Shown here: positions 1 to 64,000 of the stretch, in pieces | Layout of the letters: each line of letters opens with the position of its first letter | Position numbering within the stretch: the first letter of the stretch is position 1 | Assembly (NCBI RefSeq): GCF_014084105.1 | Contig: NZ_CP048289.1 | Location: forward strand, 4,473,922-4,537,921 | Direction: 5' to 3' | From: Streptacidiphilus sp. P02-A3a | Lineage (GTDB): Bacteria; Actinomycetota; Actinomycetes; Streptomycetales; Streptomycetaceae | Length of the DNA stretch: 64,000 bases | Notes under the pieces: model-generated | Database searches by the model: none | The model's input: only the letters and a program-made list of their open reading frames with translations | What the model was told of the DNA's origin: nothing | Program-made: the position numbers and the translations under genes

Positions 1-35
1 GGTGGTGGCCCGGGTGGGGGTCTTGTCGCTGCTGG

Positions 36-1721
36 TCACCTGTTCATCGTCCCAGGGGTGGGCGCGGTGGGCGCGGGGGTGGGGCGGCGGGGGGTCAGGC
101 CCAGGGCGTTGAGGCGTTGGTTGTGGTGGGCCAGTCGGGTCTGGAACTGGGTGAGGTCGCGTGGGCCGCTGGTCCAGGCGACTTCGGCCAGTGCGCACAG
201 TCGTGGGTAGGTGAGGTAGGTGACGTGTTCGGGGGTGGGGGCGTACTCGGTCCACAGTTGTGCTTGGGTGCCCAGGACGCCGGGGGTGGGGTGGGGGGCG
301 GCGGGGTCGGCGGTGGGTAGTGATCCGGCCAGGGGGTCGAAGGCGTAGACGTCGGCGAGGGTGACGGTGTGTCCGGGTTGTCCTTGGGGTTCGGTGGGGT
401 CGTTGCTCTGGGGGTAGTCGAAGTAGGTGGACAGGTGGGGTGCGATCACGACTTGGTGGCCGCGGGCGATGGCTTGTGCTCCGTGTGCCTGGTCGCGCCA
501 GGCGGTCAGGGCGAGTCCGGGTGGGGGGGTGTTCGCGGCGTAGCCCTTCTCGTCCCAGGCGATGGCCCGGCGTCCGTGGTGGGTCACGTACTGCTGCATC
601 TGCCGTAGGAACCAGCCGTGCAGTTCGGCGGGGGCGGCCAGGCCCAGTTGCCGGGTCCGTTCGCGGGCCAGGGGGTCGTGCTGCCACTGGACGGTGGGGC
701 ATTCGTCGCCGCCGATGTGCAGGTAGCGGGAGGGGAAGACGTCCATGGTCTGGGCCAGTACCTGGCGGCAGAAGTCCAGGGCCTGGTCGCTGACGGCCAA
801 GATGTCCTCGCTGATGCCCCAGTTGGTCCATACCGGCAGTGCGCGGTCGGGGTGGTTGCCCAGGTGGGGGTAGGCGGCCAGGACGGCGCGGGCGTGTCCG
901 GGCATGGTGATCTCCGGGACGATGCTGACGCCGCGGCCGCGGGCGTAGGAGACCAGGCCGCGTAGTTCGGCCTGGGTGTAGTAGCCGCCGTGGGGGGTGC
1001 CGTTGCCGGGTACCGTGGGGCCTGGGCCCAGGGCGGACTCGGTGCGCCAGGCGCCGACTTCGGTCAGTCGCGGCAGGCCGTCGATCTCGATCCGCCAGCC
1101 CTGGTCGTCGTTCAGGTGCAGTTGGAAGACGTTGAGTTTGTGCAGGGCCAGTTCGTCGACGAAGCGGTACAGGAACTCCAGGGGCAGGAAGTGCCGGGCG
1201 ACGTCCAGCAGTGCGCCGCGCCAGGCCAGGCGGGGCTGGTCGCGGATGTCCAGGCAGGGCCACCACCAGTGGTCGGGGCGGGCGCCGGCCGGGTCCAGGG
1301 CGGCCGGCGGCAGTAGTTGCCGCAGTGTCTGGACGCCGTTGAGGAGGCCGGCGGTGGCGGGCGCGGACAAGGTGACCAGGTCGGGGCGGATCCGCAGCAG
1401 GTAGCCCTGCGCGGCGGTCGACCCGATCACCCCGCTCGCCCCGTTCGACCCGTTCGACCCGTTCGTTCCGTTCGTTCCGGTGGTTCCGTTTGCTCCGTTG
1501 GTTCCGGTGGTTCTGGTTGATGCGGTGGTGGTGGGGTGGGTGGGGGACAGGGACAGTTCGATCCGCGGGCCGGTGGCGCTGCGGGTCCGTCCGCGGCCGA
1601 GGTATCCGGCGAGCAGTTCGGCGGCTTGCTCGGTCCCGGGTCCGGCGTCCAGGTGGAGCTGGGGGCCGATGACGAACCTCCCGGGGTGCGGGGTGAGTTC
1701 GGTGGGACGCGGGACGATCAT
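36..1721 (-). CDS. GH20 beta-N-acetylhexosaminidase
   Basis: A 561-residue glycoside hydrolase family 20 enzyme that should release terminal N-acetylhexosamine from chitooligosaccharides or related glycans. The N-terminal GH20b-like domain covers about residues 1-150. The TIM barrel follows, with LLDVARHFLP near 172, QLHLNDDQGWR near 200 and HIGGDEC containing the catalytic D339-E340 pair. No signal peptide is visible, so it is probably cytoplasmic and acts on imported oligosaccharides. It is the last gene of an ABC sugar importer operon. Residues 71-100 are an odd insertion of ten Gly-terminated triplets inside the N-terminal domain. Family assignment is firm; substrate is inferred from the family and the neighbouring transporter. 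Confidence 0.93.
   Translation of the reverse strand: MIVPRPTELTPHPGRFVIGPQLHLDAGPGTEQAAELLAGYLGRGRTRSATGPRIELSLSPTHPTTTASTRTTGTNGANGTTGTNGTNGSNGSNGASGVIGSTAAQGYLLRIRPDLVTLSAPATAGLLNGVQTLRQLLPPAALDPAGARPDHWWWPCLDIRDQPRLAWRGALLDVARHFLPLEFLYRFVDELALHKLNVFQLHLNDDQGWRIEIDGLPRLTEVGAWRTESALGPGPTVPGNGTPHGGYYTQAELRGLVSYARGRGVSIVPEITMPGHARAVLAAYPHLGNHPDRALPVWTNWGISEDILAVSDQALDFCRQVLAQTMDVFPSRYLHIGGDECPTVQWQHDPLARERTRQLGLAAPAELHGWFLRQMQQYVTHHGRRAIAWDEKGYAANTPPPGLALTAWRDQAHGAQAIARGHQVVIAPHLSTYFDYPQSNDPTEPQGQPGHTVTLADVYAFDPLAGSLPTADPAAPHPTPGVLGTQAQLWTEYAPTPEHVTYLTYPRLCALAEVAWTSGPRDLTQFQTRLAHHNQRLNALGLTPRRPTPAPTAPTPGTMNR
1422..1511 (-). repeat. Intragenic 9-bp repeat encoding Gly-X-Y triplets
   Basis: Ten consecutive nine-base units encode TTG, TNG, ANG, TTG, TNG, TNG, SNG, SNG, ASG and VIG inside the N-terminal domain of the hexosaminidase. 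It preserves frame and looks like a recently expanded minisatellite, giving a collagen-like but proline-free loop. Confidence 0.8.
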
Positions 1722-1764
1722 CGGTTGCCTTTCGGTGCGCTGGCGGCGGAACGGAACGGGACGC

Positions 1765-1862
1765 GGGACGGGACGGGCGGGACGGGGCGGGGCGCGGGAC
1801 GGGACGGGCGGGACGGGGCGGGGCGCGGGACGGAACGGGCGGGACGGGGCGGGGCGCGGGAC
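1765..1862. repeat. 31-bp tandem repeat, about three copies
   Basis: The GGGAC motif recurs at 1765, 1796, 1827 and 1858, giving an exact 31-bp period. The units are almost pure G/A/C on the plus strand. It fills most of the gap between the permease stop and the hexosaminidase start, so it lies inside the probable polycistronic message. Confidence 0.85.
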
Positions 1863-1880
1863 GGGGGTGGGGGTGGGTGG

Positions 1881-2740
1881 TCAGTCTTTGACGGCGCCGG
1901 CGGTCATGCCGGCGACCAGGCGGCGTTGGATGAGCATGAAGAAGACCACGACGGGCAGGGCGAACAGGGTGGAGGCGGCGATCAGGCCGCCGTAGTCGGT
2001 GCCGGTGCTGGTGCTGAAGGAGACCAGCCATACCGGCAGGGTGTAGTGGCTCTGGTCTTTCATCAGCACGTAGGCGAACAGGTAGTCGTTCCAGGCGGTG
2101 ATGAACGCGAACACGCTGGTGGCGATCAGGCCGGGCATGACCAGGGGCAGCAGTATGGTGCGGATGATCGTGAGGCGGCCGGCGCCGTCGAGCATCGCGG
2201 CTTCCTCCAGTTCCACCGGGATGCCGTGCAGGAACCCGCGCAGGGTCCAGATGGTGAACGGCAGCACCATGGCGAGGTAGGTCAGTACCAGGCCGAGGAG
2301 GTTGTTCAGCAGGTCGGTGCTCTTGAGGCTGAGGAAGACGGGGATCAGCAGGGCGGGTTGCGGGACCATCTGCACGACCAGGACCGCGATCAGGAAGCCG
2401 TGTCTGCCCCGGAACCGGAACCGGGTCAGGGCGACGGCCGCGAGGAACGCCAGGACGACCGAGGCCGCGACCACCGCGCCGGTCACTACCGCGCTGTTGG
2501 CCAGGTCGGTGGCGAAGCCGGGTTTGCGGACCGCGTCGGTGAAGTTGGCCAGGGTGAACGGGAACGGCCAGAAGCGGGGGGTGGTGCTGAGGATGTCCCG
2601 GTAGGGCTTGAACGCGGTGTCGACCATCCAGTACACGGGGAACGCCCACAGGAGGCAGAACAGGACGGCGGCGCTGTTCAGCAGCCGCCGCCGGGCGCGG
2701 GGCCGGCGCGGATGGGGGCGGGGGCGGGGGTGGTGTTCAC
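1881..2740 (-). CDS. Sugar ABC transporter permease, MalG/CarB type (frameshifted near its start)
   Basis: Inner-membrane permease of a carbohydrate ABC importer. The reading frame from about 2690 down shows several hydrophobic helices and an EAA-type loop (LEEAAMLDGAGRLTIIRTI) that docks the ATPase. It ends with the GMTAGAVKD tail typical of this family. The continuous frame begins at GTG 2636 (VYWMVD) and lacks the first membrane helix. That helix (LLNSAAVLFCLLWAFPVYWM) lies upstream in the same frame, but the natural GTG start at 2740, which overlaps the stop of the other permease, is one frame off. A single missing base around 2690-2700 would restore it. No ATPase gene is present; such importers often share one encoded elsewhere. 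Confidence 0.85.
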
Positions 2741-3707
2741 AGGTCTTCTCCCGACCGTGCCAGTCGGCGCACGTACAGGGCGGTCAGGGCGAGCAGCAGC
2801 AGGACCGAGACGACCGCGATGGCGGCGCCCTGTCCCAGGGAGTTGCTGCTGAAGGCGGTGGTGAAGGACCAGATGCCCAGGGTGGTGGTGCCCTGGTTGG
2901 GGCCGCCTTGGGTGAGGATCCAGATCTGGTTGAAGACGTTGAAGTCCCAGATCACCGACAAGATCGCGACCAGTCCCAGGATCGGGCGCAGGAACGGCAC
3001 GGTGATCACCCGGAACACGGTCAGCGGGCCCGCGCCGTCCAGGGCGGCGGCCTCGTAGTAGGTGCGCGGGATCTGTGACAGGCCGGCGTGCAGGGTCAGT
3101 GCCACGAACGGTACCGACTGCCATACCACCAGCAGCCACACCAGGGTGAAGGCCGAGGCGGGCGAGGTGGTCCAGTCGCGCTGGGTCAGGTCGCCGAACA
3201 GCGCGGTCTGTGTCAGCAGCCAGTTGACGACGCCGTAGACGGGTTGGAACAGCCACTGCCACACCAGGGTGGAGGCGACGTTGGGTACCGCCCAGGCGGC
3301 GATCAGGCACAAGGTGACCGCGGTGCGCATGCGCCGGCCCAGGGCGCCGAGCATCAGCGCGACCAGCATGCCGGTCACCAGGGTTCCGGTGACCAGGGCG
3401 GCGCAGAACCCGGCGGTGCGCAGCAGGACCGGGACCAGGTGCGGGTCGGACAGGACGGCGCGGTAGTTGGACCAGCCGGTCCAGGGCACGACGCCGGTGA
3501 ACAGCGCGCGCAGCCCGTAGTCCTGGAAGGAGATCAGTACCAGGCGGACCAGGGGGTAGCCCAGGACCAGGGCCAGTACGGCGGCGGCGGGCGCCAGCAG
3601 CAGGTACGGCAGTGCGGTGCCGGGGCGGCGGCGGCGCGGGGCCGGGCGCCGGCCGGCGGGCGGGGGTCGGCGGCGCGTCCGGGGCGCGGGGCGGTGGAGG
3701 TGGTCAT
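2737..3707 (-). CDS. Sugar ABC transporter permease, MalF/UgpA type (frameshifted near its start)
   Basis: First permease of the sugar importer. It has the EAA-loop motif YYEAAALDGAGPLTVFRVI and the motif NVFNQIWILTQGGPNQGTTT characteristic of MalF-like proteins. It ends with RRLARSGEDL, and its stop overlaps the GTG of the second permease (GTGA). A natural start is ATG 3707, just after the binding-protein stop. The ATG frame (MTTSTAPRPGRAAD) and the membrane-spanning frame (PYLLLAPAAAVLALVLGYPL) differ by one base, so one base appears to be missing in the GC-rich run at about 3615-3680. The uninterrupted frame from GTG 3489 is only a fallback start, since it would remove the first helix. Confidence 0.85.
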
Positions 3708-3709
3708 GG

Positions 3710-5009
3710 TCACTGGGAGGCGTTGAGGGCCTGGTCGAGGTGGGCGTCGAAGCTCGCGGCGGCCTGCGCGACGCTGGTGCGGCCGGTGGCGATGTCGGCG
3801 AAGAAGGTGTTGATCGACGCGTCGCTTTCGATGGTGGCCCAGCCGGGGGTGGCCGGGGTGGCCACGCTGCTCTTGGCCGCCTGGAAGAACGCGGCCGAGG
3901 TGGGTGGCAGGCCGGCCTGGGTGGAGTCGATCAGCTGGGTGGAGACCGGGTCCAGCCGTCGATGCCGACGATGGCGCTGGTCTGCACGGCCGTGCTGGTG
4001 GCGGCTTTGAGGTAGGCCAGGGCCAGGGCCTGGTTGGCGCTCTTGGCGGCGATCGCCAGGTCGGAGCCGCCCAGGAAGACCGGCTGGTTGCGGCCGGGGG
4101 TGGTGGCGCTGGGGAACGGGAACGTCCCGATCTGGCCCTTGAGGGCGGGGTTGTCCTTCAGGACGGTGTTGATGCTGGTGTCCAAGATGGTGGCGGTCTT
4201 GCCGGAGGCGAACATCGCGGCCTGGTCCGGGGACTTGGTGTCCACGTTGCGCGAGGCGGGGGCGGAGTAGCTGTTCTGGAAGCTCTTCCAGGCCCGCAGT
4301 CCCTGCTGGGCGGCGGGGGAGTCCAGCGCGCCGGTCCACCTGCCGTTGCTCTCGGTGGCCAGTTGGCCGCCCGCGTCCCAGACGAACTGCAGTGCGCCGT
4401 ACCAGTACTGGCCGGGGAAGTTGAAGGCGGAGAACCCGGGCTGGGGTTCTTGGCCCTGATCGCGTCCAGGTCGGCGGTGAGCTGGGTGAAGCTGGTGGGG
4501 GCGGTGGTGATCCCGGCCCGGGCCCACAGGGCCTTGTTGTAGATCACCGCGCGGTTGCCGGCGAACAGCGGCGCGGCGTAGACCTTGCCCTCCACGGTGG
4601 CCGGTCCCAGCAGGCCCGGCAGCCAGCTCTGCCCGGCGGACAGGGAGGCCTGGTCGGCGGTGATGTCGCTGAGCGCGCCGGTGGCGGCGAACAGCGGGAC
4701 GTCGGTGTTGCCGATCTCGATGACGTCCGGCGGGTCGTTCTGCGCCAGCGCGGTGCTGATCTTGGTGTTGATGTTCGCCCACTGCTGGATCTGGACGTCG
4801 GCCTTGGCGCCGGTGGCCTTCTCGAACGCGGCGTTGATCGCGGCGGTGGCCTGGGCGCTCAGGTCGCCGTCCATCAGCCACACCGTCAGCGTCGCGGCCT
4901 TGGCGGGCCCGCCCGCGGTCGTGCCGTGGGCGGGCCCGCCGCTGCCGCAGCCGGCCAACGACAGTGCCGCCGCGGCGGTGACACACACGGCGAGGGATCT
5001 GGTGCGCAT
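3710..5009 (-). pseudogene. Sugar ABC transporter substrate-binding lipoprotein, two frameshifts
   Basis: An extracellular solute-binding protein family 1 lipoprotein of about 430 residues. ATG 5009 follows a GGAGG ribosome site, and the signal peptide ends in the lipobox LAGC. The mature part reads TLTVWLMDGDLSAQ, PPDVIEIGNTDVPLF and GNRAVIYNKALW. The frame breaks at about 4445 (NP to QPGFSAFNFPG) and at about 3955 (GIDGW to DPVSTQLIDS). Both breaks are repaired by adding one base to a C or G run, with no loss of conserved residues. This points to sequencing error rather than gene death, although a real frameshift cannot be excluded. It heads the operon with two permeases and the hexosaminidase, so an aminosugar oligomer is the likely ligand (inference). 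Confidence 0.85.
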
Positions 5010-5045
5010 GGCAATCCTCCAGGAGGCCTTGGTCAAGGCATGAAG

Positions 5046-5115
5046 TCCGCGGAACCGGGTCCGCGGAACGGGATCCGCGGAACCGGGTCCGCGGGGCGGG
5101 GTCCGCGGGGCGGGG
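5046..5115. repeat. 14-bp tandem repeat, five copies, upstream of the binding-protein gene
   Basis: The TCCGCGG core starts at 5046, 5060, 5074, 5088 and 5102, an exact 14-bp period. Each unit holds the palindrome CCGCGG. It lies 37-106 bases upstream of the binding-protein start, so in its leader or promoter. Confidence 0.9.
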
Positions 5116-5206
5116 CGAGGGATTCGGGGCGGGGCTGGGGAGGTGAGGGGTACGCGTAAGCGGCCGGCCGACGCCGCGGCCGCTGTTGGAGGCAGACGCT
5201 CTCACC

Positions 5207-5219
5207 TGACCTCTGGTCA
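5207..5219. promoter_or_regulatory. Probable operator TGACC-TCT-GGTCA
   Basis: A 13-bp inverted repeat with perfect 5-bp arms. On the minus strand it sits directly downstream of TTGACA (5225-5220), i.e. in the -35/-10 spacer of a probable promoter for the sugar-import operon. A second copy with the same arms occurs at 5361-5373. Confidence 0.6.
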
Positions 5220-5360
5220 TGTCAATGCACGTATCGGGATTGCCCGCCCCCACCTGCGCAGGGGGCGAAATGTCCGCCCGGTGGCCGATGGAGATCATGA
5301 ATCCGGCCTTGACATGGGAGTTCTGGCAATCACCTTGTACGTCAAACGGCACACACGACA

Positions 5361-5373
5361 TGACCAGTGGTCA
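5361..5373. promoter_or_regulatory. Probable operator TGACC-AGT-GGTCA
   Basis: Second TGACC-n3-GGTCA inverted repeat (the arms extend to TGACCA/TGGTCA). It lies downstream of a plus-strand TTGACA at 5309-5314 and 58 bases upstream of the secreted glucanase start. Two like sites in one divergent intergenic region suggest that one repressor controls both transcription units. Confidence 0.6.
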
Positions 5374-5430
5374 CTAGGTTGGGTGTTCTGTGGTGCCGTA
5401 GCCCCCCCGTCTCCCCCCACAGGAGTCCTC

Positions 5431-6875
5431 ATGGAGCACGTCCGCACCCGTCCGCGCGGCACCCGCCGCGCACTGATCGCCGCCGCGTCGCTGGTCTGCA
5501 CGGCAGTCGCGCTCTACCCCACCGTGCGCACCGCGCACGCGGACAGCCCGCGCTGTCGGTGCTGTACAAGACCAGCAGCACCGCCGCCAGTGCCGACGAG
5601 GTCGATCCCTGGCTGGAGGTCGTCAACAACACCTCCAGCGCCGTCGCGCTCAGCCAGGTCACCCTGCGCTACTACTTCAGCGCCGACACCACCGTGCCCT
5701 ACACCTTCGCCTGCGCCTGGGCGGTGCCCGGCTGCTCGAACCTGACCGGCACGGTGGTCGCGATGGCCGATCCGACCGCGACGGCCGACCACTACCTGCA
5801 GATCAGCTTCGACGCGTCGGCCGGGAGCCTGGCGGCGGGTGCCAGCAGCGGTGACCTGGAACTGCGGCTGTACCGCAGCGACTGGCAGAACGTGAACCAG
5901 GCGAACGACTACTCGTTCAACGCCGCCGACACCGGCTACACCCCTCGCAGACGGTCACCGCCTACGTCAACGGCGCGCTGGTGTGGGGCACCGAACCGTC
6001 CGGCGCCACCCCCACCCCCACCCCGACCGGGTCCGGGTCCGGTGGCGCCTCGCCGACCCCCACCCCGACGCCGACCGCCACCTCGACCGGTGCCCCGCCC
6101 TCCGGCGGCACCCTGTTCGACGACTTCGACTACACCGGTCCCAACGACCCCGACCTGAGCGCCCACGACTGGACCATCCGCACCGGCTCCGGCGGCCCGG
6201 GCATCGCCAACACCTGGTCCCAGAACGCGATCAGCTTCCCCAGCGACCCGACCGCCCAGGGCGGAAAGGTGATGCGGCTGGAGGCCACCACCGACGGGAC
6301 CACCACCACCCAGGCCGAGATCGACACCACCAGTGAGAAGTTCTTCCAGGGCACCTACGCGGCCGGGTCTACTTCAACGACGCGCCCACCACCGGCCAAA
6401 ACGGCGACCACGTCAACGAGACCTTCTACACCATCTCGCCGGACAACTCCCTGTACAGCGAGATGGACAACGAGTACCTGCCCAACGGCGGCTGGGCGCG
6501 CCCGGGCCGACGCTGTACACCACCACCTGGTACAGCGGCGGACGCGATGAACCGGCAGACCCACAACGTGATCAGCAGCCTCCAGGGCTGGCACACGCTG
6601 GAGATGACCGTGGAGAACGGCACGGTGACCTACTACGTCGACGGCCAGCAGTACTTCAGCACCACCGGGATCTACTACCCGCCGAGCCGATGACCATCGA
6701 CTTCAACGAGTGGTCATCGACCTGGCCGGCGCCAGCGGTTCACGGACCTGGGACGAGAAGGTCAACTGGGTCTACTTCAACAACTCCGGCGCGCTGAGCC
6801 CGGGCCAGGTCTCCACGGCGGTCACGGCTACTACAGCGCCGGTACCCACTTCACCGACACCGTCCCCAACTCCTG
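5431..6875 (+). pseudogene. Secreted CBM plus GH16-like glucanase, multiple frameshifts
   Basis: A secreted modular carbohydrate-active protein. ATG 5431 follows AGGAG, and a signal peptide ends near TVRTAHA. A cellulose-binding-like beta domain follows (LSVLYKTSSTAASADEVDPW to VNGALVWGTEPSG), then a PTPTPTGSGSGG linker. The catalytic jelly roll is GH16-like, with YSEMDNEYLPNGGW as the probable catalytic region and WVYFNNSGALSPGQV near the end. The frame breaks about eight times (near 5546, 5945, 6367, 6500, 6546, 6688, 6712 and 6828). Each break is mended by one extra base, mostly in a G or C run, and protein similarity continues across every break. It diverges from the sugar importer and probably supplies its substrates. 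Confidence 0.8.
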
Positions 6876-6950
6876 ACGCGCCCCTGACCGGACCCCTGAG
6901 CGGACCCCTGGTGGGACGGGCCCCGCGCCCCGGTCCGCCCCGGGCCCGGT

Positions 6951-6989
6951 CCGCCCGCGCCCGCGCCCGGTTCGCCCGGGCGCGGGCGG
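6951..6989. terminator. Bidirectional terminator hairpin
   Basis: A perfect 13-bp stem: CCGCCCGCGCCCG at 6951-6963 pairs with CGGGCGCGGGCGG at 6977-6989, with a 13-nt loop. It lies between the convergent glucanase and the small lipoprotein gene. No T tract, as is common in Streptomyces. Confidence 0.7.
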
Positions 6990-6993
6990 GGGT

Positions 6994-7422
6994 TCAGCCG
7001 CCCGCGGGCAGCGTGGGGGCGGGTGTCTGCGGGGCGTCGGCGGGGAACTGGGCCCAGTCCCTGACCGGCAGCCGGGCGCCGGTGGTCGCGTCGACCACGC
7101 GGCGGCCGCCCAGCGGGGCGCGCAGCGCCAGGGTGAAGTCGTAGGCCCGGCACGAGGCCGCGCCGGGAGCGAAGGCGTAGGCGGCGGCCGCCAGGGTGAC
7201 CTGGTGCGCCGACTGGTCCAGCCGGAACTCGGCGCCGCAGGAAAGGACGTGCAGGGTGCGGTCCCGGGCGCGGTAGTAGACGGCGCCGCCGGGTACCGGC
7301 ACCCGCCGGTACCGCCCGGGGCCCGGGGCGGTACCGGCGGGCGCCGAGCACCCGGCCGGTGCGGCGCAGCCGACCAGGACGGCCAGGAGCGCGGCGGCAA
7401 CGCGTGGTGTGCCCATGCCCAC
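6994..7422 (-). CDS. Small secreted lipoprotein, unknown function
   Basis: A 142-residue protein with a short hydrophobic signal segment and a lipobox-like LVGC, followed by a second possible site, PAGC. ATG 7416 is an alternative start two codons inside. The mature part is beta-rich with two cysteines (LHVLSCGAEFRLD and GAASCRAYDF), which may form a disulfide, and ends DWAQFPADAPQTPAP. I do not recognise the family. It stands alone between convergent and divergent neighbours. Confidence 0.7.
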   Translation of the reverse strand: MGMGTPRVAAALLAVLVGCAAPAGCSAPAGTAPGPGRYRRVPVPGGAVYYRARDRTLHVLSCGAEFRLDQSAHQVTLAAAAYAFAPGAASCRAYDFTLALRAPLGGRRVVDATTGARLPVRDWAQFPADAPQTPAPTLPAGG

Positions 7423-7578
7423 TTCGACGCGGCGGCGCCGTTCCGGTTCCCCGTACAGCGGTTTCCAGCCGTCGCCGGATCGCCGGCGAGCACCGGATCA
7501 CCGACCGCGCCCCGCCCCGCCGCGCCTGGCTCGGGCCGCTCTGGTGCGCTCTGGTGCGGTTCGCGCGGCCCGGGGCGG

Positions 7579-7923
7579 TCACATCGGTTCGATGCGGGCG
7601 CCGGTGCGGGCCGCGCGCTGCTCGCCCCAGGTGTAGAGCGCCTCCAGTACCGGGACCAGGCTGAGCCCCTCCTGGGTCAGCCGGTACTCCACGCGCGGCG
7701 GCGTCCCCTGGTCGGACCGCCTCGCGATCAGCCCCGTGGCCTCCAGCGCGCGGAGCCGCTGGACCAGGACCTTCTCGCTGACGTCGGGCATCTTGCGCCG
7801 CAGCGCGCCGTAGCGGTGCACGCCCTCCTTGAGGTGCGCCAGCACGATCGTGGCCCACTTGCCGCCGATCACCTCCAGCGTCAACTCGACCGGACAGCGG
7901 AAGATCTGATCATCCGTGAGCAT
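7579..7923 (-). CDS. HxlR-family transcriptional regulator
   Basis: A winged-helix regulator of the HxlR group, 114 residues from ATG 7923 (MLTDDQIFRCPVELTLEVIG). The conserved IGGKW, RYGALRRKMPDVSEKVL and RVEYRLTQEG motifs are all present. An in-frame start at 8013 would add a tail with no family match and overlap the neighbour, so 7923 is preferred. It is divergent, by 73 bases, from the ABM-haemoglobin fusion gene, its likely target. The intergenic region holds ACTG-ggt-CAGT at 7949-7959 as a possible operator. These regulators often respond to electrophiles or aldehydes (family knowledge). Confidence 0.9.
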   Translation of the reverse strand: MLTDDQIFRCPVELTLEVIGGKWATIVLAHLKEGVHRYGALRRKMPDVSEKVLVQRLRALEATGLIARRSDQGTPPRVEYRLTQEGLSLVPVLEALYTWGEQRAARTGARIEPM

Positions 7924-7996
7924 CGTTGTCCTGTTCCGGGTGCTTACCACTGGGTCAGTCCTTGCCGGGAGCGCGAGGCTGCGCTTGAGTCCTTCC

Positions 7997-8758
7997 ATGA
8001 TTGTCGAGTACATCCGCTACCGGATCGCCGAACCCCGGCACACGGCGTTCCAGGAGGCGTACCAGCGGGCCGCCGGGGCGCTCGGGCGGGCCGAGCAGTG
8101 CGTGGACTTCGAACTCGCCCGCTGCACCGAGGACCCGGACGCCTACATCCTGCGTATCGGCTGGACCTCCACCAAGGACCACCTGGAGGGGTTCCGCAAG
8201 GGCGAGCACTTCGCCGCCTTCCTCGCCGAGGTCGAGCCCTACCTCGAAGCCGTCCGCGAGATGCGCCACTACGAGGTGACCGCGGTCGCGGGCCGGGGCG
8301 GATCGACACCGACGCTGTACGAGTGGGCCGGCGGGGCGCCGGCGTTCGACCTGCTGTTCCGCCGCTTCTACGAGCACGTCGAGCAGGACGAGCTCCTGGC
8401 GCCGGTCTTCGCCGGAAAGGACCCGCGGCACGCCGAGCACGTCGCGGCCTGGCTCGGCGAGGTCTTCGGCGGCCCGGCCCGCTACAGCGCCGAGCACGGC
8501 GGCCACCGGCACATGGCCTCCCGGCACCTGGGCCTGGCGCTGAGCGAGCGCCAGCGCCGCCGCTGGGTCTCGCTGCTGGCGGACACCGCCGACGAGGTCG
8601 GCCTGCCCGGCGACCCCGAGTTCCGCGCGGTCTTCGCGTACTACCTGGAGTGGGGCACCCGGATGGCCCTGGTCTACTCCGGCCCCCAGCCGCCCCCGCC
8701 CGCCCAGGCGCCGATGCCGCGCTGGGACTGGGGCATCACCCCGCCCTACCGGGGCTGA
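7997..8758 (+). CDS. ABM-domain / group II truncated haemoglobin fusion
   Basis: A 253-residue fusion protein. Residues 1-95 form an antibiotic-biosynthesis-monooxygenase (ABM) ferredoxin-like domain (MIVEYIRYRI, RIGWTSTKDHLEGF). Residues 115-235 are a truncated globin with FYEHVEQDELLAPVF, the proximal-histidine segment HRHMASRHLGL and YYLEWGTRMA. ABM-globin fusions of this kind are known in actinobacteria; the reaction is unsettled, with haem oxidation or peroxide chemistry plausible. Start ATG 7997 is chosen because the ABM fold begins there. It is divergent from an HxlR gene that probably controls it. Confidence 0.9.
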   Translation: MIVEYIRYRIAEPRHTAFQEAYQRAAGALGRAEQCVDFELARCTEDPDAYILRIGWTSTKDHLEGFRKGEHFAAFLAEVEPYLEAVREMRHYEVTAVAGRGGSTPTLYEWAGGAPAFDLLFRRFYEHVEQDELLAPVFAGKDPRHAEHVAAWLGEVFGGPARYSAEHGGHRHMASRHLGLALSERQRRRWVSLLADTADEVGLPGDPEFRAVFAYYLEWGTRMALVYSGPQPPPPAQAPMPRWDWGITPPYRG

Positions 8759-8812
8759 CCCGCACCCCCCGCCCAGCCGCCGCGAACCAGCCGCCGGGGT
8801 CAGCCGCCGGGG

Positions 8813-9406
8813 TCAGCCGCCGGGCTCGGGGGCGTGTGGCGGGGCGCCGTGGTGGAGCAGTTCGGCGAAGCGCTCCAGCGCGCGGTCGGCGCGGTCGCGG
8901 TCGCCGGTGGCGGTCAGGTCGAACAGCAGGCCCCGCAGGACGGCCATGACCAGCGTGGGCGTCACCGTGTCACCCGGCCCGGCGCTGACGGACCCGAAGG
9001 CGGCACCGAGGGTCTGGAACCAGTCCGTGACCGCCTCGCCCTGGCCGGGATAGGTCTCGGGGTGGACCAGGCCCTCGGCGTGCACCTCGAAGAACAACCG
9101 GACGAACGGCGCGCGTTCGTCCGCGCTGATCCACGCCCAGATGCCGCGCAGCCGCTCGCGCGCGCCCTCGCCCGGCGCCGCACGGTGCTCGGCCAGCCGC
9201 GCCGCGCCCCGGCGGCGGGCCTCGGCCAGCACCGCGGCGACCAACTCCTCCTTGCTGCCGAAGTCGTAGAGCAGCATCCGGGGGCTGGTGCCCAGGGCCG
9301 CGGCCAGCGGACGCAGGCTCAGCCCGGCCAGGCCGTGCGCCAGCACGTAGTCGGTGGCCCGGGCCAGGGTGCGCCCGCGGCGGGCCGGGTCTGCGGGTCG
9401 CCCCAC
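8813..9406 (-). CDS. TetR-family transcriptional regulator
   Basis: A 197-residue TetR repressor. The N-terminal helix-turn-helix reads ATDYVLAHGLAGLSLRPLAA and SPRMLLYDFGSKEELV, followed by an all-helical ligand domain. GTG 9406 is chosen as start: it is preceded by AGGAG and by the hexamer repeat, and in-frame upstream sequence is only repeat-encoded serine/leucine. It is divergent from a patatin-like gene, its probable target. Confidence 0.88.
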   Translation of the reverse strand: MGRPADPARRGRTLARATDYVLAHGLAGLSLRPLAAALGTSPRMLLYDFGSKEELVAAVLAEARRRGAARLAEHRAAPGEGARERLRGIWAWISADERAPFVRLFFEVHAEGLVHPETYPGQGEAVTDWFQTLGAAFGSVSAGPGDTVTPTLVMAVLRGLLFDLTATGDRDRADRALERFAELLHHGAPPHAPEPGG

Positions 9407-9422
9407 GGCGGATCTCCTCGAA

Positions 9423-9469
<47 letters not shown>

Positions 9470-9500
9470 CCGGGAAAGCGGGGCCGGGACCGTGCCCGCA

Positions 9501-9513
9501 CGTATATGGTACG
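9501..9513. promoter_or_regulatory. Candidate TetR operator CGTA-tatgg-TACG
   Basis: A short inverted repeat in an AT-rich pocket of the TetR/patatin divergent region, 30 bases upstream of the patatin start. Position fits an operator overlapping the patatin promoter; the arms are only 4 bp. Confidence 0.4.
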
Positions 9514-9542
9514 ACTGTTTCAAGAAGTGAGGGGGGAACACG

Positions 9543-10430
9543 ATGCGCACCTTCGAGCGGGCACTGGTCCTGGGTTCCGGCGGCCCGGTCGGCACGGCCT
9601 GGATGGCGGGCCTGGCCTGCGGGCTGCGCCGCGGCGGCGTGGATCTGGGCGAGGCCGACCTGATCGTCGGCACCTCGGCCGGCGCGATCGTGGCGGCGGT
9701 GCTCGCGACCGGTCAGGACCCGGGCCGGCTGGCGGCCCCGGCGGGCGGCCCGGACGCGCGGGACCGGCCCCGGGCGGACCGGGCCACGGCGGGCCGCGTG
9801 TTCGCGGTGCTGGGGGAGCGGGGCCTGGAGCCCGGTGAGGCCAGGCGCCGCGTCGGCCGGATCGCGTTCGAGGGCGCGGACCCCCGGGCCGAGCGGGCGG
9901 TGATCGCCGCGCGCGCCGCCCTGATCGGTACCGACGCCTGGCCCCGGCGGCGGCTGCTGATCACCGCCGTGGACGCGGGCACCGGTGAGCCGGTGGTGTG
10001 GGACCGCGACAGCGGTGTGCCGCTGGCGCACGCGGTGGCGGCCAGCGGCGCCTTCCCCGGGGCCGTGCCGCCGGTCGGCATCGACGGGCGGTGGTACCTG
10101 GACGGCGCGCTGCGCTCGGGCACCAACGCGGACCTTGCGGCCGGGGCCCGCACCGTGGTCGTGGTCGAGCCGATGGCGCACCTGTTCCCGCGCGAGCCCC
10201 TTGAGCGGGAGCTGGCGGCGGCGGGGGCCGACACCGCGGTGAGCATCGGCCCGGACCCCGCCTCGGTGCGCGCCTTCGGCCCGGACCTGAACGACCTGGC
10301 GGCGTGGGAACCGGCCTACCGGGCGGGCCTGGGCCAGGCAGGCGACCTGGCCCAGGACCGTGGCGGCCCGGGGGAGCCGGGCGGGCGGCTCCGCGCCGCC
10401 TGGAGCACCGGAGCCGACGCCGACCGCTGA
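9543..10430 (+). CDS. Patatin-like phospholipase
   Basis: A 295-residue patatin-fold lipid acyl hydrolase. It has the oxyanion loop LGSGGPVGTAW at residues 10-20, the nucleophile elbow GTSAG (serine near residue 45) and the DGA dyad motif YLDGALRSGTNADLA near 185. No signal peptide, so it is probably intracellular. ATG 9543 follows a GAGGGGGG ribosome site. The adjacent divergent TetR gene suggests induction by a small ligand. Substrate unknown. Confidence 0.9.
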   Translation: MRTFERALVLGSGGPVGTAWMAGLACGLRRGGVDLGEADLIVGTSAGAIVAAVLATGQDPGRLAAPAGGPDARDRPRADRATAGRVFAVLGERGLEPGEARRRVGRIAFEGADPRAERAVIAARAALIGTDAWPRRRLLITAVDAGTGEPVVWDRDSGVPLAHAVAASGAFPGAVPPVGIDGRWYLDGALRSGTNADLAAGARTVVVVEPMAHLFPREPLERELAAAGADTAVSIGPDPASVRAFGPDLNDLAAWEPAYRAGLGQAGDLAQDRGGPGEPGGRLRAAWSTGADADR

Positions 10431-10490
10431 CCACCCCCCACACCACCCGCCCCCCGCACACCACCCGCCCCCCACACCACCCGCACCATG

Positions 10491-10510
10491 CGCGCGCCTC
10501 GCGGCGCGCG
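10491..10510. terminator. Hairpin between convergent patatin and HxlR genes
   Basis: CGCGCGCC (10491-10498), loop TCGC, GGCGCGCG (10503-10510): a perfect 8-bp stem downstream of both convergent stops. The 60 bases before it hold C/A-rich direct repeats of CACCACCCGCC. Confidence 0.65.
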
Positions 10511-10535
10511 TCCGCTGTGCGGGCGGGTGCCGGTC

Positions 10536-10946
10536 TCAGGAGGCGGGTACGGCGGCGGGCACCGGGTTGGCGGGCGCCGGGGTGGCGGGTACGGCGTGGG
10601 CGGTGGCCCATTCCACCAGGGGCAGCAGGAGTTCCACCAGTTCCTGTCCGCGTTCGGTCAGGCTGTAGTCGACGCGGGGCGGCACCACCGGGTGGGCGTC
10701 GCGCAGTACCAGCCCGTCGGCCTCCAGGGTGCGCAGGGTGTGGGCGAGCATCTTCTCGGTGATGCCCTTCACCCAGCGCCGCACCTCTCCCCAGCGCATC
10801 GTCCCGTTCGAGAGCGCGACCAGGACCAGTACCCCCCAGCGGCTGGTCACATGGTCCAGCAGGATCCGGCTGGGGCAGTTCGGGTCGAAGACATCGCCCG
10901 CGAAGTCTCCCAGCGCCACCGCGCTCACCTTGATACTTTCCTTCAT
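10536..10946 (-). CDS. HxlR-family transcriptional regulator
   Basis: A 136-residue winged-helix HxlR protein (FDPNCPSRILLDHVTSRWGV, RWGEVRRWVKGITEKMLAHT, RVDYSLTERG), with an Ala/Pro-rich C-terminal tail. It has the CPSR cysteine common in redox-sensing members. It is divergent from a QorB-like quinone reductase gene, a classical HxlR target. The intergenic GTACCTTAC-aaaat-AGTGCGTAC (10951-10973) is an imperfect palindrome that could be the operator. Confidence 0.9.
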   Translation of the reverse strand: MKESIKVSAVALGDFAGDVFDPNCPSRILLDHVTSRWGVLVLVALSNGTMRWGEVRRWVKGITEKMLAHTLRTLEADGLVLRDAHPVVPPRVDYSLTERGQELVELLLPLVEWATAHAVPATPAPANPVPAAVPAS

Positions 10947-11049
10947 GCCAGTACCTTACAAAATAGTGCGTACCAGCGATCAGGAACGCTCAAGGACGTG
11001 GTCCGGTTGACCCCGGTGGAGTCACACAGACCGAACCGAGGAGCCCTCC

Positions 11050-11925
11050 ATGTCCCTGATCGTCACCGGTGCCACCGGCCACCTGGGCCGCCTGACCGTC
11101 CAGGCCCTGCTGGAGCGGGGCGTGCCCGCGGGCGACATCGTCGCCACCGGCCGCCGCCCGGAGCTGCTGAAGGACCTGGCCGAGCGCGGCGTGCGGGTGC
11201 GCGCCGCCGACTACGGCGACCCGGCCTCGCTGCGCGCCGCGCTCCAGGGCGCGGACCGGGTGCTGCTGGTCTCCAGCAGCGCCACCGGCGCCGCCCGGGT
11301 GGAGCAGCACCGCAACGTGATCGAGGCGGCCGGTCGGGCGGGCGCCGCGCTGGTGGCCTACAGCAGCATCGTCAACGCGGACACCGCGACGCTGCGCCTG
11401 GCGCAGGACCACCGGGCCACCGAGGCCCTGCTGCGCGCGAGCGGGGTGCCGTTCACCTTCCTGCGCAACAGCTGGTACCTGGAGAACTACACCGCCCAGC
11501 TGGCGGTCTTCCTGGAGCACGGCACGGTGGTCGGCGGCGCGGGCCAGGGCCGGGTCAGCGCCGCCGCCCGCGCCGACTACGCCGCCGCGGCGGCGGCCGT
11601 GCTGACCGGGGACGGGCACCAGGGCCGGGCCTACGAACTGGGCGGCGACGAGCCGTTCACCCTCACGCAGCTCGCCGCCGAGATCACCGCCCAGGCGGGC
11701 ACCCAGGTCAGCTACACCGACCTGCCCGAGGCCGGGCACGCCCAGGCCCTGGTCGCCGCCGGCCTGCCCGCGCCCGTCGCCGGTATCCTCGCCGACGCCG
11801 ACCAGGGCCTGCGGCGCGGGGAGCTGTTCACCGACAGCGGTGACCTGGCCCGACTGATCGGCCGCCCCACCACCCGCGCGACCGCGGCGATCGCCACCGC
11901 CCTGGACACCCTGCGCACCGCCTGA
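11050..11925 (+). CDS. NmrA/QorB-like NAD(P)H-dependent reductase
   Basis: An atypical short-chain dehydrogenase of the NmrA/QorB type, 291 residues. The Rossmann motif VTGATGHLGR is at residues 5-14, with SSSATGAARVEQHRNVIEAA and the substrate-pocket segment FTFLRNSWYLENY typical of quinone oxidoreductase 2. It probably reduces quinones or related electrophiles using NADPH. Start ATG 11050 follows GGAG. It is divergent from the HxlR gene at 10536-10946. Confidence 0.9.
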   Translation: MSLIVTGATGHLGRLTVQALLERGVPAGDIVATGRRPELLKDLAERGVRVRAADYGDPASLRAALQGADRVLLVSSSATGAARVEQHRNVIEAAGRAGAALVAYSSIVNADTATLRLAQDHRATEALLRASGVPFTFLRNSWYLENYTAQLAVFLEHGTVVGGAGQGRVSAAARADYAAAAAAVLTGDGHQGRAYELGGDEPFTLTQLAAEITAQAGTQVSYTDLPEAGHAQALVAAGLPAPVAGILADADQGLRRGELFTDSGDLARLIGRPTTRATAAIATALDTLRTA

Positions 11926-11976
11926 CCGGCCCCGGGCCGGGGTCCGCCCCGGGCCGGGGCTGGTGCGAGTGCGTCG

Positions 11977-12759
11977 TCAATCGGGCAGTGCGACCGCGAA
12001 GGCGTCGGCCAGGCCCCGGGTGCCGGTCTCGGTGAGGTGGACCACGCGTGGTGAGAGGCCGTAGCGCAGCCAGCCGGTGGCGAACAGGCGGGCCGCCAGC
12101 GCGGCGCCCAGCGCACCGGCCAGGTGGTGGCGCCGCTCGCTCCAGTCGACGCAGTAGCGCACCACCGGCCGCCGCCCCGCGGTCAGCGCCGGCACGTCGA
12201 TACCGAACGCGGTGAACCGCTCGGCCCCCCGGGGCGTCAGCAGGTACGCGGCCCCCCTGCCGTAGGCGGCGGGCCGCTCGGCGCCGGTGTCCGCGGCGGC
12301 CTGGTCGCGGCGCAGCAGGCCGCGGTCCACGAACGCGGCCATCAGGGCCACGCCCAGGGATCCCGCGAGGTGGTCGTAGCAGGTGCGCGAGCGGCGCAGT
12401 GCCCGGTCGCGGCTGTGCGCGCGCAAGGTGCGGGCCGGGGCGGGGGCGGGCGGGGCGATCAGTGCCAGCGCCTCCAGGGCGGCGACCACCTCGGGACCGG
12501 ACAGGCGGAAGTAGCGGTGGCGTCCCGCGTCCGTGGCCCGCACCAGCCCCGCCTCGGCCAGCCGCGCCAGGTGCACGCTGGCGGTGGGGACGCTCACCTG
12601 GGCCTCGCCGGCCAGGACGGTGACCGTCAGCGGGCGCCCGTCGGACAGGGCCTTGAGGATCCGCGCCCGGGAGGCGCTGGCCAGCAGCCGCGCGGCGCGC
12701 GCGATGTCCGGCTCCGGCCGGGGCGCGCCCGGGCGCGCGGTGTCGTTCATGACCGCCAT
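11977..12759 (-). CDS. ArsR-type winged-helix regulator with C-terminal ligand domain
   Basis: A 260-residue ArsR-like protein. The wHTH is at residues 18-95 (RILKALSDGRPLTVTVLAG, SVPTASVHLARLAEAGLV, RHRYFRLSG). The C-terminal half has the motifs RTCYDHLAGSLGVALM and VDWSERRHHLAGALGAA found in a long-form ArsR group. Start could be ATG 12759 or 12750. It is divergent from an MFS drug exporter across a perfect 12-bp-arm palindrome, and so is its likely repressor. Confidence 0.9.
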   Translation of the reverse strand: MAVMNDTARPGAPRPEPDIARAARLLASASRARILKALSDGRPLTVTVLAGEAQVSVPTASVHLARLAEAGLVRATDAGRHRYFRLSGPEVVAALEALALIAPPAPAPARTLRAHSRDRALRRSRTCYDHLAGSLGVALMAAFVDRGLLRRDQAAADTGAERPAAYGRGAAYLLTPRGAERFTAFGIDVPALTAGRRPVVRYCVDWSERRHHLAGALGAALAARLFATGWLRYGLSPRVVHLTETGTRGLADAFAVALPD

Positions 12760-12768
12760 CTTGCTACG

Positions 12769-12798
12769 CCGACGCTTAGCGCGGGGGCTAAGCGTCGG
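12769..12798. promoter_or_regulatory. Perfect palindromic operator of the ArsR/MFS pair
   Basis: CCGACGCTTAGC at 12769-12780 and GCTAAGCGTCGG at 12787-12798 form a perfect inverted repeat with a 6-nt spacer. It sits in the 56-bp gap between the divergent ArsR and exporter genes. Confidence 0.85.
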
Positions 12799-12815
12799 CC
12801 GCGCACGATGGCGGC

Positions 12816-14282
12816 ATGAGAACCACGACCGGCGCCGAGGCGCCGCGCACGGCCCTGCCCGCCGCGGCCGGGCGGCCCGCCTGGCCGCCGCTGATCGCCC
12901 TGAGCCTGGGCTACTTCCTGGTCATGCTCGATGTCACCGTCGTCACTGTCGCGGTGCCCGCGATCCGCGACTCGATCGGCGCCGGGGCCTCGGCCATGGC
13001 GTGGGTCGTCGACGGCTACAGCGCGGTCTTCGGCGCGCTGCTGCTGCTGGGCGGCGGTTTCGGTGACCGGCTCGGGCACCGCCGGGTGCTGCTGGCCGGG
13101 CTCGGGGTCTTCGCGCTGGCCTCCCTGGGCTGCGCGGTGGCCACCAGCGCCGGTGCGCTGGTCGCCGCGCGCCTGGCGCAGGGCGCGGGTGGGGCGCTGC
13201 TGGTGCCGACCTCGCTGGCCCTGCTGACCACCTCCTATCCGTCCGCGGCGGGCAGGGCCCGGGCGCTGGGGGTCTGGGCGGGGCTGGCCGGGGTCGCGTT
13301 CGCGGCGGGGCCGCTGGTCGGCGGGCTGCTGGTGGCGGGCCTGGACTGGCGGGCGGCCTTCCTGGTCAACATCCCGGTCGCGCTGGCGGCCTGCTGGCTG
13401 ACCTGCAGGCACGTTCCGGCCGGGGCCGCGCGGACCGGCGGGCGGGGCCTGGACCCGCTGGGCCAGGTCCTGGGCGTGAGCGGGGTGCTGGCGCTGGCCG
13501 GGGCGCTCAACGAGGCCGCGACCCGGGGCTGGACCTCGCCGGTGGTGCTGGGCGCCGGGGCCCTGGCCGCGGTCGCGCTGGCGCTGTTCGTGGCGGCCGA
13601 GCGGCGACGGGAGGCGCGCGCGGTACCGCACCGGCCGCCGCTGCTGCCGCTGTCGCTGTTCGGCGCGCCGGGCTTCTCGGCCACCGTCGCGGTCGGCGTG
13701 CTGCTCAACCTCGGCTACTACGGCATGCTCTACCTGGCCACGTTGTACCTGCAGAACGAACGCGGCTACGGTGCGCTGGGCGCGGGCCTGGCGTTGCTGC
13801 CGACGGTGTGCATGGCGGTGGTCGCGGCCCCGCTCGCGGGCCGGCTGACCGCGCGCCACGGCCCGTACCCGCCGATGACCGGGGCGCTGCTGGTCGGCGG
13901 CGTCGGGTTCCTCGGCTGGCTGCTGGCCGGTCCGCACACGCCTTATCCGCTGCTGCTGCCGGCCCTGGTGGCGACCGGTCTGGCCACTCCCGGCACGGTG
14001 CTGGCGGCCACCACCGCCATCGCGCGGTCCGCCCCGGCGGGGAACGCCGGGGCGGCGTCGGCGGTGTTCAACGTGGGCCGCCAGCTGGGCAACGCCGTCG
14101 GTGTGGCCCTGTTCGCCACGCTCACCGCGGGCCCCGGCCGCCTGGTCCGCGGCCTGCACCTGTCGGCGTTGATCGCCTCGGCGGCCTTCCTCGCCGCGGC
14201 GCTGCTGGCCCGCGCCGCCTGGCGCGACACCCGCCCCGGTGGGGCTGCGGCCGGTGGCCGCGTTACGGGTGGGGCGGGTTGA
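12816..14282 (+). CDS. MFS multidrug exporter, DHA2 (EmrB/QacA) type
   Basis: A 488-residue major-facilitator protein with about 14 hydrophobic helices. Motif A is GDRLGHRRVLLAG and the motif-C-like segment is GPLVGGLLVAGLDWRAAFLV. The DHA2 signature LALLTTSYPSAAGRARALGV is present. It should export drugs by proton antiport in the cytoplasmic membrane. The neighbouring ArsR-like repressor and its operator imply ligand-induced expression. Confidence 0.93.
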   Translation: MRTTTGAEAPRTALPAAAGRPAWPPLIALSLGYFLVMLDVTVVTVAVPAIRDSIGAGASAMAWVVDGYSAVFGALLLLGGGFGDRLGHRRVLLAGLGVFALASLGCAVATSAGALVAARLAQGAGGALLVPTSLALLTTSYPSAAGRARALGVWAGLAGVAFAAGPLVGGLLVAGLDWRAAFLVNIPVALAACWLTCRHVPAGAARTGGRGLDPLGQVLGVSGVLALAGALNEAATRGWTSPVVLGAGALAAVALALFVAAERRREARAVPHRPPLLPLSLFGAPGFSATVAVGVLLNLGYYGMLYLATLYLQNERGYGALGAGLALLPTVCMAVVAAPLAGRLTARHGPYPPMTGALLVGGVGFLGWLLAGPHTPYPLLLPALVATGLATPGTVLAATTAIARSAPAGNAGAASAVFNVGRQLGNAVGVALFATLTAGPGRLVRGLHLSALIASAAFLAAALLARAAWRDTRPGGAAAGGRVTGGAG

Positions 14283-14289
14283 CGGGGGG

Positions 14290-15297
14290 TCAGGTGGGGT
14301 TGGGGCCGAGTCTGGCCAGGGTGTCGAGCAGTCGGGCCGGGTCGGCCAGTACCTTGGGTGGCAGGCAGACGTAGAGCTGGACGGTGGTGACGCCGGGGCG
14401 GTGGTAGTGCCCGATCCGTTCCCGGCAGTGCTCGGGCGAGCCGCTGACGAACAGCTTGTCGACGACCTCGTCGGGCAGGGCCTGTTGCGCGCCCTCGATG
14501 TCGCCCGCGTCCCAGCGCCGGTGTGCCTCGTGCAGCAGGTCGCCGTGGCCCAGCCAGGCGTGGAACTTGCGGTAGGGCTCGCGGTTCAGGATCCAGGCGA
14601 GGAAGGGGCGGGTGGCCCGCTGGGCGTAGGCGGTGTCCTGGGTGGGGCAGACGAAGACCTTGACCACCAGTTCCTTGCCCGGTGGTTGCGGTCCGACGGC
14701 GTCCAGCACGGTGGGGACGTCCTCGGGGAACAGGAGGTTGGTGATCGCGCCGTCGCCTTCGGTGAAGCCCAGGCGCAGCATGCCCGGGCGCAGCGCGCCG
14801 AGGATCACCTTGACCGGTTCGGCGGGCGGGTGCGGTAGTTGGTAGCCGCGGATGGAGAAGGTGTCGAAGTCTCCGCTGACGTGTTCGCCGCGCAGGGCGC
14901 GGGTGAGGAACCGCAGGACGTCGCGGGTGCGTTTGAAGGGTTCGTCGAAGGGGATTCCGTTGATGTCGGTGACATGGGCGGGGACCGAGGCGCCGATGCC
15001 CAGCAGCAGGCGTCCGGGGGCGAGTTGGGCCAAGGTGGCGGCGGTCTGGGCGAGTACCGCCGGTCCTCGGGTGTGGACCGGGACGATGCCGGTGCCGATG
15101 CGCAGGGTCGGGGACCAGGCGGCGGTGGCGGCCAGCGGGGTGAAGGCGTCGGTGCCGCCGCCCTCGGCGCTCCACACGTCGCTGTAGCCGAGGTCGGGCA
15201 GCCGCTCGACCAGGAAGCGGTGCCGGTCCAGGGGCAGGCCCGCGAGCGGCAGGGTGATTCCCCACCTGGGTGGCTGGGGGTGGTGCGGGTGCGTCAT
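14290..15297 (-). CDS. LLM-class (luciferase-like, F420-type) oxidoreductase
   Basis: A 335-residue TIM-barrel oxidoreductase of the bacterial luciferase superfamily (DVWSAEGGGTDAFTPLAATA, RIGTGIVPVHTRGPAVLAQT, RLLLGIGAS). In actinobacteria such proteins mostly use F420, although FMN use is possible. It follows the ABC binding protein by 60 bases on the same strand, so it is probably the last gene of the peptide-type importer operon and may act on the imported compound. The gap holds a short GGTGCC/GGTGCT repeat. Confidence 0.88.
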   Translation of the reverse strand: MTHPHHPQPPRWGITLPLAGLPLDRHRFLVERLPDLGYSDVWSAEGGGTDAFTPLAATAAWSPTLRIGTGIVPVHTRGPAVLAQTAATLAQLAPGRLLLGIGASVPAHVTDINGIPFDEPFKRTRDVLRFLTRALRGEHVSGDFDTFSIRGYQLPHPPAEPVKVILGALRPGMLRLGFTEGDGAITNLLFPEDVPTVLDAVGPQPPGKELVVKVFVCPTQDTAYAQRATRPFLAWILNREPYRKFHAWLGHGDLLHEAHRRWDAGDIEGAQQALPDEVVDKLFVSGSPEHCRERIGHYHRPGVTTVQLYVCLPPKVLADPARLLDTLARLGPNPT

Positions 15298-15357
15298 CGC
15301 GTGGCCGTTCTCTCGGAAGTGCCGGTGCCGGTGCTGGTGCTGGTGGGGGGTGGCGGG

Positions 15358-17004
15358 TTATGCGGATACCCAGACGTTGGTGAGGTCGACGAACCAGGAC
15401 TGGGGTTCGACGAAGCCGTGGACCTTGGGTGACAGGGCCCGCGCGTCGCGGTCGTTGACCACGAACAGCCAGGGGGCGTCCTTGGTGACCTGGTCCAGGG
15501 CCTGGGTGTAGTCCTGTTGGCGGGTGTTCTGGTCCAGGCAGGAGGATGCGGCGGCGAACAGCCGGTCGACGGCCGGGTCGGAGTAGTGGCCGGTCCAAAA
15601 GGGGCTGCCGGTGCCGAGGAACAGCGGGAGCAGTGATTCGGACTGGAACAAGGTGGTGGACTGCGCCAGGGCGTCGGAGCCGAGTGCGACCTGGCCCTTG
15701 GCCTCGTCGCTGAGCAGGGTGGACCAGTCGGTGGTGCGGATCTTGACGGTGATGCCGACCGCGGCGAGGTCCTGCTGGATGGCTTCGGAGATGGGGACCG
15801 GCAGCAGGTTGCCGGATCCGGCGGTGGGGACGGTGACGGTGGTGGTGAAGCCGTGGGCGAGGCCGGCGCGGGCCAGTAGTTGCCGGGCCTTGGCCGGGTC
15901 GTAGGAGTAGAGGTTCCCGGCCGGGTCGTAGGCGAAGGTGCCCTTGGGGGCGGCCTGGTAGGCGGGTCCGGCGGTGCCGTGCAGCAGGTCCTCGGCGATG
16001 GCGGACCGGTTGATGGCGTCGTTGGCGGCCTGCCGCACCAGCACGTTGTTCCAGGGGGCCTTGGACTGGTCCAGGATCCAGTACCAGATGTGGTCGTAGC
16101 TGTTGGTGTCGATCTGCGCGCCGTCGGACCGCAGGCGGGCGATGTCGTCCGGGTCGGGGTAGTCGATCATGTTGGCGCCGCCGGAGAGCAGGGCGGCGGT
16201 GCGGGCCGCCGGGTCCGGCAGGGCCTGGACGACGAGCTTGTCGAGTTTGGGGGCCCCGCGCCAGTAGTGCGGGTTGGCGACCAGGTCGATCTGCTGGCCG
16301 GGGGTCTGCGAGGCGAAGCTGAACGGGCCGGTGCCGACCGGGTGCTGGGCGAAGCCCGAGTCGCCGTAGCGGCGCACGGCGGTGGGGCTGGCTATCAGCA
16401 GGTGGGTCAGGTCGTCGGTGAAGTGGCCGTTGGGCGCCTTGGTGACCAGGACCACGTGGTCGGGGTCCGGGGCGCGGTAGGAGGTGATGTCCCCGGCGTA
16501 CTCCTGGGCCGCGGCACCCAGGGCGGCGGTGTAGTAGGGGCTGCCCTTCTTGAGGTAGCGGTCCAGGTTGAAGACGACCGCGGCGGCGTCGAAGGCGGTG
16601 CCGTCCTGGAAGGTGACGCCCTTGCGCAGGGTGAAGGTCCAGGTGCGGTGGTCGGGGGCGACGGTCCAGGAGCTGGCGAGGGCGCTGGTGACCGGTGCGG
16701 GCGTATTGCCCTGGCTGAGGTCGTAGCGGGTGAGGCCTTCGTAGATCTGGAAGCTGACCAGCGCGGTGCCCTCGTAGCCCGCGCCGCCGAGGATGGTGTC
16801 CGGGTCGGGCAGGGTCCCGGTCGCGCCGATGACCAGCGTCCCGCCGCGGTCGGCGCCGTGGGCGCCGTGGGCGGTGCCGGTCGCGGGGGAGCCGGAGGAA
16901 CTGCATCCGGCGGCGCTCGGGAGCAGGACCAGGGCGGCGGCGAGCAGTCCCGCTGTGGAGCGGGCGCGGCGCGGCGCGGCGGCGGGGGCGGTCGGGCTGG
17001 TCAT
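15358..17004 (-). CDS. Peptide/nickel-type ABC transporter substrate-binding lipoprotein
   Basis: A 548-residue family 5 solute-binding protein. It has a twin-arginine-like start (PRRARSTAG) and the lipobox SAAGCSSS. Family landmarks include YEGLTRYDLSQG, DHRTWTFTLRKGVTFQDGT, HPVGTGPFSF and LVANPHYWRGAPKLDKL. It captures an oligopeptide-like or other hydrophilic ligand outside the cell and feeds the downstream-encoded importer. ATG 17004 is chosen because it begins the signal peptide. It is fifth in the operon, behind two permeases and two ATPases. Confidence 0.93.
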   Translation of the reverse strand: MTSPTAPAAAPRRARSTAGLLAAALVLLPSAAGCSSSGSPATGTAHGAHGADRGGTLVIGATGTLPDPDTILGGAGYEGTALVSFQIYEGLTRYDLSQGNTPAPVTSALASSWTVAPDHRTWTFTLRKGVTFQDGTAFDAAAVVFNLDRYLKKGSPYYTAALGAAAQEYAGDITSYRAPDPDHVVLVTKAPNGHFTDDLTHLLIASPTAVRRYGDSGFAQHPVGTGPFSFASQTPGQQIDLVANPHYWRGAPKLDKLVVQALPDPAARTAALLSGGANMIDYPDPDDIARLRSDGAQIDTNSYDHIWYWILDQSKAPWNNVLVRQAANDAINRSAIAEDLLHGTAGPAYQAAPKGTFAYDPAGNLYSYDPAKARQLLARAGLAHGFTTTVTVPTAGSGNLLPVPISEAIQQDLAAVGITVKIRTTDWSTLLSDEAKGQVALGSDALAQSTTLFQSESLLPLFLGTGSPFWTGHYSDPAVDRLFAAASSCLDQNTRQQDYTQALDQVTKDAPWLFVVNDRDARALSPKVHGFVEPQSWFVDLTNVWVSA

Positions 17005-17018
17005 GGCGGTTCCTCGGG

Positions 17019-18020
17019 TCAGTGGTGCGCGGTCGGACCGGGGGCGGTCGGACCGGTCGGGGGCGGGGCGGTCGCGGCGGTCGCTGGCGGCGCGGTCGCG
17101 GACGGTCGAAGGACACGGGCAGGGACACGGGCGGTGGTGGTGGCGGTGGTGGTGGCGTCCAGCAGGGCCCGGGTGTAGGGGTGGCGCGGGTCCTGCCACA
17201 GCCGGTCGGTGGGGCCCTGTTCGACCACCTGGCCGTGGCGCAGCACGCTGACCTGGTCGGCGAGGTGGCGCACGGCGGCCAGGTCGTGCGAGATGAGCAG
17301 GTAGGCGACGCCGTCGTCCTGCCGCAGCTGTGCCAGCAGGTCCAGTACCCGGCTCTGCGCGGTGCGGTCCAGGGCCGAGGTCGGCTCGTCCAGGACGATC
17401 AGGTCCGGGCCGGTGGCCAGGGCGCGGGCGATGGCGACGCGTTGCAGTTGCCCGCCGGAGAGCTCGCGCGGGTAGCGGCGGGCCAGGGCCGGGTCCAGGG
17501 CGACCCGCTGGAACAGCGCGGCCGTGCGCTCGGCGCGCGCGGCGCGCGGCACGCCCAGCGCCGCCAGCGCCAGCGCGACCGCGGACCCGGCCCGCAGTGC
17601 CGGGTTGAGCGAGCCGCCCGGGTTCTGCGGCACGAACTGCAGCCGGGCGCGGACCGGTCGGGCCGCGCGGCCGCGCAGCCGGTGCGGGTCGTGGCCCTCG
17701 AAGCGGACCGTGCCGTTGTCCGGGGCGATCAGGCCCAGGGCGAGCCGGGCCAGTGTGGACTTGCCCGACCCGGACTCGCCGACCAGTCCCAGGACGCGGG
17801 CCCGGGGCACGGCCAGGGTGACGCCGTCCACGGCGGTGTGGGCGGTGCGGCCGGTGGTGAAGCGCTTGCTGACGGCGTCCAGCACCAGCAGCGGCCCGGC
17901 CGACAGCGGTGCGGCCGGTTGCGGCCCGGCCGACAGTGGTGCGGCCGGTTGCGGCCCGGGCGACAGTGGTGCGGCCGGTTGGGGTGTGGGTTGGGGTGCG
18001 GGTGGTTGGGGTGGGGTCAT
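17019..18020 (-). CDS. Oligopeptide-type ABC transporter ATP-binding protein, DppF/OppF-like
   Basis: A 333-residue ATPase. Walker A is GESGSGKST, the Q-loop [12 protein letters not shown], the signature LSGGQLQR and Walker [13 protein letters not shown]. The C-terminal [12 protein letters not shown] segment is typical of OppF-like proteins. Its ATG overlaps the preceding ATPase stop (ATGA). An unusual N-terminal 45 residues consist of three 11-residue repeats ([10 protein letters not shown] type) of Pro/Ala-rich linker, encoded by 33-bp DNA repeats at about 17895-17990. Confidence 0.95.
17895..17990. repeat. 33-bp tandem repeat coding the Pro/Ala-rich ATPase N-terminus
   Basis: Three near-identical 33-bp units (CGGCCGACAGTGGTGCGGCC core) encode PAAPLS(A/P)GPQ three times ahead of the ATP-binding domain. 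Confidence 0.85.
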
Positions 18021-18886
18021 TGGTCGGCTCCGGGGTGCGCGCCGACCAGTTCGGCGGTGAACCGGTGGGCGGGGTGGGTCAGGACCCGGGCGGCTGGCCC
18101 GCTCTCCACGATCCGCCCGGCCCGCATCACCGCGACCTGGCCGCCGGTGCGCCGGGCCACCGCCAGGTCGTGGGTGACCAGCAGCAGGGCGATGCCGCGT
18201 TCCGCGCGCAGGCGGGCGAACAGGTCCAGCACCTGGGCGCGCACCAGCGCGTCCAGGGCGGTGGTGGGCTCGTCCGCGATCAGCAGTTCCGGCTCGCAGC
18301 ACACCGCCAGCGCGATCGCGGCGCGCTGGCGCTGACCACCCGACAGCTGGTGCGGGAAGCTGTCGGCGACCCGCCGCGGGTCGTCGATCCCGACGGACTC
18401 CAGCAGGTCCGGGACCGCGGCGCGGGCCGCCCGGCGGCCGGTGGCCCGCTGGTGGCGGCGCAGCACCTCGGCGAGCTGCGCGCCGACCCTGCGCAGCGGG
18501 TCCAGTGAGCCGGTCGGGTCCTGCGGCACGTAGCCGATGCGCCGACCGCGCACGCGCGACAGCGCCCGCTCGTCCAGGGCCCGCAGGTCGGTACCGCGCA
18601 GCTCGATCCGGCCGGTGGTCTCGGCGTTGCGGGCGGGCAGGCCGAGCACGGCGCGGGCGACGGTGGTCTTGCCGCTGCCCGAGGCCCCCAGCAGCACCAG
18701 CGCGTCGCCGGGCGGCAGCGCGAAGCAGACCTGGTCCACGGCGGTGGTGTGCCCGTCGCGGTGCCGGTGGGTGACCGTCAACCGCTCGACAGCCAAGACC
18801 GGAACAGCCGGGTCGGGAACAGCCGGGTCGGGAACAGCCGGGTCGGGGGCGGCCGGGTCGGGGGCGGCCGGGGCGGGGGTGGTCAT
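18017..18886 (-). CDS. Oligopeptide-type ABC transporter ATP-binding protein, DppD/OppD-like
   Basis: A 289-residue ATPase with Walker A LLGASGSGKTTV, Q-loop YVPQDPTGSLDPLR, signature LSGGQRQR and Walker B LLIADEPTTALD. It ends with ARVLTHPAHRFTAELVGAHP. Its start overlaps the permease stop (ATGA) and its stop overlaps the next ATPase start, so the three genes are translationally coupled. The first 30 residues are five PDPAVP-like repeats encoded by 15-bp DNA units (about 18800-18875), another low-complexity N-terminal extension. Confidence 0.95.
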   Translation of the reverse strand: MTTPAPAAPDPAAPDPAVPDPAVPDPAVPVLAVERLTVTHRHRDGHTTAVDQVCFALPPGDALVLLGASGSGKTTVARAVLGLPARNAETTGRIELRGTDLRALDERALSRVRGRRIGYVPQDPTGSLDPLRRVGAQLAEVLRRHQRATGRRAARAAVPDLLESVGIDDPRRVADSFPHQLSGGQRQRAAIALAVCCEPELLIADEPTTALDALVRAQVLDLFARLRAERGIALLLVTHDLAVARRTGGQVAVMRAGRIVESGPAARVLTHPAHRFTAELVGAHPGADQ

Positions 18887-19737
18887 CGGTTGGCCTGCGT
18901 CCGTGGCTGGTCGGCGGCGCCCAGGCGGCGGCGCAGGGCCTCGCCCAGGGTGTTGAAGACCACCGAGACGGCGAGGATCGCCAGTGCGGGCATGACCGCC
19001 ACCGCCGGGTGGCTGAGCAGCGTCGGGCGCAGTTCGTCCAGCATCGCGCCCCATTCGGCGGTCGGTGGTGCGACGCCCAGGCCCAGGAAGGACAGCCCGG
19101 CCGCGTACACGATGGACAGTCCGATCAGCGACGAGCAGTAGACCAGGACCACCGGTGCGACCACCGGGGCGACCTGCCGCAGGGCGATGGTGGCCGGTCC
19201 GGCGCCGCTGACCTTGGCCGCCTCCAGGTAGGCGGCGCCGCGGATCGCCCGGACCTCGGTGAAGACCACCCGGGCGACCGAGGGGGTGAGCACCACCGAC
19301 AGCGAGAGGACCACCGCGCCCAGGCCGCTGTCCAGCACGCTGGCGACGGCCATGGCCAGCAGGATCCCGGGGAAGGCGTAGAGCACGTCCAGGGCGCGCA
19401 GCAGTGCCTGCTCGACCACGCGCCCGCCCAGCCCGGCGGTGATGCCCAGCGCGCTGCCCAGCACGCCCGCGACGGCCACCGGGGCGAAGCCGCCCACCAG
19501 GGAGGGGCGGGCCGCCCAGATCAGCCTGCTGAGGAGGTCGCGGCCCTGGCCGTCGGTGCCCAGCAGGTGCCCGGGGCTGCCGGGGGACAGCAGCCGGTCC
19601 TGGAGCAGGCCGGCAGTGGGGCTGCACGGGGCCACCAGTGGCGCGGCCAGGGCCAGCAGCACCAGCAGCACGGCCAGGGCCAGCGGGACCGCCAGGCCCG
19701 CGTCGCGGCCCTTCCACGCACGTACGCGCTGCGCCAC
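18883..19737 (-). CDS. Oligopeptide-type ABC transporter permease, DppC/OppC-like
   Basis: A 284-residue membrane permease. It has the HLLGTDGQGRDLLSRLIWAA motif of DppC proteins and the EAA loop YLEAAKVSGAGPATIALRQV. It also has LSIVYAAGLSFLGLGVAPPT, which is diagnostic of the family. Start GTG 19737 lies two bases after the preceding permease stop. It pairs with the DppB-like permease to form the membrane channel. Confidence 0.95.
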   Translation of the reverse strand: MAQRVRAWKGRDAGLAVPLALAVLLVLLALAAPLVAPCSPTAGLLQDRLLSPGSPGHLLGTDGQGRDLLSRLIWAARPSLVGGFAPVAVAGVLGSALGITAGLGGRVVEQALLRALDVLYAFPGILLAMAVASVLDSGLGAVVLSLSVVLTPSVARVVFTEVRAIRGAAYLEAAKVSGAGPATIALRQVAPVVAPVVLVYCSSLIGLSIVYAAGLSFLGLGVAPPTAEWGAMLDELRPTLLSHPAVAVMPALAILAVSVVFNTLGEALRRRLGAADQPRTQANR

Positions 19738-19739
19738 GG

Positions 19740-20684
19740 TCAGCCCCGCACTCGCGGGTCGACCAGCGCGTGCGCGGTGTCCACCGCGATGTTGACGCCG
19801 ACGAAGCCCACGGCGGCGACCAGCACGCCGCCCTCGATGACCGGCAGGTCGCGGGCCGACAGGGCGGTGTAGAGGAGTTGGCCGACGCCGGGCCAGGAGA
19901 ACAGGGTCTCCACGAACACCACGCCTTCCAGCAGGTAGGCCAGTTGCAGGCCGCCGATGGTCAGCAGCGCGGGGGAGGCGTTGTGCAGGCAGTGCCGCAG
20001 GACCGCGCTCCGGCTCAGGCCGCGGGCGCGCAGGCTGTCGGCGAGTTCCCCGCCCAGTACGGTGGCCAGGGCGGCGCGCAGGACCCGGGCGGTCAGGCCC
20101 AGTGGCACCAGTGCCGCCGCGACGGCGGGCAGCACCAGGTGGCGCAGCAGGTCGCCGGTGCCGCCGTCGCCGAAGGGGTCGTGGGTGCCGCCGGCCGGGA
20201 GCCACTGCCAGTGCACCGCGAACACCGCGATCAGCAGCAGCGAGACGCAGTACTGCGGGGCGGAGACGAACAGGGTGCTGAGCGCGCCGGACAGCCGTCC
20301 GCCCGGGCCGCCGGGCCGGATCGCGCCGAGGCCGCCCACCAGGACCCCGCCGGCCAGTACCAGCGCGAACGCGGCGCCGGCCAGCAGCAGCGTCTGGCCG
20401 AAGGCGGGGGCCAGCAGGCCCAGTACCGGGCGCTGCGCGGAGATCGAGGTGCCCAGGTCGCCGTGGAGCGCGTGCCACAGCCAGGACGCGTAGCGCACCG
20501 GCAGCGGCCGGTCCAGGCCCAGCCGCGCGGCCAGCTCCCGACGGGCCGCGGGCGGCGCGCCGGGCCCCAGGAACGCGCCGACCGGGTCGCCGGGCACCAG
20601 CGCCACGGTGGCGAAGACCACCACCGTCACGCCGAACAAGGTGGGCACGGCGAGCAGCAGCCGCCGCAGCAGGAACCGTCTCAT
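19740..20684 (-). CDS. Oligopeptide-type ABC transporter permease, DppB/OppB-like
   Basis: A 314-residue permease and the first gene of the importer operon. It starts MRRFLLRRLLLAVPTLFGVT and has ALVPGDPVGAFLG, the EAA loop DSLRARGLSRSAVLRHCLHN and FSWPGVGQLLYTALSARDLP near the C-terminus, all DppB hallmarks. ATG 20684 begins the first membrane helix. Ligand unknown; the downstream LLM oxidoreductase suggests a catabolic rather than simple nutritional role (inference). Confidence 0.95.
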   Translation of the reverse strand: MRRFLLRRLLLAVPTLFGVTVVVFATVALVPGDPVGAFLGPGAPPAARRELAARLGLDRPLPVRYASWLWHALHGDLGTSISAQRPVLGLLAPAFGQTLLLAGAAFALVLAGGVLVGGLGAIRPGGPGGRLSGALSTLFVSAPQYCVSLLLIAVFAVHWQWLPAGGTHDPFGDGGTGDLLRHLVLPAVAAALVPLGLTARVLRAALATVLGGELADSLRARGLSRSAVLRHCLHNASPALLTIGGLQLAYLLEGVVFVETLFSWPGVGQLLYTALSARDLPVIEGGVLVAAVGFVGVNIAVDTAHALVDPRVRG

Positions 20685-21042
20685 CGCGGGACGCCGGTGG
20701 CGCACGGGGCGGGGGCAGGCATGGAGGTCCTTGTCGAACGGGCACCACCGCGGGGCGGGGCCGCGGGCGGTGGCACGGCAGCTACTGCCCCGAAGCATGC
20801 GCGGGCCGCCCGGCGCCGACCAGGCAGGCGTTCATGCTGTTACCCGCGCTCATAGGATCCGCACCCGGGACCGGGCCGCTCCCGCCGAGAGCAGCACGCC
20901 CCGCCCGGCGCTGGTAGCCGGATGAGGAAACTGTCGTCTGAGGAACCTGTCGTCGTCAGTCGCCGATGACCCACCCGCACCAAGGCATGCCAAAGACCCC
21001 AGCCACCCAACGGGCACGGCCAGGACCAAAGGCAGCAGACCG
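20685..21042. other. Intergenic leader/promoter region of the peptide-importer operon
   Basis: 358 bases without a convincing gene. On the minus strand a 17-codon open frame (20835 to 20782, MNACLVGAGRPAHASGQ) lies about 100 bases upstream of the first permease; without a good ribosome site it may be chance. The far end is lower in GC and marks the start of the XRE/DUF397 island. Confidence 0.4.
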
Positions 21043-21333
21043 TCAGATCAGCCGCTCGGTCCCTTCCTGGTCCACCCCGTGTCCCCACCCCACTCGGAAG
21101 CCGAGCACCCACATCTCCGTCAGCAGACCTCCCAACATGTCTACGGCGGAGGCGGTCTCCATCGAGCGGACGTCCGGCACCACCCTCTCCACCCGGATGA
21201 ACCCCAGGGCCGTATGAGCAGCCTCGGCGAGGGCAGCCGATGACACCCTCTCGCAGTCGAAGAGCCGCCCGCGCTCCGACGCCTGCCACGCAGCGATCAC
21301 ACGCTCCAGCAAGATCAACTCATTCTGCGGCAT
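21043..21333 (-). CDS. Hypothetical protein
   Basis: A 96-residue, mostly helical soluble protein (MPQNELILLERVIAAWQASE) with no family I can name. It follows the HTH protein at 21388-21840 by 54 bases on the same strand. Normal streptomycete codon bias is only moderate, in keeping with the lower GC of this island. Confidence 0.6.
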   Translation of the reverse strand: MPQNELILLERVIAAWQASERGRLFDCERVSSAALAEAAHTALGFIRVERVVPDVRSMETASAVDMLGGLLTEMWVLGFRVGWGHGVDQEGTERLI

Positions 21334-21387
21334 GGGTACCCTCCTCCTCCGTCGTGCTTGAAAGCCGCTGCCTCACGGCACGTGGAA

Positions 21388-21840
21388 CTACCCGCGCAGT
21401 TGGGCTCCGGACGCCTTCAGGAACTTCCTGGTGGCCTCCCGGCAAAAACCGATTCGGGCCGCCAATCCACTCACCGACGCCCCGGCCTCGTACAGGCGGC
21501 GCAGCTCCACCAGGTCCACGCGCTGCCCCGATCCCGGCGGACGAAACGCGGGCCGGATCACCACCCCCGACCGCCGCAGAACCTTTGCCACATACTGCGT
21601 GGACCGGCCGACCTCAGCACCGAGGACCAGCAGGCTCGCGCCCGCCTCGTACCTCCGCGCCAGAAGCTGACCCAGGATCAGTTCATCGTCGGCCGACAGT
21701 AGCGACCGCAGCGTGAACAACTCGATGGACGCCGCCGCGAAAGCACGGCGCACCAGCTCCACATCCTGCGCCTCACACGCACGGCGGACTGCTGCGGCAT
21801 AACGCTCACGCGGGTGCGCCACAGACGAATCTGACGACAA
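21388..21840 (-). CDS. Tandem helix-turn-helix DNA-binding protein, hypothetical
   Basis: A 150-residue protein with two predicted helix-turn-helix units: LLVLGAEVGRSTQYVAKVLR near residues 73-92 and AGASVSGLAARIGFCREATR near 120-140. It resembles resolvase/Sigma-like HTH repeats but has no catalytic domain. It is next to other small hypothetical genes of an actinobacterial accessory island. Role unknown; a DNA-binding or regulatory function is likely. Confidence 0.7.
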   Translation of the reverse strand: MSSDSSVAHPRERYAAAVRRACEAQDVELVRRAFAAASIELFTLRSLLSADDELILGQLLARRYEAGASLLVLGAEVGRSTQYVAKVLRRSGVVIRPAFRPPGSGQRVDLVELRRLYEAGASVSGLAARIGFCREATRKFLKASGAQLRG

Positions 21841-22015
21841 CGCTCATTCCTCCCACTGCTGGAAACGACGCAGGGCCGGCCGCCGGGCCGCCGGACGCAT
21901 GACCCAGTCATCCCCTCGGCCCCCGCCGCCACTGCGACCCCCACGTAACCCACCCATCAAGTGCTCCCTCTCATTTCGGCCGCCGACCACCTCGGCCGCC
22001 CCTGACGTCGTCCGG

Positions 22016-22045
22016 CCACCGGCCGCGTCGCTGAGCGGCCGGTGG
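22016..22045. terminator. Terminator-like hairpin downstream of the small C2H2-like gene
   Basis: CCACCGGCCGC (22016-22026) pairs perfectly with GCGGCCGGTGG (22035-22045) around an 8-nt loop. It lies 40 bases past the stop of the minus-strand gene ending at 22085. The rest of the 21841-22084 gap shows no gene. Confidence 0.6.
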
Positions 22046-22084
22046 CGAAAGGGTTTGTCTGAACAGGTTTGACTGACCGTCAGA

Positions 22085-22300
22085 TCACTGCGAGTCGCGG
22101 TGCTCCACTCGAATGTGACGGGCCATCAGAACGCGATAATCGGAAGCCGCACTGTGATCCCCCGCGCGCTTCCTGGCCCTGATCTCCTCCATGAAGGACT
22201 CGCACGCCGGACAGCCCGCCACCGGGACCGGAGCGGCGGGCGGGTACCACGCCTCATGCGGCTGCCCCTGCGCCCCGGGGCCGTCCTTACGGCGGCTCAT
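22085..22300 (-). CDS. Small CPxC...H-x4-H protein, possible zinc-binding protein
   Basis: A 71-residue protein. CPACESF (near residue 30) and ARHIRVEH at the C-terminus give a C2H2-like metal-site pattern. ATG 22300 overlaps the stop of the upstream gene (ATGA), indicating co-translation. Similar small proteins are frequent next to streptomycete XRE/DUF397 loci. Function unknown. Confidence 0.7.
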   Translation of the reverse strand: MSRRKDGPGAQGQPHEAWYPPAAPVPVAGCPACESFMEEIRARKRAGDHSAASDYRVLMARHIRVEHRDSQ

Positions 22301-22584
22301 AGCCCCCACCTGCTGAGCCGGTTCAACTCCGCGACCGCAGCGCGCAGTTCGTCCCCCCGTCTCACCTCGTGCAGCTCCCCGGGCGGCACCGTCCACTCGC
22401 GGCCGCCACCGGGCGGGCGGAGCGACGCGTAGCGCGCCTTCACCTCCATGACCGTGCCCGCACGATCGCGCCTGCTGTCGTACGCCAACTCCCCAACCGC
22501 AGGCGCCCTCACCGGTACGGCGGGCGAGTCGGCCGAGACTTCCCTCGCAGCCCCATCGTCGGGGGGTAATCCGAGCTTGCTCAT
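22297..22584 (-). CDS. Hypothetical protein of the XRE/DUF397 island
   Basis: A 95-residue protein starting MSKLGLPPDDGA, with a disordered N-terminus and a compact beta-rich C-terminal half (AGTVMEVKARYASLRPPGGG, REWTVPPGELHEVRRGDELR). It overlaps the next gene by four bases. It is divergent from the XRE regulator at 22821, with a 236-base gap that probably carries both promoters. No known function. Confidence 0.7.
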   Translation of the reverse strand: MSKLGLPPDDGAAREVSADSPAVPVRAPAVGELAYDSRRDRAGTVMEVKARYASLRPPGGGREWTVPPGELHEVRRGDELRAAVAELNRLSRWGL

Positions 22585-22820
22585 GGCACAGCCACCTCCG
22601 AGTGATCGCACAAGCGCGATTCGGACGGTCCATCGGCAAGATGCGTGCCCGACGGTGCGTCACATCGACGTTAGACCTCTCGCCCCCGTGCCCGTTAGTG
22701 TGCTGATTGCTCATCTCCATGGTCGAGTTGACTCCATGATCGCAAATATGCGACCGGGATGCGATAAAGGCAGTGCGCTACGATCGCGGCCCGCGCGATA
22801 ATGCAGGCAGGAGGTCCGGG

Positions 22821-23687
22821 ATGCCTGACGGAGGCAAGGCAACGATCCGAAGCAAGAGGCTTGGTGTGGCCCTGCGCACGTACAGAGAGCAGGGCGGCTT
22901 CGACCAGGCGGCAGCCGCAAGCGCCATCCGTGCCAGTAGTACCAAGATCAGCCGCTTGGAGTCGGGCAGGGTATCGATCCGTCCCCTGGAACTCCATGTG
23001 CTTCTCGACCTCTATGGGGTTGACGATCCCAAGGAGCGCGACCGGCTCGAAGCCCTCGCTCGAACCAGCACCGCGCGAGGATGGTGGCTCGACTACCAGG
23101 ACAGCCTGACTCCTGGCTACGGGGATCACATCGTCCTGGAAAACGACGCGTCCTACATTCGCATCTACCATCCGGTCTACATTCCAGGAATCCTCCAGAC
23201 GGAAGCGTACGCTGAGGCTGCAATCAGGTCCGGCCCGTTGCAGCTCTCGCAAGAGCGGATCTCGGTGCTCGTAAAAGTCCGGCGGGAGCGGCAAGCGCGA
23301 ATCCTATCGGAGGGGATTCCGCAGGCCGTGATCCTTTGGGAACCGGCTATCATTTCACCTGCTGGAGGCAGGGAGGCGCATACAGGGCAACTGAAATCGT
23401 TGCTGAATCTGGCCCATGAACCCACCATCTCCCTACAGGTTCTGCGCTTCGGTCCCCGAATGATCGGCGCGATGGGAGCCCCGTTCACAGCCTTCTCCTT
23501 TGGTCCCGATCACCAGGTCGAAGCGGTGGCGCTGGAAGGACTGACCAGTACTCAAGTGCACGAAGACGCAGACTCGCTGGCCGCATACAGCGGCCTCTTC
23601 GAAACCCTACGGTCGAACGCTGCGTCCCAGGACGAAAGCGTTGCCTTTATAGAGAATGTTCTACGCAAAGCGGAGGCAGGGAAGTGA
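22821..23687 (+). CDS. XRE-family regulator with DUF5753 domain
   Basis: A 288-residue regulator. The N-terminal HTH_31-type domain spans residues 10-75 (LRTYREQGGFDQAAAASAIR, ASSTKISRLESGRV). The C-terminal DUF5753 domain carries the landmark YHPVYIPGILQTEAYAEAAI. Start ATG 22821 follows GGAGG. Its stop overlaps the GTG of the DUF397 gene (GTGA). Such regulator/DUF397 pairs are widespread in Streptomyces development, and some members act as anti-sigma-like or toxin-antitoxin-like partners. This is the only intact pair of the island. Confidence 0.92.
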   Translation: MPDGGKATIRSKRLGVALRTYREQGGFDQAAAASAIRASSTKISRLESGRVSIRPLELHVLLDLYGVDDPKERDRLEALARTSTARGWWLDYQDSLTPGYGDHIVLENDASYIRIYHPVYIPGILQTEAYAEAAIRSGPLQLSQERISVLVKVRRERQARILSEGIPQAVILWEPAIISPAGGREAHTGQLKSLLNLAHEPTISLQVLRFGPRMIGAMGAPFTAFSFGPDHQVEAVALEGLTSTQVHEDADSLAAYSGLFETLRSNAASQDESVAFIENVLRKAEAGK

Positions 23688-23884
23688 ACCCAGAAGTTGT
23701 AGGTCCGTTTCGCAAGGCTAGCTACTCGGAACAGTCGGGAGCTTGCATTGAGGTCGCCCGTGACGCGACAGGCGGTAGTTTCGTCCGGGACTCCAAGGAT
23801 CAGAGTGGCCCTCTCTTGCAGTTCTCGGCAGATGCTTGGGGGGATTTTCTCGATAGCGTCAAAAACGGTGACTTGGGTATCTGA
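23684..23884 (+). CDS. DUF397 protein, partner of the XRE regulator
   Basis: A 66-residue DUF397 protein with the family's landmarks FRKASYSEQSGACIEVA, FVRDSKDQSGPLLQFSADAW and FLDSVKNGDL. GTG start overlaps the regulator stop. DUF397 proteins bind or are paired with their XRE partner. A hairpin (GAGGCGG 23899-23905 / CCGCCTC 23919-23925) follows and probably ends the pair's transcript. Confidence 0.92.
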   Translation: MNPEVVGPFRKASYSEQSGACIEVARDATGGSFVRDSKDQSGPLLQFSADAWGDFLDSVKNGDLGI

Positions 23885-23930
23885 GTTCAGCGAATATCGA
23901 GGCGGAGGCAATCGGCCGCCGCCTCTTCGC

Positions 23931-24518
23931 ATGCCTTGGTTCACCGTGAGAACAGCTTCCGGCGGCCTGGAGGAGGAGGCGGGGTACATCCGTACGTGGG
24001 AGCCCATCTTGGTACCAGGTCTCTTGCAGACCGAGGGATACGCCCGAGCGATCCTCGATGCCAACCCGGCTATCACGCGCCTGGGGGACCCTGACTCCTT
24101 CGTCAAAATCCGAGCGAACCGCAAGGCTGTTCTGACGAAAGAGTCACCAGTCCGGCTTTCGATAATCATCTGGGAACCCGTACTTCACTGTGTGGTGGGT
24201 GGCGAGGACGTTCATCGGGATCAGCTGCGGCACCTCGTTGAGATGGGGCAGCTTCCGAATGTGACCATCCAAGTGGTCCCGCTCAGCGTTGGAGCGACGG
24301 CAGGTACTTGTGGTGCGTTCGTCCTCTTCGCCTTCGCCGACACTCCAGCTCCGGGAGCCGTGTTCCTGGAGACTCTGACCAGCAGTCAGTACCTTGAGGA
24401 GGCCAGGGAGCTCGATGGCTACTGGATGGTTTTCGATTGGTTGCGATCATCGGCGCTGGACCCGGAGCAATCGCTGAACACTATTGCCGCCCTCGCGGCA
24501 GCCAAGCTAAAAAAATGA
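23931..24518 (+). pseudogene. XRE-DUF5753 regulator lacking its DNA-binding domain
   Basis: The frame encodes a DUF5753 domain from EEEAGYIRTWEPILVPGLLQ to the end, but the HTH that should precede it is absent. The homologous region begins abruptly within 60 bases of the terminator of the previous pair, as if a recombination removed the HTH-encoding part. ATG 23931 could still yield a 195-residue protein without DNA-binding capacity. It is followed after 19 bases by a DUF397 gene. Confidence 0.75.
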
Positions 24519-24537
24519 CAGAAAGGCTGCAAGTCTC

Positions 24538-24744
24538 ATGATGGAACAGGGTGTGCCGAAGCGGTGGCGAAAGAGCACCTATAGTGGGCCGAACAACAAC
24601 TGTGTGGAGATAGCGGACGGCTCTTTGGGGGTGATTCCCGTCAGGGATAGCAAGGATCCGGATGGACCAGTCCTAGCCTTCACGGAGAATGCCTTCTCTG
24701 ATTTCGTCGCAGCTATCAAGGACGGCCAGTTTCCAGGCACCTAG
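24538..24744 (+). CDS. DUF397 protein
   Basis: A 68-residue DUF397 protein (WRKSTYSGPNNNCVEIADGS, IPVRDSKDPDGPVLAFTENA, FVAAIKDGQFPGT). Start is ATG 24538 or the following ATG. Intact, but its regulator partner upstream is truncated, leaving it an orphan unless it pairs with another XRE protein. A very strong hairpin begins two bases after its stop. Confidence 0.9.
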   Translation: MMEQGVPKRWRKSTYSGPNNNCVEIADGSLGVIPVRDSKDPDGPVLAFTENAFSDFVAAIKDGQFPGT

Positions 24745-24745
24745 C

Positions 24746-24796
24746 CATGTAAATTCCCCGGAGTCGAATGCGTGTCGACTCCGGGGAATTTACATG
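24746..24796. terminator. Perfect 22-bp-stem hairpin
   Basis: Bases 24746-24767 and 24775-24796 are exact reverse complements around a 7-nt loop (ATGCGTG). The arms run CATGTAAATTCCCC then GGAGTCGA. It follows the DUF397 stop immediately, so it can act as a terminator. Its AT-rich base and perfect arms also resemble a small mobile inverted repeat. Confidence 0.85.
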
Positions 24797-24797
24797 T

Positions 24798-25060
24798 CAG
24801 AGCAATGCCTCCGGCGGGGAGCGTCCCGGCACCGGGAGCGGTGGCCAGGCCTGCGGCTGCGGGCAGTGCGTGGCTGGCGTAGAGGCTGCCGTCCCCGTCC
24901 GCCGTCGCCCCATGCCGCGTGCAGTGGAGCCGCCCCGGGGGTGTCCAGGACCGCGCTTGCGCGCCCACTTGCGGGGTGCAGCCTCCTGGACGCCCCAGGG
25001 GGCGGCTCTGCTTCGCTGGGCGTGGGGTGACGGCGGACGGGACGGCAGCCGGGCCGGTGT
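24798..25060. repeat. Palindromic intergenic repeat element, copy A
   Basis: Bases 24798-24955 match 25601-25752 closely (shared start CAGAGCAATGCCTCCGGCGG). Bases about 24981-25050 are an inverted copy of the second half, so copy A is an imperfect inverted repeat of about 260 bp. No protein-coding signal. It lies inside the space where a third XRE regulator should be. Confidence 0.8.
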
Positions 25061-25137
25061 GGTTCCGGCGGAGCGAGAGCCTCAGCAGGTGGGGGTGGGC
25101 GAAGCGCCGCAAACGCGCAGGCCGGCAGTGCACGGAA

Positions 25138-25251
25138 GCGTTACCAAGCGCTACATTCGACAAGGTATTGCAGTTTGAACGCCTTCAAGAACACGCGCTG
25201 TCCCAAGGCGAAACCATTCGGTTGATCGAGAGGATCAGGAAAGAACTATGA
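25138..25251 (+). pseudogene. C-terminal remnant of an XRE-DUF5753 regulator
   Basis: The last 37 codons read like the end of a DUF5753 protein (FERLQEHALSQGETIRLIER, then IRKEL), and the stop overlaps the ATG of the next DUF397 gene (ATGA), exactly as in the intact pair upstream. Everything N-terminal is replaced by repeat element A. Confidence 0.7.
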
Positions 25252-25463
25252 GCGGCAAGGCCACCCAGCTCCCCCATGGATGGATCAAGAGCTCTGCGAG
25301 CGGAAACGGAGCAGAGTGCGTCAAGATGAAGAGGTTGCCCACGGGCGATGTTGCCGTGGCCAGCACTCGTCTGGAGATGGAGCCCATTCCGTACACTCAG
25401 GCGGAGATGCGCGCATTCCTGACCGGCGTCAAGGCTGGAGAATTCGATCACCTAATCGACTAG
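25248..25463 (+). CDS. DUF397 protein
   Basis: A 71-residue DUF397 protein (WIKSSASGNGAECVKMKRL, VAVASTRLEMEPIPYTQAEM, FLTGVKAGEFDHL). The usual VRDSKDP motif is degraded to VASTRLEM, so it is a divergent member. Its own regulator is reduced to a remnant. Confidence 0.85.
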   Translation: MSGKATQLPHGWIKSSASGNGAECVKMKRLPTGDVAVASTRLEMEPIPYTQAEMRAFLTGVKAGEFDHLID

Positions 25464-25475
25464 CCGCATCTCGAA

Positions 25476-25520
25476 TGGCCTGATTCCCCTCCCGTTCGCC
25501 AGGGGGCGTCAGGCCATTTT
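25476..25520 (+). terminator. Intrinsic terminator with T tract
   Basis: TGGCCTGA (25476-25483) pairs with TCAGGCCA (25509-25516) and an inner CCCCT pairs with AGGGG; TTTT follows at 25517-25520. A textbook factor-independent terminator for the DUF397 gene. Confidence 0.85.
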
Positions 25521-25600
25521 CAGATGCAGCCGGGCGGTCCGCGACCGTCTGAGCTTGAGGCAGTCCCTGGTCGCGTTCTGACCAGGGGTCAACTGGCCGT

Positions 25601-25752
25601 CAGAGCAATGCCTCCGGCGGGGAGCGCCCCGGCACCGGGAGCGGTGGCCAGGCCTGCGGCTACGGGCAGTGCGTGGCTGGGGTGGAGGCTGCCGTCCCGT
25701 CCGCCGTCACCCCACGCCCGGCGAAGCAGAGCCCCCCGGGGGCGTCCAGGAG
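25601..25752. repeat. Intergenic repeat element, copy B
   Basis: Second copy of the element seen at 24798, carrying only the left half. It is preceded by a small hairpin (CCCTGGT 25565-25571 / ACCAGGG 25581-25587) and runs into a coiled-coil gene remnant. Confidence 0.8.
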
Positions 25753-25770
25753 GAGTCGGGGCTCGGCACG

Positions 25771-25934
25771 GTCGAGGACATCGAAGCGCTCAGGCGTTCC
25801 ACGACCAGGCTTGAGCAGCGGATCGTCGACCTGGCCGGGCGACTGGACGAGCGCCAGCAGGAGCTCGACGCGGCCAGGCCGCCGGCAGAGGTCTGCTGGC
25901 CCAGCTCAACGGGGCACCGAGAGCAGCCCGCTGA
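25771..25934 (+). pseudogene. Coiled-coil protein C-terminal remnant
   Basis: Frame one reads VEDIEALRRSTTRLEQRIVD then LAGRLDERQQELDAAR, and after one frameshift near 25885 a second frame reads RGLLAQLNGAPRAAR and stops. This heptad-rich pattern resembles the C-terminus of small proteins that accompany transposon recombinases (DUF6262-like), but that is a guess. No start or N-terminus remains. Confidence 0.45.
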
Positions 25935-26150
25935 CGGCGGACCGGTTCCCGCCCAGGAGGAGGCACCGGCACAACGCGAGATCAGATCAGCTCGACTTCG
26001 ATCGCCAGCCCGCCCAGCGCCTCCTTCTGCGGGCTGTAGATCCCAGTCATACATGGCCACTGACGCCACGATGGCTGGACCATGCCTTCGTCCAGGAGGT
26101 GAGAGACACGCCGGAACGGATTCAACGGACTTGCGCCTGGTCGCGGGGAT

Positions 26151-26653
26151 TCACCCCAGGGCCTCGACGGCCTTCACGGTCAGCTTCCGGGCCGGGCGGC
26201 CGAAGACCGCCATCCGGTACGGGTGAGTGAACGCCCTCGCGCAGTGGCTGATCTCCCGTGGCTGGGTCACCGTGACCATGGCCGTCAGCAGCTCCACCTC
26301 CACGGACTGCTCGTCAAGGAGGACGAACGTCTCCTGCATCCACAGCTCGCGGTCGGCCATCAACGCGACCACCCCCAGGGAGACCGTCGGAAGTGACATG
26401 ACCGACAGGAGATGGCCCAGCTGTCCGGCCATGACCGGTGCACCGCCGTGGCCGGTGCGCAGGACGGACTCCTCGACGGGGAACGCCAACCGGTGGCCGC
26501 CCTGGCGCAGGACGCGGGCGCGGTCCATACGGCGCTGTCCACCAGCACTGTCGGGCAGTTGCCCCCTGGGACTTCGGGTCCTTGCCGGCGAACCGTAGCT
26601 GCACGGCGCAACTCCTTTGCCCGGTCGGTTGCTTTCCGTTGCGCATCGGTCAC
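26151..26653 (-). pseudogene. Degenerate DUF5753-like regulator
   Basis: The last 110 codons clearly match the C-terminus of DUF5753-type XRE regulators (VMAGQLGHLLSVMSLPTVSL, VEVELLTAMVTVTQPREI). Upstream the sense frame shifts at least twice, and the N-terminal part (MTDAQRKATDRAKELRRAA, GGNCPTVLVDSA) looks like another small island protein rather than an HTH. Probably a fusion of two decayed genes. Confidence 0.65.
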
Positions 26654-26712
26654 TCCTGCCCATCACTTCACCCACCGACACGGGGCACCGCGGTCAGTGG
26701 CGGGTCGGCCGC

Positions 26713-26756
26713 GGGGGCTGCGCCGCCGCCCGGCCTTGCCCCGCGGCGGAGCCCCC
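26713..26756. repeat. REP-like hairpin
   Basis: GGGGGCT (26713-26719) and AGCCCCC (26750-26756) enclose further GC-rich complementarity. It marks the return to high-GC sequence. The remaining bases to 27020 show no gene and presumably hold the promoter of the next regulator. Confidence 0.55.
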
Positions 26757-27020
26757 AACTACGCTGCCGCCCATGGCCCCCCGACGCACCGACGCCGCCC
26801 GCATCGGCACCGGCGGCCCATCGCGTCGCGGGCCCTTAGCCGCACCGCGTCCCCGGCACGCGGCCGCACCGCGCGCCCGGCGCTGACCGCCGCCGCGCCC
26901 CGCCGCCGCGCGCCGGGCCCCGCTGACGCCGGGATCCGTGAACCCCCGGGGATCCGGGCACCCGGCGGCGCCGCCCGGGCACCCGGCGCCGCGCAGACCT
27001 TTCCCAGCCAGGAGCCGTTG

Positions 27021-27881
27021 ATGCCAGCCCCCCGTGCCAGTCAGGAACTCGGCGCCTTCCTGCGGGCGCACCGCGAACTGCTCAAGCCCGCCGAGGTGGG
27101 CCTGGTGGGCTCCGCCCGCCGCCGGACGCCGGGGCTGCGCCGCGAGGAGGTGGCCTCGCTGTCCGGGGTGGGGCTGGCCTGGTACACCTGGCTGGAGCAG
27201 GGGCGGGTGACCGCCTCGCGGCAGGTGCTGGAGGCGGTCGGCCGGACGCTGCGGCTGGACGGGGCGGGGCTGCGGCACGCGCTGCGGCTGGCCGGGTACC
27301 ACGAGTCGGCCGAGGAGCGGCTGCCGGCCGGGCTGGCCGAGGCGATGCAGCCGGTGCTGGACTCCTGGCCGGGCAGCCCGGCGGTGCTGCTGGACCGCTA
27401 CTTCGACCTGCTGTGCTGGAACAGCGCGTGGAGCGCGCTGTGGGGCGCGCCGGAGGCGGTCCCGGCCGAGTGCCGCAACCTGATGTGGCTGATGGCGGCC
27501 GACCCCTGGCCGCGCGCGGTGCTGCACGAGTGGGAGCCGCTGGCGATGAACATCTTCCAGCACTTCCGGGCGCAGGCCGGACCGGCGCTGGCGCACCCGC
27601 GCGTCGGCGAGGTGTACCGCCGCCTGGACCAGGACGCGCCGCAGCTGGCGCACTGGTGGGCCTGCCACTCGGTGGCGGACCTGACCGCCCGGACGCTGAC
27701 CGCGGCGCCCGCCGGGCTGGACCCGATCCGGCTCTCGCTGTCCTCCTTCCGCCCGGTCGACGACCCCTCGGCGCTGGTGCTGCTGTTCACCCCGGTCGCC
27801 GCCCAGGACCGCGCCGCCCTGCGGGCCCTGGCAGACCGCCCGCTGCGCGCGGTCAGCGACGGTCGGCAGCAGGCGAGTTGA
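27021..27881 (+). CDS. XRE regulator of the MmyB-like family
   Basis: A 286-residue regulator. The N-terminal HTH (residues 10-80) reads RRRTPGLRREEVASLSGVGL and WYTWLEQGR, the signature of MmyB-like XRE proteins. The C-terminal MmyB ligand-binding domain has YFDLLCWNSAWSALWG and the fatty-acid-pocket-like NLMWLMAADPWPR. ATG 27021 follows AGGAG. No adjacent target gene is obvious; such regulators usually control a neighbouring short-chain dehydrogenase. Confidence 0.92.
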   Translation: MPAPRASQELGAFLRAHRELLKPAEVGLVGSARRRTPGLRREEVASLSGVGLAWYTWLEQGRVTASRQVLEAVGRTLRLDGAGLRHALRLAGYHESAEERLPAGLAEAMQPVLDSWPGSPAVLLDRYFDLLCWNSAWSALWGAPEAVPAECRNLMWLMAADPWPRAVLHEWEPLAMNIFQHFRAQAGPALAHPRVGEVYRRLDQDAPQLAHWWACHSVADLTARTLTAAPAGLDPIRLSLSSFRPVDDPSALVLLFTPVAAQDRAALRALADRPLRAVSDGRQQAS

Positions 27882-28034
27882 CGGACCGCCGCACCGACGG
27901 CCGGTCATTGCCGGGCGGCGCCGGCGGGCGCGGCGGTCGGCGAGACCGGTGTCCACCGCGGCCGCGGCTACGATGTGCCCTTGGTGCGGTCGGCGCCGAG
28001 ATCCGAGGACACCGCTGAGAACAATGAGGACACG

Positions 28035-28616
28035 TTGAGAACACGCACAGGCCGCGCCCTGGTCCTGGCCGCCGCGGCCGCCCTGCTGGGCGTCACGCCG
28101 CTGGTCGCCGGCACCGCCTCGGCGTCCGGCCCGCAGCCGTCCGGCACGCTCTACCGGGGCAAGGACACCGGGCTGCCCGCGTCGGTGGAACGCGGCCACA
28201 GCGTCACCCTCACCCTGTGGTACATGCAGCGTTCCCCCGACTACCTGTACCCGGGCACCTTCGAACTGGACCTGTACAACCCCGCGGGGGTCAACAAGTA
28301 CGGCTCCTCCGCCCCCGGGGTGAGCGTGACCTGGCTGGACCCGGTCACCGGCCGGTGGGAGGCGAGCGACTACCGCTACAACAACGCGAGCGTCCAGGGC
28401 TTCGAGGTCCCCGGCACGAAGCTGCGCTACGGCTCCGGGTACTGGGCCCACGTCCAGGTCCGCGTCGCCTTCAACGGCACGGTGCCGCTGGGCACCTGGC
28501 ACCTGGCCTCCTACGCACCCGACAGCTACTCGGTGTGGACCGCCGCGGGCCGTGGCGCCGAGCCGCTGCGCGAGGGCGGCGCCTTCCCGATGAACACGAT
28601 CACCGTCCGCCGCTGA
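28035..28616 (+). CDS. Secreted protein of unknown function
   Basis: A 193-residue exported protein. From TTG 28035 (preceded by GAGGA) it begins MRTRTGRALVLAAAAALLG, with a signal peptide cleaved near TASA. The mature part is an all-beta, aromatic-rich domain (SVTLTLWYMQRSPDYLYPG, VSVTWLDPVTGRWEASDYRY, GTWHLASYAPDSYSVW). It resembles Ig-like or carbohydrate-binding sandwiches, but I cannot assign a family. It converges on the ROK-fusion gene with a 46-base gap. Confidence 0.75.
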   Translation: MRTRTGRALVLAAAAALLGVTPLVAGTASASGPQPSGTLYRGKDTGLPASVERGHSVTLTLWYMQRSPDYLYPGTFELDLYNPAGVNKYGSSAPGVSVTWLDPVTGRWEASDYRYNNASVQGFEVPGTKLRYGSGYWAHVQVRVAFNGTVPLGTWHLASYAPDSYSVWTAAGRGAEPLREGGAFPMNTITVRR

Positions 28617-28662
28617 CGGCCGCCCGCCGCCGGCCAGGGACCCGTCCGGGTCGCCGCGCCCC

Positions 28663-30873
28663 TCAGGGGGTGCGGCGCAGGCGGGGGGTGAAGGTGGAGT
28701 GGAAGATCGTGGAGGCCGCGCCGACCGCGACGGCCTCGCTGCTGTTGAGTGAGCGCTCCACGCGGACCCGGCGCAGCCGCCGGGCGGTGGGGTAGGCGTT
28801 GACCGCGTGCTCAACCTCGCCGAGGTACACGTCGGCGACCTCCTCGGTGAAGAAGGGGCCGCCGATCACCACCAGTCCGATGTCCAGCAGGTCGACCACC
28901 GCGAGCACGCCCTGGGCCAGGGCCTTGGCGGCCTGCTGGGTGGACAGCCGCTGCCGGCCGCCGCCCTTGACCGCGCGCGACGGCCGCGGGTACGCACCGG
29001 GGCCGCTGGGGCCGCCGGGGCCGCTGGGGCCGCCGGGGTCACCGGGGCCGCTGGGGTCGCTGGGGTCGCGCTGGGCCAGCGCCTGCGGCCGTCCGCGGGC
29101 GTCGATCCGGCCCGGGGTCACCGCGCACAGCTGGCCGAACTCGCCCGCGTTGGCGCTCAGTCCGCGGTACAGGTCGCCGTTGAGGAACAGCCCGGTCCCC
29201 ACGCCGGTGCCCAGGTACAGGTAGACGAAGTCGCGGGCCCGGCTGCCGCGGCCGATCCAGCGCTCGCCGACCGCCGCCGCCGAGCAGTCCTTCTCGATCA
29301 CGATCGGGCACGAGAAGCGCCGCTCCAGCAGGGTGCGCAGCGGGACCTCGCGCAGCACCGACATCAGCGGCGGGTCCAGCACCGTCCCCGAGGCGGTGTC
29401 CACCGGGCCCGGGGTGGCCACCCCGATGCCCAGGAACCCCTGCTCCCAGCGTCCGCGCCCGGCCTGTTCCAGGACGCTCTCGCCCAGGTCGGCGATCTGG
29501 TTGACCACCGCGCCCGGGCGCGGGTCGCAGGTGATCGGCTGGGCGCGGCGGGCCACGATCCGGCCGGAGAGGTCGACCAGGACCGCGGTGAGCAGGTGCG
29601 GGTCGATGTGGATGCCCAGCGCGTGCGCGGCGTCGTCGCGCAGCCGCACCGGGCTGCTGGGCTTGCCGACGGACGAGTGCCGCTGCCGGTCCTCGACCAG
29701 CAGTCCGCGCTGGATCAGCGAGCGGGAGATCCGCGAGACCGACTGCTGGGTCAGCCGGGTGCGTTCGGCCAGCTCGGCCCGGGTGATCCGGCCCGCCAGC
29801 CGGACCGTCTCGATCACCACGCACTCGTTGAAGGACCCCAGGTCGATCTGGTTGGCGCCGCCGCCGGTGCGCGGGTCGGGGCCCGCCGCCGGGGCAGGGT
29901 CCTGGGCGCCGGGGGCGGCCGGGAGCGGTTCGCGGATCCAGCGGACCCGGGTGCGCCCGGCGCCGTCGGCGTAGCGCTCCAGCGCCGAGGCCAGGTCCGG
30001 CAGCACCCGGGTCGAGGACTCGGGGTGCCGGGCGGCGTCCAGGGCCAGCACGGCGCCCACGAAGGAGACCTCGCCGGTGCGCTGCGGCGGCTGGTGGACA
30101 GCGATCCGCAGCCGCGCGCAGCGCTTGGCCGCGCCCGCGCCCAGGGCGGTGCCCGGGCGCGGGCGCAGCACCACCAGGTGCAGCCGCGGATGCGGGTGGG
30201 CGCGGCGCACCGCCTCCAGGAACGCCACCGCGCCGTCCGCGGCGCGCTCGGGCGGCCCGGTCCGGTCCGCGGTGGCGGCGGTGACCGCGTCGGACATCGC
30301 CGCGCCGACGGCGGCCAGCGCGTCCGGGTCGACCACGGTGCCCGGCGCGGGCGGCACCGGGGCCGCGGCGCGGGCGGCGAGCACGAGCAGGGTGCACTCC
30401 GCGTCCAGGTGCAGGCCCACCGGCCACAGGTCGCCCGGTTCCAGCGCGGGGCGCACCGGCACCCGCGGCACCGCGAGTTGACTGTCCGTCAGGTTCCAGT
30501 TGCGGCGGGTCGCGGCGACCACGGTGGGCGAGTAGCCCAGCCGCCGGGCCAGCAGCCGCGAGGTCCGGTCGTCCGGTGCGCAGGTCAGCACGCCGACCAC
30601 GATCTCGCCCTCGTCGACCGCCGTGGGCCGTCCGGTGCGCACCCGGTCGGCCAGGCCCTCGACGCCCTCGGCGGCGTAGCGCTGCCGCCAGGTGGTCACC
30701 GTCTGCCGGGAGACCCCGAGCCGCCGGGCGATGTCCGCGTTGCGCAGGCCCTGCGCGGCCAGCAGCACGATCGCGGCCCGCGACGCCCGCGGCCCCTGGC
30801 CCTGGGCCCAGCGGCGCAGCACCGGATGCCCCTCGGCGCCCGATGCCGCGCCGGTGGGGAGCGGGTCAGGCAT
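28663..30873 (-). CDS. ROK-family repressor fused to an IS630-transposase-like N-terminus
   Basis: A 736-residue two-part protein. Residues 17-75 match the IS630 transposase HTH (RRWAQGQGPRASRAAIVLLA, NADIARRLGVSRQTVTTWRQ), with a second HTH-like TSRLLARRLGYSPTVVAATR near 105. A region to about 300 follows the DDE core layout (WPVGLHLDAECTLLVLAA; FLEAVRRAHPHPRLHLVVL) without its acidic residues. From about 340 a normal ROK repressor begins: wHTH RAELAERTRLTQQSVSRISR, then LGIGVATPGPVD and YLYLGTGVGTGLFLNGDLYR. The ROK zinc motif CxCGxxGC is missing and replaced by a Gly/Pro/Ser/Asp repeat insert. ROK repressors usually sense sugars; the target is unknown. ATG 30873 keeps the whole fusion. Confidence 0.85.
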   Translation of the reverse strand: MPDPLPTGAASGAEGHPVLRRWAQGQGPRASRAAIVLLAAQGLRNADIARRLGVSRQTVTTWRQRYAAEGVEGLADRVRTGRPTAVDEGEIVVGVLTCAPDDRTSRLLARRLGYSPTVVAATRRNWNLTDSQLAVPRVPVRPALEPGDLWPVGLHLDAECTLLVLAARAAAPVPPAPGTVVDPDALAAVGAAMSDAVTAATADRTGPPERAADGAVAFLEAVRRAHPHPRLHLVVLRPRPGTALGAGAAKRCARLRIAVHQPPQRTGEVSFVGAVLALDAARHPESSTRVLPDLASALERYADGAGRTRVRWIREPLPAAPGAQDPAPAAGPDPRTGGGANQIDLGSFNECVVIETVRLAGRITRAELAERTRLTQQSVSRISRSLIQRGLLVEDRQRHSSVGKPSSPVRLRDDAAHALGIHIDPHLLTAVLVDLSGRIVARRAQPITCDPRPGAVVNQIADLGESVLEQAGRGRWEQGFLGIGVATPGPVDTASGTVLDPPLMSVLREVPLRTLLERRFSCPIVIEKDCSAAAVGERWIGRGSRARDFVYLYLGTGVGTGLFLNGDLYRGLSANAGEFGQLCAVTPGRIDARGRPQALAQRDPSDPSGPGDPGGPSGPGGPSGPGAYPRPSRAVKGGGRQRLSTQQAAKALAQGVLAVVDLLDIGLVVIGGPFFTEEVADVYLGEVEHAVNAYPTARRLRRVRVERSLNSSEAVAVGAASTIFHSTFTPRLRRTP
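28995..29070. repeat. Short tandem repeat inserted in the ROK domain
   Basis: GGGGCCGCTGGGGCCGCCG-type 9/18-bp units encode SDPSGPGDPGGPSGPGG-like sequence exactly where ROK proteins normally carry their zinc site. Confidence 0.75.
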
Positions 30874-31173
30874 CAGCGGTGCCCCGCGGCGGCCGGGCGG
30901 CCCACGGCTGGGCGCGTCGTGGCGAGCACGGCATCGACTTCCCCCCTCCAGGGGTGCCGGACGGCGGGCGGGTCTGCGCCCGGGCCGCCGTCGGCACCGT
31001 GAGGGGTACTCAATACCAAGAGTGCGAGGGGGACAAGATCCCCCGTGTTCTTTTCCACCATGAGCTGTGAACTGCGCTGATGGCAGGGCGCTGAGCACCG
31101 GTCCGGCAGCGGCCCCGTAAGAGAAGTCGCTGGACGCCGCGGCGGCGGCCGGCCCCGGTGGCCGTGGTGGGGG
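30874..31173. other. Intergenic region upstream of the ROK fusion
   Basis: About 300 bases with no convincing gene. The stretch 31010-31090 is less GC-rich (CAATACCAAGAG, TTCTTTTCCACCATGAGC) and is the likely promoter area for the minus-strand ROK-fusion gene. Confidence 0.5.
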
Positions 31174-31308
31174 CTACCAGGGCAGCGGGCCGGCCGCGTC
31201 GAAGTAGCCGCCGGTCGGGCCGTCCGGGCCCAGCCGCGCCATCCGCACGATGATCTCGGCGCCCTGCTCGACGCTCTGCCTGCCCGCGTGCCGGTTCAGG
31301 TCCGTCGC
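31174..31308 (-). pseudogene. C-terminal remnant of a short-chain dehydrogenase
   Basis: The minus strand reads ATDLNRHAGRQSVEQGAEII, VRMARLGPDGPTGGYFDAAG, PLPW and stop, which is the characteristic C-terminus of a plant-type SDR (VEQGAE, GPTGGFF). No Rossmann half exists upstream; the NTF2-like gene abuts it. Hence a deletion product. Confidence 0.7.
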
Positions 31309-31311
31309 GGA

Positions 31312-31713
31312 TTACGCCGCGGGCAGCGGCCGTACGGTCAGGTGGTAGTCCTGCCGGATCCGGCCGTCCTCGTCCAGTACCAGGAACACCCGCGCGGCCC
31401 AGGCCACCTCCCCGGCCCGCGGGCCCCTGGCGTAGGCCAGTTGGATGGTGAGCCGCACGATGTCGCCGTGGACGGTGACGTGCTCCTCGCGCGCGATGCG
31501 GTACTCGCCGGAGCCGACGAACAACTCGTACGCCTGCGCGACCCGCTCCACCAGGCCCTGGTGGCCGCGGAACTGGGCGCCCTCGACGAACTCGACGCCG
31601 TCCGGCGCCCACAGCCGCGCCACGGCGCCGCGGCGCGCGGCGGCGTCCGGCTCGCTCCACACGGCGAGGTAGCGCTCCACGGTCCGGTCGATGTCGGTGG
31701 TGGTCTGCGGCAT
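31312..31713 (-). CDS. NTF2/SnoaL-like family protein
   Basis: A 133-residue cone-shaped alpha+beta protein (MPQTTTDIDRTVERYLAVW, VARLWAPDGVEFVEGAQFRG, VFLVLDEDGRIRQDYHLTV). The family includes isomerases, polyketide cyclases and proteins with no known activity, so function is open. It is divergent from a MerR gene across a perfect palindrome and is the likely regulated target. Confidence 0.85.
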   Translation of the reverse strand: MPQTTTDIDRTVERYLAVWSEPDAAARRGAVARLWAPDGVEFVEGAQFRGHQGLVERVAQAYELFVGSGEYRIAREEHVTVHGDIVRLTIQLAYARGPRAGEVAWAARVFLVLDEDGRIRQDYHLTVRPLPAA

Positions 31714-31818
31714 GGTCGATCAGCTCCCTGCTTCTCGGTGGACCGGCCGGGATCCGGCCGTGGGCACCACCGTGCGGTCGGCCGCGGCGGGAGGGTCAAG
31801 CGCGGCCGGTCCGCCGAA

Positions 31819-31837
31819 CCCTCCCCCAGGGGGAGGG
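31819..31837. promoter_or_regulatory. Perfect 19-bp palindrome, probable MerR operator
   Basis: CCCTCCCCC-A-GGGGGAGGG, 15 bases upstream of the MerR start and in the divergent gap to the NTF2-like gene. Such a symmetric site between promoter elements is the usual MerR binding mode. Confidence 0.75.
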
Positions 31838-31851
31838 CGCACAATCGACGG

Positions 31852-32733
31852 GTGACCAGCTACCTGTCGATCGGCGACTTCTCCCGCGCCACCCACATGA
31901 CCGTCAAGACCCTGCGCCACTACCACGAGGTCGGCCTGCTGGAGCCGGACGGCGTCGATCCGCGGACCGGGTACCGCCGCTACTCGGTCGACCAGATCCC
32001 CACCGCCCAGGTGGTACGCCGGTTCCGGGACCTGGGGATGCCGCTGGACCAGATCAGGACGGTGCTGGCCGCCTGCGACGTGGAGACCCGCAACCAGCAC
32101 ATCGGCGCGCACCTGCGCCGCCTGGAGGACGAACTGGGCCGCACCCAGCGCGCGGTCGCCGCGCTGCGCGACCTGCTCACCGCGCCCGCCCCCGGCGGCG
32201 GCGCGGGCATCGCGCTGCGCGACGTCGGCCCGGTGCGGGCCGCGGCGGTCACCGCGGTGGTCGACGCGCGCGACGTCGGCGCCTGGTTCCAGGGCGCCCT
32301 GGGCGAACTGTTCGCGACCGTGGCGGGCCAGGGCCTGAGGGAGAGCGGCCCGGCCGGCGGCGTGTTCGCGGACGAGGTGTTCACCCTGCACCGGGGCCAG
32401 GCCACCGTCTTCGTCCCGTGCGAGGGCCCGGTGCGGCCGCTGGGCCGGGTCGAACCGCTGCTCGTGCCGGGCGTGGAACTCGCCGTGATCGAGTACAGCG
32501 GCCCGCCGTCCGGGGCCGACCGCGCCTACGGCGCGCTGGCCACCCACGTCTCACGCCACGCGCTGGCCCTCGACGGCCCCATCCGCGAGTACTACCTGGT
32601 CGGCCAGCGGCACACCCCGGACAGCGCGCGGTGGCGCACCGAGGTCTGCTGGCCGGTCTTCCGCACCGGCCACACCGGCCACACCGGCCACACCGGCCGC
32701 ACCGGCCGCACCGGCGACGGGGAGCGGACATGA
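31852..32733 (+). CDS. MerR-family regulator with GyrI-like effector domain
   Basis: A 293-residue regulator. MerR HTH at residues 4-75 (LSIGDFSRATHMTVKTLRHY, HEVGLLEPDGVDPRTGYRRY), a coiled-coil dimerisation helix to 120, then a GyrI/SOUL-like ligand domain (FADEVFTLHRGQATVFVP, ELAVIEYSGPPSGADRAYGA). GTG 31852 is the first codon before the HTH. The C-terminus ends in a repeat TGHTGHTGHTGRTGRTG encoded by 9-bp DNA units, a low-complexity tail not seen in the family. Confidence 0.92.
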   Translation: MTSYLSIGDFSRATHMTVKTLRHYHEVGLLEPDGVDPRTGYRRYSVDQIPTAQVVRRFRDLGMPLDQIRTVLAACDVETRNQHIGAHLRRLEDELGRTQRAVAALRDLLTAPAPGGGAGIALRDVGPVRAAAVTAVVDARDVGAWFQGALGELFATVAGQGLRESGPAGGVFADEVFTLHRGQATVFVPCEGPVRPLGRVEPLLVPGVELAVIEYSGPPSGADRAYGALATHVSRHALALDGPIREYYLVGQRHTPDSARWRTEVCWPVFRTGHTGHTGHTGRTGRTGDGERT

Positions 32734-32760
32734 CCCGCCGCGTGGCGGCATGATCACAGG

Positions 32761-33177
32761 ATGTCTCATCTCGGGCTGGTGACCGTTGTCGTGCGCGACT
32801 ACGACGAGGCGATCGCGTTCTACGTGGAGCGCCTCGGCTTCGACCTGCTACAGGACACGCGGATCGACGACCGCAAACGCTGGGTGGTCGTCGGCCCGCC
32901 GGGCGCGCGGGAGGGCGGCCTGCTGCTGGCCAGGGCCGCGAACCGGCGGCAGCGGGCCGCCGTCGGCCGCCAGAGCGGCGGCCGGGTCGGCTGGTTCCTG
33001 AACACCGACACCTTCGACCGCGACTACGAGCGGATGCGGGCAGCCGGAGTCCTCTTCGAGGAGGCGCCGCGCCAGGAGCCGTACGGCACGGTCGCGGTCT
33101 TCCACGACCTGTACGGCAACCGCTGGGACCTGATCCAGCCGGCCCCGCCCCGCGAGGGGGGCGTCAGCGGGCGGTGA
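32761..33177 (+). CDS. VOC-family (glyoxalase/bleomycin-resistance-like) protein
   Basis: A 138-residue vicinal-oxygen-chelate protein with the two beta-alpha-beta-beta-beta halves visible (LGLVTVVVRDYDEAIAFYVE, RLGFDLLQDTRIDDRKRWVV; VAVFHDLYGNRWDLIQP). H3 and E-like metal ligands are partly present. Substrate unknown. Its last 13 codons lie inside the 53-bp direct repeat that bounds the downstream island. Confidence 0.88.
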   Translation: MSHLGLVTVVVRDYDEAIAFYVERLGFDLLQDTRIDDRKRWVVVGPPGAREGGLLLARAANRRQRAAVGRQSGGRVGWFLNTDTFDRDYERMRAAGVLFEEAPRQEPYGTVAVFHDLYGNRWDLIQPAPPREGGVSGR

Positions 33178-33190
33178 GGCGCGGGAGCGC
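33138..33190. repeat. Left 53-bp direct repeat (attL-like)
   Basis: Shares the core GGGGCGTCAGCGGGC and GTGAGGCGCGGGAGCGC with the right copy; four mismatches, no gaps. Overlaps the end of the VOC gene. Confidence 0.85.
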
Positions 33191-33198
33191 CGGACCGC

Positions 33199-33996
33199 TC
33201 AGAGCGTGACGCCCCGCCCTGCCGCCCACCGCCGAGCGGCGGCCGCCATGGAGTCGAACCAGGAACCCGGCTTGCGCTCGGCGAACCGCTGGTACATGCG
33301 CGTGCTCGCGGCGGCGAAGGCGTCCAGCGCCCTGGGGTCCGCACTCGTCCACGCCGGGCACCGCGCGGCCCAGGACTCGGCATCCTGGGCCTGGTGCCCG
33401 GCGGCGACCAGTTGCACCACCAGACACGCGGGGTCGATGAAGGCCGCTCCACGCGTCGGCCATGCCCAATCCACGGCCCAGGCCTGCCGATCCCCGATGA
33501 GCAGGTTGCTTTCGTTGATGTCCGTGTGCAGGAGTGCCCCGCCACGGAACAGCGTCGCCTCCGCCTGACCGGCCGCGAAGCGGTCCCATCGCGTTTCGGT
33601 CCAGTCCCGCGCCACCCGCGGCAGCGGTAGCGCACCCATGCGGTTGAGCAATGCCACGACGGCGGGAAGGTCACCGGACCCAGGGGTGAAGTCGGATGTC
33701 CTTCCCGCCACGGCCGTGAACCCGAGGACGATCCACTCATCGGATTCGGCGCACCACCGCAGGCCCGGGGAGATGGGCATCACCGCGGCATTGATCCGTC
33801 TCTCCCTGATGATGGAATCGCGGCGGCCACCGGGCCGGTTGGCGACAGCCTTCAAGAAGAACGGCCCCTTCTCGCACTCGACCAGCGCCGTGAGGTCCGA
33901 CATGAAGCCCCGCGCGGTGCGCTGAACCTCGGTCACCTCACCGGTGTGCGAGCGGATCCGGGCCCAGAACTGCGGACCGGGAAGGCTGTCACGCAT
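33199..33996 (-). CDS. APH-family phosphotransferase (aminoglycoside kinase-like)
   Basis: A 265-residue protein-kinase-fold phosphotransferase. The catalytic loop HTDINESNLL (near residue 155) supplies the Asp base, and VDWAWPTRGAAFIDPA carries the DFG-equivalent metal-binding Asp. The N-lobe lysine lies in GPFFLKAVANRPGG. These kinases phosphorylate aminoglycosides, homoserine, sugars or other small molecules. It starts nine bases after the radical SAM stop with a GGGAG ribosome site, so it is co-transcribed. It may act on the radical SAM product or confer self-protection (inference). Confidence 0.88.
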   Translation of the reverse strand: MRDSLPGPQFWARIRSHTGEVTEVQRTARGFMSDLTALVECEKGPFFLKAVANRPGGRRDSIIRERRINAAVMPISPGLRWCAESDEWIVLGFTAVAGRTSDFTPGSGDLPAVVALLNRMGALPLPRVARDWTETRWDRFAAGQAEATLFRGGALLHTDINESNLLIGDRQAWAVDWAWPTRGAAFIDPACLVVQLVAAGHQAQDAESWAARCPAWTSADPRALDAFAAASTRMYQRFAERKPGSWFDSMAAAARRWAAGRGVTL

Positions 33997-34005
33997 GCGG
34001 CTCCC

Positions 34006-34875
34006 TCAGTTCTTCGGGTTGCACTCACTCGGCGGGTAGCCCGGGTTGCACTCCTCATCGGCCGGGGCACACGCCGCGCGCCCCCGTACCGCCGCCCGAA
34101 TGGACGCCGTGGCCTGCCGCATCGCGGTGCCGTCGATGATAGAGCCGAGAGGGTCGTCCTTGACGTTGCCGACGCCGACGAACGCCGACATCACGCACGG
34201 GGACACCTTCCCGGTGGGGTCGATGGCGGTACGAGCGGCGCCGCAGTGGCCGCACAGCTCGCTCATGTCCGCGGCACGGCCCCGTGCCCCGCGCCCGAAC
34301 TCCCGCACACGGTCGACGTGGATACGGGTCACGCCGAGGGCTTCGAGGTCCGCCCGGGCAGCGCCGCCGTCGTCCGACCCGCCCACGGTGACGATCCCAA
34401 CCCGCAGCGCAATCCCCAGGCGCACGGCCCGTCCGATGTTGGCGCGGGTCCTGCCGTGGCTTGCCCGGCCGGTCACGGCGTCGTGGATCGAGACCTGGTC
34501 CGAGTAGTAGGACGTGGCCACGCAGACACCGGGGAGCGCGAACAGCGTCCAGTCGGCCTCCGTGACGCGCACCAGGTTGCTGAACACCTCGACTGCCAGG
34601 CCCAGGTGCAGCGCGTGGCCGGTGAGCTGGTGCAGGTCCGGGTGCGTCGTCGGCTCCCCGCCGATGAACTGGACGCTGGAAACGCCGTACTCGGCGGCCT
34701 GGTTCAGGACCCGCGTCCAGTCGTCGCGGGTCATGGTGCCGTGCGTGCCCGCCGGGCCGGACCCGTTGTAGCAGTGCGTGCAGGCAAGCTGGCACTTGCG
34801 CGTCAGGTCGAAGGACACCAGCCGCCTGCGCCCCCTGTCAGCCTGCGCCGGTTCGATGGTGGTAGTCACCGTCAC
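34006..34875 (-). CDS. Radical SAM/SPASM-type enzyme
   Basis: A 289-residue radical SAM protein. The cluster motif CQLACTHC (CxxxCxxC) is near residue 28, the GGE motif in VQFIGGEPTTHPDL near 70. A short SPASM/twitch-like C-terminus has CGHCGAARTAIDPTGKVSPC and further cysteines (CAPADEECNPGYPPSEC) for auxiliary clusters. Such enzymes mature peptides (RiPPs) or act on small molecules. GTG 34875 or the in-frame GTG 34869 could start it; GGAAGGG is better spaced for the latter. It sits between an XRE regulator and an APH-like kinase within a repeat-bounded island. Substrate unknown. Confidence 0.9.
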   Translation of the reverse strand: MTVTTTIEPAQADRGRRRLVSFDLTRKCQLACTHCYNGSGPAGTHGTMTRDDWTRVLNQAAEYGVSSVQFIGGEPTTHPDLHQLTGHALHLGLAVEVFSNLVRVTEADWTLFALPGVCVATSYYSDQVSIHDAVTGRASHGRTRANIGRAVRLGIALRVGIVTVGGSDDGGAARADLEALGVTRIHVDRVREFGRGARGRAADMSELCGHCGAARTAIDPTGKVSPCVMSAFVGVGNVKDDPLGSIIDGTAMRQATASIRAAVRGRAACAPADEECNPGYPPSECNPKN

Positions 34876-34949
34876 TGCCCTTCCGGTCGGTGCAGTACCA
34901 CCGGCCCGAAGGGGCCGGCAGGACAGCCGACCGACCAGGGCGCGCGCAC
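34872..34949 (-). CDS. Possible 25-residue peptide overlapping the radical SAM start
   Basis: An open frame from GTG 34949 encodes MRAPWSVGCPAGPFGPVVLH plus RPEGQ and stops at a TGA overlapping the radical SAM GTG (GTGA). Its coupling to a radical SAM gene is suggestive of a precursor or leader peptide. However, a GGGA sits directly against the GTG without proper spacing, and a GC-rich frame of this size can be accidental. Confidence 0.25.
   Translation of the reverse strand: MRAPWSVGCPAGPFGPVVLHRPEGQ
34901..34918. promoter_or_regulatory. Hairpin upstream of the radical SAM gene
   Basis: CCGGCCC-GAAG-GGGCCGG, a perfect 7-bp stem 26 bases upstream of GTG 34875. A second hairpin (CGACCGTCG 34980-34988 / CGACGGTCG 35000-35008) lies further up, just past the XRE stop. 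Together they could terminate or attenuate between XRE and the radical SAM gene. Confidence 0.55.
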
Positions 34950-35049
34950 TCCCGCGCTGCCGCGACGCCGGATGCCGCTCGACCGTCGAAACGATGATCC
35001 GACGGTCGGCAGGGAGCCGACCAGTCTTATTCCCGTTGTGGACTAAAGA

Positions 35050-35880
35050 TCACCGGAAGAGCTGCGCCCACAGCCCGAGATGGTTCCGTGCGTCATCCCC
35101 CCACGAGGCGTGCCGCTCATAGGAAGAGAATTCATCCAGATAGCTTTCGGTGTCCCTGGGGTCCTTGAAGACCATGACCCCGGTGGACGTTTCCACGGTG
35201 GCCATTCTCCGGTCGTATACCGTGAACACATTCACTGGAGCCAGCGGCATGTGTCCGGCCAGGGGGAGCACACCGAGGCGCACGCCGGGAAGGCGGCTGA
35301 CGGACACGAGCCGATCAATCTGCATGGCCATGGCCGGGAGGGGGAGCAGCGGCCATCTCACAGCCTGTTCGGTCAGCAGGAATATAAATTCCTTCGAGGT
35401 GTCGTAGAGGATCGACTGCCTGTCCAGCTTTCGCGCGATTGCTTTCGCATGATCACCGGGAACGCCGGCCAGCGTGGCCCGGATGTACTCCGGTGTCGAC
35501 AGCAGAGAGGTGATCATCGTGGGGAGGAAGAATCGGAGCTCCGCGGACGACCGCTCCAGGTGCGCCAGCTCATTCTGCTTCTTCTCCAGCCCCTTGCGTC
35601 GCATGGAGCGAAAGTCCTGCCACTCCGTGTTCGCGATACGAGCGAGCGCACTGACCTCGGCTGCGAGGGAGGGTGGGGCATCGAGAGCCCGCAGGATGCG
35701 CTCGACGTCAACCAGGGTCGGGACTGTTCTGCCGGTCTCGATCTTTGAGATCTTGGGCTGAGACATATTGCAACGTTCGGCGAGGCGAGCCCCTGACAGC
35801 CCGGCTCGCCGGCGAAGCTCCTTCAGAATTTCAGCAAGGTCAGCCTGGGACTGGCCGAGCTGCTCCGGGTCGAGCGTCAC
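35050..35880 (-). CDS. XRE-family regulator with DUF5753 domain
   Basis: A 276-residue regulator. HTH at residues 16-70 (LKELRRRAGLSGARLAERCN, MSQPKISKIETGRTVPTL). The C-terminal DUF5753 domain is divergent but recognisable (FFLPTMITSLLSTPEYIRAT, RLGVLPLAGHMPLAPVNVF). GTG start overlaps the stop of the DUF6879 gene (GTGA), so the two are translationally coupled. It probably controls the cassette. Confidence 0.88.
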   Translation of the reverse strand: MTLDPEQLGQSQADLAEILKELRRRAGLSGARLAERCNMSQPKISKIETGRTVPTLVDVERILRALDAPPSLAAEVSALARIANTEWQDFRSMRRKGLEKKQNELAHLERSSAELRFFLPTMITSLLSTPEYIRATLAGVPGDHAKAIARKLDRQSILYDTSKEFIFLLTEQAVRWPLLPLPAMAMQIDRLVSVSRLPGVRLGVLPLAGHMPLAPVNVFTVYDRRMATVETSTGVMVFKDPRDTESYLDEFSSYERHASWGDDARNHLGLWAQLFR

Positions 35881-36389
35881 CCGGTCACGTACTCCTGAAA
35901 TGGAACCGACTCGGCGACGGCGATTCGCTGGGCCTCAAGATAGGGATCGATCACTCCCTCGTGAAGAACCCGGTTGATCTGCCTTCCGTCGGGCTCGTAG
36001 TTCATGAGAACGACGGTCGAGCGGTCGAAGAACCAAAAGTCCTGAAATCCTTCGAGCGGGTTCGGCCGGTGTGTCACATCCAGGATTCGGATTTCCTCTC
36101 CCGCGTCTGCGCCGTGCCGGTAGTACCGCGAGAACTCAAAGCGAAGGTAGTCGCTCAGCGGACGCGTGACGACGTGGACCCTGCCCGTGATCCGCCCTTC
36201 TGCCCTGTGTCGGCGGATCTGGGACGTCCAGGCGTCCTCGGCCGCGTGGACCAGTGCTTCCCCGTTCTTGAAACGGGAGAACTCGTCGGCTTCCTGCGGT
36301 ACCAGGTACTGGGGCAGCGTTTCCAGCCGCCACGCCTCCTTGGTGAATTCTCGGAATTTTGCTTGCCATTCCTCACCATCCAAGAGCAC
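35877..36389 (-). CDS. DUF6879-family protein
   Basis: A 170-residue protein matching the pattern of DUF6879 proteins that accompany XRE regulators in Streptomyces. Landmarks are LDGEEWQAKFREFTKEAWRL, YLVPQEADEFSRFKNGE, DYLRFEFSRYYRHGADAGEE and FWFFDRSTVVLMNYEPDG. Start GTG 36389 has GGGAGG seven bases upstream and overlaps the preceding small gene by 17 bases. The WxxF and aromatic motifs suggest a compact alpha+beta domain. Function unknown. Confidence 0.75.
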   Translation of the reverse strand: MLLDGEEWQAKFREFTKEAWRLETLPQYLVPQEADEFSRFKNGEALVHAAEDAWTSQIRRHRAEGRITGRVHVVTRPLSDYLRFEFSRYYRHGADAGEEIRILDVTHRPNPLEGFQDFWFFDRSTVVLMNYEPDGRQINRVLHEGVIDPYLEAQRIAVAESVPFQEYVTG

Positions 36390-36588
36390 GGAACGCCTCC
36401 CGCAGCACCGCTTCCGGGATCTCCACAAGCCCTTCGCCCTCCGGCGGCTGGAAGCCGGTGAAGTGCTCGCCCTGGAAGACGAACGACCTGCGATCCGTGG
36501 CGTAGACGTTCGGGCAGTCACCCTGCCCGCACTCGCCGGAGCCGTCCCCGCTGCCGGTGAGACGCGTAAGAGCGGTCTTCTCTGCCAT
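36373..36588 (-). CDS. Small CPxVYATDR protein of the XRE/DUF6879 locus
   Basis: A 71-residue protein starting MAEKTALTRLTGSGDGSGE, with the motif CGQGDCPNVYATDRRSFVFQ. This is typical of small proteins encoded just upstream of DUF6879 genes. AGGGGG precedes ATG 36588. Two cysteines, a GDCPNVY turn and an acidic C-terminus (GLVEIPEAVLREAFRALGW) are the only features. It is first in the cassette operon. It could be an effector, an antitoxin-like partner, or the substrate of the radical SAM enzyme. Confidence 0.75.
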   Translation of the reverse strand: MAEKTALTRLTGSGDGSGECGQGDCPNVYATDRRSFVFQGEHFTGFQPPEGEGLVEIPEAVLREAFRALGW

Positions 36589-36733
36589 GTCCAACCCCCT
36601 TGGCCGGCCGGGGACTTCCCGGCCACGCGGACGACGCTACGGACGGTGCGGCGGTGCGTCCATGCCGAAACGCGGATATTCCCGTCCTCGAATAGTCGAT
36701 CACGAGAGAAGGCCGAAAGCCCCCGCCGGGGCC

Positions 36734-36786
36734 GCCGACCCCGCGCCGCGACGGGGGCGTCAGCGGGCCGTGAGGCGCGGGAGCGC
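36734..36786. repeat. Right 53-bp direct repeat (attR-like)
   Basis: Matches the left copy at 49 of 53 positions. Overlaps the 3' end of the quinone-reductase gene. The bases 36589-36733 between the cassette's first gene and this repeat hold an AT-richer pocket (GGATATTCCCG, CGAATAGTCG) that is the likely cassette promoter. Confidence 0.85.
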
Positions 36787-37437
36787 TGCGGCGAGGGTGA
36801 CGCGGTGCCTGACCGCCGCCAGGGCCTGGGCCCGTTCCTGGTCGCTCAGGTGGGCCGGGCCGTAGGTGACCACCGGTTCCAGAGGCCGGTAGCCGACGAA
36901 CTCGAACATGCCGCGGTGGATGTGGAACAGGAAGTCGTGCAGCGACCCGAGGGCGCCGCCGGGCTGGAACGACTCCCGGGAGCCGCCGGTGGTCAGCAGC
37001 AGCATCGCCCGCCTGCCGCTGAGCGCGGCCTGCTCGAAGATGCCGTGGTCGCCGCCGAAGGCCGCGCCCATCACGAAGACCTGGTCCACCCAGCCCTTGA
37101 GGATGGCGGGCACCGAGAACCACCACAGCGGGAACGAGAAGACGAGCAGGTCGGCGGCGAGCACCCGGTCGAGGTGGTCCTGGACGCGGGGGTCCAGCGT
37201 CTCCTCACGGACCGCGCGCAACTGCTCGGCCTGGGGCTTGAAGTAGCCCTCGGCCGCGAAGCCGTCGCGGTCCAGCACCGGGGACCACCCCTCGGCGTAC
37301 AGGTCCAGCACGTCGACCGCGTACCCGGCCTCGCGCAGCGCCCGCGCCGCGGTGGACATCTGGGCGGTGCTGAACGAGCCTGGCTCGGGGTGGGCGTGGA
37401 CGATCAGCGCGGTGCGCGCGTCATCGGGCTTCGACAT
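36760..37437 (-). CDS. NAD(P)H:quinone oxidoreductase, flavodoxin-like fold
   Basis: A 225-residue FMN/FAD-dependent quinone reductase of the KefF/NQO1 group. It has ALIVHAHPEPGSFSTAQM at the N-terminus, LLVFSFPLWWFSVPAILKGW and the TTGGSRESFQPGG active-site loop near 155. It should reduce quinones by two electrons to avoid radical formation. It follows an ArsR gene on the same strand by 48 bases. The gap holds ATCATATCGACATATCCCGA, similar to sequence upstream of the ArsR gene, so the pair is likely auto-controlled. Confidence 0.92.
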   Translation of the reverse strand: MSKPDDARTALIVHAHPEPGSFSTAQMSTAARALREAGYAVDVLDLYAEGWSPVLDRDGFAAEGYFKPQAEQLRAVREETLDPRVQDHLDRVLAADLLVFSFPLWWFSVPAILKGWVDQVFVMGAAFGGDHGIFEQAALSGRRAMLLLTTGGSRESFQPGGALGSLHDFLFHIHRGMFEFVGYRPLEPVVTYGPAHLSDQERAQALAAVRHRVTLAAALPRLTAR

Positions 37438-37485
37438 GACCAGATCATATCGACATATCCCGATGCGTCAATGGGATGGGTGTGG

Positions 37486-37818
37486 TCACAGGGCGGTGCC
37501 GATCTCGCGGGCGAGTCGTGCCAGCCGCTCCTCGTCGCGCCGGTAGTGGGTCCACTTGCCGATCCGGGTCGGCCGTACCAGTCCCGCGCGTTCGAGCGTG
37601 CCCATGTAGCTGGAGACGGTCGACTGGGCGAGTCCCAGCTTCGCCTGGATGTGGGTGACGCACACGCCGACCGACCGGCGGTCCGCGATCGGCTGGTACG
37701 CCTCGAAGTGCGCCTCGGGGTCCTTCAGCCAGGCCATGATCTGCAGCCGGGCGGGGTTGGCCAGCGCCTTGAACACCTCCACCAGGTCCTGCGGATCCGG
37801 TCCCTCGGGCACGGCCAC
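37486..37818 (-). CDS. ArsR-family regulator
   Basis: A 110-residue winged-helix repressor (VEVFKALANPARLQIMAWLK, HIQAKLGLAQSTVSSYMGTL, RIGKWTHYRRDEERLARL). No metal-binding ELCVCD motif; the single SVGVCVTH cysteine may sense redox or electrophiles. It is upstream of the quinone reductase. The sequence ATCACGATATCTCGAT (about 37848-37863) just upstream is a near-palindromic candidate operator. Confidence 0.9.
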   Translation of the reverse strand: MAVPEGPDPQDLVEVFKALANPARLQIMAWLKDPEAHFEAYQPIADRRSVGVCVTHIQAKLGLAQSTVSSYMGTLERAGLVRPTRIGKWTHYRRDEERLARLAREIGTAL

Positions 37819-37847
37819 CGGCCACTCCTCTCAGCGGGCGATCAACA

Positions 37848-37863
37848 CATCACGATATCTCGA
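37848..37863. promoter_or_regulatory. Candidate ArsR operator
   Basis: ATCACGATATCTCGAT, an imperfect palindrome 30 bases upstream of the ArsR start, with a related ATATCGA/CATATC motif again at 37443-37462 before the quinone reductase. Confidence 0.45.
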
Positions 37864-38010
37864 TCCCACCCCCGTCCGGCCCGGCCGCGCGCTGAGCGCG
37901 CCGATGCCGCCGTGGCCCGGATGGTGGTATCCGCGCGCCAGCGGATCCGATGGACAGGAAGCTGGGGGTGACGCGGACGGGCCCGGCGCCCCTCGCGCCG
38001 GCGGCCGGGC

Positions 38011-38037
38011 GCCGTTCCCGTGCTGTCCGGGAACGGC
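38011..38037. terminator. Perfect 10-bp-stem hairpin upstream of transketolase
   Basis: GCCGTTCCCG (38011-38020), 7-nt loop, CGGGAACGGC (38028-38037). It lies mid-way in the 406-base gap between the divergent ArsR and transketolase genes, which otherwise shows only GC-rich non-coding sequence; it could be a leader structure rather than a terminator. Confidence 0.5.
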
Positions 38038-38224
38038 ACCTCGCCGCAGGCGTTGCCGCACGGGTCGCGGGTACGCGCCCTGGCAGCACCGCACCCGTCC
38101 CGCCGTGTCGCGCGGGCAGGCCCAGGAGCGACCGGCCGCCCGCGGCGCCGACGGGCGGCGGCCGCGCGGGTGCGCGGACGGCGTGGGCGATGACGTGGGC
38201 GACTGACGGCGAAAGGGCTGTGGC

Positions 38225-40426
38225 ATGGGGAACGGATTCGAGCGGGACAAGGCACTGGCGCGGCCGGTGGCCGAGCGGGCCGGCTGGGACGCGGTGGACG
38301 TGCGGGCGGTGGACACGGTGCGGCTGCTGGCGGCCGACGCGGTGCAGAAGGTCGGCAACGGCCACCCCGGGACGGCGATGAGCCTGGCCCCGCTGGCACA
38401 GCTGCTGTTCCAGAACGTGATGCGGCACGACCCGAACGACGACCGGTGGCTGGGACGGGACCGGTTCGTGCTCTCCTGCGGACACTCCAGCCTGACCCTC
38501 TACATCCAGCTCTACCTCACCGGCTACGGCCTGGAGCTCTCGGACCTGCGGGCCTACCGCACCTGGGGCTCGGCCACGCCCGGGCACCCGGAGCACCGGC
38601 ACACCCGCGGCGTGGAGATCACCACCGGACCGCTGGGCCAGGGCCTGGCCAGCGCGGTGGGCATGGCGATGGCCGCGCGCCGCGAACGCGGCCTGCTGGA
38701 CCCCGACGCCGAACCCGGTACCAGCCCCTTCGACCACCACGTCTACGTCATCGCCTCCGACGGCGACATGATGGAGGGCGTCACCAGCGAGGCCGCCTCC
38801 CTGGCCGGCCACCAGGAACTGGGCGACCTGGTGGTCTTCTACGACTCCAACCACATCTCGATCGAGGACGACACCGACGTCTCCTTCAGCGAGGACGTCC
38901 CGGCCCGCTTCGCCGCCTACGGCTGGCACGTGCAGAGCGTCGACTGGACCCGCACCGGCGCCTACGTCGAGGACGTCGACGCGCTGCTGAGCGCGATCGA
39001 GGCCGCCCGCGCGGAGACCGGCCGCCCCTCGCTGATCATGCTGCGCACCCTGATCGGCTGGCCCGCCCCCACCAAGCAGAACAGCGGCAAGGCACACGGC
39101 TCGGCGCTGGGCGAGGACGAGATCGCCGCCACCAAGACCCTGCTGGGCTTCGACCCGGCCCAGCACTTCACCGTCGAGGACCAGGTCCTGGCCCGCACCC
39201 GCCAGGCCGCCGACCGCGGCCACCAGGCCCACACCGCGTGGAACCGGGCCTTCGCGGCCTGGCGCACGGACAACCCCGAGCGCGCCGCGCTGCTGGACCG
39301 GCTCCAGGCGCAGCGGCTGCCCGAGGGCTGGACCGACGTCCTGCCGGTCTTCGCGGCCGACGCCAAGGGCATGGCCACCCGCGCCGCCTCCGGCGAGGTC
39401 CTGTCCGCGCTGGCACCGGTGCTGCCGGAACTGTGGGGCGGCTCGGCCGACCTGGCCGGGAGCAACAACACCACCATGGACGGCGAGCCCTCCTTCGTCC
39501 CGGCCGACCGCCAGACCAAGGACTGGAAGGGCGGCCCCTACGGCCGCACCCTGCACTTCGGCATCCGCGAGCACGCCATGGGCGCGGTCCTGGGTGGCAT
39601 CGCCCTGCAGAGCCTGACCCGCCCCTACGGCGGCACCTTCCTGACCTTCTCCGACTACATGCGCCCCGCCGTCCGCCTGGCCGCGCTGATGAAACTGCCC
39701 GCCACCTACATCTGGACCCACGACTCCATCGGCCTGGGCGAGGACGGCCCCACCCACCAACCCGTCGAACACCTCGCCGCGCTGCGCGCCATCCCCGGCC
39801 TGGACGTGGTGCGCCCCGCCGACGCCAACGAGACCACCGCCTGCTGGCGCGCCATCCTGGAGCACGACGACCGGCCCGCCGGGCTGATCCTCTCCCGGCA
39901 GAACCTGCCGGTCCTGGACCGCGACAGCGGACAGTACGCCCCCGCGCGGGAAGCGGCCCGGGGCGGCTACGTCCTGGCCGGCCCGGCGGACGGCAAGGTA
40001 CCGGACGTCATCCTGGTCGCCACCGGCTCCGAGGTGCAGATCGCCCTGGAGGCCCGCGAGCTGCTGGCCGCGGACGGCCTGGCGGCGCGGGTGGTCTCGA
40101 TGCCCTGCCGGGAGTGGTTCGACGCCCAGCCCCTCGACTACCGCGACCAGGTACTGCCCCCGCAGGTCAGGGCCCGGGTCAGTGTGGAGGCGGCGGTCGG
40201 CCAGGGCTGGCGCGAGGTGGTCGGCGACGCCGGACGCATCGTCAGCCTGGAGCACTACGGCGCCTCCGCCGACTACCAGCGCCTCTACACCGAGTTCGGC
40301 ATCACCCCCCGGGCGGTCGCCGCCGCCGCCCACGACAGCGTCCACGACAGCCACGGGACCCCGCGCCCCGGCGGACAGCGGCAGACCGCCGCCCCCGGCC
40401 AGGGCGGGACCGGCGACCGTCCCTGA
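38225..40426 (+). CDS. tkt: Transketolase
   Basis: A 733-residue thiamine-diphosphate enzyme of the pentose phosphate pathway, transferring C2 units between ketose and aldose phosphates. Landmarks are [20 protein letters not shown], the ThDP motif [20 protein letters not shown] (here SDGDMMEGV), [20 protein letters not shown], and [20 protein letters not shown]. Length is about 35 residues over the usual because of a low-complexity tail ([20 protein letters not shown]). It stands alone, not beside tal/zwf, so it is probably a second, accessory copy. Confidence 0.97.
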
Positions 40427-40646
40427 CCGCGGCGCCCCCGGTCGCCCGCGGCGCGGGAAGAAAAGTACCCGAACGGCCCTTGCCGCGACGGCCCAAAAAG
40501 AGCATATTGTGACATACGAATTCCTTTCGGTTCGGCTTTTCTTGGATATTAATCCTGCTATGGCGTTCGTCCGATTTATCGCGGACCGGCGTTTCCTGTC
40601 AGTCGGAGGAGAGAATCTCCGGCTGCGAAAAACCGAAAGGCACCTC
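40427..40646. promoter_or_regulatory. AT-rich promoter region of the glycine-rich protein gene
   Basis: A striking drop in GC at about 40480-40580 (GCATATTGTGACATACGAAT, TTGGATATTAATCC) upstream of the PGRS-like gene. An inverted repeat CGGAG/CTCCG at 40605-40622 precedes the GAAAGG ribosome site. This AT-rich leader suggests separate, regulated transcription. Confidence 0.55.
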
Positions 40647-41270
40647 ATGCGCTCTACGCGCAGCACTTTCTCCCGCGCTCTGCTGGTCGCCGCGATCGCG
40701 GTGGCCGGTCTCACCATCGCCCCCGGCCCGGCGTCTGCCAGCGGCCGCGCCGCCGCGGCCCACACCCGGGTCGCCGTCCTTCGGCCCGCCATCGGCTCGC
40801 CGGGCGGCAACGGCGCCAACGGCGTCGGTAGCAGCGGGGGCATCGGTGGCCTGGGCGGCGTCGGTGGCGCCTCGGGTGCCAACGGCAACGGCGGCAACGG
40901 GGGCGTCGGCGGCAACGCCGGCGGCACCGGGTCCATCGGCGGTACCGGTGGCGCCGGTGGCGCCGGCGGCGCGAACGGCAACGGCGGAGCCGGAGGCTCG
41001 GGGGGCGCGGCCACCCAGGGCGGTACCGGCGGCAAGGGCGGCGTGGGCGGCGTCGGGAACGCCGGCAGCGGCATCGGCGGCGGTAGGGGCGGAAACGGCG
41101 GGGCCTCCACCGCCGGGGGCGGCCACACGGGCGGCACGGGCGGCGCCGGCGGCGCCGCCAGCCCGGTGTGTCCCGGCCGGCCCGGCGGCGACGGCACCGC
41201 CGCCACCGCCACCACGGACGGCGCCACGGGCGCGACCGGCGCGGCCGGTCACTCCACCCTCCCCTGCTAG
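40647..41270 (+). CDS. Exported glycine-rich (PGRS-like) repeat protein
   Basis: A 207-residue protein. A signal peptide (MRSTRSTFSRALLVAAIAVA to GPASAS) is followed by a run of GGxGG/GGNGG repeats over residues 53-175 with about half glycine, then CPGRPGGDGTAATATT, GATGATGAAG and a terminal cysteine. The composition recalls mycobacterial PGRS domains and plant cell-wall glycine-rich proteins, but there is no PE domain. Probably a surface or matrix protein. ATG 40647 is preferred over in-frame ATG 40560, as it gives a proper signal peptide. Confidence 0.75.
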   Translation: MRSTRSTFSRALLVAAIAVAGLTIAPGPASASGRAAAAHTRVAVLRPAIGSPGGNGANGVGSSGGIGGLGGVGGASGANGNGGNGGVGGNAGGTGSIGGTGGAGGAGGANGNGGAGGSGGAATQGGTGGKGGVGGVGNAGSGIGGGRGGNGGASTAGGGHTGGTGGAGGAASPVCPGRPGGDGTAATATTDGATGATGAAGHSTLPC

Positions 41271-41380
41271 GAGCCGCCCCCTGCTAGGAGCCGCCTGCTA
41301 CCAGGAGTCGCCTGCCGCCAGGGGTTGTCCGCCGCTGGGAGTCGCCTGCTGCCAGGGGTTGTCCGGGGTGCGGGTCACGC
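41262..41380. repeat. Imperfect short tandem repeats after the glycine-rich gene
   Basis: CTGCTAGGAGCCGCC and variants (CTGCTACCAGGAGTCGC, CTGCCGCCAGGGGTTGTCCG, CTGCTGCCAGGGGTTGTCCG) recur several times. It includes the last codon of the glycine-rich protein. Confidence 0.6.
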
Positions 41381-41449
41381 GGTTGAGGTGAGCGGCCTCA
41401 GCCGCGTGACCGGTCCGGTGGGGCGGGGCCGGTCCGGGGGAGCGGCCTG

Positions 41450-42415
41450 TCAGGTCAGGACCGCGCGTACCACCGGTTCGCGTTCCAGCAGCCCGGCCCG
41501 CGAGAGCTCCTCGGCGACGTCCAAGGTGACCTCGGCCAGCCGGGTCAGCACCGCCGCCACCGGGGCGCGGACCTGTCCCGGGGCGGTGAGCCGGTGCAGG
41601 GCCAGGGTCTCGAAGGTGCCCGGCACCGGGACCGGCAGCAGGGTCAGCCCCGCGGTGCGTGAGGCGACCGAGCCGGGCAGCACGACCGCGCCCAGCCCGG
41701 CGCGGACCATCGCCGCCGCGGCCGACCAGTTGGTCGCCCGGTGCGCGGCCGCCGACTGCGGCAGCCCGAGCTCGGCGGCCAGCCGGGCGTGGGCCCACGC
41801 CCGCGCGCTCCCGTCCGGCGCCCCGATCCAGGGCACGGCCGCCAAGGCGGCCGCCCCGGCCGGGGGCTCGCCCCAGGCGCTGGGGACCCCGACCCGGTAC
41901 TGCTCCTGGGCGAGGACCCTCAGGCCGCAGTCCGGCGGCGGGGACGGCCGGTGCTCCTGGTCGCCGGTGATCAGCAGCACGTCCAGCGCGCCCTGGCGCA
42001 GGGCCCGCAGCCCGTCCGCGCGGGAGGTCTCGCACAGCCGCGGCCGCAGCTGCGGATACCGCTCGGCGAGCGAGGCGGTCGCGCGGGCGGCCAGGGTGGT
42101 GAGCACGGCCAGCACCGCACCGATCGACACCGGCCCCTGGACCCCCGCCGCGCCGGTACCGGCCAGCTCCCGCTCCGCGGCGGCCAGCTCCTCGGCGATC
42201 CGGCCCCCGTAGGCGGCCAACGCCAGTCCGGCGCGGGTGAGTTCGGCCCGGCCCTCGGTCCGGTCGAGCAGCGGCGCCCCGGCCTCCCGCTCCAGTCGGC
42301 GCAGCGTCTGGGAGACGGCCGACGCGCTGATGCCGAGCAGCCGCGCGGCGGCGGCGATCCCCCCGGCCTGCTGCACGGTGTGCAGCACGACGAGCCGCCT
42401 GGGCTCCAGATCCAC
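41450..42415 (-). CDS. LysR-family transcriptional regulator
   Basis: A 321-residue LysR protein: N-terminal wHTH (LVVLHTVQQAGGIAAAARLL, ISASAVSQTLRRLEREAG) and a periplasmic-binding-like effector domain (VSIGAVLAVLTTLAARATAS, LDVLLITGDQEHRPSPPP). Start GTG 42415. No divergent partner; downstream neighbour converges. The target and inducer are unknown. Confidence 0.92.
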   Translation of the reverse strand: MDLEPRRLVVLHTVQQAGGIAAAARLLGISASAVSQTLRRLEREAGAPLLDRTEGRAELTRAGLALAAYGGRIAEELAAAERELAGTGAAGVQGPVSIGAVLAVLTTLAARATASLAERYPQLRPRLCETSRADGLRALRQGALDVLLITGDQEHRPSPPPDCGLRVLAQEQYRVGVPSAWGEPPAGAAALAAVPWIGAPDGSARAWAHARLAAELGLPQSAAAHRATNWSAAAAMVRAGLGAVVLPGSVASRTAGLTLLPVPVPGTFETLALHRLTAPGQVRAPVAAVLTRLAEVTLDVAEELSRAGLLEREPVVRAVLT

Positions 42416-42469
42416 ACCCGCTCCTCGGCGTTCGCCCGCTCGGTCGGCCGGTCGGCCGGGGACAGTCCA

Positions 42470-43177
42470 TCACGGACCGGCGGGCCGCTCGACGGCGTCC
42501 CGCACCTGGCGCATCAGCGGGGCGACCACGCCGGCCGGGGTGTTGGTCAGGAAGTCGTCGCTGCCGGTGTCGGGGTAGTAGGTGACCAGGCCGAAGGTGG
42601 TCGCGGTCAGCCACAGGCAGGCGGACGACAGGACCGCCAGGCTGCCGGACTGGACCATGGTCTCCTGGCAGCCGGCCTGCCCGCCGTGGTCGCCCGCGGA
42701 CGTCGGCTGCCAGTCCTGGGTGATCCGGTCCCCGGTCCCGTCCTGCCGGGTGGCCGGAACCTGGGCCATCCGGCCGAGCACCGAGGGGGTGTAGCCGGAG
42801 CCGTTGAGCCCGGCGAAGACCAGGTAGCCGCCCTGGGCGGGATCGGCGTAGACCGCCTCGACGGTGCTGCCGGTCAGGCCCAGCTCCTGGGCGGTGCGGT
42901 CGAGCGACTGGGTCAGCTTCGCCGACTCGGCGGCGGGCGGCTGGAACCGGGCCAGGCCCGCCGCCGACCCGGGCGCGCTCAGCGTCCAGCCCCCGCCGCC
43001 CGCGCGTCCGCCGCCCGCGGCGGCAGCGGACGCGGTCGCCGTCGCGGCGGTGGTCGTGGTCGTGGGGGGCGCGGTCCCGGGGCGCGCGGCGGCCGTCGCG
43101 CCGCACCCGGTCGCGGTCGCGCCCACCACGGCGCCAAGGACGAGCAGGGCGGTCGGCGCGGTGATCCGCTGGGGCAT
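42470..43177 (-). CDS. Secreted lipoprotein, unknown function
   Basis: A 235-residue protein. The signal peptide ends at a lipobox-like ATGCGAT. A Thr/Ala/Gly-rich spacer covers residues 30-65. The globular part has FQPPAAESAKLTQSLDRTAQ, VEAVYADPAQGGYLVFAGLN and a C...C pair (GGQAGCQETMV, VLSSACLWLTATTFG). I do not recognise a named family. It precedes the LysR gene on the same strand by 54 bases. Confidence 0.75.
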   Translation of the reverse strand: MPQRITAPTALLVLGAVVGATATGCGATAAARPGTAPPTTTTTAATATASAAAAGGGRAGGGGWTLSAPGSAAGLARFQPPAAESAKLTQSLDRTAQELGLTGSTVEAVYADPAQGGYLVFAGLNGSGYTPSVLGRMAQVPATRQDGTGDRITQDWQPTSAGDHGGQAGCQETMVQSGSLAVLSSACLWLTATTFGLVTYYPDTGSDDFLTNTPAGVVAPLMRQVRDAVERPAGP

Positions 43178-43178
43178 G

Positions 43179-43315
43179 GTGACTCCTGGTCGGGCGGGGG
43201 AGGGGTGGTCCGCTCCACTGTGCCGACCGCCCCCGACCCGAGGAAGCAAGCCCTGCTTCACCCCGGCCACAAGCCCTGCTTCACCCCCCCCGGGCGGTCG
43301 CCCGGGGCCTGGGGG
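43179..43315. other. Intergenic region with a 17-bp direct repeat
   Basis: AAGCCCTGCTTCACCCC occurs twice (about 43248 and 43271) between the DUF4253 stop and the lipoprotein start; it may be a regulator site for the lipoprotein gene. Confidence 0.5.
43288..43307. terminator. Terminator hairpin after the DUF4253 gene
   Basis: CCCCGGGC (43288-43295), loop GGTC, GCCCGGGG (43300-43307), starting eight bases past the minus-strand DUF4253 stop. Confidence 0.7.
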
Positions 43316-44125
43316 TCAGTCCCAGTGGAACGACCACAGCGCCGTGCCGACCAGCTCCTCGGCCTGGGTGTTCACCGACTCGAACTCGCCCGCGAGGTCC
43401 GGGCAGAAGGCGAGGTGGTCCACGGCCAGTCCGAGCGCCCGCTGGAACGTCCTGGGCGGCGAGGCGACGCTGCACACCAGGCCCGCGCCGTGGAGCGCGA
43501 CGACCCGCAGCTGGTAGCGCTCCTCCCAGCGCCGCAGCACGGCCGAGTGGTGCGCGATCGGGCGACCGGTGCGGGCCGGGCCGTCCCAGCCGAGGACGGT
43601 CGGCACGTCGGCGCTGCGGGCGCAGGCCACCAGGGCCAGGCGCGGCGCGAAGGGCGCCGCGTACCCGGCCACCGCGGCGGCGGTGCGCGCGGGGTCCTGG
43701 TCGCACCGGGCGGTGATCCGGCTGACCGGTTCGGACCGGCGCGATTCGAGCAGCGCCAGGCAGGTCCCGCAGCCGCGGTGGTCGTGGTCCGGCCGGCGGG
43801 GTTCGAGCCCGACGGACCACTGGGCCAGGACCGCCTCCGCGCCGGGCCGGGGCTCGGCGCCGGAGGGGGCCGGTGGCTGCTCCGCTCGCGGCGGCAGCTC
43901 GATCCCCTCCATGTTCAGCAGCACCGGCCACAGTCCGGTCCGCTCCACCGCGCCGTGCGCCCGCGCCAGCAGCGCGGCGTCCGCGGCGCCGTCGCTGAGC
44001 CACAGGGCCGCGGCGCCCGCGGTGTCGTCCACCACCTGGCCCTGGGGCAGCAGCAGGTCCAGCCGCGCCCCGGTGGGGTCGGCGGCGAGCAGGTCCAGTG
44101 ACGAGCGGGCATCGGGTTCACTCAC
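43316..44125 (-). CDS. DUF4253 protein
   Basis: A 269-residue protein whose C-terminal third matches DUF4253: HHSAVLRRWEERYQLRVVAL, PPRTFQRALGLAVDHLAFCP and the end VGTALWSFHWD. The family is of unknown function and common in actinobacteria as single genes. Start GTG 44125. An internal CGTCLALLES cysteine pair (near HRGCGTC) could bind metal. Confidence 0.85.
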   Translation of the reverse strand: MSEPDARSSLDLLAADPTGARLDLLLPQGQVVDDTAGAAALWLSDGAADAALLARAHGAVERTGLWPVLLNMEGIELPPRAEQPPAPSGAEPRPGAEAVLAQWSVGLEPRRPDHDHRGCGTCLALLESRRSEPVSRITARCDQDPARTAAAVAGYAAPFAPRLALVACARSADVPTVLGWDGPARTGRPIAHHSAVLRRWEERYQLRVVALHGAGLVCSVASPPRTFQRALGLAVDHLAFCPDLAGEFESVNTQAEELVGTALWSFHWD

Positions 44126-44168
44126 GTGCCACAGAGTAACGCCGTTGCGGGGTACGGCAGATGGGAAC

Positions 44169-44897
44169 TCAGACGGTGGGTGGGGGCCGGTCGCCGGGCA
44201 GCTGTAGCGCGGTGATGCCGGCCAGCACCAGGTCGACCCCGGCCAGGAACTGCTCGCGGTCGTCGTGCCCGCGCAGCTGGTCCGCGAACGCCCGGGTGAA
44301 CGGGTAGTCCTCGGGGTCCAGCGCCTCCCAGGCCCGCGAGACGCCGTCGAGGAAGGCGGCGCGGTCCGTGCCGGGCCCCAGCGCCCGGGCGCCCGCGGTG
44401 TTCGCGGCGTTCTGCCCGGCGGCGCCCAGGATGTAGTGCACCAGCACCGAGACCGCCGCGAACCACCCGGACTCGGGCACGCCCAGCGCGCGGACCCGCC
44501 GGCCGACGCCCTCGAAGATCCGCGGCGTCACCGGCCCCCAGGGACTGCGGGCCAGCTGCGTCGACAACTGCGTGCCCAGCCACGGGTGTTCCTCGATCGC
44601 CTGGAACAGGCCGAGCGCCAGGGCGCGGATCTCCTGCCGCGGCGAGCCCGGGGCCCCGGCGGGCTCGACCGCCAGCGCCGCGCCGACCACGGCCTCGGCC
44701 GCGGCGCCGAGCAGCTCGCCCTTGTTCGCCACGTGCCAGTAGATCGCCCCGGGCCCGGTGGCGAGGCGCTCGGTCAGCGCCCGGAAGGTCAGCCCGTCCT
44801 CGCCGACCGCGTCGAGCAGTTCGACCGCGGCCGCCACGATGCGCTCCCGCGAGAGCGCCTGCGTACGCCGCGGTGACCGGCGCGTTCGCGTTGCCAT
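44169..44897 (-). CDS. TetR-family repressor (TetR class, C-terminal domain)
   Basis: A 242-residue TetR repressor. HTH at residues 15-60 (LSRERIVAAAVELLDAVGED, GLTFRALTERLATGPGAIYW) and a TetR_C-type domain (GAAGQNAANTAGARALGPGT). ATG 44897 begins before the basic MATRTRRSPRRT tail. It is divergent from a TetX-like monooxygenase gene. The CGTTCCA-n4-TGGAACG operator between them overlaps the monooxygenase promoter. This layout mirrors classical drug-inducible repressor/inactivator pairs. Confidence 0.9.
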   Translation of the reverse strand: MATRTRRSPRRTQALSRERIVAAAVELLDAVGEDGLTFRALTERLATGPGAIYWHVANKGELLGAAAEAVVGAALAVEPAGAPGSPRQEIRALALGLFQAIEEHPWLGTQLSTQLARSPWGPVTPRIFEGVGRRVRALGVPESGWFAAVSVLVHYILGAAGQNAANTAGARALGPGTDRAAFLDGVSRAWEALDPEDYPFTRAFADQLRGHDDREQFLAGVDLVLAGITALQLPGDRPPPTV

Positions 44898-44906
44898 ACG
44901 ACCAGC

Positions 44907-44942
44907 TTGACATATCTGGAGCGCCGTTCCAACAATGGAACG
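44907..44942 (+). promoter_or_regulatory. Promoter with overlapping TetR operator
   Basis: TTGACA at 44907-44912 and AACAAT at 44931-44936 (18-nt spacing) form a good promoter for the monooxygenase. The perfect inverted repeat CGTTCCA (44925-44931) / TGGAACG (44936-44942) overlaps its -10 region. Confidence 0.7.
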
Positions 44943-44997
44943 ACGTTCCAGACGGTCGGGTGTCCGCCCGGCTTCCCCCCTCTGCGAAGGAGTCCCG

Positions 44998-46131
44998 ATG
45001 CGTACCGAGGTCACGATCATCGGCGCCGGGCTCGGCGGCCTCACGCTCGCCCGGGTCCTGCACGTCCACGGAATCCCGGCCGCGGTCTACGAGGCGGAGC
45101 CCCGCGCGACGGCGCGCTCGCAGGGCGGGATGCTCGACATCCACGACGACACCGGCCAGTCGGCCCTGCGGGCGGCAGGCCTGGGCGAGGAGTTCCGCGG
45201 CCTGATCCTGGAGGGCCGCGAGGCGACCCGGATCCTGGCCCCGGACGGGACGGTCCTGTTCGACGACGACAGCGCCCGCGGCCGCCCCGAGGTGCTGCGC
45301 GGTGAACTGCGGCGGATCCTGCTCGACTCGCTCCCGGCCGGAACCGTGCGCTGGGGGCACAAGGTCAGCGCCGTGCGCGCCCTGGGCCCGGGCCGCCACG
45401 AGGTCGTCTTCGCCGACGGCGCCACCGTCACCGCCGGCCTGCTGGTCGGCGCGGACGGCGCGTGGTCGCGGGTGCGGCCGCTGCTGTCCGGCGCGGTACC
45501 CGAGTACATCGGCAGGTCCTTCGTCGAGACCTACCTGTTCGACGCCGACACCCGGCACCCGGCCACCGCGAAGGCGGTCGGCGCCGGGGCGCTGTTCGCG
45601 CTCGCGCCGGGCAAGGGGATCCAGGCCCACCGGGAGAACGGCGGCACCCTGCACACCTACGTGGCGCTCACCGAGCCGCAGGACTGGTTCGCCGCCGTCG
45701 ACTTCACCGACCCCGCCGCGGCCGCCGCCCGGATCGCCCGCGAGTTCGACGGCTGGGCACCGGAGCTCACCGCGCTGATCACCGACGGCGAGAGCGCCCC
45801 GGTCCTGCGCCCCCTCAGCGCCCTGCCGGTCGACCACCGCTGGGAGCGGGTCCCGGGGGTGACCCTGCTCGGCGACGCCGCCCACCTCGCGGCCCCCAAC
45901 GGCGAGGGCGCCAACCTGGCCATGTACGACGGCGCCGAACTCGGCCGCCTCCTCGCCGCCCACCCGGACGACCCCGAGACCGCGCTCGCCGCCTACGAGC
46001 AGGCCCTCTTCCCACGCAGCGCCGCGGCCGCCGCCGACGGCGCCGACCTGCACGAACTCCTCTTCGGTGAACGCTCACCGCACAGCCTGATCGACCTGTT
46101 CACCGGACCCGGGCAGCCCGGCCGGGCCTAG
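44998..46131 (+). CDS. FAD-dependent monooxygenase, TetX-like
   Basis: A 377-residue class A flavoprotein monooxygenase. GAGLGGLTLARVLHVHGI is the FAD-binding motif, EAEPRATARSQGGMLDIHDD matches TetX-type enzymes, and the DG motif GLLVGADGAWSRVRP and GD motif VTLLGDAAHLAAPNGEGANL are intact. TetX relatives hydroxylate tetracyclines or other aromatic drugs. ATG 44998 follows GAAGGAG. Divergent TetR and operator imply drug-induced expression. Substrate is inferred only from family resemblance. Confidence 0.9.
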   Translation: MRTEVTIIGAGLGGLTLARVLHVHGIPAAVYEAEPRATARSQGGMLDIHDDTGQSALRAAGLGEEFRGLILEGREATRILAPDGTVLFDDDSARGRPEVLRGELRRILLDSLPAGTVRWGHKVSAVRALGPGRHEVVFADGATVTAGLLVGADGAWSRVRPLLSGAVPEYIGRSFVETYLFDADTRHPATAKAVGAGALFALAPGKGIQAHRENGGTLHTYVALTEPQDWFAAVDFTDPAAAAARIAREFDGWAPELTALITDGESAPVLRPLSALPVDHRWERVPGVTLLGDAAHLAAPNGEGANLAMYDGAELGRLLAAHPDDPETALAAYEQALFPRSAAAAADGADLHELLFGERSPHSLIDLFTGPGQPGRA

Positions 46132-46190
46132 GAGGTGAACGAACCGCGACAACGGTCGCAAACGTCGCCCGAACCCCGTCAGGAGCCGCC

Positions 46191-46330
46191 GTGCGCCCGG
46201 TCGAACCCCGGCCATCAGCGAGGTCCGCGTGGTGGACGAGGGCGCCGGCCCCTACGGCATCGCCCCCGGGCCCGACGGCGCGCTGTGGGTCGCCCTGGAG
46301 ACAGGAGCGGTCACCCGAGCGGCGCGGTAA
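46191..46330 (+). pseudogene. N-terminal fragment of a Vgb-like (streptogramin lyase) protein
   Basis: After AGGAG and GTG 46191 the frame shifts once, then reads AISEVRVVDEGAGPYGIAPG and PDGALWVALETGAVTR before stopping. GPYGI-xxGPDGALW is the first blade of the virginiamycin B lyase family of beta-propellers. The other six blades are missing. It lies just downstream of the TetX-like gene. Confidence 0.65.
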
Positions 46331-46336
46331 CCACAC

Positions 46337-46885
46337 TCAGCGCGCGGTCCACACCGCGCACCCGACGGCATGGACGGTCAGCATCACGACCGTGCCACCG
46401 GCCAGGACCTCCCGCGTCCGGGTAGCCGCACAACAGCGCACCCACACCGCCTGAGAAGCACCACCCAGACCCCCACGCCCCTCCTGGCCCCGCTCCCCGC
46501 TGCCCCCGCGCTGCTCCTGGCCCCGGCCCCCGTGCCAGTCCCCGCGCTGCTCCTGGCCCCGCTCCCCGCTGCCCCCGCGCTGCTCCTGGCCCCGCTCCCC
46601 GCTGCCCCCGCGCTGCTCCTGGCCCCGGCCCCCGTGCCAGTCCCCGCGCTGCTCCTGGCCCCGGCCCCCGTGCTGCTCCCAGTGCTGCTCCTCGCCCCGG
46701 TCCCCGCGCCAGTCCCCGCGCTGCTCCTCGCCCCGGTCCGGCAGCACCGTGCGCGGCCAGGCGGGCTCCGGGGGGAGCGGCCGCCGCGCGGGGGCGGGCG
46801 CGGGGCGACGCCGGGCCTGCTCGACGGGGACCCCGAGAGCTCGGGCTCGGGCGTGCAGGCGGCGGCGTTCGCGTCGTTCGGACAT
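46337..46885 (-). CDS. Repeat-rich protein with C-terminal membrane segment
   Basis: A 182-residue protein. A basic N-terminus (MSERRERRRLHARARALGVP) is followed by about 90 residues of degenerate 11-12-residue repeats (GQEQRGGSGER and GQEQRGDWHGGR), then a hydrophobic helix LAGGTVVMLTVHAVGCAVW near the C-terminus. The repeats come from 33/36-bp DNA units. It is divergent from the ribbon-helix-helix gene and shares its operator-like motifs. Function unknown. Confidence 0.55.
   Translation of the reverse strand: MSERRERRRLHARARALGVPVEQARRRPAPAPARRPLPPEPAWPRTVLPDRGEEQRGDWRGDRGEEQHWEQHGGRGQEQRGDWHGGRGQEQRGGSGERGQEQRGGSGERGQEQRGDWHGGRGQEQRGGSGERGQEGRGGLGGASQAVWVRCCAATRTREVLAGGTVVMLTVHAVGCAVWTAR
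46480..46745. repeat. 33/36-bp coding minisatellite
   Basis: CCCGCGCTGCTCCTGGCCCC recurs eight or so times with 30-36-bp spacing, coding the GQEQRG repeats on the minus strand. Confidence 0.85.
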
Positions 46886-46951
46886 GGCGACACTGTGCCC
46901 CGCCGCACCCCGCCCGCGCCAGCGCCCCCCGCGCAGCGGAGTGGCGGCGCG

Positions 46952-46999
46952 GTGGCACCACATGACGCCAACCAGCGCCACTCGGCACCATCCGGTGCC
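46952..46999. promoter_or_regulatory. Upstream GTGGCACCAC-type operator sites
   Basis: GTGGCACCAC at 46952-46961 and the inverted pair GGCACC-atcc-GGTGCC at about 46984-46999 are copies of the motif that is repeated in tandem at 47108-47128. They sit upstream of the divergent repeat-protein gene. Confidence 0.55.
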
Positions 47000-47107
47000 A
47001 CCCGACCCGACAAGGGAACCCCTCGGCATCGCCTGACGCCACCCAGGCGCATCCCCAGTACTACGTCTGACCTGCTAATACGCCATCCTGAGCCAATGGC
47101 GCTTGCA

Positions 47108-47128
47108 TTGGTGCCAAAGTGGTGCCAC
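47108..47128. promoter_or_regulatory. Tandem operator TTGGTGCCAA / GTGGTGCCAC
   Basis: Two 10-bp near-palindromes, 47108-47117 and 47119-47128, spaced 11 bp centre to centre (one helical turn) and ending ten bases before the start codon. Ribbon-helix-helix proteins typically bind such tandem short sites, so the downstream gene product is the likely ligand. Confidence 0.65.
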
Positions 47129-47137
47129 ATTAGAGCC

Positions 47138-47665
47138 ATGGAACTCACCCAGTACGTCGAAAACCTCCGCCGCGAGCTGAGGACCGCGGCCGAGGTCGGC
47201 GGCGAGGACGCCCGCGCGCTCGCCGACCGGCTCCTGCCGTCGCTCGACTCCGCAGTGCGGCTCACCCTGCTGGAGGCGCTCTCCGCCGCCGCCGACGAGA
47301 TCTCCGCCGAGCTCGCGCCCGGCTCGGTCGATGTGCGGCTGCGGGGCGGGACGGCCGGGTTCGTGGTGACGCCGCCGCCCGCCGCCCCGGCCGCCGCCGA
47401 CACCGCGGCCGGACCGGTCGAGGTGCGGCTGCCGCCGGCCGAGGGCGACGACGCCGCCATGGTCCGGATCAACCTGCGGCTGCCCGCCAACGTCAAGGCC
47501 CTGGCCGAGGACGCCGCCGCCACCGGCGGGCTCTCCGTCAACACCTGGATCGTGCGGGCCGTCGTCGCCGCGCTGGCGACCGAGGGCCGACTCGCCACCC
47601 GCCCGGCCCCCGCGCAGCAGCCCGACCGGTCCGTCGGCCAGAGCTACAGCGGCTGGGCCCGCTGA
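47138..47665 (+). CDS. HicB-like ribbon-helix-helix protein
   Basis: A 175-residue protein. The N-terminal helical part (MELTQYVENLRRELRTAAEV) and a beta-rich middle (GSVDVRLRGGTAGFVVTPPP) are followed by a C-terminal RHH domain (VRINLRLPANVKALAEDAAA, GLSVNTWIVRAVVAALATEG). Annotated relatives are called HicB-family antitoxins, but no HicA toxin is present here. It precedes DUF4097 and a DrrAB-type ABC exporter on the same strand and is probably their autoregulated controller. Confidence 0.88.
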   Translation: MELTQYVENLRRELRTAAEVGGEDARALADRLLPSLDSAVRLTLLEALSAAADEISAELAPGSVDVRLRGGTAGFVVTPPPAAPAAADTAAGPVEVRLPPAEGDDAAMVRINLRLPANVKALAEDAAATGGLSVNTWIVRAVVAALATEGRLATRPAPAQQPDRSVGQSYSGWAR

Positions 47666-47766
47666 CCGCGGCCGAGCGCCACCCCGAACCACCGCGCCAC
47701 CGCAGGACCGATGCACCCACCGATCACCCGCCGATCACCCGCCCTGAGCAGTTAAGGACCCCCGAG

Positions 47767-48660
47767 ATGTCCCTGTCGACCTTCGCCACCCCCGCCCCGA
47801 TCGCCGTCGCCCTGGACCTGTACGCCGCGGGTGTCCGCTTCGTCGCCGCCGACCGCGCCGACACGACCGTCGAGGTCCGCCCCAGGGACCCGAAGCGGGC
47901 CGGCGACGTCAAGGCCGCGGAGAACACCCGCGTCGAGTACGACGACGAGACCCGGACGCTGAGCGTCATCACCAAGAAGCCCCGCAGCCGGTTCGTCAAC
48001 TTCAGCAACAAGCGCCCCGACTCGATCGACGTCGTCATCCAGCTGCCCACCGACTCCGACGTCCGCGCCGAGGCCGGCCTCGGCGACTTCGAGTCCGAGG
48101 GCGTCCTGGGCGCGGTCGCGCTCAAGACCGACCTGGGCGCCGTGCGGCTCGCCGAGACCGGGCCGCTGAACCTGCGCAGCGGCGTCGGCGCGATCAGCGT
48201 CGAGACCGTCAACGGCACCGCCCAGATCCACGGCGGCTCCTGCGACATCCGGATCGTCGCCATCGACGGCACCGCCGACGTCTCCACCGGCAACGGGAAG
48301 CTGTGGGTCGGCCTGGTCACCGGACCGGCCACCGTCAAGGCCTCCAACGGCTCGGTCGCGGTGGACCGCGCGCTGTCCGACGTCACCGCCACCAGCGCCA
48401 ACGGCGAGGTGCGGATCAGCGAGGTGATACGCGGCAAGGTGACCGCCGGCTCCAAGAACGGCGGCGTCGAGGTCGGCGTCCGCGAGGGCAGCGCCGCCTG
48501 GCTGGAGCTGAACACCGGCGTCGGCCGCGTCTACAACGAGCTCGCCTCCGCCGAGGCCCCCCAGAGCGGCGAGCCGGTCGACAAGGTCGAGGTCCACGCC
48601 GACACCAAGCTCGGCGACATCACCATCCGCCGCGCCCCGAAGCTGGACCAGGAGGCGTGA
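47767..48660 (+). CDS. DUF4097-type beta-helix protein
   Basis: A 297-residue protein with repeated beta-strand units typical of DUF4097 (VKAAENTRVEYDDETRTLSV, RAEAGLGDFESEGVLGAVAL, VDRALSDVTATSANGEVRIS). No signal peptide, so cytoplasmic or membrane-peripheral. The family often neighbours ABC exporters. It is 101 bases after the RHH gene and overlaps or abuts the ATPase gene start. Confidence 0.9.
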   Translation: MSLSTFATPAPIAVALDLYAAGVRFVAADRADTTVEVRPRDPKRAGDVKAAENTRVEYDDETRTLSVITKKPRSRFVNFSNKRPDSIDVVIQLPTDSDVRAEAGLGDFESEGVLGAVALKTDLGAVRLAETGPLNLRSGVGAISVETVNGTAQIHGGSCDIRIVAIDGTADVSTGNGKLWVGLVTGPATVKASNGSVAVDRALSDVTATSANGEVRISEVIRGKVTAGSKNGGVEVGVREGSAAWLELNTGVGRVYNELASAEAPQSGEPVDKVEVHADTKLGDITIRRAPKLDQEA

Positions 48661-48665
48661 CCCCC

Positions 48666-49637
48666 GTGACCACCACCAACCCCGGCCCCGGCGTGGGCAC
48701 CACCGCCCCGGCCGCGATCCGCGCCCGCGGCCTGCGCAAGTCCTTCGGCGACAAGACCGTGCTCGACGGCATCGACCTGACCGTCCCCCAGGGCACGATC
48801 CTGGCCCTGCTCGGCCCGAACGGAGCAGGCAAGACCACCGCCGTCCACCTGCTGACCACCTACCTGCGCCCCGACGCCGGCGAGATCCGGGTCGCGGGCC
48901 GGGACGTGGCCCGCGACCCGCAGGCGGTCCGCCGCGCGATCGGCGTCACCGGCCAGTTCTCCGCCGTCGACGGCTACCTCACCGGCCGCGAGAACCTGAT
49001 GCTGATGGCCGACCTGCACCTGCTGCCCACCCGCGCCGGCCGCCGCCGCGCCGAGGAACTGCTGGAGCGCTTCGCCCTGGCACCGGCCGCCGACAAACCG
49101 GCCTCGACCTACTCCGGCGGCATGAAACGCAAACTCGACCTGGCGATGACCCTGGTCGGCGACCCGAAGGTGATCTTCCTCGACGAGCCGACCACCGGCC
49201 TGGACCCGCGCAGCCGCCACACCATGTGGGACATCATCCGCGCACTGGCCGCCCAGGGCACGACCATCCTGCTCACCACCCAGTACCTGGAGGAGGCCGA
49301 CCAACTCGCCCACCGCGTCGCGGTCCTGGACGGCGGCCGGATCGTCGCCGAGGGAACCCCCGCCGAACTCAAGGCACGCGTCCCCGGCGGACACATCGAA
49401 CTGGCCTTCACCGACCGCGCCGAACTCGACGCCGCCGCCACCGTACTGGCCGCCACCGGCCGCGACGACGACGCGCTCACCCTGCAACTGCCCGGCGACA
49501 GCCGCGCCGACACCCTGCGCGCCCTGCTGCGGCAACTGGACGACGCCTCGGTCCAGGTCGAGACGCTCACCGTACGCACCCCGAACCTCGACGACGTCTT
49601 CTTCGCCCTCACCGGCAGGCAGGGAGCCCGACCATGA
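48666..49637 (+). CDS. ABC exporter ATPase, DrrA (daunorubicin-resistance) type
   Basis: A 323-residue ATPase: Walker A LGPNGAGKTT, Q-loop GVTGQFSAVDGYLTGRENL, signature YSGGMKRKLDL, Walker B VIFLDEPTTGLDPRSR, and the C-terminal DrrA tail TVRTPNLDDVFFALTGR. GTG 48666 is favoured because GGAGG (48651-48655) is ten bases away; GTG 48657 overlaps the DUF4097 stop but is too near. It powers export of a hydrophobic compound or lipid with the next gene. Confidence 0.95.
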   Translation: MTTTNPGPGVGTTAPAAIRARGLRKSFGDKTVLDGIDLTVPQGTILALLGPNGAGKTTAVHLLTTYLRPDAGEIRVAGRDVARDPQAVRRAIGVTGQFSAVDGYLTGRENLMLMADLHLLPTRAGRRRAEELLERFALAPAADKPASTYSGGMKRKLDLAMTLVGDPKVIFLDEPTTGLDPRSRHTMWDIIRALAAQGTTILLTTQYLEEADQLAHRVAVLDGGRIVAEGTPAELKARVPGGHIELAFTDRAELDAAATVLAATGRDDDALTLQLPGDSRADTLRALLRQLDDASVQVETLTVRTPNLDDVFFALTGRQGARP

Positions 49638-50482
49638 GCACCGCGACGATCGACGCCACCGGCCTGGAAACCGCCGACGACCGCACCCACGCCCTGGTCC
49701 ACGCGCGGATCATGCTGCGCCGCAACCTGCGGCACATGCGCCGCTACCCGTCGCTGACCTTGATGGTCCTGCTGATGCCGCTGCTGTTCCTGTTCCTGTT
49801 CGTCTACGTCTTCGGCGGGACCCTCGGCTCCGGGCTCGGCGGCGCGATGCCCCCCGGCCTGCACGGCGGCCGGGCCGCGTACGCGGACTACGTCGCCCCG
49901 GGGATCATCCTGATGGCCGTGGCCGCCGCCGCGCAGGGCACCGCCATCGCGGTCGCGCAGGACATGACCGAGGGCGTCATCGCCCGCTTCCGGACCATGG
50001 CCGTCGCCCGCTCCTCGGTGCTGACCGGGCACGTGATCGGCGCGACCATCCAGACGCTGATCGGCGTCGCGGTGGTCACCGGCGCCGCGATCGCGGTCGG
50101 CTTCCGGCCGCACGCCGACCCGCTCGACTGGCTCGCCGCCCTCGGCGTGGTGCTGCTGCTGACCTTCGCCATCACCTGGCTGTGCGTGGGCCTGGGACTG
50201 TCGGCCAAGAGCGTGGAGACCGCCAGCAACTCGCCGATGTTCCTGACCCTGCTGCCGTTCCTGGGCAGCGGCTTCGTGCCCACCGCCTCCCTGCCGACCG
50301 GGCTGCGCTGGTTCGCCGAGTACGAGCCGTTCACCCCGGTCAACGAGACCCTGCGGGGCCTGCTGACCGGAACCGGGATCGGCGACAACCTGGTCATCAC
50401 CCTCGCCTGGTGCGTGGGCGTCGCCGCCCTGTCCTACGCCTGGTCCCGACGCCTGTACGAACGCGAACCGAAGCCGAGCTGA
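49634..50482 (+). CDS. ABC exporter permease, DrrB type
   Basis: A 282-residue ABC-2 type permease with six hydrophobic helices (LMVLLMPLLFLFLFVYVFGG, GIILMAVAAAAQGTAIAVAQ, GVVLLLTFAITWLCVGLGLS). The ABC2 signature GFVPTASLPTGLRWFAEYEP, FTPVNETLRGLLTG is present. ATG overlaps the ATPase stop (ATGA). Together with the ATPase it forms a daunorubicin-resistance-like exporter; the true substrate is unknown. Confidence 0.95.
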   Translation: MSTATIDATGLETADDRTHALVHARIMLRRNLRHMRRYPSLTLMVLLMPLLFLFLFVYVFGGTLGSGLGGAMPPGLHGGRAAYADYVAPGIILMAVAAAAQGTAIAVAQDMTEGVIARFRTMAVARSSVLTGHVIGATIQTLIGVAVVTGAAIAVGFRPHADPLDWLAALGVVLLLTFAITWLCVGLGLSAKSVETASNSPMFLTLLPFLGSGFVPTASLPTGLRWFAEYEPFTPVNETLRGLLTGTGIGDNLVITLAWCVGVAALSYAWSRRLYEREPKPS

Positions 50483-50499
50483 GGCCTCAGCCGGTACCC

Positions 50500-50553
50500 G
50501 CCCGGCCGCGCCGCGCACCCGCCGCACCAGCGGTTTGTGCGCGGCGCGGCCGG
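50500..50553. terminator. Strong 18-bp-stem terminator after the exporter operon
   Basis: CCCGGCCGCGCCGCGCAC (50500-50517) is the exact reverse complement of 50536-50553, with an 18-nt loop. Confidence 0.85.
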
Positions 50554-50686
50554 GTAGGCGCTGTGCTACCGGACGTGGGGGGCGCCGAGGCCCGCACCGG
50601 CCGCCCGCCGCCGACGCCGACCCGAAGCACGCGGCCCGCCGCCCCGCGCGCCCGCGAACACCCGCCGTCGGACCGAGGAGCCCGCC

Positions 50687-50851
50687 ATGACCCTGTTCCT
50701 GCTCGTGGTCATCATCGCGATCGCCCTGGGCCTGGTCGGCGCCGTCGCCCACGGACTGTTCTACCTCCTGGTCCTCGGCATCGTCCTGCTGGTCGCCGAC
50801 CTGCTCTTCTTCGGAACCCGCTTCACCCGCCGCAACCGCGCCCACCGCTGA
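50687..50851 (+). CDS. Small hydrophobic membrane protein
   Basis: A 54-residue protein with two membrane helices (MTLFLLVVIIAIALGLVGAV and FYLLVLGIVLLVADLLFFG) and a basic C-terminus TRFTRRNRAHR. ATG 50687 is preceded by GAGGAG at good distance. Small proteins of this sort are abundant in Streptomyces and often stress-induced. It is too short to assign a family. Confidence 0.75.
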   Translation: MTLFLLVVIIAIALGLVGAVAHGLFYLLVLGIVLLVADLLFFGTRFTRRNRAHR

Positions 50852-51009
50852 CCCACCCCCCGGCCCGGCGGCTTTCCCTGCTCCGCCACGGGACAGAGGA
50901 CGGGCCCCTCCACCGTATTGCCTGGAATTTCCCCTTTGCGGGCGGGGTAGGGTGTGGGAAATTTGACTGGGGCACGCGGATGTATTACTAAATCTCGTGC
51001 AGGGCTGCC
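50852..51009. other. Low-GC intergenic segment
   Basis: 158 bases, AT-rich toward the end (GGATGTATTACTAAATCTCG). An inverted repeat AATTTCCC (50926-50933) / GGGAAATT (50956-50963) may serve as an operator for the following gene pair. Confidence 0.4.
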
Positions 51010-51506
51010 ATGCCGGCCTCCTCCCGGGGGAGGCCTCCCGGCTGCAGCTCGGAGATTCCGAACCGAGGGACTTTCGTGGCGAGAAGCGGCGTATGGGTGA
51101 GCCCGAGCGAGGGATCCATCACACCGCAGCAGGATGGAAATTTCACGGCGGCGGGAGTATCAATCCCGAGCAACGACGCCGGGATATTCGAGGGGAAAGT
51201 ACGGTCGGGGACGTGGGGCTTTGACGACTGGAATTCCGACGACAGTTCCGGCTGCTCCCTCGATCTCCTCGGAGATATTCCGCCGGTGGGTGCCTGCGAG
51301 ATATTCTTGAATGTCGTGGAAGGCGAGAACGGAATACGGCCCTGCGTCGGCCCTGACGGGGGTGAATGCGACGGAAGCGGCACGTTCACGAGGGGCGCCT
51401 CAACGTCTCGGTGACCATCCGGCAAGACTCTGATTCGCATCCTGTCTGCGGCCTCACGGTGGCGAGCGCAGGTGCATACTACCGAGAGGGGTGCTCGTTC
51501 GTGTGA
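51010..51506 (+). pseudogene. Cysteine-rich hypothetical protein, frameshifted
   Basis: From about 51080 the frame encodes a beta-rich domain with paired cysteines (GIFEGKVRSGTWGFDDW, SSGCSLDLLGDIPPVGACEI, PCVGPDGGECDGSGTFTRG). Near 51395 the sense frame shifts by one and continues LNVSVTIRQDSDSHPVCGLT, VASAGAYYREGCSFV to a stop that overlaps the GTG of the next gene (GTGA). The coupling suggests a genuine gene pair with a frameshift or sequencing error. Clearly lower GC than neighbours. The natural start is uncertain; a signal peptide is not visible. Confidence 0.5.
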
Positions 51507-51769
51507 CTGGTCACGGCGGCGGCATATCCGGTCCGCAGATCGCTTTTGAAGTGCTTCCCCTGTGCCTCCTCGCTGCCTTCGTTGGCGTTGTGGCGCTGTT
51601 TAATCCGCTCGAAATTCGCAGTAAGGTGCTCCATCGCGGAATTACGTACGATCAGTTCCTGAGGGATGCGCCTGCTGCTCGCGTGATCATCCCGTTGCTG
51701 GGAGTCGCATTCCTGGTGATCGGGTCACTCTTCACTGCAGTCGTTATTGCAATTCTACTGTTTCTTTAG
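51503..51769 (+). CDS. Small two-helix membrane protein
   Basis: An 88-residue protein from GTG 51503 with two strong membrane helices (FEVLPLCLLAAFVGVVALF and VIIPLLGVAFLVIGSLFTAV) joined by a basic loop. It is translationally coupled to the frameshifted gene upstream and shares its low GC. Function unknown; the pair may be foreign DNA. Confidence 0.6.
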   Translation: MTGHGGGISGPQIAFEVLPLCLLAAFVGVVALFNPLEIRSKVLHRGITYDQFLRDAPAARVIIPLLGVAFLVIGSLFTAVVIAILLFL

Positions 51770-51870
51770 CCGGGGGGATTGCAGGCCGAGAACCTGTCCC
51801 ATGCCCAATCCAGGGGGTCGTCCGTGGTGGACGGGGTGCCGGGCTCGCGACGCGCACGGGGGCATGGGAA

Positions 51871-51903
51871 CGCGAAGGGGCGCGCGGGGCGCGCCCCTTC
51901 GCG
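51871..51903. terminator. Perfect 15-bp-stem bidirectional terminator
   Basis: CGCGAAGGGGCGCGC (51871-51885), loop GGG, then its exact complement 51889-51903, between the convergent membrane-protein and PRC-barrel genes. Confidence 0.85.
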
Positions 51904-51962
51904 GAGGGAGCGTGGCGGGCGGCGTCACGTCGCGGCGAGCCGCGCGGCGCCGGGCGGGGTGG

Positions 51963-52313
51963 TCAGATGGGCCACATGCCGTAGTAGCCGCCGACCAGTT
52001 GCTGGTACTCGACGTCGCCCATGTGCGTGGTCCGGTCGAACTCGGGGGAGCCCTTGATCTCGTCCTTGGTGCGTCCCACGTGGACGGTCCGGTTGGGGGT
52101 GTCGATCCGGGTGATGGTGCCGACCGGGAGCATGACCTGCTTGCCGAAGATCCACGGTCCGGTGTCGACGATGAGGTATCCGGCGCCGGCCTCCTGGGAG
52201 TGCTCGTCGACCTTGCCGATGTGGCCGTCGCTCGCCTCGACCCGGTAGCCGGTCAGATCGGTGCCGGTCTGGTAGCCGGAGCTCTCCTGGTAACCCCACA
52301 CACCGTTCTCCAT
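51963..52313 (-). CDS. PRC-barrel domain protein
   Basis: A 116-residue PRC-barrel protein (TGYRVEASDGHIGKVDEHSQ, GAGYLIVDTGPWIFGKQVML, PVGTITRIDTPNRTVHVGRT). ATG 52313. Such proteins are small beta-barrels often induced by stress in actinobacteria and related to RNA-processing PRC domains. It is monocistronic. Confidence 0.9.
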   Translation of the reverse strand: MENGVWGYQESSGYQTGTDLTGYRVEASDGHIGKVDEHSQEAGAGYLIVDTGPWIFGKQVMLPVGTITRIDTPNRTVHVGRTKDEIKGSPEFDRTTHMGDVEYQQLVGGYYGMWPI

Positions 52314-52470
52314 GGAAACGCCTTTCGCCGAGGTGGGAACCACCTGTGCCGATCGGGGCAGCGGGATTGCCGCCTGAGGGTCCTCCTGTCCCGGTCCGCG
52401 CGCCTTACGCGCGATCACCGGGGATCACTCGGAACCGGCACACCCCCGGCGGGGTCGGCCCGGCCGCCGG

Positions 52471-53715
52471 TCAGGCGCGGCTCGGGGCCGGGGCCGGGGA
52501 CGGTTCGGCGGGCAGCGCCGCCGCGCGGCGCGGGAGCAGCAGCGGGGTCGCCAGCAGCAACACCCCCGCCAGGCCGATGGCGGTACGCAGGCCGAGCAGG
52601 GTGCCCAGCACGCCCCAGACGGCGGTCAGCAGCGCGGCGGAGGCCTTGGTGGTCACCGTCCAGGCGGACAGCGTGCGGGTGAGCCGGTCGGTCGCGGTGC
52701 GCTCCAGGCGGTAGGTGGCGTAGACGGGGTTGAAGACCCCGCAGCAGAAGATGAGCCCGAGTTCGACGCCCATCACCAGCGCCAGCCCGCTGCTCCCCGG
52801 CCGCAGGAAGGCCAGGCCGACGGGCCACAGGGTGCGCAGCGCCCCGAAGGCGACCAGGATCCGGCGCTGCCCGAACCTGGCGACGAGCGGCCGGGCCAGC
52901 CGCGAGCCGAGCAGCCCGCCGATCGAGGGCGCGGCGAAGGCCAGGCCGTACTGCCACGGCGTGAAGCCGAGCCGGCCGAGCATCAGCACCGACAGCAGCG
53001 GCACGGTGGCCATCACCAGGCCGTTGAACAGGGCGGTGTTGAAGAACAGCGGACGCAGTGTCGGGTCGGCGAGGATGTACCGCCAGCCGTCGAGCAGGTC
53101 CGATGCCCGCAGCCGGGCGGCCGGGCGCGGTTCGGGCCGCGGCTCGGGCCCGCCGGTGCCGGTCGCGCGGATGCCCAGGGCCGACAGCAGGTAGCTGACC
53201 GCGTCGGCCACCACCGTCGCCACCGGGCCGAGCAGCCCGATCGCCAGCCCGCCCAGCGGCGGTCCGATGATCGTGGTGGTCCAGGACGTGGACTCGAACC
53301 GGGCGTTGGCGACCAGCAGGTCCTCGGCCCGCAGCAGCGCCTTGAGGTACGCGCCGGAGGCGGCGCGGAAGGTGATGTCGGCCGCCGCGACGAGGACCGA
53401 GACCAGCAGCAGCTGGACGAAGCTGAGCACGCCGAGCGCGAACGCCACCGGGATCGTCAGCAGCGCCGCGAACCGCAGCAGGTCCATCGCGACCAGCACC
53501 GGCCGCTTGCGGCGGAACTCCACCCACGGGCCGAGCGGCACCGCCACGGCCGCGCCCACCGCCGTCCCCACGCTGGAGAGCGCGGCGACCTGGGCCGGTC
53601 CGTCGTGCAGCACCCGGATGGCGATCAGCGGGAACGCGCCGAAGGCGAGCCAGGTGCCCAGCGCGCTGGTCCCGTACGCTGCCCAGAGCCACCCGAACCG
53701 CCGCCCCAGCCCCAT
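52471..53715 (-). CDS. MFS transporter, enterobactin-exporter-like (MFS_3)
   Basis: A 414-residue 12-helix transporter (WLWAAYGTSALGTWLAFGAF, PLGPWVEFRRKRPVLVAMDL, VTTKASAALLTAVWGVLGTL). ATG 53715 begins MGLGRRFGWLW. It probably exports a small molecule by proton antiport. It is divergent from a LysR gene that is the likely controller. Confidence 0.92.
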   Translation of the reverse strand: MGLGRRFGWLWAAYGTSALGTWLAFGAFPLIAIRVLHDGPAQVAALSSVGTAVGAAVAVPLGPWVEFRRKRPVLVAMDLLRFAALLTIPVAFALGVLSFVQLLLVSVLVAAADITFRAASGAYLKALLRAEDLLVANARFESTSWTTTIIGPPLGGLAIGLLGPVATVVADAVSYLLSALGIRATGTGGPEPRPEPRPAARLRASDLLDGWRYILADPTLRPLFFNTALFNGLVMATVPLLSVLMLGRLGFTPWQYGLAFAAPSIGGLLGSRLARPLVARFGQRRILVAFGALRTLWPVGLAFLRPGSSGLALVMGVELGLIFCCGVFNPVYATYRLERTATDRLTRTLSAWTVTTKASAALLTAVWGVLGTLLGLRTAIGLAGVLLLATPLLLPRRAAALPAEPSPAPAPSRA

Positions 53716-53816
53716 GCCCGCCGCCCCCTTGCCGTTCACTCGCACAACCGATCCGTGATCGGATCCATCAAAGCGAGCACCCCACCCTGGGAGCAAACAA
53801 CCACAGGGCCACCAGC

Positions 53817-53833
53817 CACAACCACCGGTTGTG
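53817..53833. promoter_or_regulatory. LysR operator candidate CACAACC-acc-GGTTGTG
   Basis: A perfect 7-bp-arm inverted repeat 17 bases upstream of the LysR start, with a further CACAACCGAT half-site near 53743 by the exporter start. This matches a two-site LysR arrangement in the 134-base divergent region. Confidence 0.65.
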
Positions 53834-53849
53834 CCCTTAGGGTGTCGGC

Positions 53850-54785
53850 ATGGACCTCGACACCGTCCGGACCTTCCTCGCCGCCGCCGAGGCGGGGCAG
53901 TTCCAGGAGGCCGCCGCCGAGCTGGCGGTCACCCAGCAGGCCGTCTCCAAGCGCATCGCCGCACTGGAGCGCGACCTGGGGGTGCGGCTGTTCACCCGCA
54001 CCGCGCGCGGCGCCGAGCTGACCATCGACGGGCAGGCGTTCCTGCCCCACGCGCGCGAACTGCTGCGCGTCGCCGAACGCGCGGTCGCCTCGGTGCGCAC
54101 CGGCCGCCGTCCGCTGCGCGTGGACGTGATCGCCTCGCGCAGCGCGCAGTCGGGCCTGATGCGCGACTTCCACCGGGCGTACCCCGACATCGAGCTCGAC
54201 GTGATGATGCTGTTCGACGTCGAGACGGCGGTGGCCGCCATCCGCTCCGGCGCGATCGACGCCTCCTTCCGCGCCGTCGCCGTGCCCGGACGGCCGCTGC
54301 CCGAGGACATCGAGTCGCTCCGGGTACTCGACGAGCCGCTGCACCTGCTCACCGGCCCCGCCCACACACTGGCCGGGGCCCGGTCGGTGGCCCTCGCCCA
54401 GCTCGCCGGGCACCGGATCTGGATGCCCGGCATCGTCCCCGGCACCGAGTGGGCCGCCTACTACGACGACCTGGCCGCCGAGTTCGGCCTCACCATCGAG
54501 GCGACCGGCCCCAACTTCGGCTCCGACGCGCTGCTCGACACCGTCGCCGACACCCCGGCGCTGGCCACCTTCATGGGCGGGCGGAGCCGCCTGGTCTGGC
54601 CCGCCGACCACGGCCTGCGCCGCATCGCGGTGACCGACCCGGCACCGGTCTACCCGCACTCGCTGCTGTGGCACCGCGACAACCCCCACCCGGCGCTGGC
54701 CACCCTGCGCGCCCACCTCGCCGCCACCGCCGGCGGCCACAGCGCCGCCGGGACCTGGGTCCCGGCCTGGGTACTGCCGCACTGA
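53850..54785 (+). CDS. LysR-family transcriptional regulator
   Basis: A 311-residue LysR regulator: wHTH (VRTFLAAAEAGQFQEAAAEL, AVTQQAVSKRIAALERDLGV) and an effector domain (VDVIASRSAQSGLMRDFHRA, AIRSGAIDASFRAVAVPGRP). Divergent from the MFS exporter and likely its ligand-responsive activator or repressor. Confidence 0.93.
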   Translation: MDLDTVRTFLAAAEAGQFQEAAAELAVTQQAVSKRIAALERDLGVRLFTRTARGAELTIDGQAFLPHARELLRVAERAVASVRTGRRPLRVDVIASRSAQSGLMRDFHRAYPDIELDVMMLFDVETAVAAIRSGAIDASFRAVAVPGRPLPEDIESLRVLDEPLHLLTGPAHTLAGARSVALAQLAGHRIWMPGIVPGTEWAAYYDDLAAEFGLTIEATGPNFGSDALLDTVADTPALATFMGGRSRLVWPADHGLRRIAVTDPAPVYPHSLLWHRDNPHPALATLRAHLAATAGGHSAAGTWVPAWVLPH

Positions 54786-54820
54786 ACCCGCGCGGGCCAG
54801 CGGGACCCGGGCGGCGCCGT

Positions 54821-54890
54821 GCGGCGGGCGCGGCGCGGTGGGCGCGGCGCGGCGGGCGCGGCGCGGTGGGCGCCGTGCGGTGGGCGCGGC
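54821..54890. repeat. 14-bp tandem repeat, five copies
   Basis: GCGGCGGGCGCGGC and GCGGTGGGCGCGGC variants repeat at 54821, 54835, 54849, 54863 and 54877. It lies in the gap between the LysR and GNAT genes. Confidence 0.9.
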
Positions 54891-54940
54891 GGCTCGGAAA
54901 TCCCGGTGACCGCCACCGCCGGTCTCGGAGAGGATGCGGC

Positions 54941-55579
54941 GTGCTCGCCGATCACTTCCCCCCGCTCGGTCTCCGTCTCAAGACCCCGCGCCTGGAACTT
55001 GCCCTGCCCGCCCCGCAGGAGCTGACGAAACTGGCCGAGGTCGCGGCGGCCGGAATCCACCACCCCGACTACATGCCGTTCCTGGCACCGTGGACCCAGG
55101 CCCCAGCGGCCGAACTGTGCCGCGGCGTCGTCCAGTCCCACTGGAGTGACCCGGGACGCTGGAAGCCGGCGGACTGGTCACTGAACCTCACCGTGTTCTT
55201 CGGGGGCGAACCCGTCGGGGAGCAGAGCATGTTCGCCCGGGACTTCGCCGTCACGCGCAGCGTGTCCACCAGTTCCTGGCTGGGCCTGCCGTTCCAGGGC
55301 CGGGGCATCGGCACCGAGCTGCGGGCCGCCGTGCTGCACCTGGCCTTCGCCGGGTTGGACGCGGTGGAGGCCGCCTCGACGGCGTTCGCCGACAACGCGG
55401 CGTCCCGGGCGGGGCCAGCCAAGCTCGGCTACGTCCCCCACGGGCAGCAGCGGCGCTCGGCCGACGGCGTGCCGCGCATCGACCAGTGGCTGGCCCTGTA
55501 TGCCGGTGTTCGGGACCGAGGCGCGGTGACGAGGCAGCGGCCTCCGGTCGGCCCAACGCCTGGTGGGACGGTTCTGTAG
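54941..55579 (+). CDS. GNAT-family acetyltransferase
   Basis: A 212-residue RimJ/RimL-type GNAT protein (LRLKTPRLELALPAPQELTK, LNLTVFFGGEPVGEQSMFAR, WLGLPFQGRGIGTELRAAVL with the acetyl-CoA loop QGRGIGTE). GTG 54941. The C-terminal 25 residues (GAVTRQRPPVGPTPGGTVL) are untypical, perhaps an extension or the result of an undetected frameshift. Substrate unknown. Confidence 0.88.
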   Translation: MLADHFPPLGLRLKTPRLELALPAPQELTKLAEVAAAGIHHPDYMPFLAPWTQAPAAELCRGVVQSHWSDPGRWKPADWSLNLTVFFGGEPVGEQSMFARDFAVTRSVSTSSWLGLPFQGRGIGTELRAAVLHLAFAGLDAVEAASTAFADNAASRAGPAKLGYVPHGQQRRSADGVPRIDQWLALYAGVRDRGAVTRQRPPVGPTPGGTVL

Positions 55580-55618
55580 CCTGGGGGCGCACCCTCGTAC
55601 CCCAGGAGTTCCGCCGTC

Positions 55619-56215
55619 ATGGATGTCCAGCCAGTCGCGCCCGCGACCTTCCGTACCGCCACCGCCGCGGACGTGCCCGCCCTGGTCGCGCTGATCGAGT
55701 CGGCCTACCGCGGGGAGTCCAGCCGCGCGGGGTGGACCACCGAGGCCGACCTGGTGCAGGGGCGGCGGACCGACTCCGAGGGGGTGCTGGCGGTCCTGCG
55801 GGGCCCGGACAGCCGGATGCTCGTGGCCGAGTCCGACGGCGCGCTCCTGGGCTGCTGCCAGGTGGAGGACCGCCGCGGCCACGCGTACTTCGGGATGTTC
55901 GCGGTGCGTCCCGAACTGCAGGGCGGCGGCCTGGGCAGGCGGCTGCTCGCCGAGGCCGAGCGCCTGGCCGGTGCCGAGTGGGGCGCCCGGCAGATGCACA
56001 TGACGGTGATCAGCGTCCGCGAGGACCTCATCGCCTGGTACGTGCGCCGCGGCTACGCCCGCACCGGGCAGCTGAGCGACTTCCCCTACGGCAACGAGCG
56101 CTTCGGCCGGCCCACGCGCGGCGACCTGCGGTTCGAACTGCTGGTGAAGGAACTGAGGGAAATGCCCCAAGTCAGCGCGGGAGAGCGGGAACACGTCCGG
56201 CCGCGGGTAGGTTGA
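55619..56215 (+). CDS. GNAT-family N-acetyltransferase
   Basis: A 198-residue GNAT protein: FRTATAADVPALVALIESAY at the start, MFAVRPELQGGGLGRRLLAE as the acetyl-CoA-binding motif A, and LIAWYVRRGYARTGQLSDFP at the end. Closely follows another GNAT gene (39 bases), so they may be co-transcribed. Substrate unknown. Confidence 0.92.
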   Translation: MDVQPVAPATFRTATAADVPALVALIESAYRGESSRAGWTTEADLVQGRRTDSEGVLAVLRGPDSRMLVAESDGALLGCCQVEDRRGHAYFGMFAVRPELQGGGLGRRLLAEAERLAGAEWGARQMHMTVISVREDLIAWYVRRGYARTGQLSDFPYGNERFGRPTRGDLRFELLVKELREMPQVSAGEREHVRPRVG

Positions 56216-56260
56216 CCCGCAGGACGGGTCGAGGACCGGACGAGCATCAGGGAGCAGTGC

Positions 56261-57118
56261 ATGGTGGCGAACGCGGGGACTGGCGACGGGGCGGGCACGC
56301 TCGCGGTGTGGCGAAACGCCGACGGCCTGACACCGGAACTGGCCGTCGAGCTGGAGAAGCTCGGCTACGGACGCATCTGGATCGGCGGGTCTCCCGACGG
56401 TGACCTGGCCGCGGCCGAGCGACTGCTCGACGCGACCTCGACGATCGGCCTGGCCACCGGGATCGTCAACATCTGGAAGGACGACGCCAAGACCGTCGCC
56501 GCCTCCTACCAGCGGCTGCAGGAACGCCACCCGGGCCGGTTCCTGCTCGGCATCGGCGCCGGCCACCGCGAGTTCACCGGCGAGCGGTACGTGCGCCCCT
56601 ACGAGGCACTGGTGTCCTACCTGGACGTGCTGGACGCCGAGGGCGTGCCGCAGGACCGGCGGGTACTGGCCGCGCTCGGCCCCCGGGTGCTGCGGCTGGC
56701 CGCCGACCGCGCCGGCGGCGCCCACCCCTACCTGGTCACCCCGGAACACACCCGCACCGCCCGCGAGATCCTGGGCCCGGACGCCCTGCTCGCACCCGAG
56801 CAGAAGGTGGTGCTGGAGGCGGACCCGGTCCGCGCCCGCGCGATCGGCCGCCCCCGCGTCGAGAAGCCCTACCTGAGCCTGGCCAACTACACCTCGAACC
56901 TGCGCCGCTTCGGCTGGTCCGACCAGGACCTGGCCGGCGGGGGCAGCGACCGGCTGATCGACGCGCTCGCCCCGCACGGCACCCCGGAGCAGGCCGCCGA
57001 CGCGCTGCGCGCGCACCTGCGCGCGGGCGCGGACGAGGTCGTGGTCCAACTCCTGACCGAGGACGGCGAACTGCCGGAGGTCGGCTACCGGCAACTGGCC
57101 GAGGCACTGCAGGGCTGA
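56261..57118 (+). CDS. LLM-class F420-dependent oxidoreductase
   Basis: A 285-residue TIM-barrel oxidoreductase ([59 protein letters not shown]). This subgroup is typically annotated as TIGR03620-like F420-dependent enzymes in mycobacteria and Streptomyces. It is 160 bases before a Ddn-like deazaflavin-binding protein, which supports F420 use. Confidence 0.88.
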
Positions 57119-57278
57119 ACCGGTGCGCCCGGCCGCTTGCGGGCACCGCTCCGTCGCGCCGCCCCCCACCGGGACGCGGCCGTGGTGGATCATGGGAACA
57201 GCAGGTCGAACCGCGGACCCGAGGCGGCTGACAGCAGGTCACCCGCCTCGGCTCCGCCTTGCGAAGGACGGGAACAGC

Positions 57279-57722
57279 ATGCCTCTCAGCGGCGAGTACC
57301 AGCCGAGCCCGGATCAGTGGGTCCGCGACCAGGTCGCGTTGTACGAGGGTTCCGGGGGCACCGAGGGAACGACGCTGCGGGATGTGCCCGTCATCGTCCT
57401 CACCAGCCTCGGGACCAAGAGCGGCAAGATCCGCAAGAACCCGCTGATGCGGGTGGAGCACCAGGGAGCGTACGCCGTGGTGGCCTCGCAGGGCGGCGCG
57501 CCGAGCCACCCCGCCTGGTACCACAACCTGGTCGCGCACCCGCTGGTCGAGCTCCAGGACGGCGCGGTACGGCAGGACATGACGGCCCGCGAGGTCCAGG
57601 GCGCGGAGCGGGACCTGTGGTGGTCGCGCGCGGTCGAGGTCTGGCCGGACTACGCCGAGTACCAGCAGAAGACGGACCGGGTGATCCCGGTCTTCGTCCT
57701 GGAGCCGGTCAGCGCCCACTGA
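57279..57722 (+). CDS. Deazaflavin (F420)-dependent nitroreductase-family protein
   Basis: A 147-residue split-beta-barrel protein of the Ddn group. It has the typical [20 protein letters not shown] and [20 protein letters not shown] segments. Members reduce quinones or nitro compounds with F420H2, or are involved in fatty-acid handling. It follows the F420-type LLM gene on the same strand. ATG 57279 has a weak ribosome site (GGAA). Confidence 0.93.
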
Positions 57723-57839
57723 ACGGACACCCGACGCCTCGGGCGGCCCCCGCCCGAGGCGTCCGGTACACGGCCTGGGACGCGCGGCCCGGGGTGTGGC
57801 AGGCCACACCCCGGGTGAATGGCGGACCGCAGTGACCCG

Positions 57840-58717
57840 GCGGGCCCCGGCCTGCTGTCGAAATGGTGCTGGGCGCGGCCCAACTCCAGCGCGAGCCGCA
57901 CCAGGTGCTGCTGGGGCCCGTCGTGGATGTCGCGTTCGAGCCGGCGCAGGGCCCGCGCCTCTGCCGACACCGCCGCGACAGCCTGCGCCCGGGCACTGTC
58001 GCGCTCCCGCTCCAGCCCGCTGATCCGCCGGTGCAGGGCCCACACGGTGGGCAGCAGCGCCCGCCCCAGACCCGCCTGCGCGGCGACGGCCGCCCGCGTC
58101 ACCAGCGGCAGGGTCACCAGCAGCAGCACGCACACCGTGACCGCGAAACCCAGCCGCCCGCCCGGCGAGGTCAGCCCCAGGCCCAGGGCGATATGGGAGC
58201 GGTCGCTGCCCGCGTACAGGGTCATCGGCCGCAGCGCCCCGGGCGAACCCTGGCTGCGCAGCGGATAGGTGGCGGTGGCGACCGCCACGAACCACCACAG
58301 CGCGGTCACCGCCGAGGTGACCAGGACCACTGGGAGCACCAGCACCGCGTGCGCCAGGTCGAGCCACAGCCCCGGGTCCGCGGCGTCCGCCTCCCGCGGC
58401 CTCGGCCGCCGGCCCGCGCCGGGCACCCCGGTCCGCGACCGCAGCCGGCCGATCCGCCACCACTCCAGGTCCCCGGGCCACCGCGCCAGCGCCAGCGCCC
58501 GGCCCGCGACCGGCGCCCCGCCCGGCAGCAGCGAACCGACCGCCGCGACCCCCAGGCCGCCGACCAGCAGCAGCAGCCCGACCACAGCGCCGGGCGGCGC
58601 GGTCAGCAGGTACAGCGACTCCACCAGCGCGCGCCGCCCCACGCGCGCGACACGCCCGGCGAACCCGGTCCCCGGCCGCCACCGACCCGCGACCACCGAA
58701 GGCAAGGACTCGACCAT
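57840..58717 (-). pseudogene. Sensor histidine kinase truncated before the ATPase domain
   Basis: From ATG 58717 the protein has several membrane helices (AVVGLLLLVGGLGVAAVGSL, AVLVLPVVLVTSAVTALWWF), a sensor domain and the HisKA_3 dimerisation helix with the phosphorylatable His (ALRRLERDIHDGPQQHLVRL). Similarity stops at about 57860 in HHFDSRPG. The HATPase_c domain is absent, and no response regulator gene follows. A deletion has probably removed the 3' half and the partner gene. Confidence 0.75.
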
Positions 58718-58879
58718 GCCCCCAGCATAATGTCGCCCGCCCCGCCCCTCCGGGCCCCCGCGGACGCCCGGTACCACGGCGCGGAACTCGTCCGCCGGGC
58801 CGTGCAACCTTTCCCGCCGGACCGCGGTGAGTACGGCAGAGGGCACCCACGGGGGAGCCCCGGAACAAGGAGCCCGACG

Positions 58880-59392
58880 ATGTCGACAGCCCTGCGCACC
58901 CACCTCATCAAGCCGCTGGCGGTCTGCGCGCTGGCAGCCGCAGCACTGGCCCCGGTCAACGCCTACGCGGCCCCGAGCGGTGCCGCCGCCCCCAGCGCCC
59001 GCCCCGCCTCCGTCGTGGTGGTCACCTCGGGACAGCGCCTGGACCTGGGCCACGGCCAGTGGCTGACGCTGACCGCCGCCCAGGTCTGCGACGGCAGCGG
59101 CCCGACCGTGGAGAACTGCTCCAGCGTCACCAACGGCAACCAGGGACCCGGCACGGTGTCCCTGCTGACCTCCGGCGACACCGCCGGAACCCTGTACCGG
59201 GCGCTGTACCTGGGCAGCGGCGCGGCGCGGATCACCGTCCGGGCCGGCCAGCAGAACGACACCCTGCGGCTGGTCCGCCTCGCGGGCGACACCGGATACA
59301 CCGTCGGCTACGGCTGGGGCGCCCCGCAGACCACGGGGAACGTCACCACGACCGTCTACAACGCCGCCGGGACGGTCCTGACGACGCTGTAG
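58880..59392 (+). CDS. Secreted protein with a beta domain shared with the downstream anti-sigma-like protein
   Basis: A 170-residue exported protein. Signal peptide MSTALRTHLIKPLAVCALAA to AYAAPSG, then a beta domain: VTSGQRLDLGHGQWLTLTAA, CSSVTNGNQGPGTVSLLTSG and GYTVGYGWGAPQTTGNVTTT. The same pattern recurs at residues 100-230 of the protein encoded at 59816, so the two are paralogous domains. Role unknown; an extracellular sensing or decoy function is possible. Confidence 0.75.
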   Translation: MSTALRTHLIKPLAVCALAAAALAPVNAYAAPSGAAAPSARPASVVVVTSGQRLDLGHGQWLTLTAAQVCDGSGPTVENCSSVTNGNQGPGTVSLLTSGDTAGTLYRALYLGSGAARITVRAGQQNDTLRLVRLAGDTGYTVGYGWGAPQTTGNVTTTVYNAAGTVLTTL

Positions 59393-59429
59393 CACGACCG
59401 CGGAACCGGGGCAGGGAAGGCAGTCGGCG

Positions 59430-59790
59430 GTGCGGAGCGAGGGACGGACGGGGGTGGGCGCGGTGCGCGAACCGCGACAGCGCGAGCTGGACTTCGAGGA
59501 GTTCGCGGCAGCGCGCTGGAGCCGCCTGGCCCGCACCGCCGACCTGCTGACCGGCGACCACCACGCGGCGCAGGACCTGGCCCAGCTGACACCGGCGAAA
59601 GTCTCCCCGCGCCGGACGCCGACCAGCGCACCGGACGAGCCGGACGCCCACGTACTGGGAGGACCTGAGCGAGCACCAGGTCGCCGAAACGCCCGGCTGC
59701 CCACCGGGCAAGGTGCTCCGCAACGGGGCCCCTCCCGTGGGCGTGGGCGTGTGCGTGTGCGTGGGCGTTGGCGTGGGCGTTGGCCGGGCC
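59430..59790 (+). pseudogene. SigE-like ECF sigma factor, internally deleted
   Basis: The N-terminus reads FEEFAAARWSRLARTADLLT and GDHHAAQDLAQ, the sigma region 2 start of a SigE-family ECF factor. After a gap of about 60-70 codons a different frame gives TYWEDLSEHQVAETPGCPPG, equivalent to region 4 (YWEDLSEAETAEVLGCSVG). Most of region 2 and the linker are lost. It precedes the anti-sigma-like gene. Confidence 0.7.
59737..59787. repeat. 6-bp GTGGGC/GTGTGC tandem repeat
   Basis: GTGGGCGTGTGCGTGTGCGT and GGGCGTTGGCGTGGGCGTTGG variants fill the gap between the sigma remnant and the ribosome site of the next gene. Confidence 0.8.
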
Positions 59791-59815
59791 GGGACCTGGA
59801 AGGAGCGGACCCACG

Positions 59816-60526
59816 ATGACGACCGAGGACATGCTGCGCCAGGCGCTGCGCGACGAGGCCGACGCCCTGGCCCCGCCGCTCTGGCCGGCCGCCCCGGTAC
59901 GCGCCGCCGCCCGCGCGCGGCTCCAGCGTCGCCGCGCACGGCGGACCGCGCTGGCGGTGGCCGCCGCACTGGCCGTCCCGGCCGCGGCCGCGCTACTGGG
60001 AACGGGAACGGGAACGGGCACGGGCACGGTCCGGACCGCGCCCGGGGCCGCCCCGGCCCGCTCCGCGCCACCGGCAACCATTTCTGACACACCGTCACCA
60101 CTACATGTACCCTCTGCTGCAAAGACAGTGACGGCAGGTCAGGACGTGTCGATCGGCCGCGGCCACTGGCTCCGACTGACGGCCGACCAGAGCTGCGAAG
60201 GGAGCGCCCAGGACCCGGCGCAGTGCAGTGCCACCGTCGGCGGCAACCAGGCGGCGGGCTCGGTCAGCCTGCGGACGTCCGGCGACAGCGGCGGCACGTT
60301 CTTCCTGCCGCTCTACACCGGGCCCGGCCGGGCGGCGCGGATGACGGTCACCGTGGCCGGGCGGACCTACCCGGCCACGGTAGTGACCCTCCCGGGCCAC
60401 CCCGGCTACGCGACCGGCTACGCCTGGGTCCCGCAGACCGACGGGCAACCGGCGGTCCCCAGCGGGGAGTCGGTCACCGTCTACGGCCCGGACGGAGCCG
60501 CACTGGCGGAACTCGCCACCGGGTGA
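59816..60526 (+). CDS. Anti-sigma-like membrane protein with an extracellular beta domain
   Basis: A 236-residue protein. The N-terminal cytoplasmic part (MTTEDMLRQALRDEADALAP) lacks a zinc motif. One membrane helix follows (ALAVAAALAVPAAAALLG), then a GTGTGTGTG spacer from hexamer repeats at 60000-60030. The extracellular domain has VTAGQDVSIGRGHWLRLTAD, QSCEGSAQDPAQCSATVGGN, GSVSLRTSGDSGGTFFLPLY. It was probably the anti-sigma partner of the broken SigE-like factor. The ectodomain is paralogous to the secreted protein at 58880. Confidence 0.75.
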   Translation: MTTEDMLRQALRDEADALAPPLWPAAPVRAAARARLQRRRARRTALAVAAALAVPAAAALLGTGTGTGTGTVRTAPGAAPARSAPPATISDTPSPLHVPSAAKTVTAGQDVSIGRGHWLRLTADQSCEGSAQDPAQCSATVGGNQAAGSVSLRTSGDSGGTFFLPLYTGPGRAARMTVTVAGRTYPATVVTLPGHPGYATGYAWVPQTDGQPAVPSGESVTVYGPDGAALAELATG

Positions 60527-60578
60527 AAACGCCGGAAGCCGAGGGACCGGCTCCACGCGGTAGTGGTTCCACGGCGGT

Positions 60579-60989
60579 TCAGCAGTGCGGGATTCCCGCG
60601 CTCGGCGGGGTGGCGCCGCCGAGGTTGACGTCGTTGTCGCTGAGGTGGCCCCAGGTGTTCCCGAGGTTCGACGTCCACACGATGTGGTCCCAGAACCCGT
60701 CCGGGTCCGGTGCGCCCTGCCCGGTGTAGTAGCAACTGACCGCCACCTGGGCGCCCTTGGGGACGGTGACGATGGGATTGTTGCTCGGCGACCACAAGGT
60801 CACGTCGGCGGTGACGTTGGTGCAGGTCGCCTGGTAGCCGTTCTTGTTGCAGGCGTAGGAGTCCGGGCGCGCGGCGGAGCCGGTCGCGGCCGACGCCGTC
60901 CCGCTCACCGCTGCCACGGATACCACGCCCGCCACGGCGCCGAACGCCGCGGCGATGGCCGCGCCCCTGATGGCCCTGGTCTTCAACAT
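60579..60989 (-). CDS. Secreted SH3-like/bacterial peptide-binding protein, unknown function
   Basis: A 136-residue exported protein. Signal peptide MLKTRAIRGAAIAAAFGAVA to GTASAA, then four cysteines (YACNKNGYQATC, VAVSCYYTG, GIPHC) and a beta-rich fold (IVTVPKGAQVAVSCYYTGQG, GFWDHIVWTSNLGNTWGHLS) that resembles secreted SH3-like proteins of Streptomyces. Monocistronic. Function unknown. Confidence 0.8.
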   Translation of the reverse strand: MLKTRAIRGAAIAAAFGAVAGVVSVAAVSGTASAATGSAARPDSYACNKNGYQATCTNVTADVTLWSPSNNPIVTVPKGAQVAVSCYYTGQGAPDPDGFWDHIVWTSNLGNTWGHLSDNDVNLGGATPPSAGIPHC

Positions 60990-61502
60990 GCCGGTCTCTC
61001 CTCGTCCACTGGTGCGGTCCCATCCCTCCGGAGACCCTCCGCCGGACCCGGTGGCATGGGCGAGTGATCACTCCGGCCGGGCCACCCTATCTTTTGACCA
61101 CGGCTCAGGACCGTCAGTAAGAACGTGTACGAAGGACAAATATTCTTCGCGTGCCCCCGGCGCCTCTCGACCGGCGGCCGCAGGCGGGGTCCCGCTGCGC
61201 CGCGATCCGGGGCTGGGCCCGCGCTGTGAGGATCCTGTGGAGGGCATGGCGGTCGCGGGGGCCCCGCGACCGCGCCATCGCCGGGCTGAGCTGGGGTGCG
61301 GCGCGGCCGCCGGGTGGCGGTGGCGGGCGGTCCGGGGATGAGGACATGCCGAACCGGCCTCGGCCCCTTGTTGCCACCCCGGATCGGGGTGTTTGATGAT
61401 GCACAGTCAAATCGGGCGCGGGGTTCCGGTTTCCGGCGCGCCGAGGGGCGTCCCGGCGCGCGATCCGCCCGCCCCACCCCCACGCACCCCTGGAGTCCAG
61501 CC
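60990..61502. other. Divergent intergenic region, 513 bases
   Basis: No gene recognised. An AT-richer pocket (61085-61150, CTATCTTTTGACCACGG, GGACAAATATTCTTCGC) probably carries the promoter of the minus-strand secreted protein, and GGGTGTTTGATGATGCACAG near 61390 the promoter of the peptidase gene. Confidence 0.45.
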
Positions 61503-62279
61503 ATGAGCATCCCCCGCACTGCGGGCAGGGCCCGCCGTACCGTGGCCCTGCTGTCCGCCCTCGGCGCCGCGGCCCTCGCCTTCCCGGTCGGGGCCTCGGC
61601 GGCCGGGTACGGGCCGCAGCGCCCGTTGACGGACCATCAGATACGGGCGCACGACTCGGACGGCGTCTGGGGCGGCTACGTCGCCCAGGGCAGCGGGTTC
61701 ACCAGTATCAGCGGCTCGTGGACGATGCCGCAGGTCACCTGCGACAGCAGCAACGACCTGTTCGCGCCGTGGGTCGGCATCGACGGATACGGGTCGCAGA
61801 CCGTCGAGCAGACCGGTGTGCAGGTCGACTGCTCCAGCGGCTCCCCGGTGCTCAGCGGCTGGTACGAGATGTACCCGGCGGCGCCGCAGTACTTCAGCGA
61901 CCCGGTCTCGGTGGGCGACTCCTTCACCGGCTCGGTGACCACCGACGGCCAGGGCAACTACACGCTGACCCTGACCGACAACACCCAGGGCTGGAGCGAG
62001 CAGACCCAGCAGTACCTGGACGCGCAGAACATCAGCGCCGAGGCCGTCATCGAGTCCCCGTCCAGCAGCTACCCCTCGTTCAGCGAACTGGACTTCACGA
62101 ACGTCACCGTCAACGGCCAGGTCTTCGACGACTTCAGCCCGCAGGCCATCGACAGCGGCGGCTACACCGAGACCGCGCTGGACAACGGCGGCTTCTCCAT
62201 CGTGCCCGGCGGCGACTCCACCCGGCACCACAACGACCGGGCGACCACCGCCCCCACCCACGGCGCGACCCGCTACTGA
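61503..62279 (+). CDS. G1-family (eqolisin-type) secreted peptidase
   Basis: A 258-residue secreted protein. The signal peptide ends near GASAAG. The domain has SGSWTMPQVTCDSSNDLFAP, WVGIDGYGSQTVEQTGVQVD and EAVIESPSSSYPSFSELDF, the layout of G1 peptidases with a Gln/Glu catalytic dyad (Gln in the VEQTG/VQ segment, Glu in VIESPS). The basic His/Arg tail (STRHHNDRATT) is an extension. These enzymes are acid-active endopeptidases in fungi; bacterial members are less studied. Confidence 0.85.
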   Translation: MSIPRTAGRARRTVALLSALGAAALAFPVGASAAGYGPQRPLTDHQIRAHDSDGVWGGYVAQGSGFTSISGSWTMPQVTCDSSNDLFAPWVGIDGYGSQTVEQTGVQVDCSSGSPVLSGWYEMYPAAPQYFSDPVSVGDSFTGSVTTDGQGNYTLTLTDNTQGWSEQTQQYLDAQNISAEAVIESPSSSYPSFSELDFTNVTVNGQVFDDFSPQAIDSGGYTETALDNGGFSIVPGGDSTRHHNDRATTAPTHGATRY

Positions 62280-62299
62280 GCAACCGCCCCGGGGCCTCC

Positions 62300-62319
62300 G
62301 CCGTCCCGCGCGGGACGGC
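62300..62319. terminator. Bidirectional terminator hairpin
   Basis: GCCGTCCCG (62300-62308) pairs with CGGGACGGC (62311-62319); outer GGGGCC/GGCCCC-like bases extend it. Between the convergent peptidase and methyltransferase genes. Confidence 0.75.
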
Positions 62320-62340
62320 AGGGGCCCGGGGGCTGGGGGG

Positions 62341-63213
62341 TCAGACCCGGTCGGCGGCGATCAGCACGTACTGGAAGGAGCCGTCCTTGTAGGAGGACAG
62401 GAACGCCTCCTCGATGCCGGTGACCAGGGCGGAGGTGGCGCGCAACTCCCAGTAGGGCAAGGTGGCCTCGGTCAGGTCGATGATGGCCCGGGGCACCAGC
62501 CGGTTGTCGGCCATGGCCCGCAGGTACTCCCGGCGGGAGTGGATGTTGCACTCGAAGTGCGCGTTGATCTGCGACACCCACTTCGAGGGCTGCCCGTAGG
62601 CCGGGTTCCAGCAGCCGGTGATGGTGACGTACCGGCCGCCGACCTCCAGGATCCGCGCGTGCTCGCCCATCAGGTCGTCCAGGTCGACGTACATGCTGGA
62701 CTCGTTGTTCCAGGAGGCCCGGGCCGAACCGGTCTCGAACGGCATGTCCAACATGTTGCGGACCCGGGCGTGGACGAACGCGGCGGCCTCGGTCTCCTCG
62801 GCGCGCCGGTTGGCGAACTCGGCCTGCTTGGCCGACAGCGTCAGCCCCTCGACCCGGCACCCGAAACGCTGATGGGCCATCATCATCGAGCCGCCGCGCC
62901 CGCATCCGGCGTCCACCAGCAGCGACTCGCGCGGGACGTGGCCCAGGTGGTCCAGCAGCAGGTCGGCCTGCGCCGACTCCAACCGGTGCAACTCCGCGAC
63001 CAGCCGCCTCTCGTGGCCACTGGCGGGACCGGCGAGCGCATCCCGGTCGACGTCGCCGATGCCGTAGTGGTGGTGGTAGAGGCCGTCGACATCGCCCAGC
63101 CGCAGGTTGACCGGGCGCGCCTCCTGGTCCCAGTAGCGGGCGATGTCGTCCTGGTAGGGCGTGGCGGGCCCGGGGATCACGGCGGTGTCGGGGGTGAAGT
63201 CGGTTGTGGTCAT
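62341..63213 (-). CDS. Geranyl diphosphate 2-C-methyltransferase
   Basis: A 290-residue SAM-dependent methyltransferase with high similarity to the streptomycete GPP 2-C-methyltransferase of 2-methylisoborneol synthesis. It methylates GPP at C2 to give 2-methyl-GPP. Landmarks: YQDDIARYWDQEARPVNLRL, GLYHHHYGIGDVDRDAL, SAM motif LLVDAGCGRGGSMMMAHQRF, and the end YKDGSFQYVLIAADRV. ATG 63213 follows AGGAG. It lies 58 bases downstream of the synthase gene, so the two form an operon. Confidence 0.95.
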   Translation of the reverse strand: MTTTDFTPDTAVIPGPATPYQDDIARYWDQEARPVNLRLGDVDGLYHHHYGIGDVDRDALAGPASGHERRLVAELHRLESAQADLLLDHLGHVPRESLLVDAGCGRGGSMMMAHQRFGCRVEGLTLSAKQAEFANRRAEETEAAAFVHARVRNMLDMPFETGSARASWNNESSMYVDLDDLMGEHARILEVGGRYVTITGCWNPAYGQPSKWVSQINAHFECNIHSRREYLRAMADNRLVPRAIIDLTEATLPYWELRATSALVTGIEEAFLSSYKDGSFQYVLIAADRV

Positions 63214-63271
63214 GGGTCGTTCCTCTCCTCGGTCAACAGGGGTGGGTCCCGCGGGCGCGGTCACCGGAAGG

Positions 63272-64000
63272 TCACCAGAAGTCGGGCAGGGTGTAGCGGT
63301 AGGTGTTGGTGCAGTGCCAGTGGTGGTTTCCGTCGACCCAGGCGGCCACGCCGCGCAGGAAGCGGAGCACCGTGGGCACCGGGTGGTCCGCCGCCGCCTG
63401 GGCCGCGGCGTCCTCGAAGCCGTGCATGAGCTCGTTGTGGACCTCGACCGCCTTCAGGTACGCCTCGCGCTCGGAGCACTCCTCGCGCTCGCCGATGACC
63501 ACCGGCAGGTTCAAGTGCCGTCCTGGACTGGCGAGTTCCTTGGTGTACGAGTACAGGTCGTTGACGATGGTGGTCGCGTTGGAGCCCAGGGCGATGACCC
63601 GCTGGACCACCGGCAGCGCGTGCAGGTCGGCGGGCAGTTCGTAGCCGTCCACGGTGTCGGTGATGGTCGGGCAGGGACGGAAGTTGTTGAACTGGCGCAT
63701 CGACAGGTATTCCCAGACCTCGGGAACGTAGTCCGTCTCCTGCCAGGCCGCCTCGGCCAGGTAGCCCAGGTGCAGCCGCGCCATGTCGTGCCGGAAGCGG
63801 TCCGCCTGGGAGGGCGAGGCCGCCTGGGCGAAGTACCGCATGGCCGAGCGGTAGGCGCGCCGGGGGGAGTCCGCCGACAGCGACGCGGCCCAGGCCGGCT
63901 GGTACTCCTGCGTGGTGTGCAGCGGATCGAGGGCGGTGTGCGCCAGCAGCAGCCGCCCGCCCAGGCCGACCGGGGAGCCGCCGTGGTCCTCGCAGTACTG
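63272..64000 (-). CDS. 2-methylisoborneol synthase (C-terminal part, runs off the window)
   Basis: The class I terpene cyclase that converts 2-methyl-GPP to 2-methylisoborneol. About 242 C-terminal residues are visible. They include YCEDHGGSPVGLGG near the edge (part of the Asp-rich region), RQFNNFRPCPTITDTVDGYE, and the Mg-binding NSE motif NDLYSYTKE. It ends WHCTNTYRYTLPDFW. The N-terminus and the upstream gene lie beyond position 64000. In Streptomyces these cyclases are reported as cargo of family 2 encapsulins, so an encapsulin gene may be next (knowledge, not visible). Confidence 0.95.
   Translation of the reverse strand, partial: QYCEDHGGSPVGLGGRLLLAHTALDPLHTTQEYQPAWAASLSADSPRRAYRSAMRYFAQAASPSQADRFRHDMARLHLGYLAEAAWQETDYVPEVWEYLSMRQFNNFRPCPTITDTVDGYELPADLHALPVVQRVIALGSNATTIVNDLYSYTKELASPGRHLNLPVVIGEREECSEREAYLKAVEVHNELMHGFEDAAAQAAADHPVPTVLRFLRGVAAWVDGNHHWHCTNTYRYTLPDFW

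What the first reader, a model, noticed from the sequence alone, without database searches (positions are those of the whole stretch)
33138..36786. Repeat-bounded 3.5-kb cassette with a radical SAM enzyme, APH-like kinase, XRE, DUF6879 and a CPxVY mini-protein
Two 53-bp direct repeats (49/53 identical, no gaps) bracket exactly five same-strand genes of lower GC. Both copies carry the overlapping 3' ends of the convergent VOC and quinone-reductase genes, so an ancestral junction seems to have been duplicated by integration, as attL/attR would be. No integrase is inside. The gene set (small CPxVYATDR protein, DUF6879, XRE-DUF5753, radical SAM/SPASM, APH kinase) joins a common but uncharacterised streptomycete regulatory locus to a radical-chemistry enzyme and a kinase. 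This could be a modification or defence system or a RiPP-like pathway.
Basis: partly seen in the sequence, partly recalled or inferred. Interest (0 to 1): 0.85.

Follow-up and report, generated by a model that had tools for sequence, protein, structure and literature searches.

The report
Radical enzyme carrying its own substrate
This piece of bacterial DNA is a small inserted gene cassette whose key enzyme seems to carry, as its own tail, the peptide that it and a partner kinase modify, which would explain where the missing substrate is in hundreds of similar gene pairs.

Summary
Two 53-bp direct repeats (49/53) bracket five same-strand genes of lower GC (67% against 73-76%). Each repeat carries the 3' end of the quinone-reductase gene.

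The conserved unit is not the five genes but the radical SAM/SPASM enzyme plus the APH-like kinase, often near an XRE-type regulator. In 83 tails read from 87 distinct actinomycete loci, 345 of 358 cysteines sit in CxP motifs. With a kinase downstream the tail ends PGxPx[ST]xCxP (29 of 32). With a graspetide-like PIMT methyltransferase downstream it instead carries Asp-Gly/Ser-..Cys (32 of 35), sometimes in two or three tandem copies. I conclude that the tail is a RiPP core fused to its own maturase, a radical SAM counterpart of fused borosins. A 2023 study reported 249 radical SAM-PIMT gene pairs without a visible precursor; this is probably it.

Insertion at gene 3' ends is supported elsewhere: homologous cassettes have 3'-end repeats at rho, an acyl-CoA dehydrogenase and a third gene, where two congeners show the empty site. 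This cassette's own empty site was not found, and no integrase was recognised. The chemistry, the product and the recombinase remain inferred.

The parts
33138..33190 (.). Left 53-bp direct repeat (distal copy of the QR gene 3' end; also holds the last codons and stop of VOC)
33199..33996 (-). APH-like kinase, 265 aa; K49, D159 and N164 of [HY]xDxxxxN and W177 of DW invariant in 25 aligned sequences
34006..34875 (-). Radical SAM/SPASM enzyme, 289 aa: C28xxxC32xxC35, SPASM C208xxC211...C227; closest solved fold SkfB
34009..34080 (-). Codons 266-289: CxP tail ending CAPADEECNPGYPPSECNPKN, the proposed fused core peptide (Cys269, 276, 285; Ser283), predicted disordered
35050..35880 (-). XRE-DUF5753 regulator, a frequent kind of neighbour of this enzyme family
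35877..36407 (-). DUF6879 protein; multi-copy family in this genome, passenger or part of the regulatory module
36373..36594 (-). 73-aa protein with CGQGDCPNVYATDR; no family hit; not found with the enzyme elsewhere
36734..36786 (.). Right 53-bp direct repeat (3' end of the intact QR gene plus 26 bp downstream)
36760..37437 (-). Flavodoxin_2 quinone reductase (QR), the inferred target gene, codirectional with and upstream of the cassette
32761..33177 (+). VOC/glyoxalase-fold protein on the far side of the cassette

Best explanation
The cassette is a mobile RiPP module of a family in which the precursor peptide is fused to the C-terminus of its own radical SAM/SPASM maturase. Shown by sequence: the tail is variable in length and Cys number, built of CxP units, predicted disordered, and in some relatives tandemly repeated; its sequence goes with the tailoring enzyme encoded directly downstream. 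Inferred: the enzyme needs no separate leader-binding (RRE) domain because the substrate is tethered. It abstracts hydrogen atoms in the tail to make thioether (or similar) links from the three Cys, as SkfB does on its separate precursor (recalled). The APH-like kinase, as class V lanthipeptide LanK does, phosphorylates the conserved Ser/Thr (Ser283 here). In sister loci a graspetide-like PIMT converts the Asp of D-G/S instead. An XRE-type regulator controls the unit. The cassette was inserted at the 3' end of the QR gene, restoring that gene and leaving the old 3' end (53-bp repeat) beyond the kinase gene, by an enzyme it does not itself encode.
For: Tails (87 distinct loci, tail called for 83): CxP for 345 of 358 Cys; kinase-linked 29 of 32 end PGx[PL]..[ST]..CxP; PIMT-linked 32 of 35 have D[GS]..C and 0 of 35 the kinase-type end. 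Second set, 26 loci outside the window's family: kinase 4 of 4 as predicted; PIMT 9 of 16 D-G/S, 5 D-T, 2 broken, 0 kinase-type. Tandem cores in L159, L168, L181, L186. AlphaFold2: body mostly above 90, tail below 50 from about residue 268 (window) and 265 (L159). Nearest fold SkfB, then SuiB; nearest profile SkfB, then PqqE. Three of three PIMT partners tested resemble TIGR04188 at E 3e-80 to 2e-85, below its cut-off. 249 rSAM-PAMT pairs without a visible precursor are in print (PMC10787088, passages); the APH-like CaoK phosphorylates precursor Ser/Thr (PMC9486802, passages). Insertion.
Against: No product or modification is known; all is sequence inference. The partner-tail link rests on few evolutionary changes: the kinase-linked enzymes form one group. 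Tail Cys285 is invariant and Cys269, Cys276 nearly so in 74 aligned sequences, as cluster ligands would be. 5 of 30 kinase-linked tails also have D[GS]..C, and 5 of 16 PIMT-linked tails of the second set have D-T instead. The own-genome paralogue (L049) has a kinase but no PGxP..S end. I did not search systematically for protease or transporter genes; none was recognised among the conserved neighbour clusters. Raw counts of flanking direct repeats are no higher than background (9 of 87 loci against 39 of 400 random positions), and no empty site was found for this cassette.
Confidence: 0.72

Rival explanations
1. The tail Cys are structural: they complete the ligand set of a SPASM auxiliary iron-sulphur cluster, and the real substrate is a separate peptide, protein or small molecule.
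For: SPASM enzymes normally have further Cys after the third SPASM Cys (recalled); C285 is invariant and C269, C276 nearly so in 74 sequences.
Against: In intact tails the Cys number varies from 2 to 10, and whole 3-Cys units are repeated two or three times in L159, L168, L181, L186; tail pLDDT below 50 in both models; the tail goes with the downstream enzyme, which ligands would not need to.
Confidence: 0.15
2. The 73-aa CPNVY mini-protein (or DUF6879) in the cassette is the substrate of the radical SAM enzyme and kinase.
For: It has two Cys in ECGQGDCP and lies in the same operon-like row.
Against: No homologue found in the other 91 radical SAM loci examined; in L059 only enzyme and kinase were recognised between two copies of a gene end.
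Confidence: 0.06
3. A defence or resistance module: viperin-like nucleotide chemistry, or an aminoglycoside-type kinase.
For: PADLOC pVip models hit the enzyme at E 4e-12, a level reached by many radical SAM families; weak APH-family similarity in homologues of the kinase; the nucleoside enzyme BlsE is the third-best profile match.
Against: Best relatives are the peptide maturases SkfB, SuiB and PqqE; viperins rank lower; a SPASM domain is present; the kinase, DUF6879 and mini-protein hit no PADLOC model, and the XRE protein only HTH-type regulator models.
Confidence: 0.05
4. The 53-bp repeat is not an insertion scar but a gene conversion or chance duplication of a convergent gene end.
For: No empty VOC-QR site found in relatives; raw repeat frequency equals background.
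Against: Sharp edges, lower GC inside, and parallel gene-3'-end repeats around homologous cassettes, one with an empty site.
Confidence: 0.2

Closest known systems
Fused borosins (OphMA type; types I-III)
   Same: A RiPP precursor core is fused to its own modifying enzyme (PMC8429565, passages)
   Different: The borosin enzyme is an alpha-N-methyltransferase, not a radical SAM enzyme; no kinase or PIMT partner (recalled)
SkfB and other radical SAM/SPASM peptide maturases
   Same: Same catalytic fold; nearest solved relative by profile and by fold
   Different: SkfB acts on a separate precursor (recalled) and is longer; here the chain is 289 aa and carries a CxP tail
Orphan rSAM-PAMT two-gene clusters (249) of PMC10787088
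   Same: Radical SAM gene with a PIMT/PAMT gene and no precursor gene found nearby (passages); probably the sister branch of this family (inference, not tested on their sequences)
   Different: The paper found no precursor; here it is proposed to be the enzyme's tail, and the window's branch has a kinase in place of the methyltransferase
Imiditide RiPPs (graspimiditides, lanthimiditides)
   Same: PIMT homologue and an Asp, often before Gly, in the core (PMC13001092, passages)
   Different: The class-defining enzyme here is radical SAM rather than ATP-grasp, Lan or lasso enzymes
Class V lanthipeptide kinases (CaoK/LxmK)
   Same: APH-like kinase acting on precursor Ser/Thr (PMC9486802, passages)
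   Different: No HopA1-like lyase recognised here; homology to CaoK not tested
Integrative elements at gene 3' ends (AICEs and the like, recalled)
   Same: Insertion at a gene 3' end with direct repeats and restoration of the gene
   Different: 2-6.5 kb, no integrase or transfer gene recognised, and different target genes at different loci

Membership tests
Radical SAM/SPASM peptide maturase | CxxxCxxC radical SAM motif and SPASM domain | tested here: met
   Pfam Radical_SAM and SPASM above cut-off; invariant C28, C32, C35, C208, C211, C227 in 74 sequences
Radical SAM/SPASM peptide maturase | Nearest solved relatives act on peptides | tested here: met
   By fold SkfB, then SuiB; by profile SkfB, then PqqE, then the non-peptide enzyme BlsE
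RiPP | Ribosomal precursor with variable core associated with the enzyme | tested here: met
   Tail comparison and tandem cores, as sequence evidence only
RiPP | Modification of the core demonstrated | not testable with these tools
   needs MS
Fused-precursor RiPP (borosin-like architecture) | Proposed core on the same chain as the enzyme | tested here: met
   single ORF, tail after SPASM; that the tail is a core is inferred
Borosin | Alpha-N-methyltransferase domain | tested here: not met
   Pfam hits are Radical_SAM, SPASM and Fer4_12 only
Graspetide PIMT (TIGR04188), for the sister loci | Score above the curated cut-off of 380 | tested here: not met
   270-287 bits, E 3e-80 to 2e-85, 3 proteins tested: relatives, not members
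APH family (PF01636) | Score above cut-off in the window protein | tested here: not met
   no APH hit for the window protein; 5 of 25 aligned members match at E<=0.01
APH family (PF01636) | Catalytic [HY]xDxxxxN and DW, ATP-site Lys | tested here: met
   K49, D159, N164, W177 invariant in 25; their roles are recalled
Prokaryotic viperin (pVip) | Closest similarity to viperins, no SPASM | tested here: not met
Integrative element | Direct repeats equal to a target-gene 3' end | tested here: met
   parallels
Integrative element | Empty site with one copy | tested here: inconclusive
   shown for the homologous cassette of G030, not for this one
Integrative element | Own integrase | tested here: not met
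   none among the five genes (the APH-like protein has one sub-threshold hit to a 'recombinase-like HTH' model, 16.7 bits against a cut-off of 27), nor among the cassette ORFs of L149, L059, L048 that I picked

The most novel reading that the evidence does not exclude
A class of RiPPs in which a radical SAM maturase is its own precursor: the C-terminal CxP core, single or tandem, is cross-linked in cis, then finished by an interchangeable neighbour (kinase, PIMT, or a third, 115-121-aa partner), and the kinase branch travels as integrase-less cassettes that insert at gene 3' ends and can stack in tandem.
Probability: 0.5. Interest if true: 0.92.

Novelty: new variant of a known kind. Interest (0 to 1): 0.85.

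Why it matters
Radical SAM RiPPs are usually found by looking for a small precursor gene next to the enzyme. A maturase that carries its own core escapes such searches, which would explain why published work could find no substrate for 249 radical SAM-PAMT gene pairs (PMC10787088, passages). The claim is directly testable: express one gene and weigh its tail. So a new set of cross-linked, phosphorylated or aspartimide peptides may be within reach. The insertion pattern also raises the question of what moves 2-6 kb cassettes without a recognisable integrase.

Tried and rejected
VOC-QR empty site: 13 loci with a VOC match (±1.5 kb) have no QR; 18 QR homologues from 18 other genomes (±1.5 kb), most with an ArsR-like neighbour, have no VOC. 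Rejected as a route, not as a hypothesis.

rho site of G001 (gene named from its sequence by recall): rho-like copies in 14 of 14 genus genomes, but in the 19 loci compared none had the right-hand flank beside rho, so no empty site there.

Enrichment of flanking direct repeats by raw count: none (9 of 87 against 39 of 400; at least one of the 39 is this cassette). I therefore rest the insertion claim on sharp edges, gene-3'-end identity and the G030 empty site, not on numbers. A gapped search also listed repeats that I do not read as gene-end scars: L138 (inside the kinase gene), L072, L075, L076 (many copies), L191 (inside a gene), L177, L069, L050, L180, L068, L056/L057.

Five-gene unit, mini-protein or DUF6879 as the substrate: rejected. 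Viperin/defence: rejected.

Tail statistics: five duplicate loci were dropped; no tail could be called in L051, L078, L079, L172; L072, L152, L178 and L191 were called with length 0 (L072's tail, seen, does hold DGC). Broken, truncated or contig-cut copies (L051, L065, L070, L078, L079, L082, L184, L191) are described, not mended. One search was a failed script (too strict a pattern), repeated.

Third class without kinase or PIMT (12 rows that group together): a conserved 115-121-aa ORF (157 with an upstream start in L180) directly downstream was listed in 7 of 12; its sequences were printed but not searched.

No listing showed a radical SAM enzyme fused to its precursor, but only open PMC papers are held, I saw listings, and passages of five papers only; PMC8939145 (graspetides) mentions separate SPASM enzymes beside ATP-grasp loci.
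Full report
Observation. The repeat pair 33138-33190 / 36734-36786 is real: 53 bp, 49 identical, no gaps. Outside it the two sites are unrelated (23% and 32% over 60 bp). The five minus-strand genes are as described. GC inside is 67.3%, in the 3 kb on either side 75.9% and 72.8%. The repeat is not a dispersed family. Both copies hold the QR stop codon and a stop in the VOC frame.

What is conserved. Neighbours were assessed in 92 loci, 87 after removing five duplicates. The partner directly downstream is an APH-like kinase in 31, a kinase followed by a PIMT-like methyltransferase in 2, a PIMT-like methyltransferase in 37, and neither in 17 (some of the 17 are cut by a contig end or broken). 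In most pairs, partner and enzyme overlap or lie within some tens of bases. XRE-DUF5753 or NsdA-type regulators are frequent neighbours. The mini-protein of the window was found in no other locus examined, and DUF6879 in 3 others. DUF6879 has 13 matches above cut-off in this genome. So the five-gene set is local, and the enzyme-partner pair is the family trait. In L059 only enzyme and kinase were recognised between two copies of a gene 3' end.

The tail. After the SPASM part each intact enzyme has a tail of 24-61 residues in the kinase class and 26-103 in the PIMT class, as cut. In the 83 tails called, 345 of 358 Cys are followed by x-Pro. Kinase-linked tails end like the window's CAPADEECNPGYPPSECNPKN: PGx[PL]..[ST]..CxP in 27 of 30 and in 2 of 2 with both partners. 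The three without are L049, the truncated L065 and the frame-broken L070. PIMT-linked tails have D[GS]..C in 32 of 35 and the kinase-type end in none; the three without are L170, L176 and L072 (whose tail was called with length 0). Against a clean split, 5 of 30 kinase-linked tails also have D[GS]..C. Typical of the PIMT class is GGCPPNDSNDCSPANTPACNPAY. In L186 and L168 three such units stand in tandem, in L159 and L181 two (by eye). A later set of 26 loci, all outside the window's family, served as a check: kinase-linked 4 of 4 as predicted; PIMT-linked 9 of 16 with D-G/S, 5 with D-T, 2 broken, 0 with the kinase-type end; 6 without either partner (L251's tail is identical to that of L074, so not all are independent). 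A tree of the enzyme bodies (77 rows) puts the kinase-linked enzymes in one group of 30 (28 with kinase, 2 with both; fork 97/59, and 29 of them at 100/93). Three PIMT-linked enzymes from other families branch near its base on long branches whose place is unsure. The partner thus changed few times, and the link of tail and partner is strong in number but not in independent events.

Structure. AlphaFold2 gives the body with pLDDT mostly above 90 and the tail below 50, from about residue 268 in the window protein and 265 in the two-core L159; the first ten or so residues are low too. The closest solved fold is SkfB, then SuiB; the closest profile match SkfB, then PqqE and the nucleoside enzyme BlsE. 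That SkfB is a sactipeptide maturase with a separate precursor is recalled. The model is 289 residues long against 383-440 in the SkfB and SuiB structures; that the difference includes a leader-binding domain is recalled. A tethered substrate would make such a domain unnecessary.

Partners. Three PIMT-like partners tested all match TIGR04188 (ATP-grasp peptide maturase system methyltransferase) at E 3e-80 to 2e-85 but below its cut-off. RiPP PIMTs act on Asp, often before Gly (PMC13001092, passages). The kinase partners are a divergent APH group: 5 of 25 reach Pfam APH at E<=0.01, the window protein not among them, with invariant K49, D159, N164 and W177. An APH-like kinase, CaoK, phosphorylates Ser/Thr of a precursor in class V lanthipeptides (PMC9486802, passages). 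The conserved Ser/Thr two residues before the last Cys is the natural candidate here (inference).

Prior work. A survey of RiPP-type PIMTs states that 249 gene clusters consist of a radical SAM gene and a PAMT gene and that no neighbouring gene for a precursor or substrate could be found (PMC10787088, passages). I take these to be the PIMT branch of this family (inference; their sequences were not at hand); the tail would be the missing substrate. Fusion of core and enzyme is known for borosins (PMC8429565, passages). My ten searches of the held library listed no radical SAM enzyme fused to its core.

Insertion. Around homologous cassettes there are repeats of other genes' 3' ends: 71 bp (97%) of rho in G001 (L048), 64 bp (100%) of an acyl-CoA dehydrogenase in S. 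rugosispiralis (L059, with a third copy at 85% in the middle) and 40 bp (95%) in S. niphimycinicus (L081), and 44 bp (98%; 76 columns at 88% with one gap) in G030 (L149). The gene names rho and acyl-CoA dehydrogenase are read from the sequences by recall. In each, as in the window, the target gene is upstream and codirectional. In G064 and G014, congeners of G030, the target gene is followed, after 1.2 and 2.2 kb of poorly aligned sequence, by the block that in G030 lies 1.3 kb beyond the second repeat; there is one copy of the gene end and no match to the cassette genes between. Against it stand the raw counts: flanking repeats as such are no commoner at these loci (9 of 87) than at random positions of this genome (39 of 400). 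For the window, no relative with adjacent VOC and QR was found. No integrase was recognised in the window cassette or among the ORFs that I picked in L149, L059 and L048, so the enzyme that moves them is unknown.

Conclusion. The best reading is a mobile, fused-precursor radical SAM RiPP module with a kinase as tailoring enzyme. Shown by sequence: tail anatomy, tandem cores, partner linkage, repeats, a sister empty site. Inferred: cross-linking of the tail, phosphorylation of Ser283, release and role of the product, and the mode of transfer.

Noticed in passing
window 1-64000 (G000:C1:4464141-4740000 against 5024512-4748803): The whole window lies in a giant inverted duplication: 276,097 aligned columns, 99.76%, 32 mismatches and 624 gap positions, followed nearly to its centre near 4.744 Mb. 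The cassette with flanks is identical in both arms (4249/4249). A real palindrome or an assembly artefact; indels far outnumber mismatches.
   Followed up: partly
L164, L166, L171, L175, L179, L180, L182, L184, L185, L187: A third branch of the enzyme has a nearly invariant tail (CTPPQFLPMCGPCGPCVPSVGHCDP) and, in 7 of the 12 loci examined for neighbours, a conserved ORF of about 115-121 aa directly downstream, family not searched.
   Followed up: partly
L059:7704-14149: Three copies of the acyl-CoA dehydrogenase 3' end: two cassettes seem to be stacked, the first with enzyme and kinase only, the second with an NsdA-type regulator, a 189-aa protein and a protein kinase-like gene.
   Followed up: partly
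L068:7782-7807 and 13578-13725: A 26-bp sequence that looks like a CRISPR repeat (my reading) stands just upstream of the radical SAM gene and recurs three times at 61-bp steps about 5 kb downstream (Nocardiopsis sp. N85).
   Followed up: no
L056:7607-7810 and 9888-10091; L057:7704-7808 and 9790-9894: The start region of the NsdA-type regulator gene is duplicated on the far side of the enzyme-kinase pair (204 bp at 95%, 105 bp at 90%): repeats made of a gene start, not a gene end.
   Followed up: no
L049 (G000:C1:1619254-1620108): A second member in the same genome has a divergent kinase, a PIMT-like gene about 2.8 kb upstream and an atypical tail CSPNDTSCAPDAYPCYPSNE.
   Followed up: partly
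window 32661-32718: Nine-base CACACCGGC/CGCACCGGC tandem repeat at the end of the MerR-like gene.
   Followed up: no
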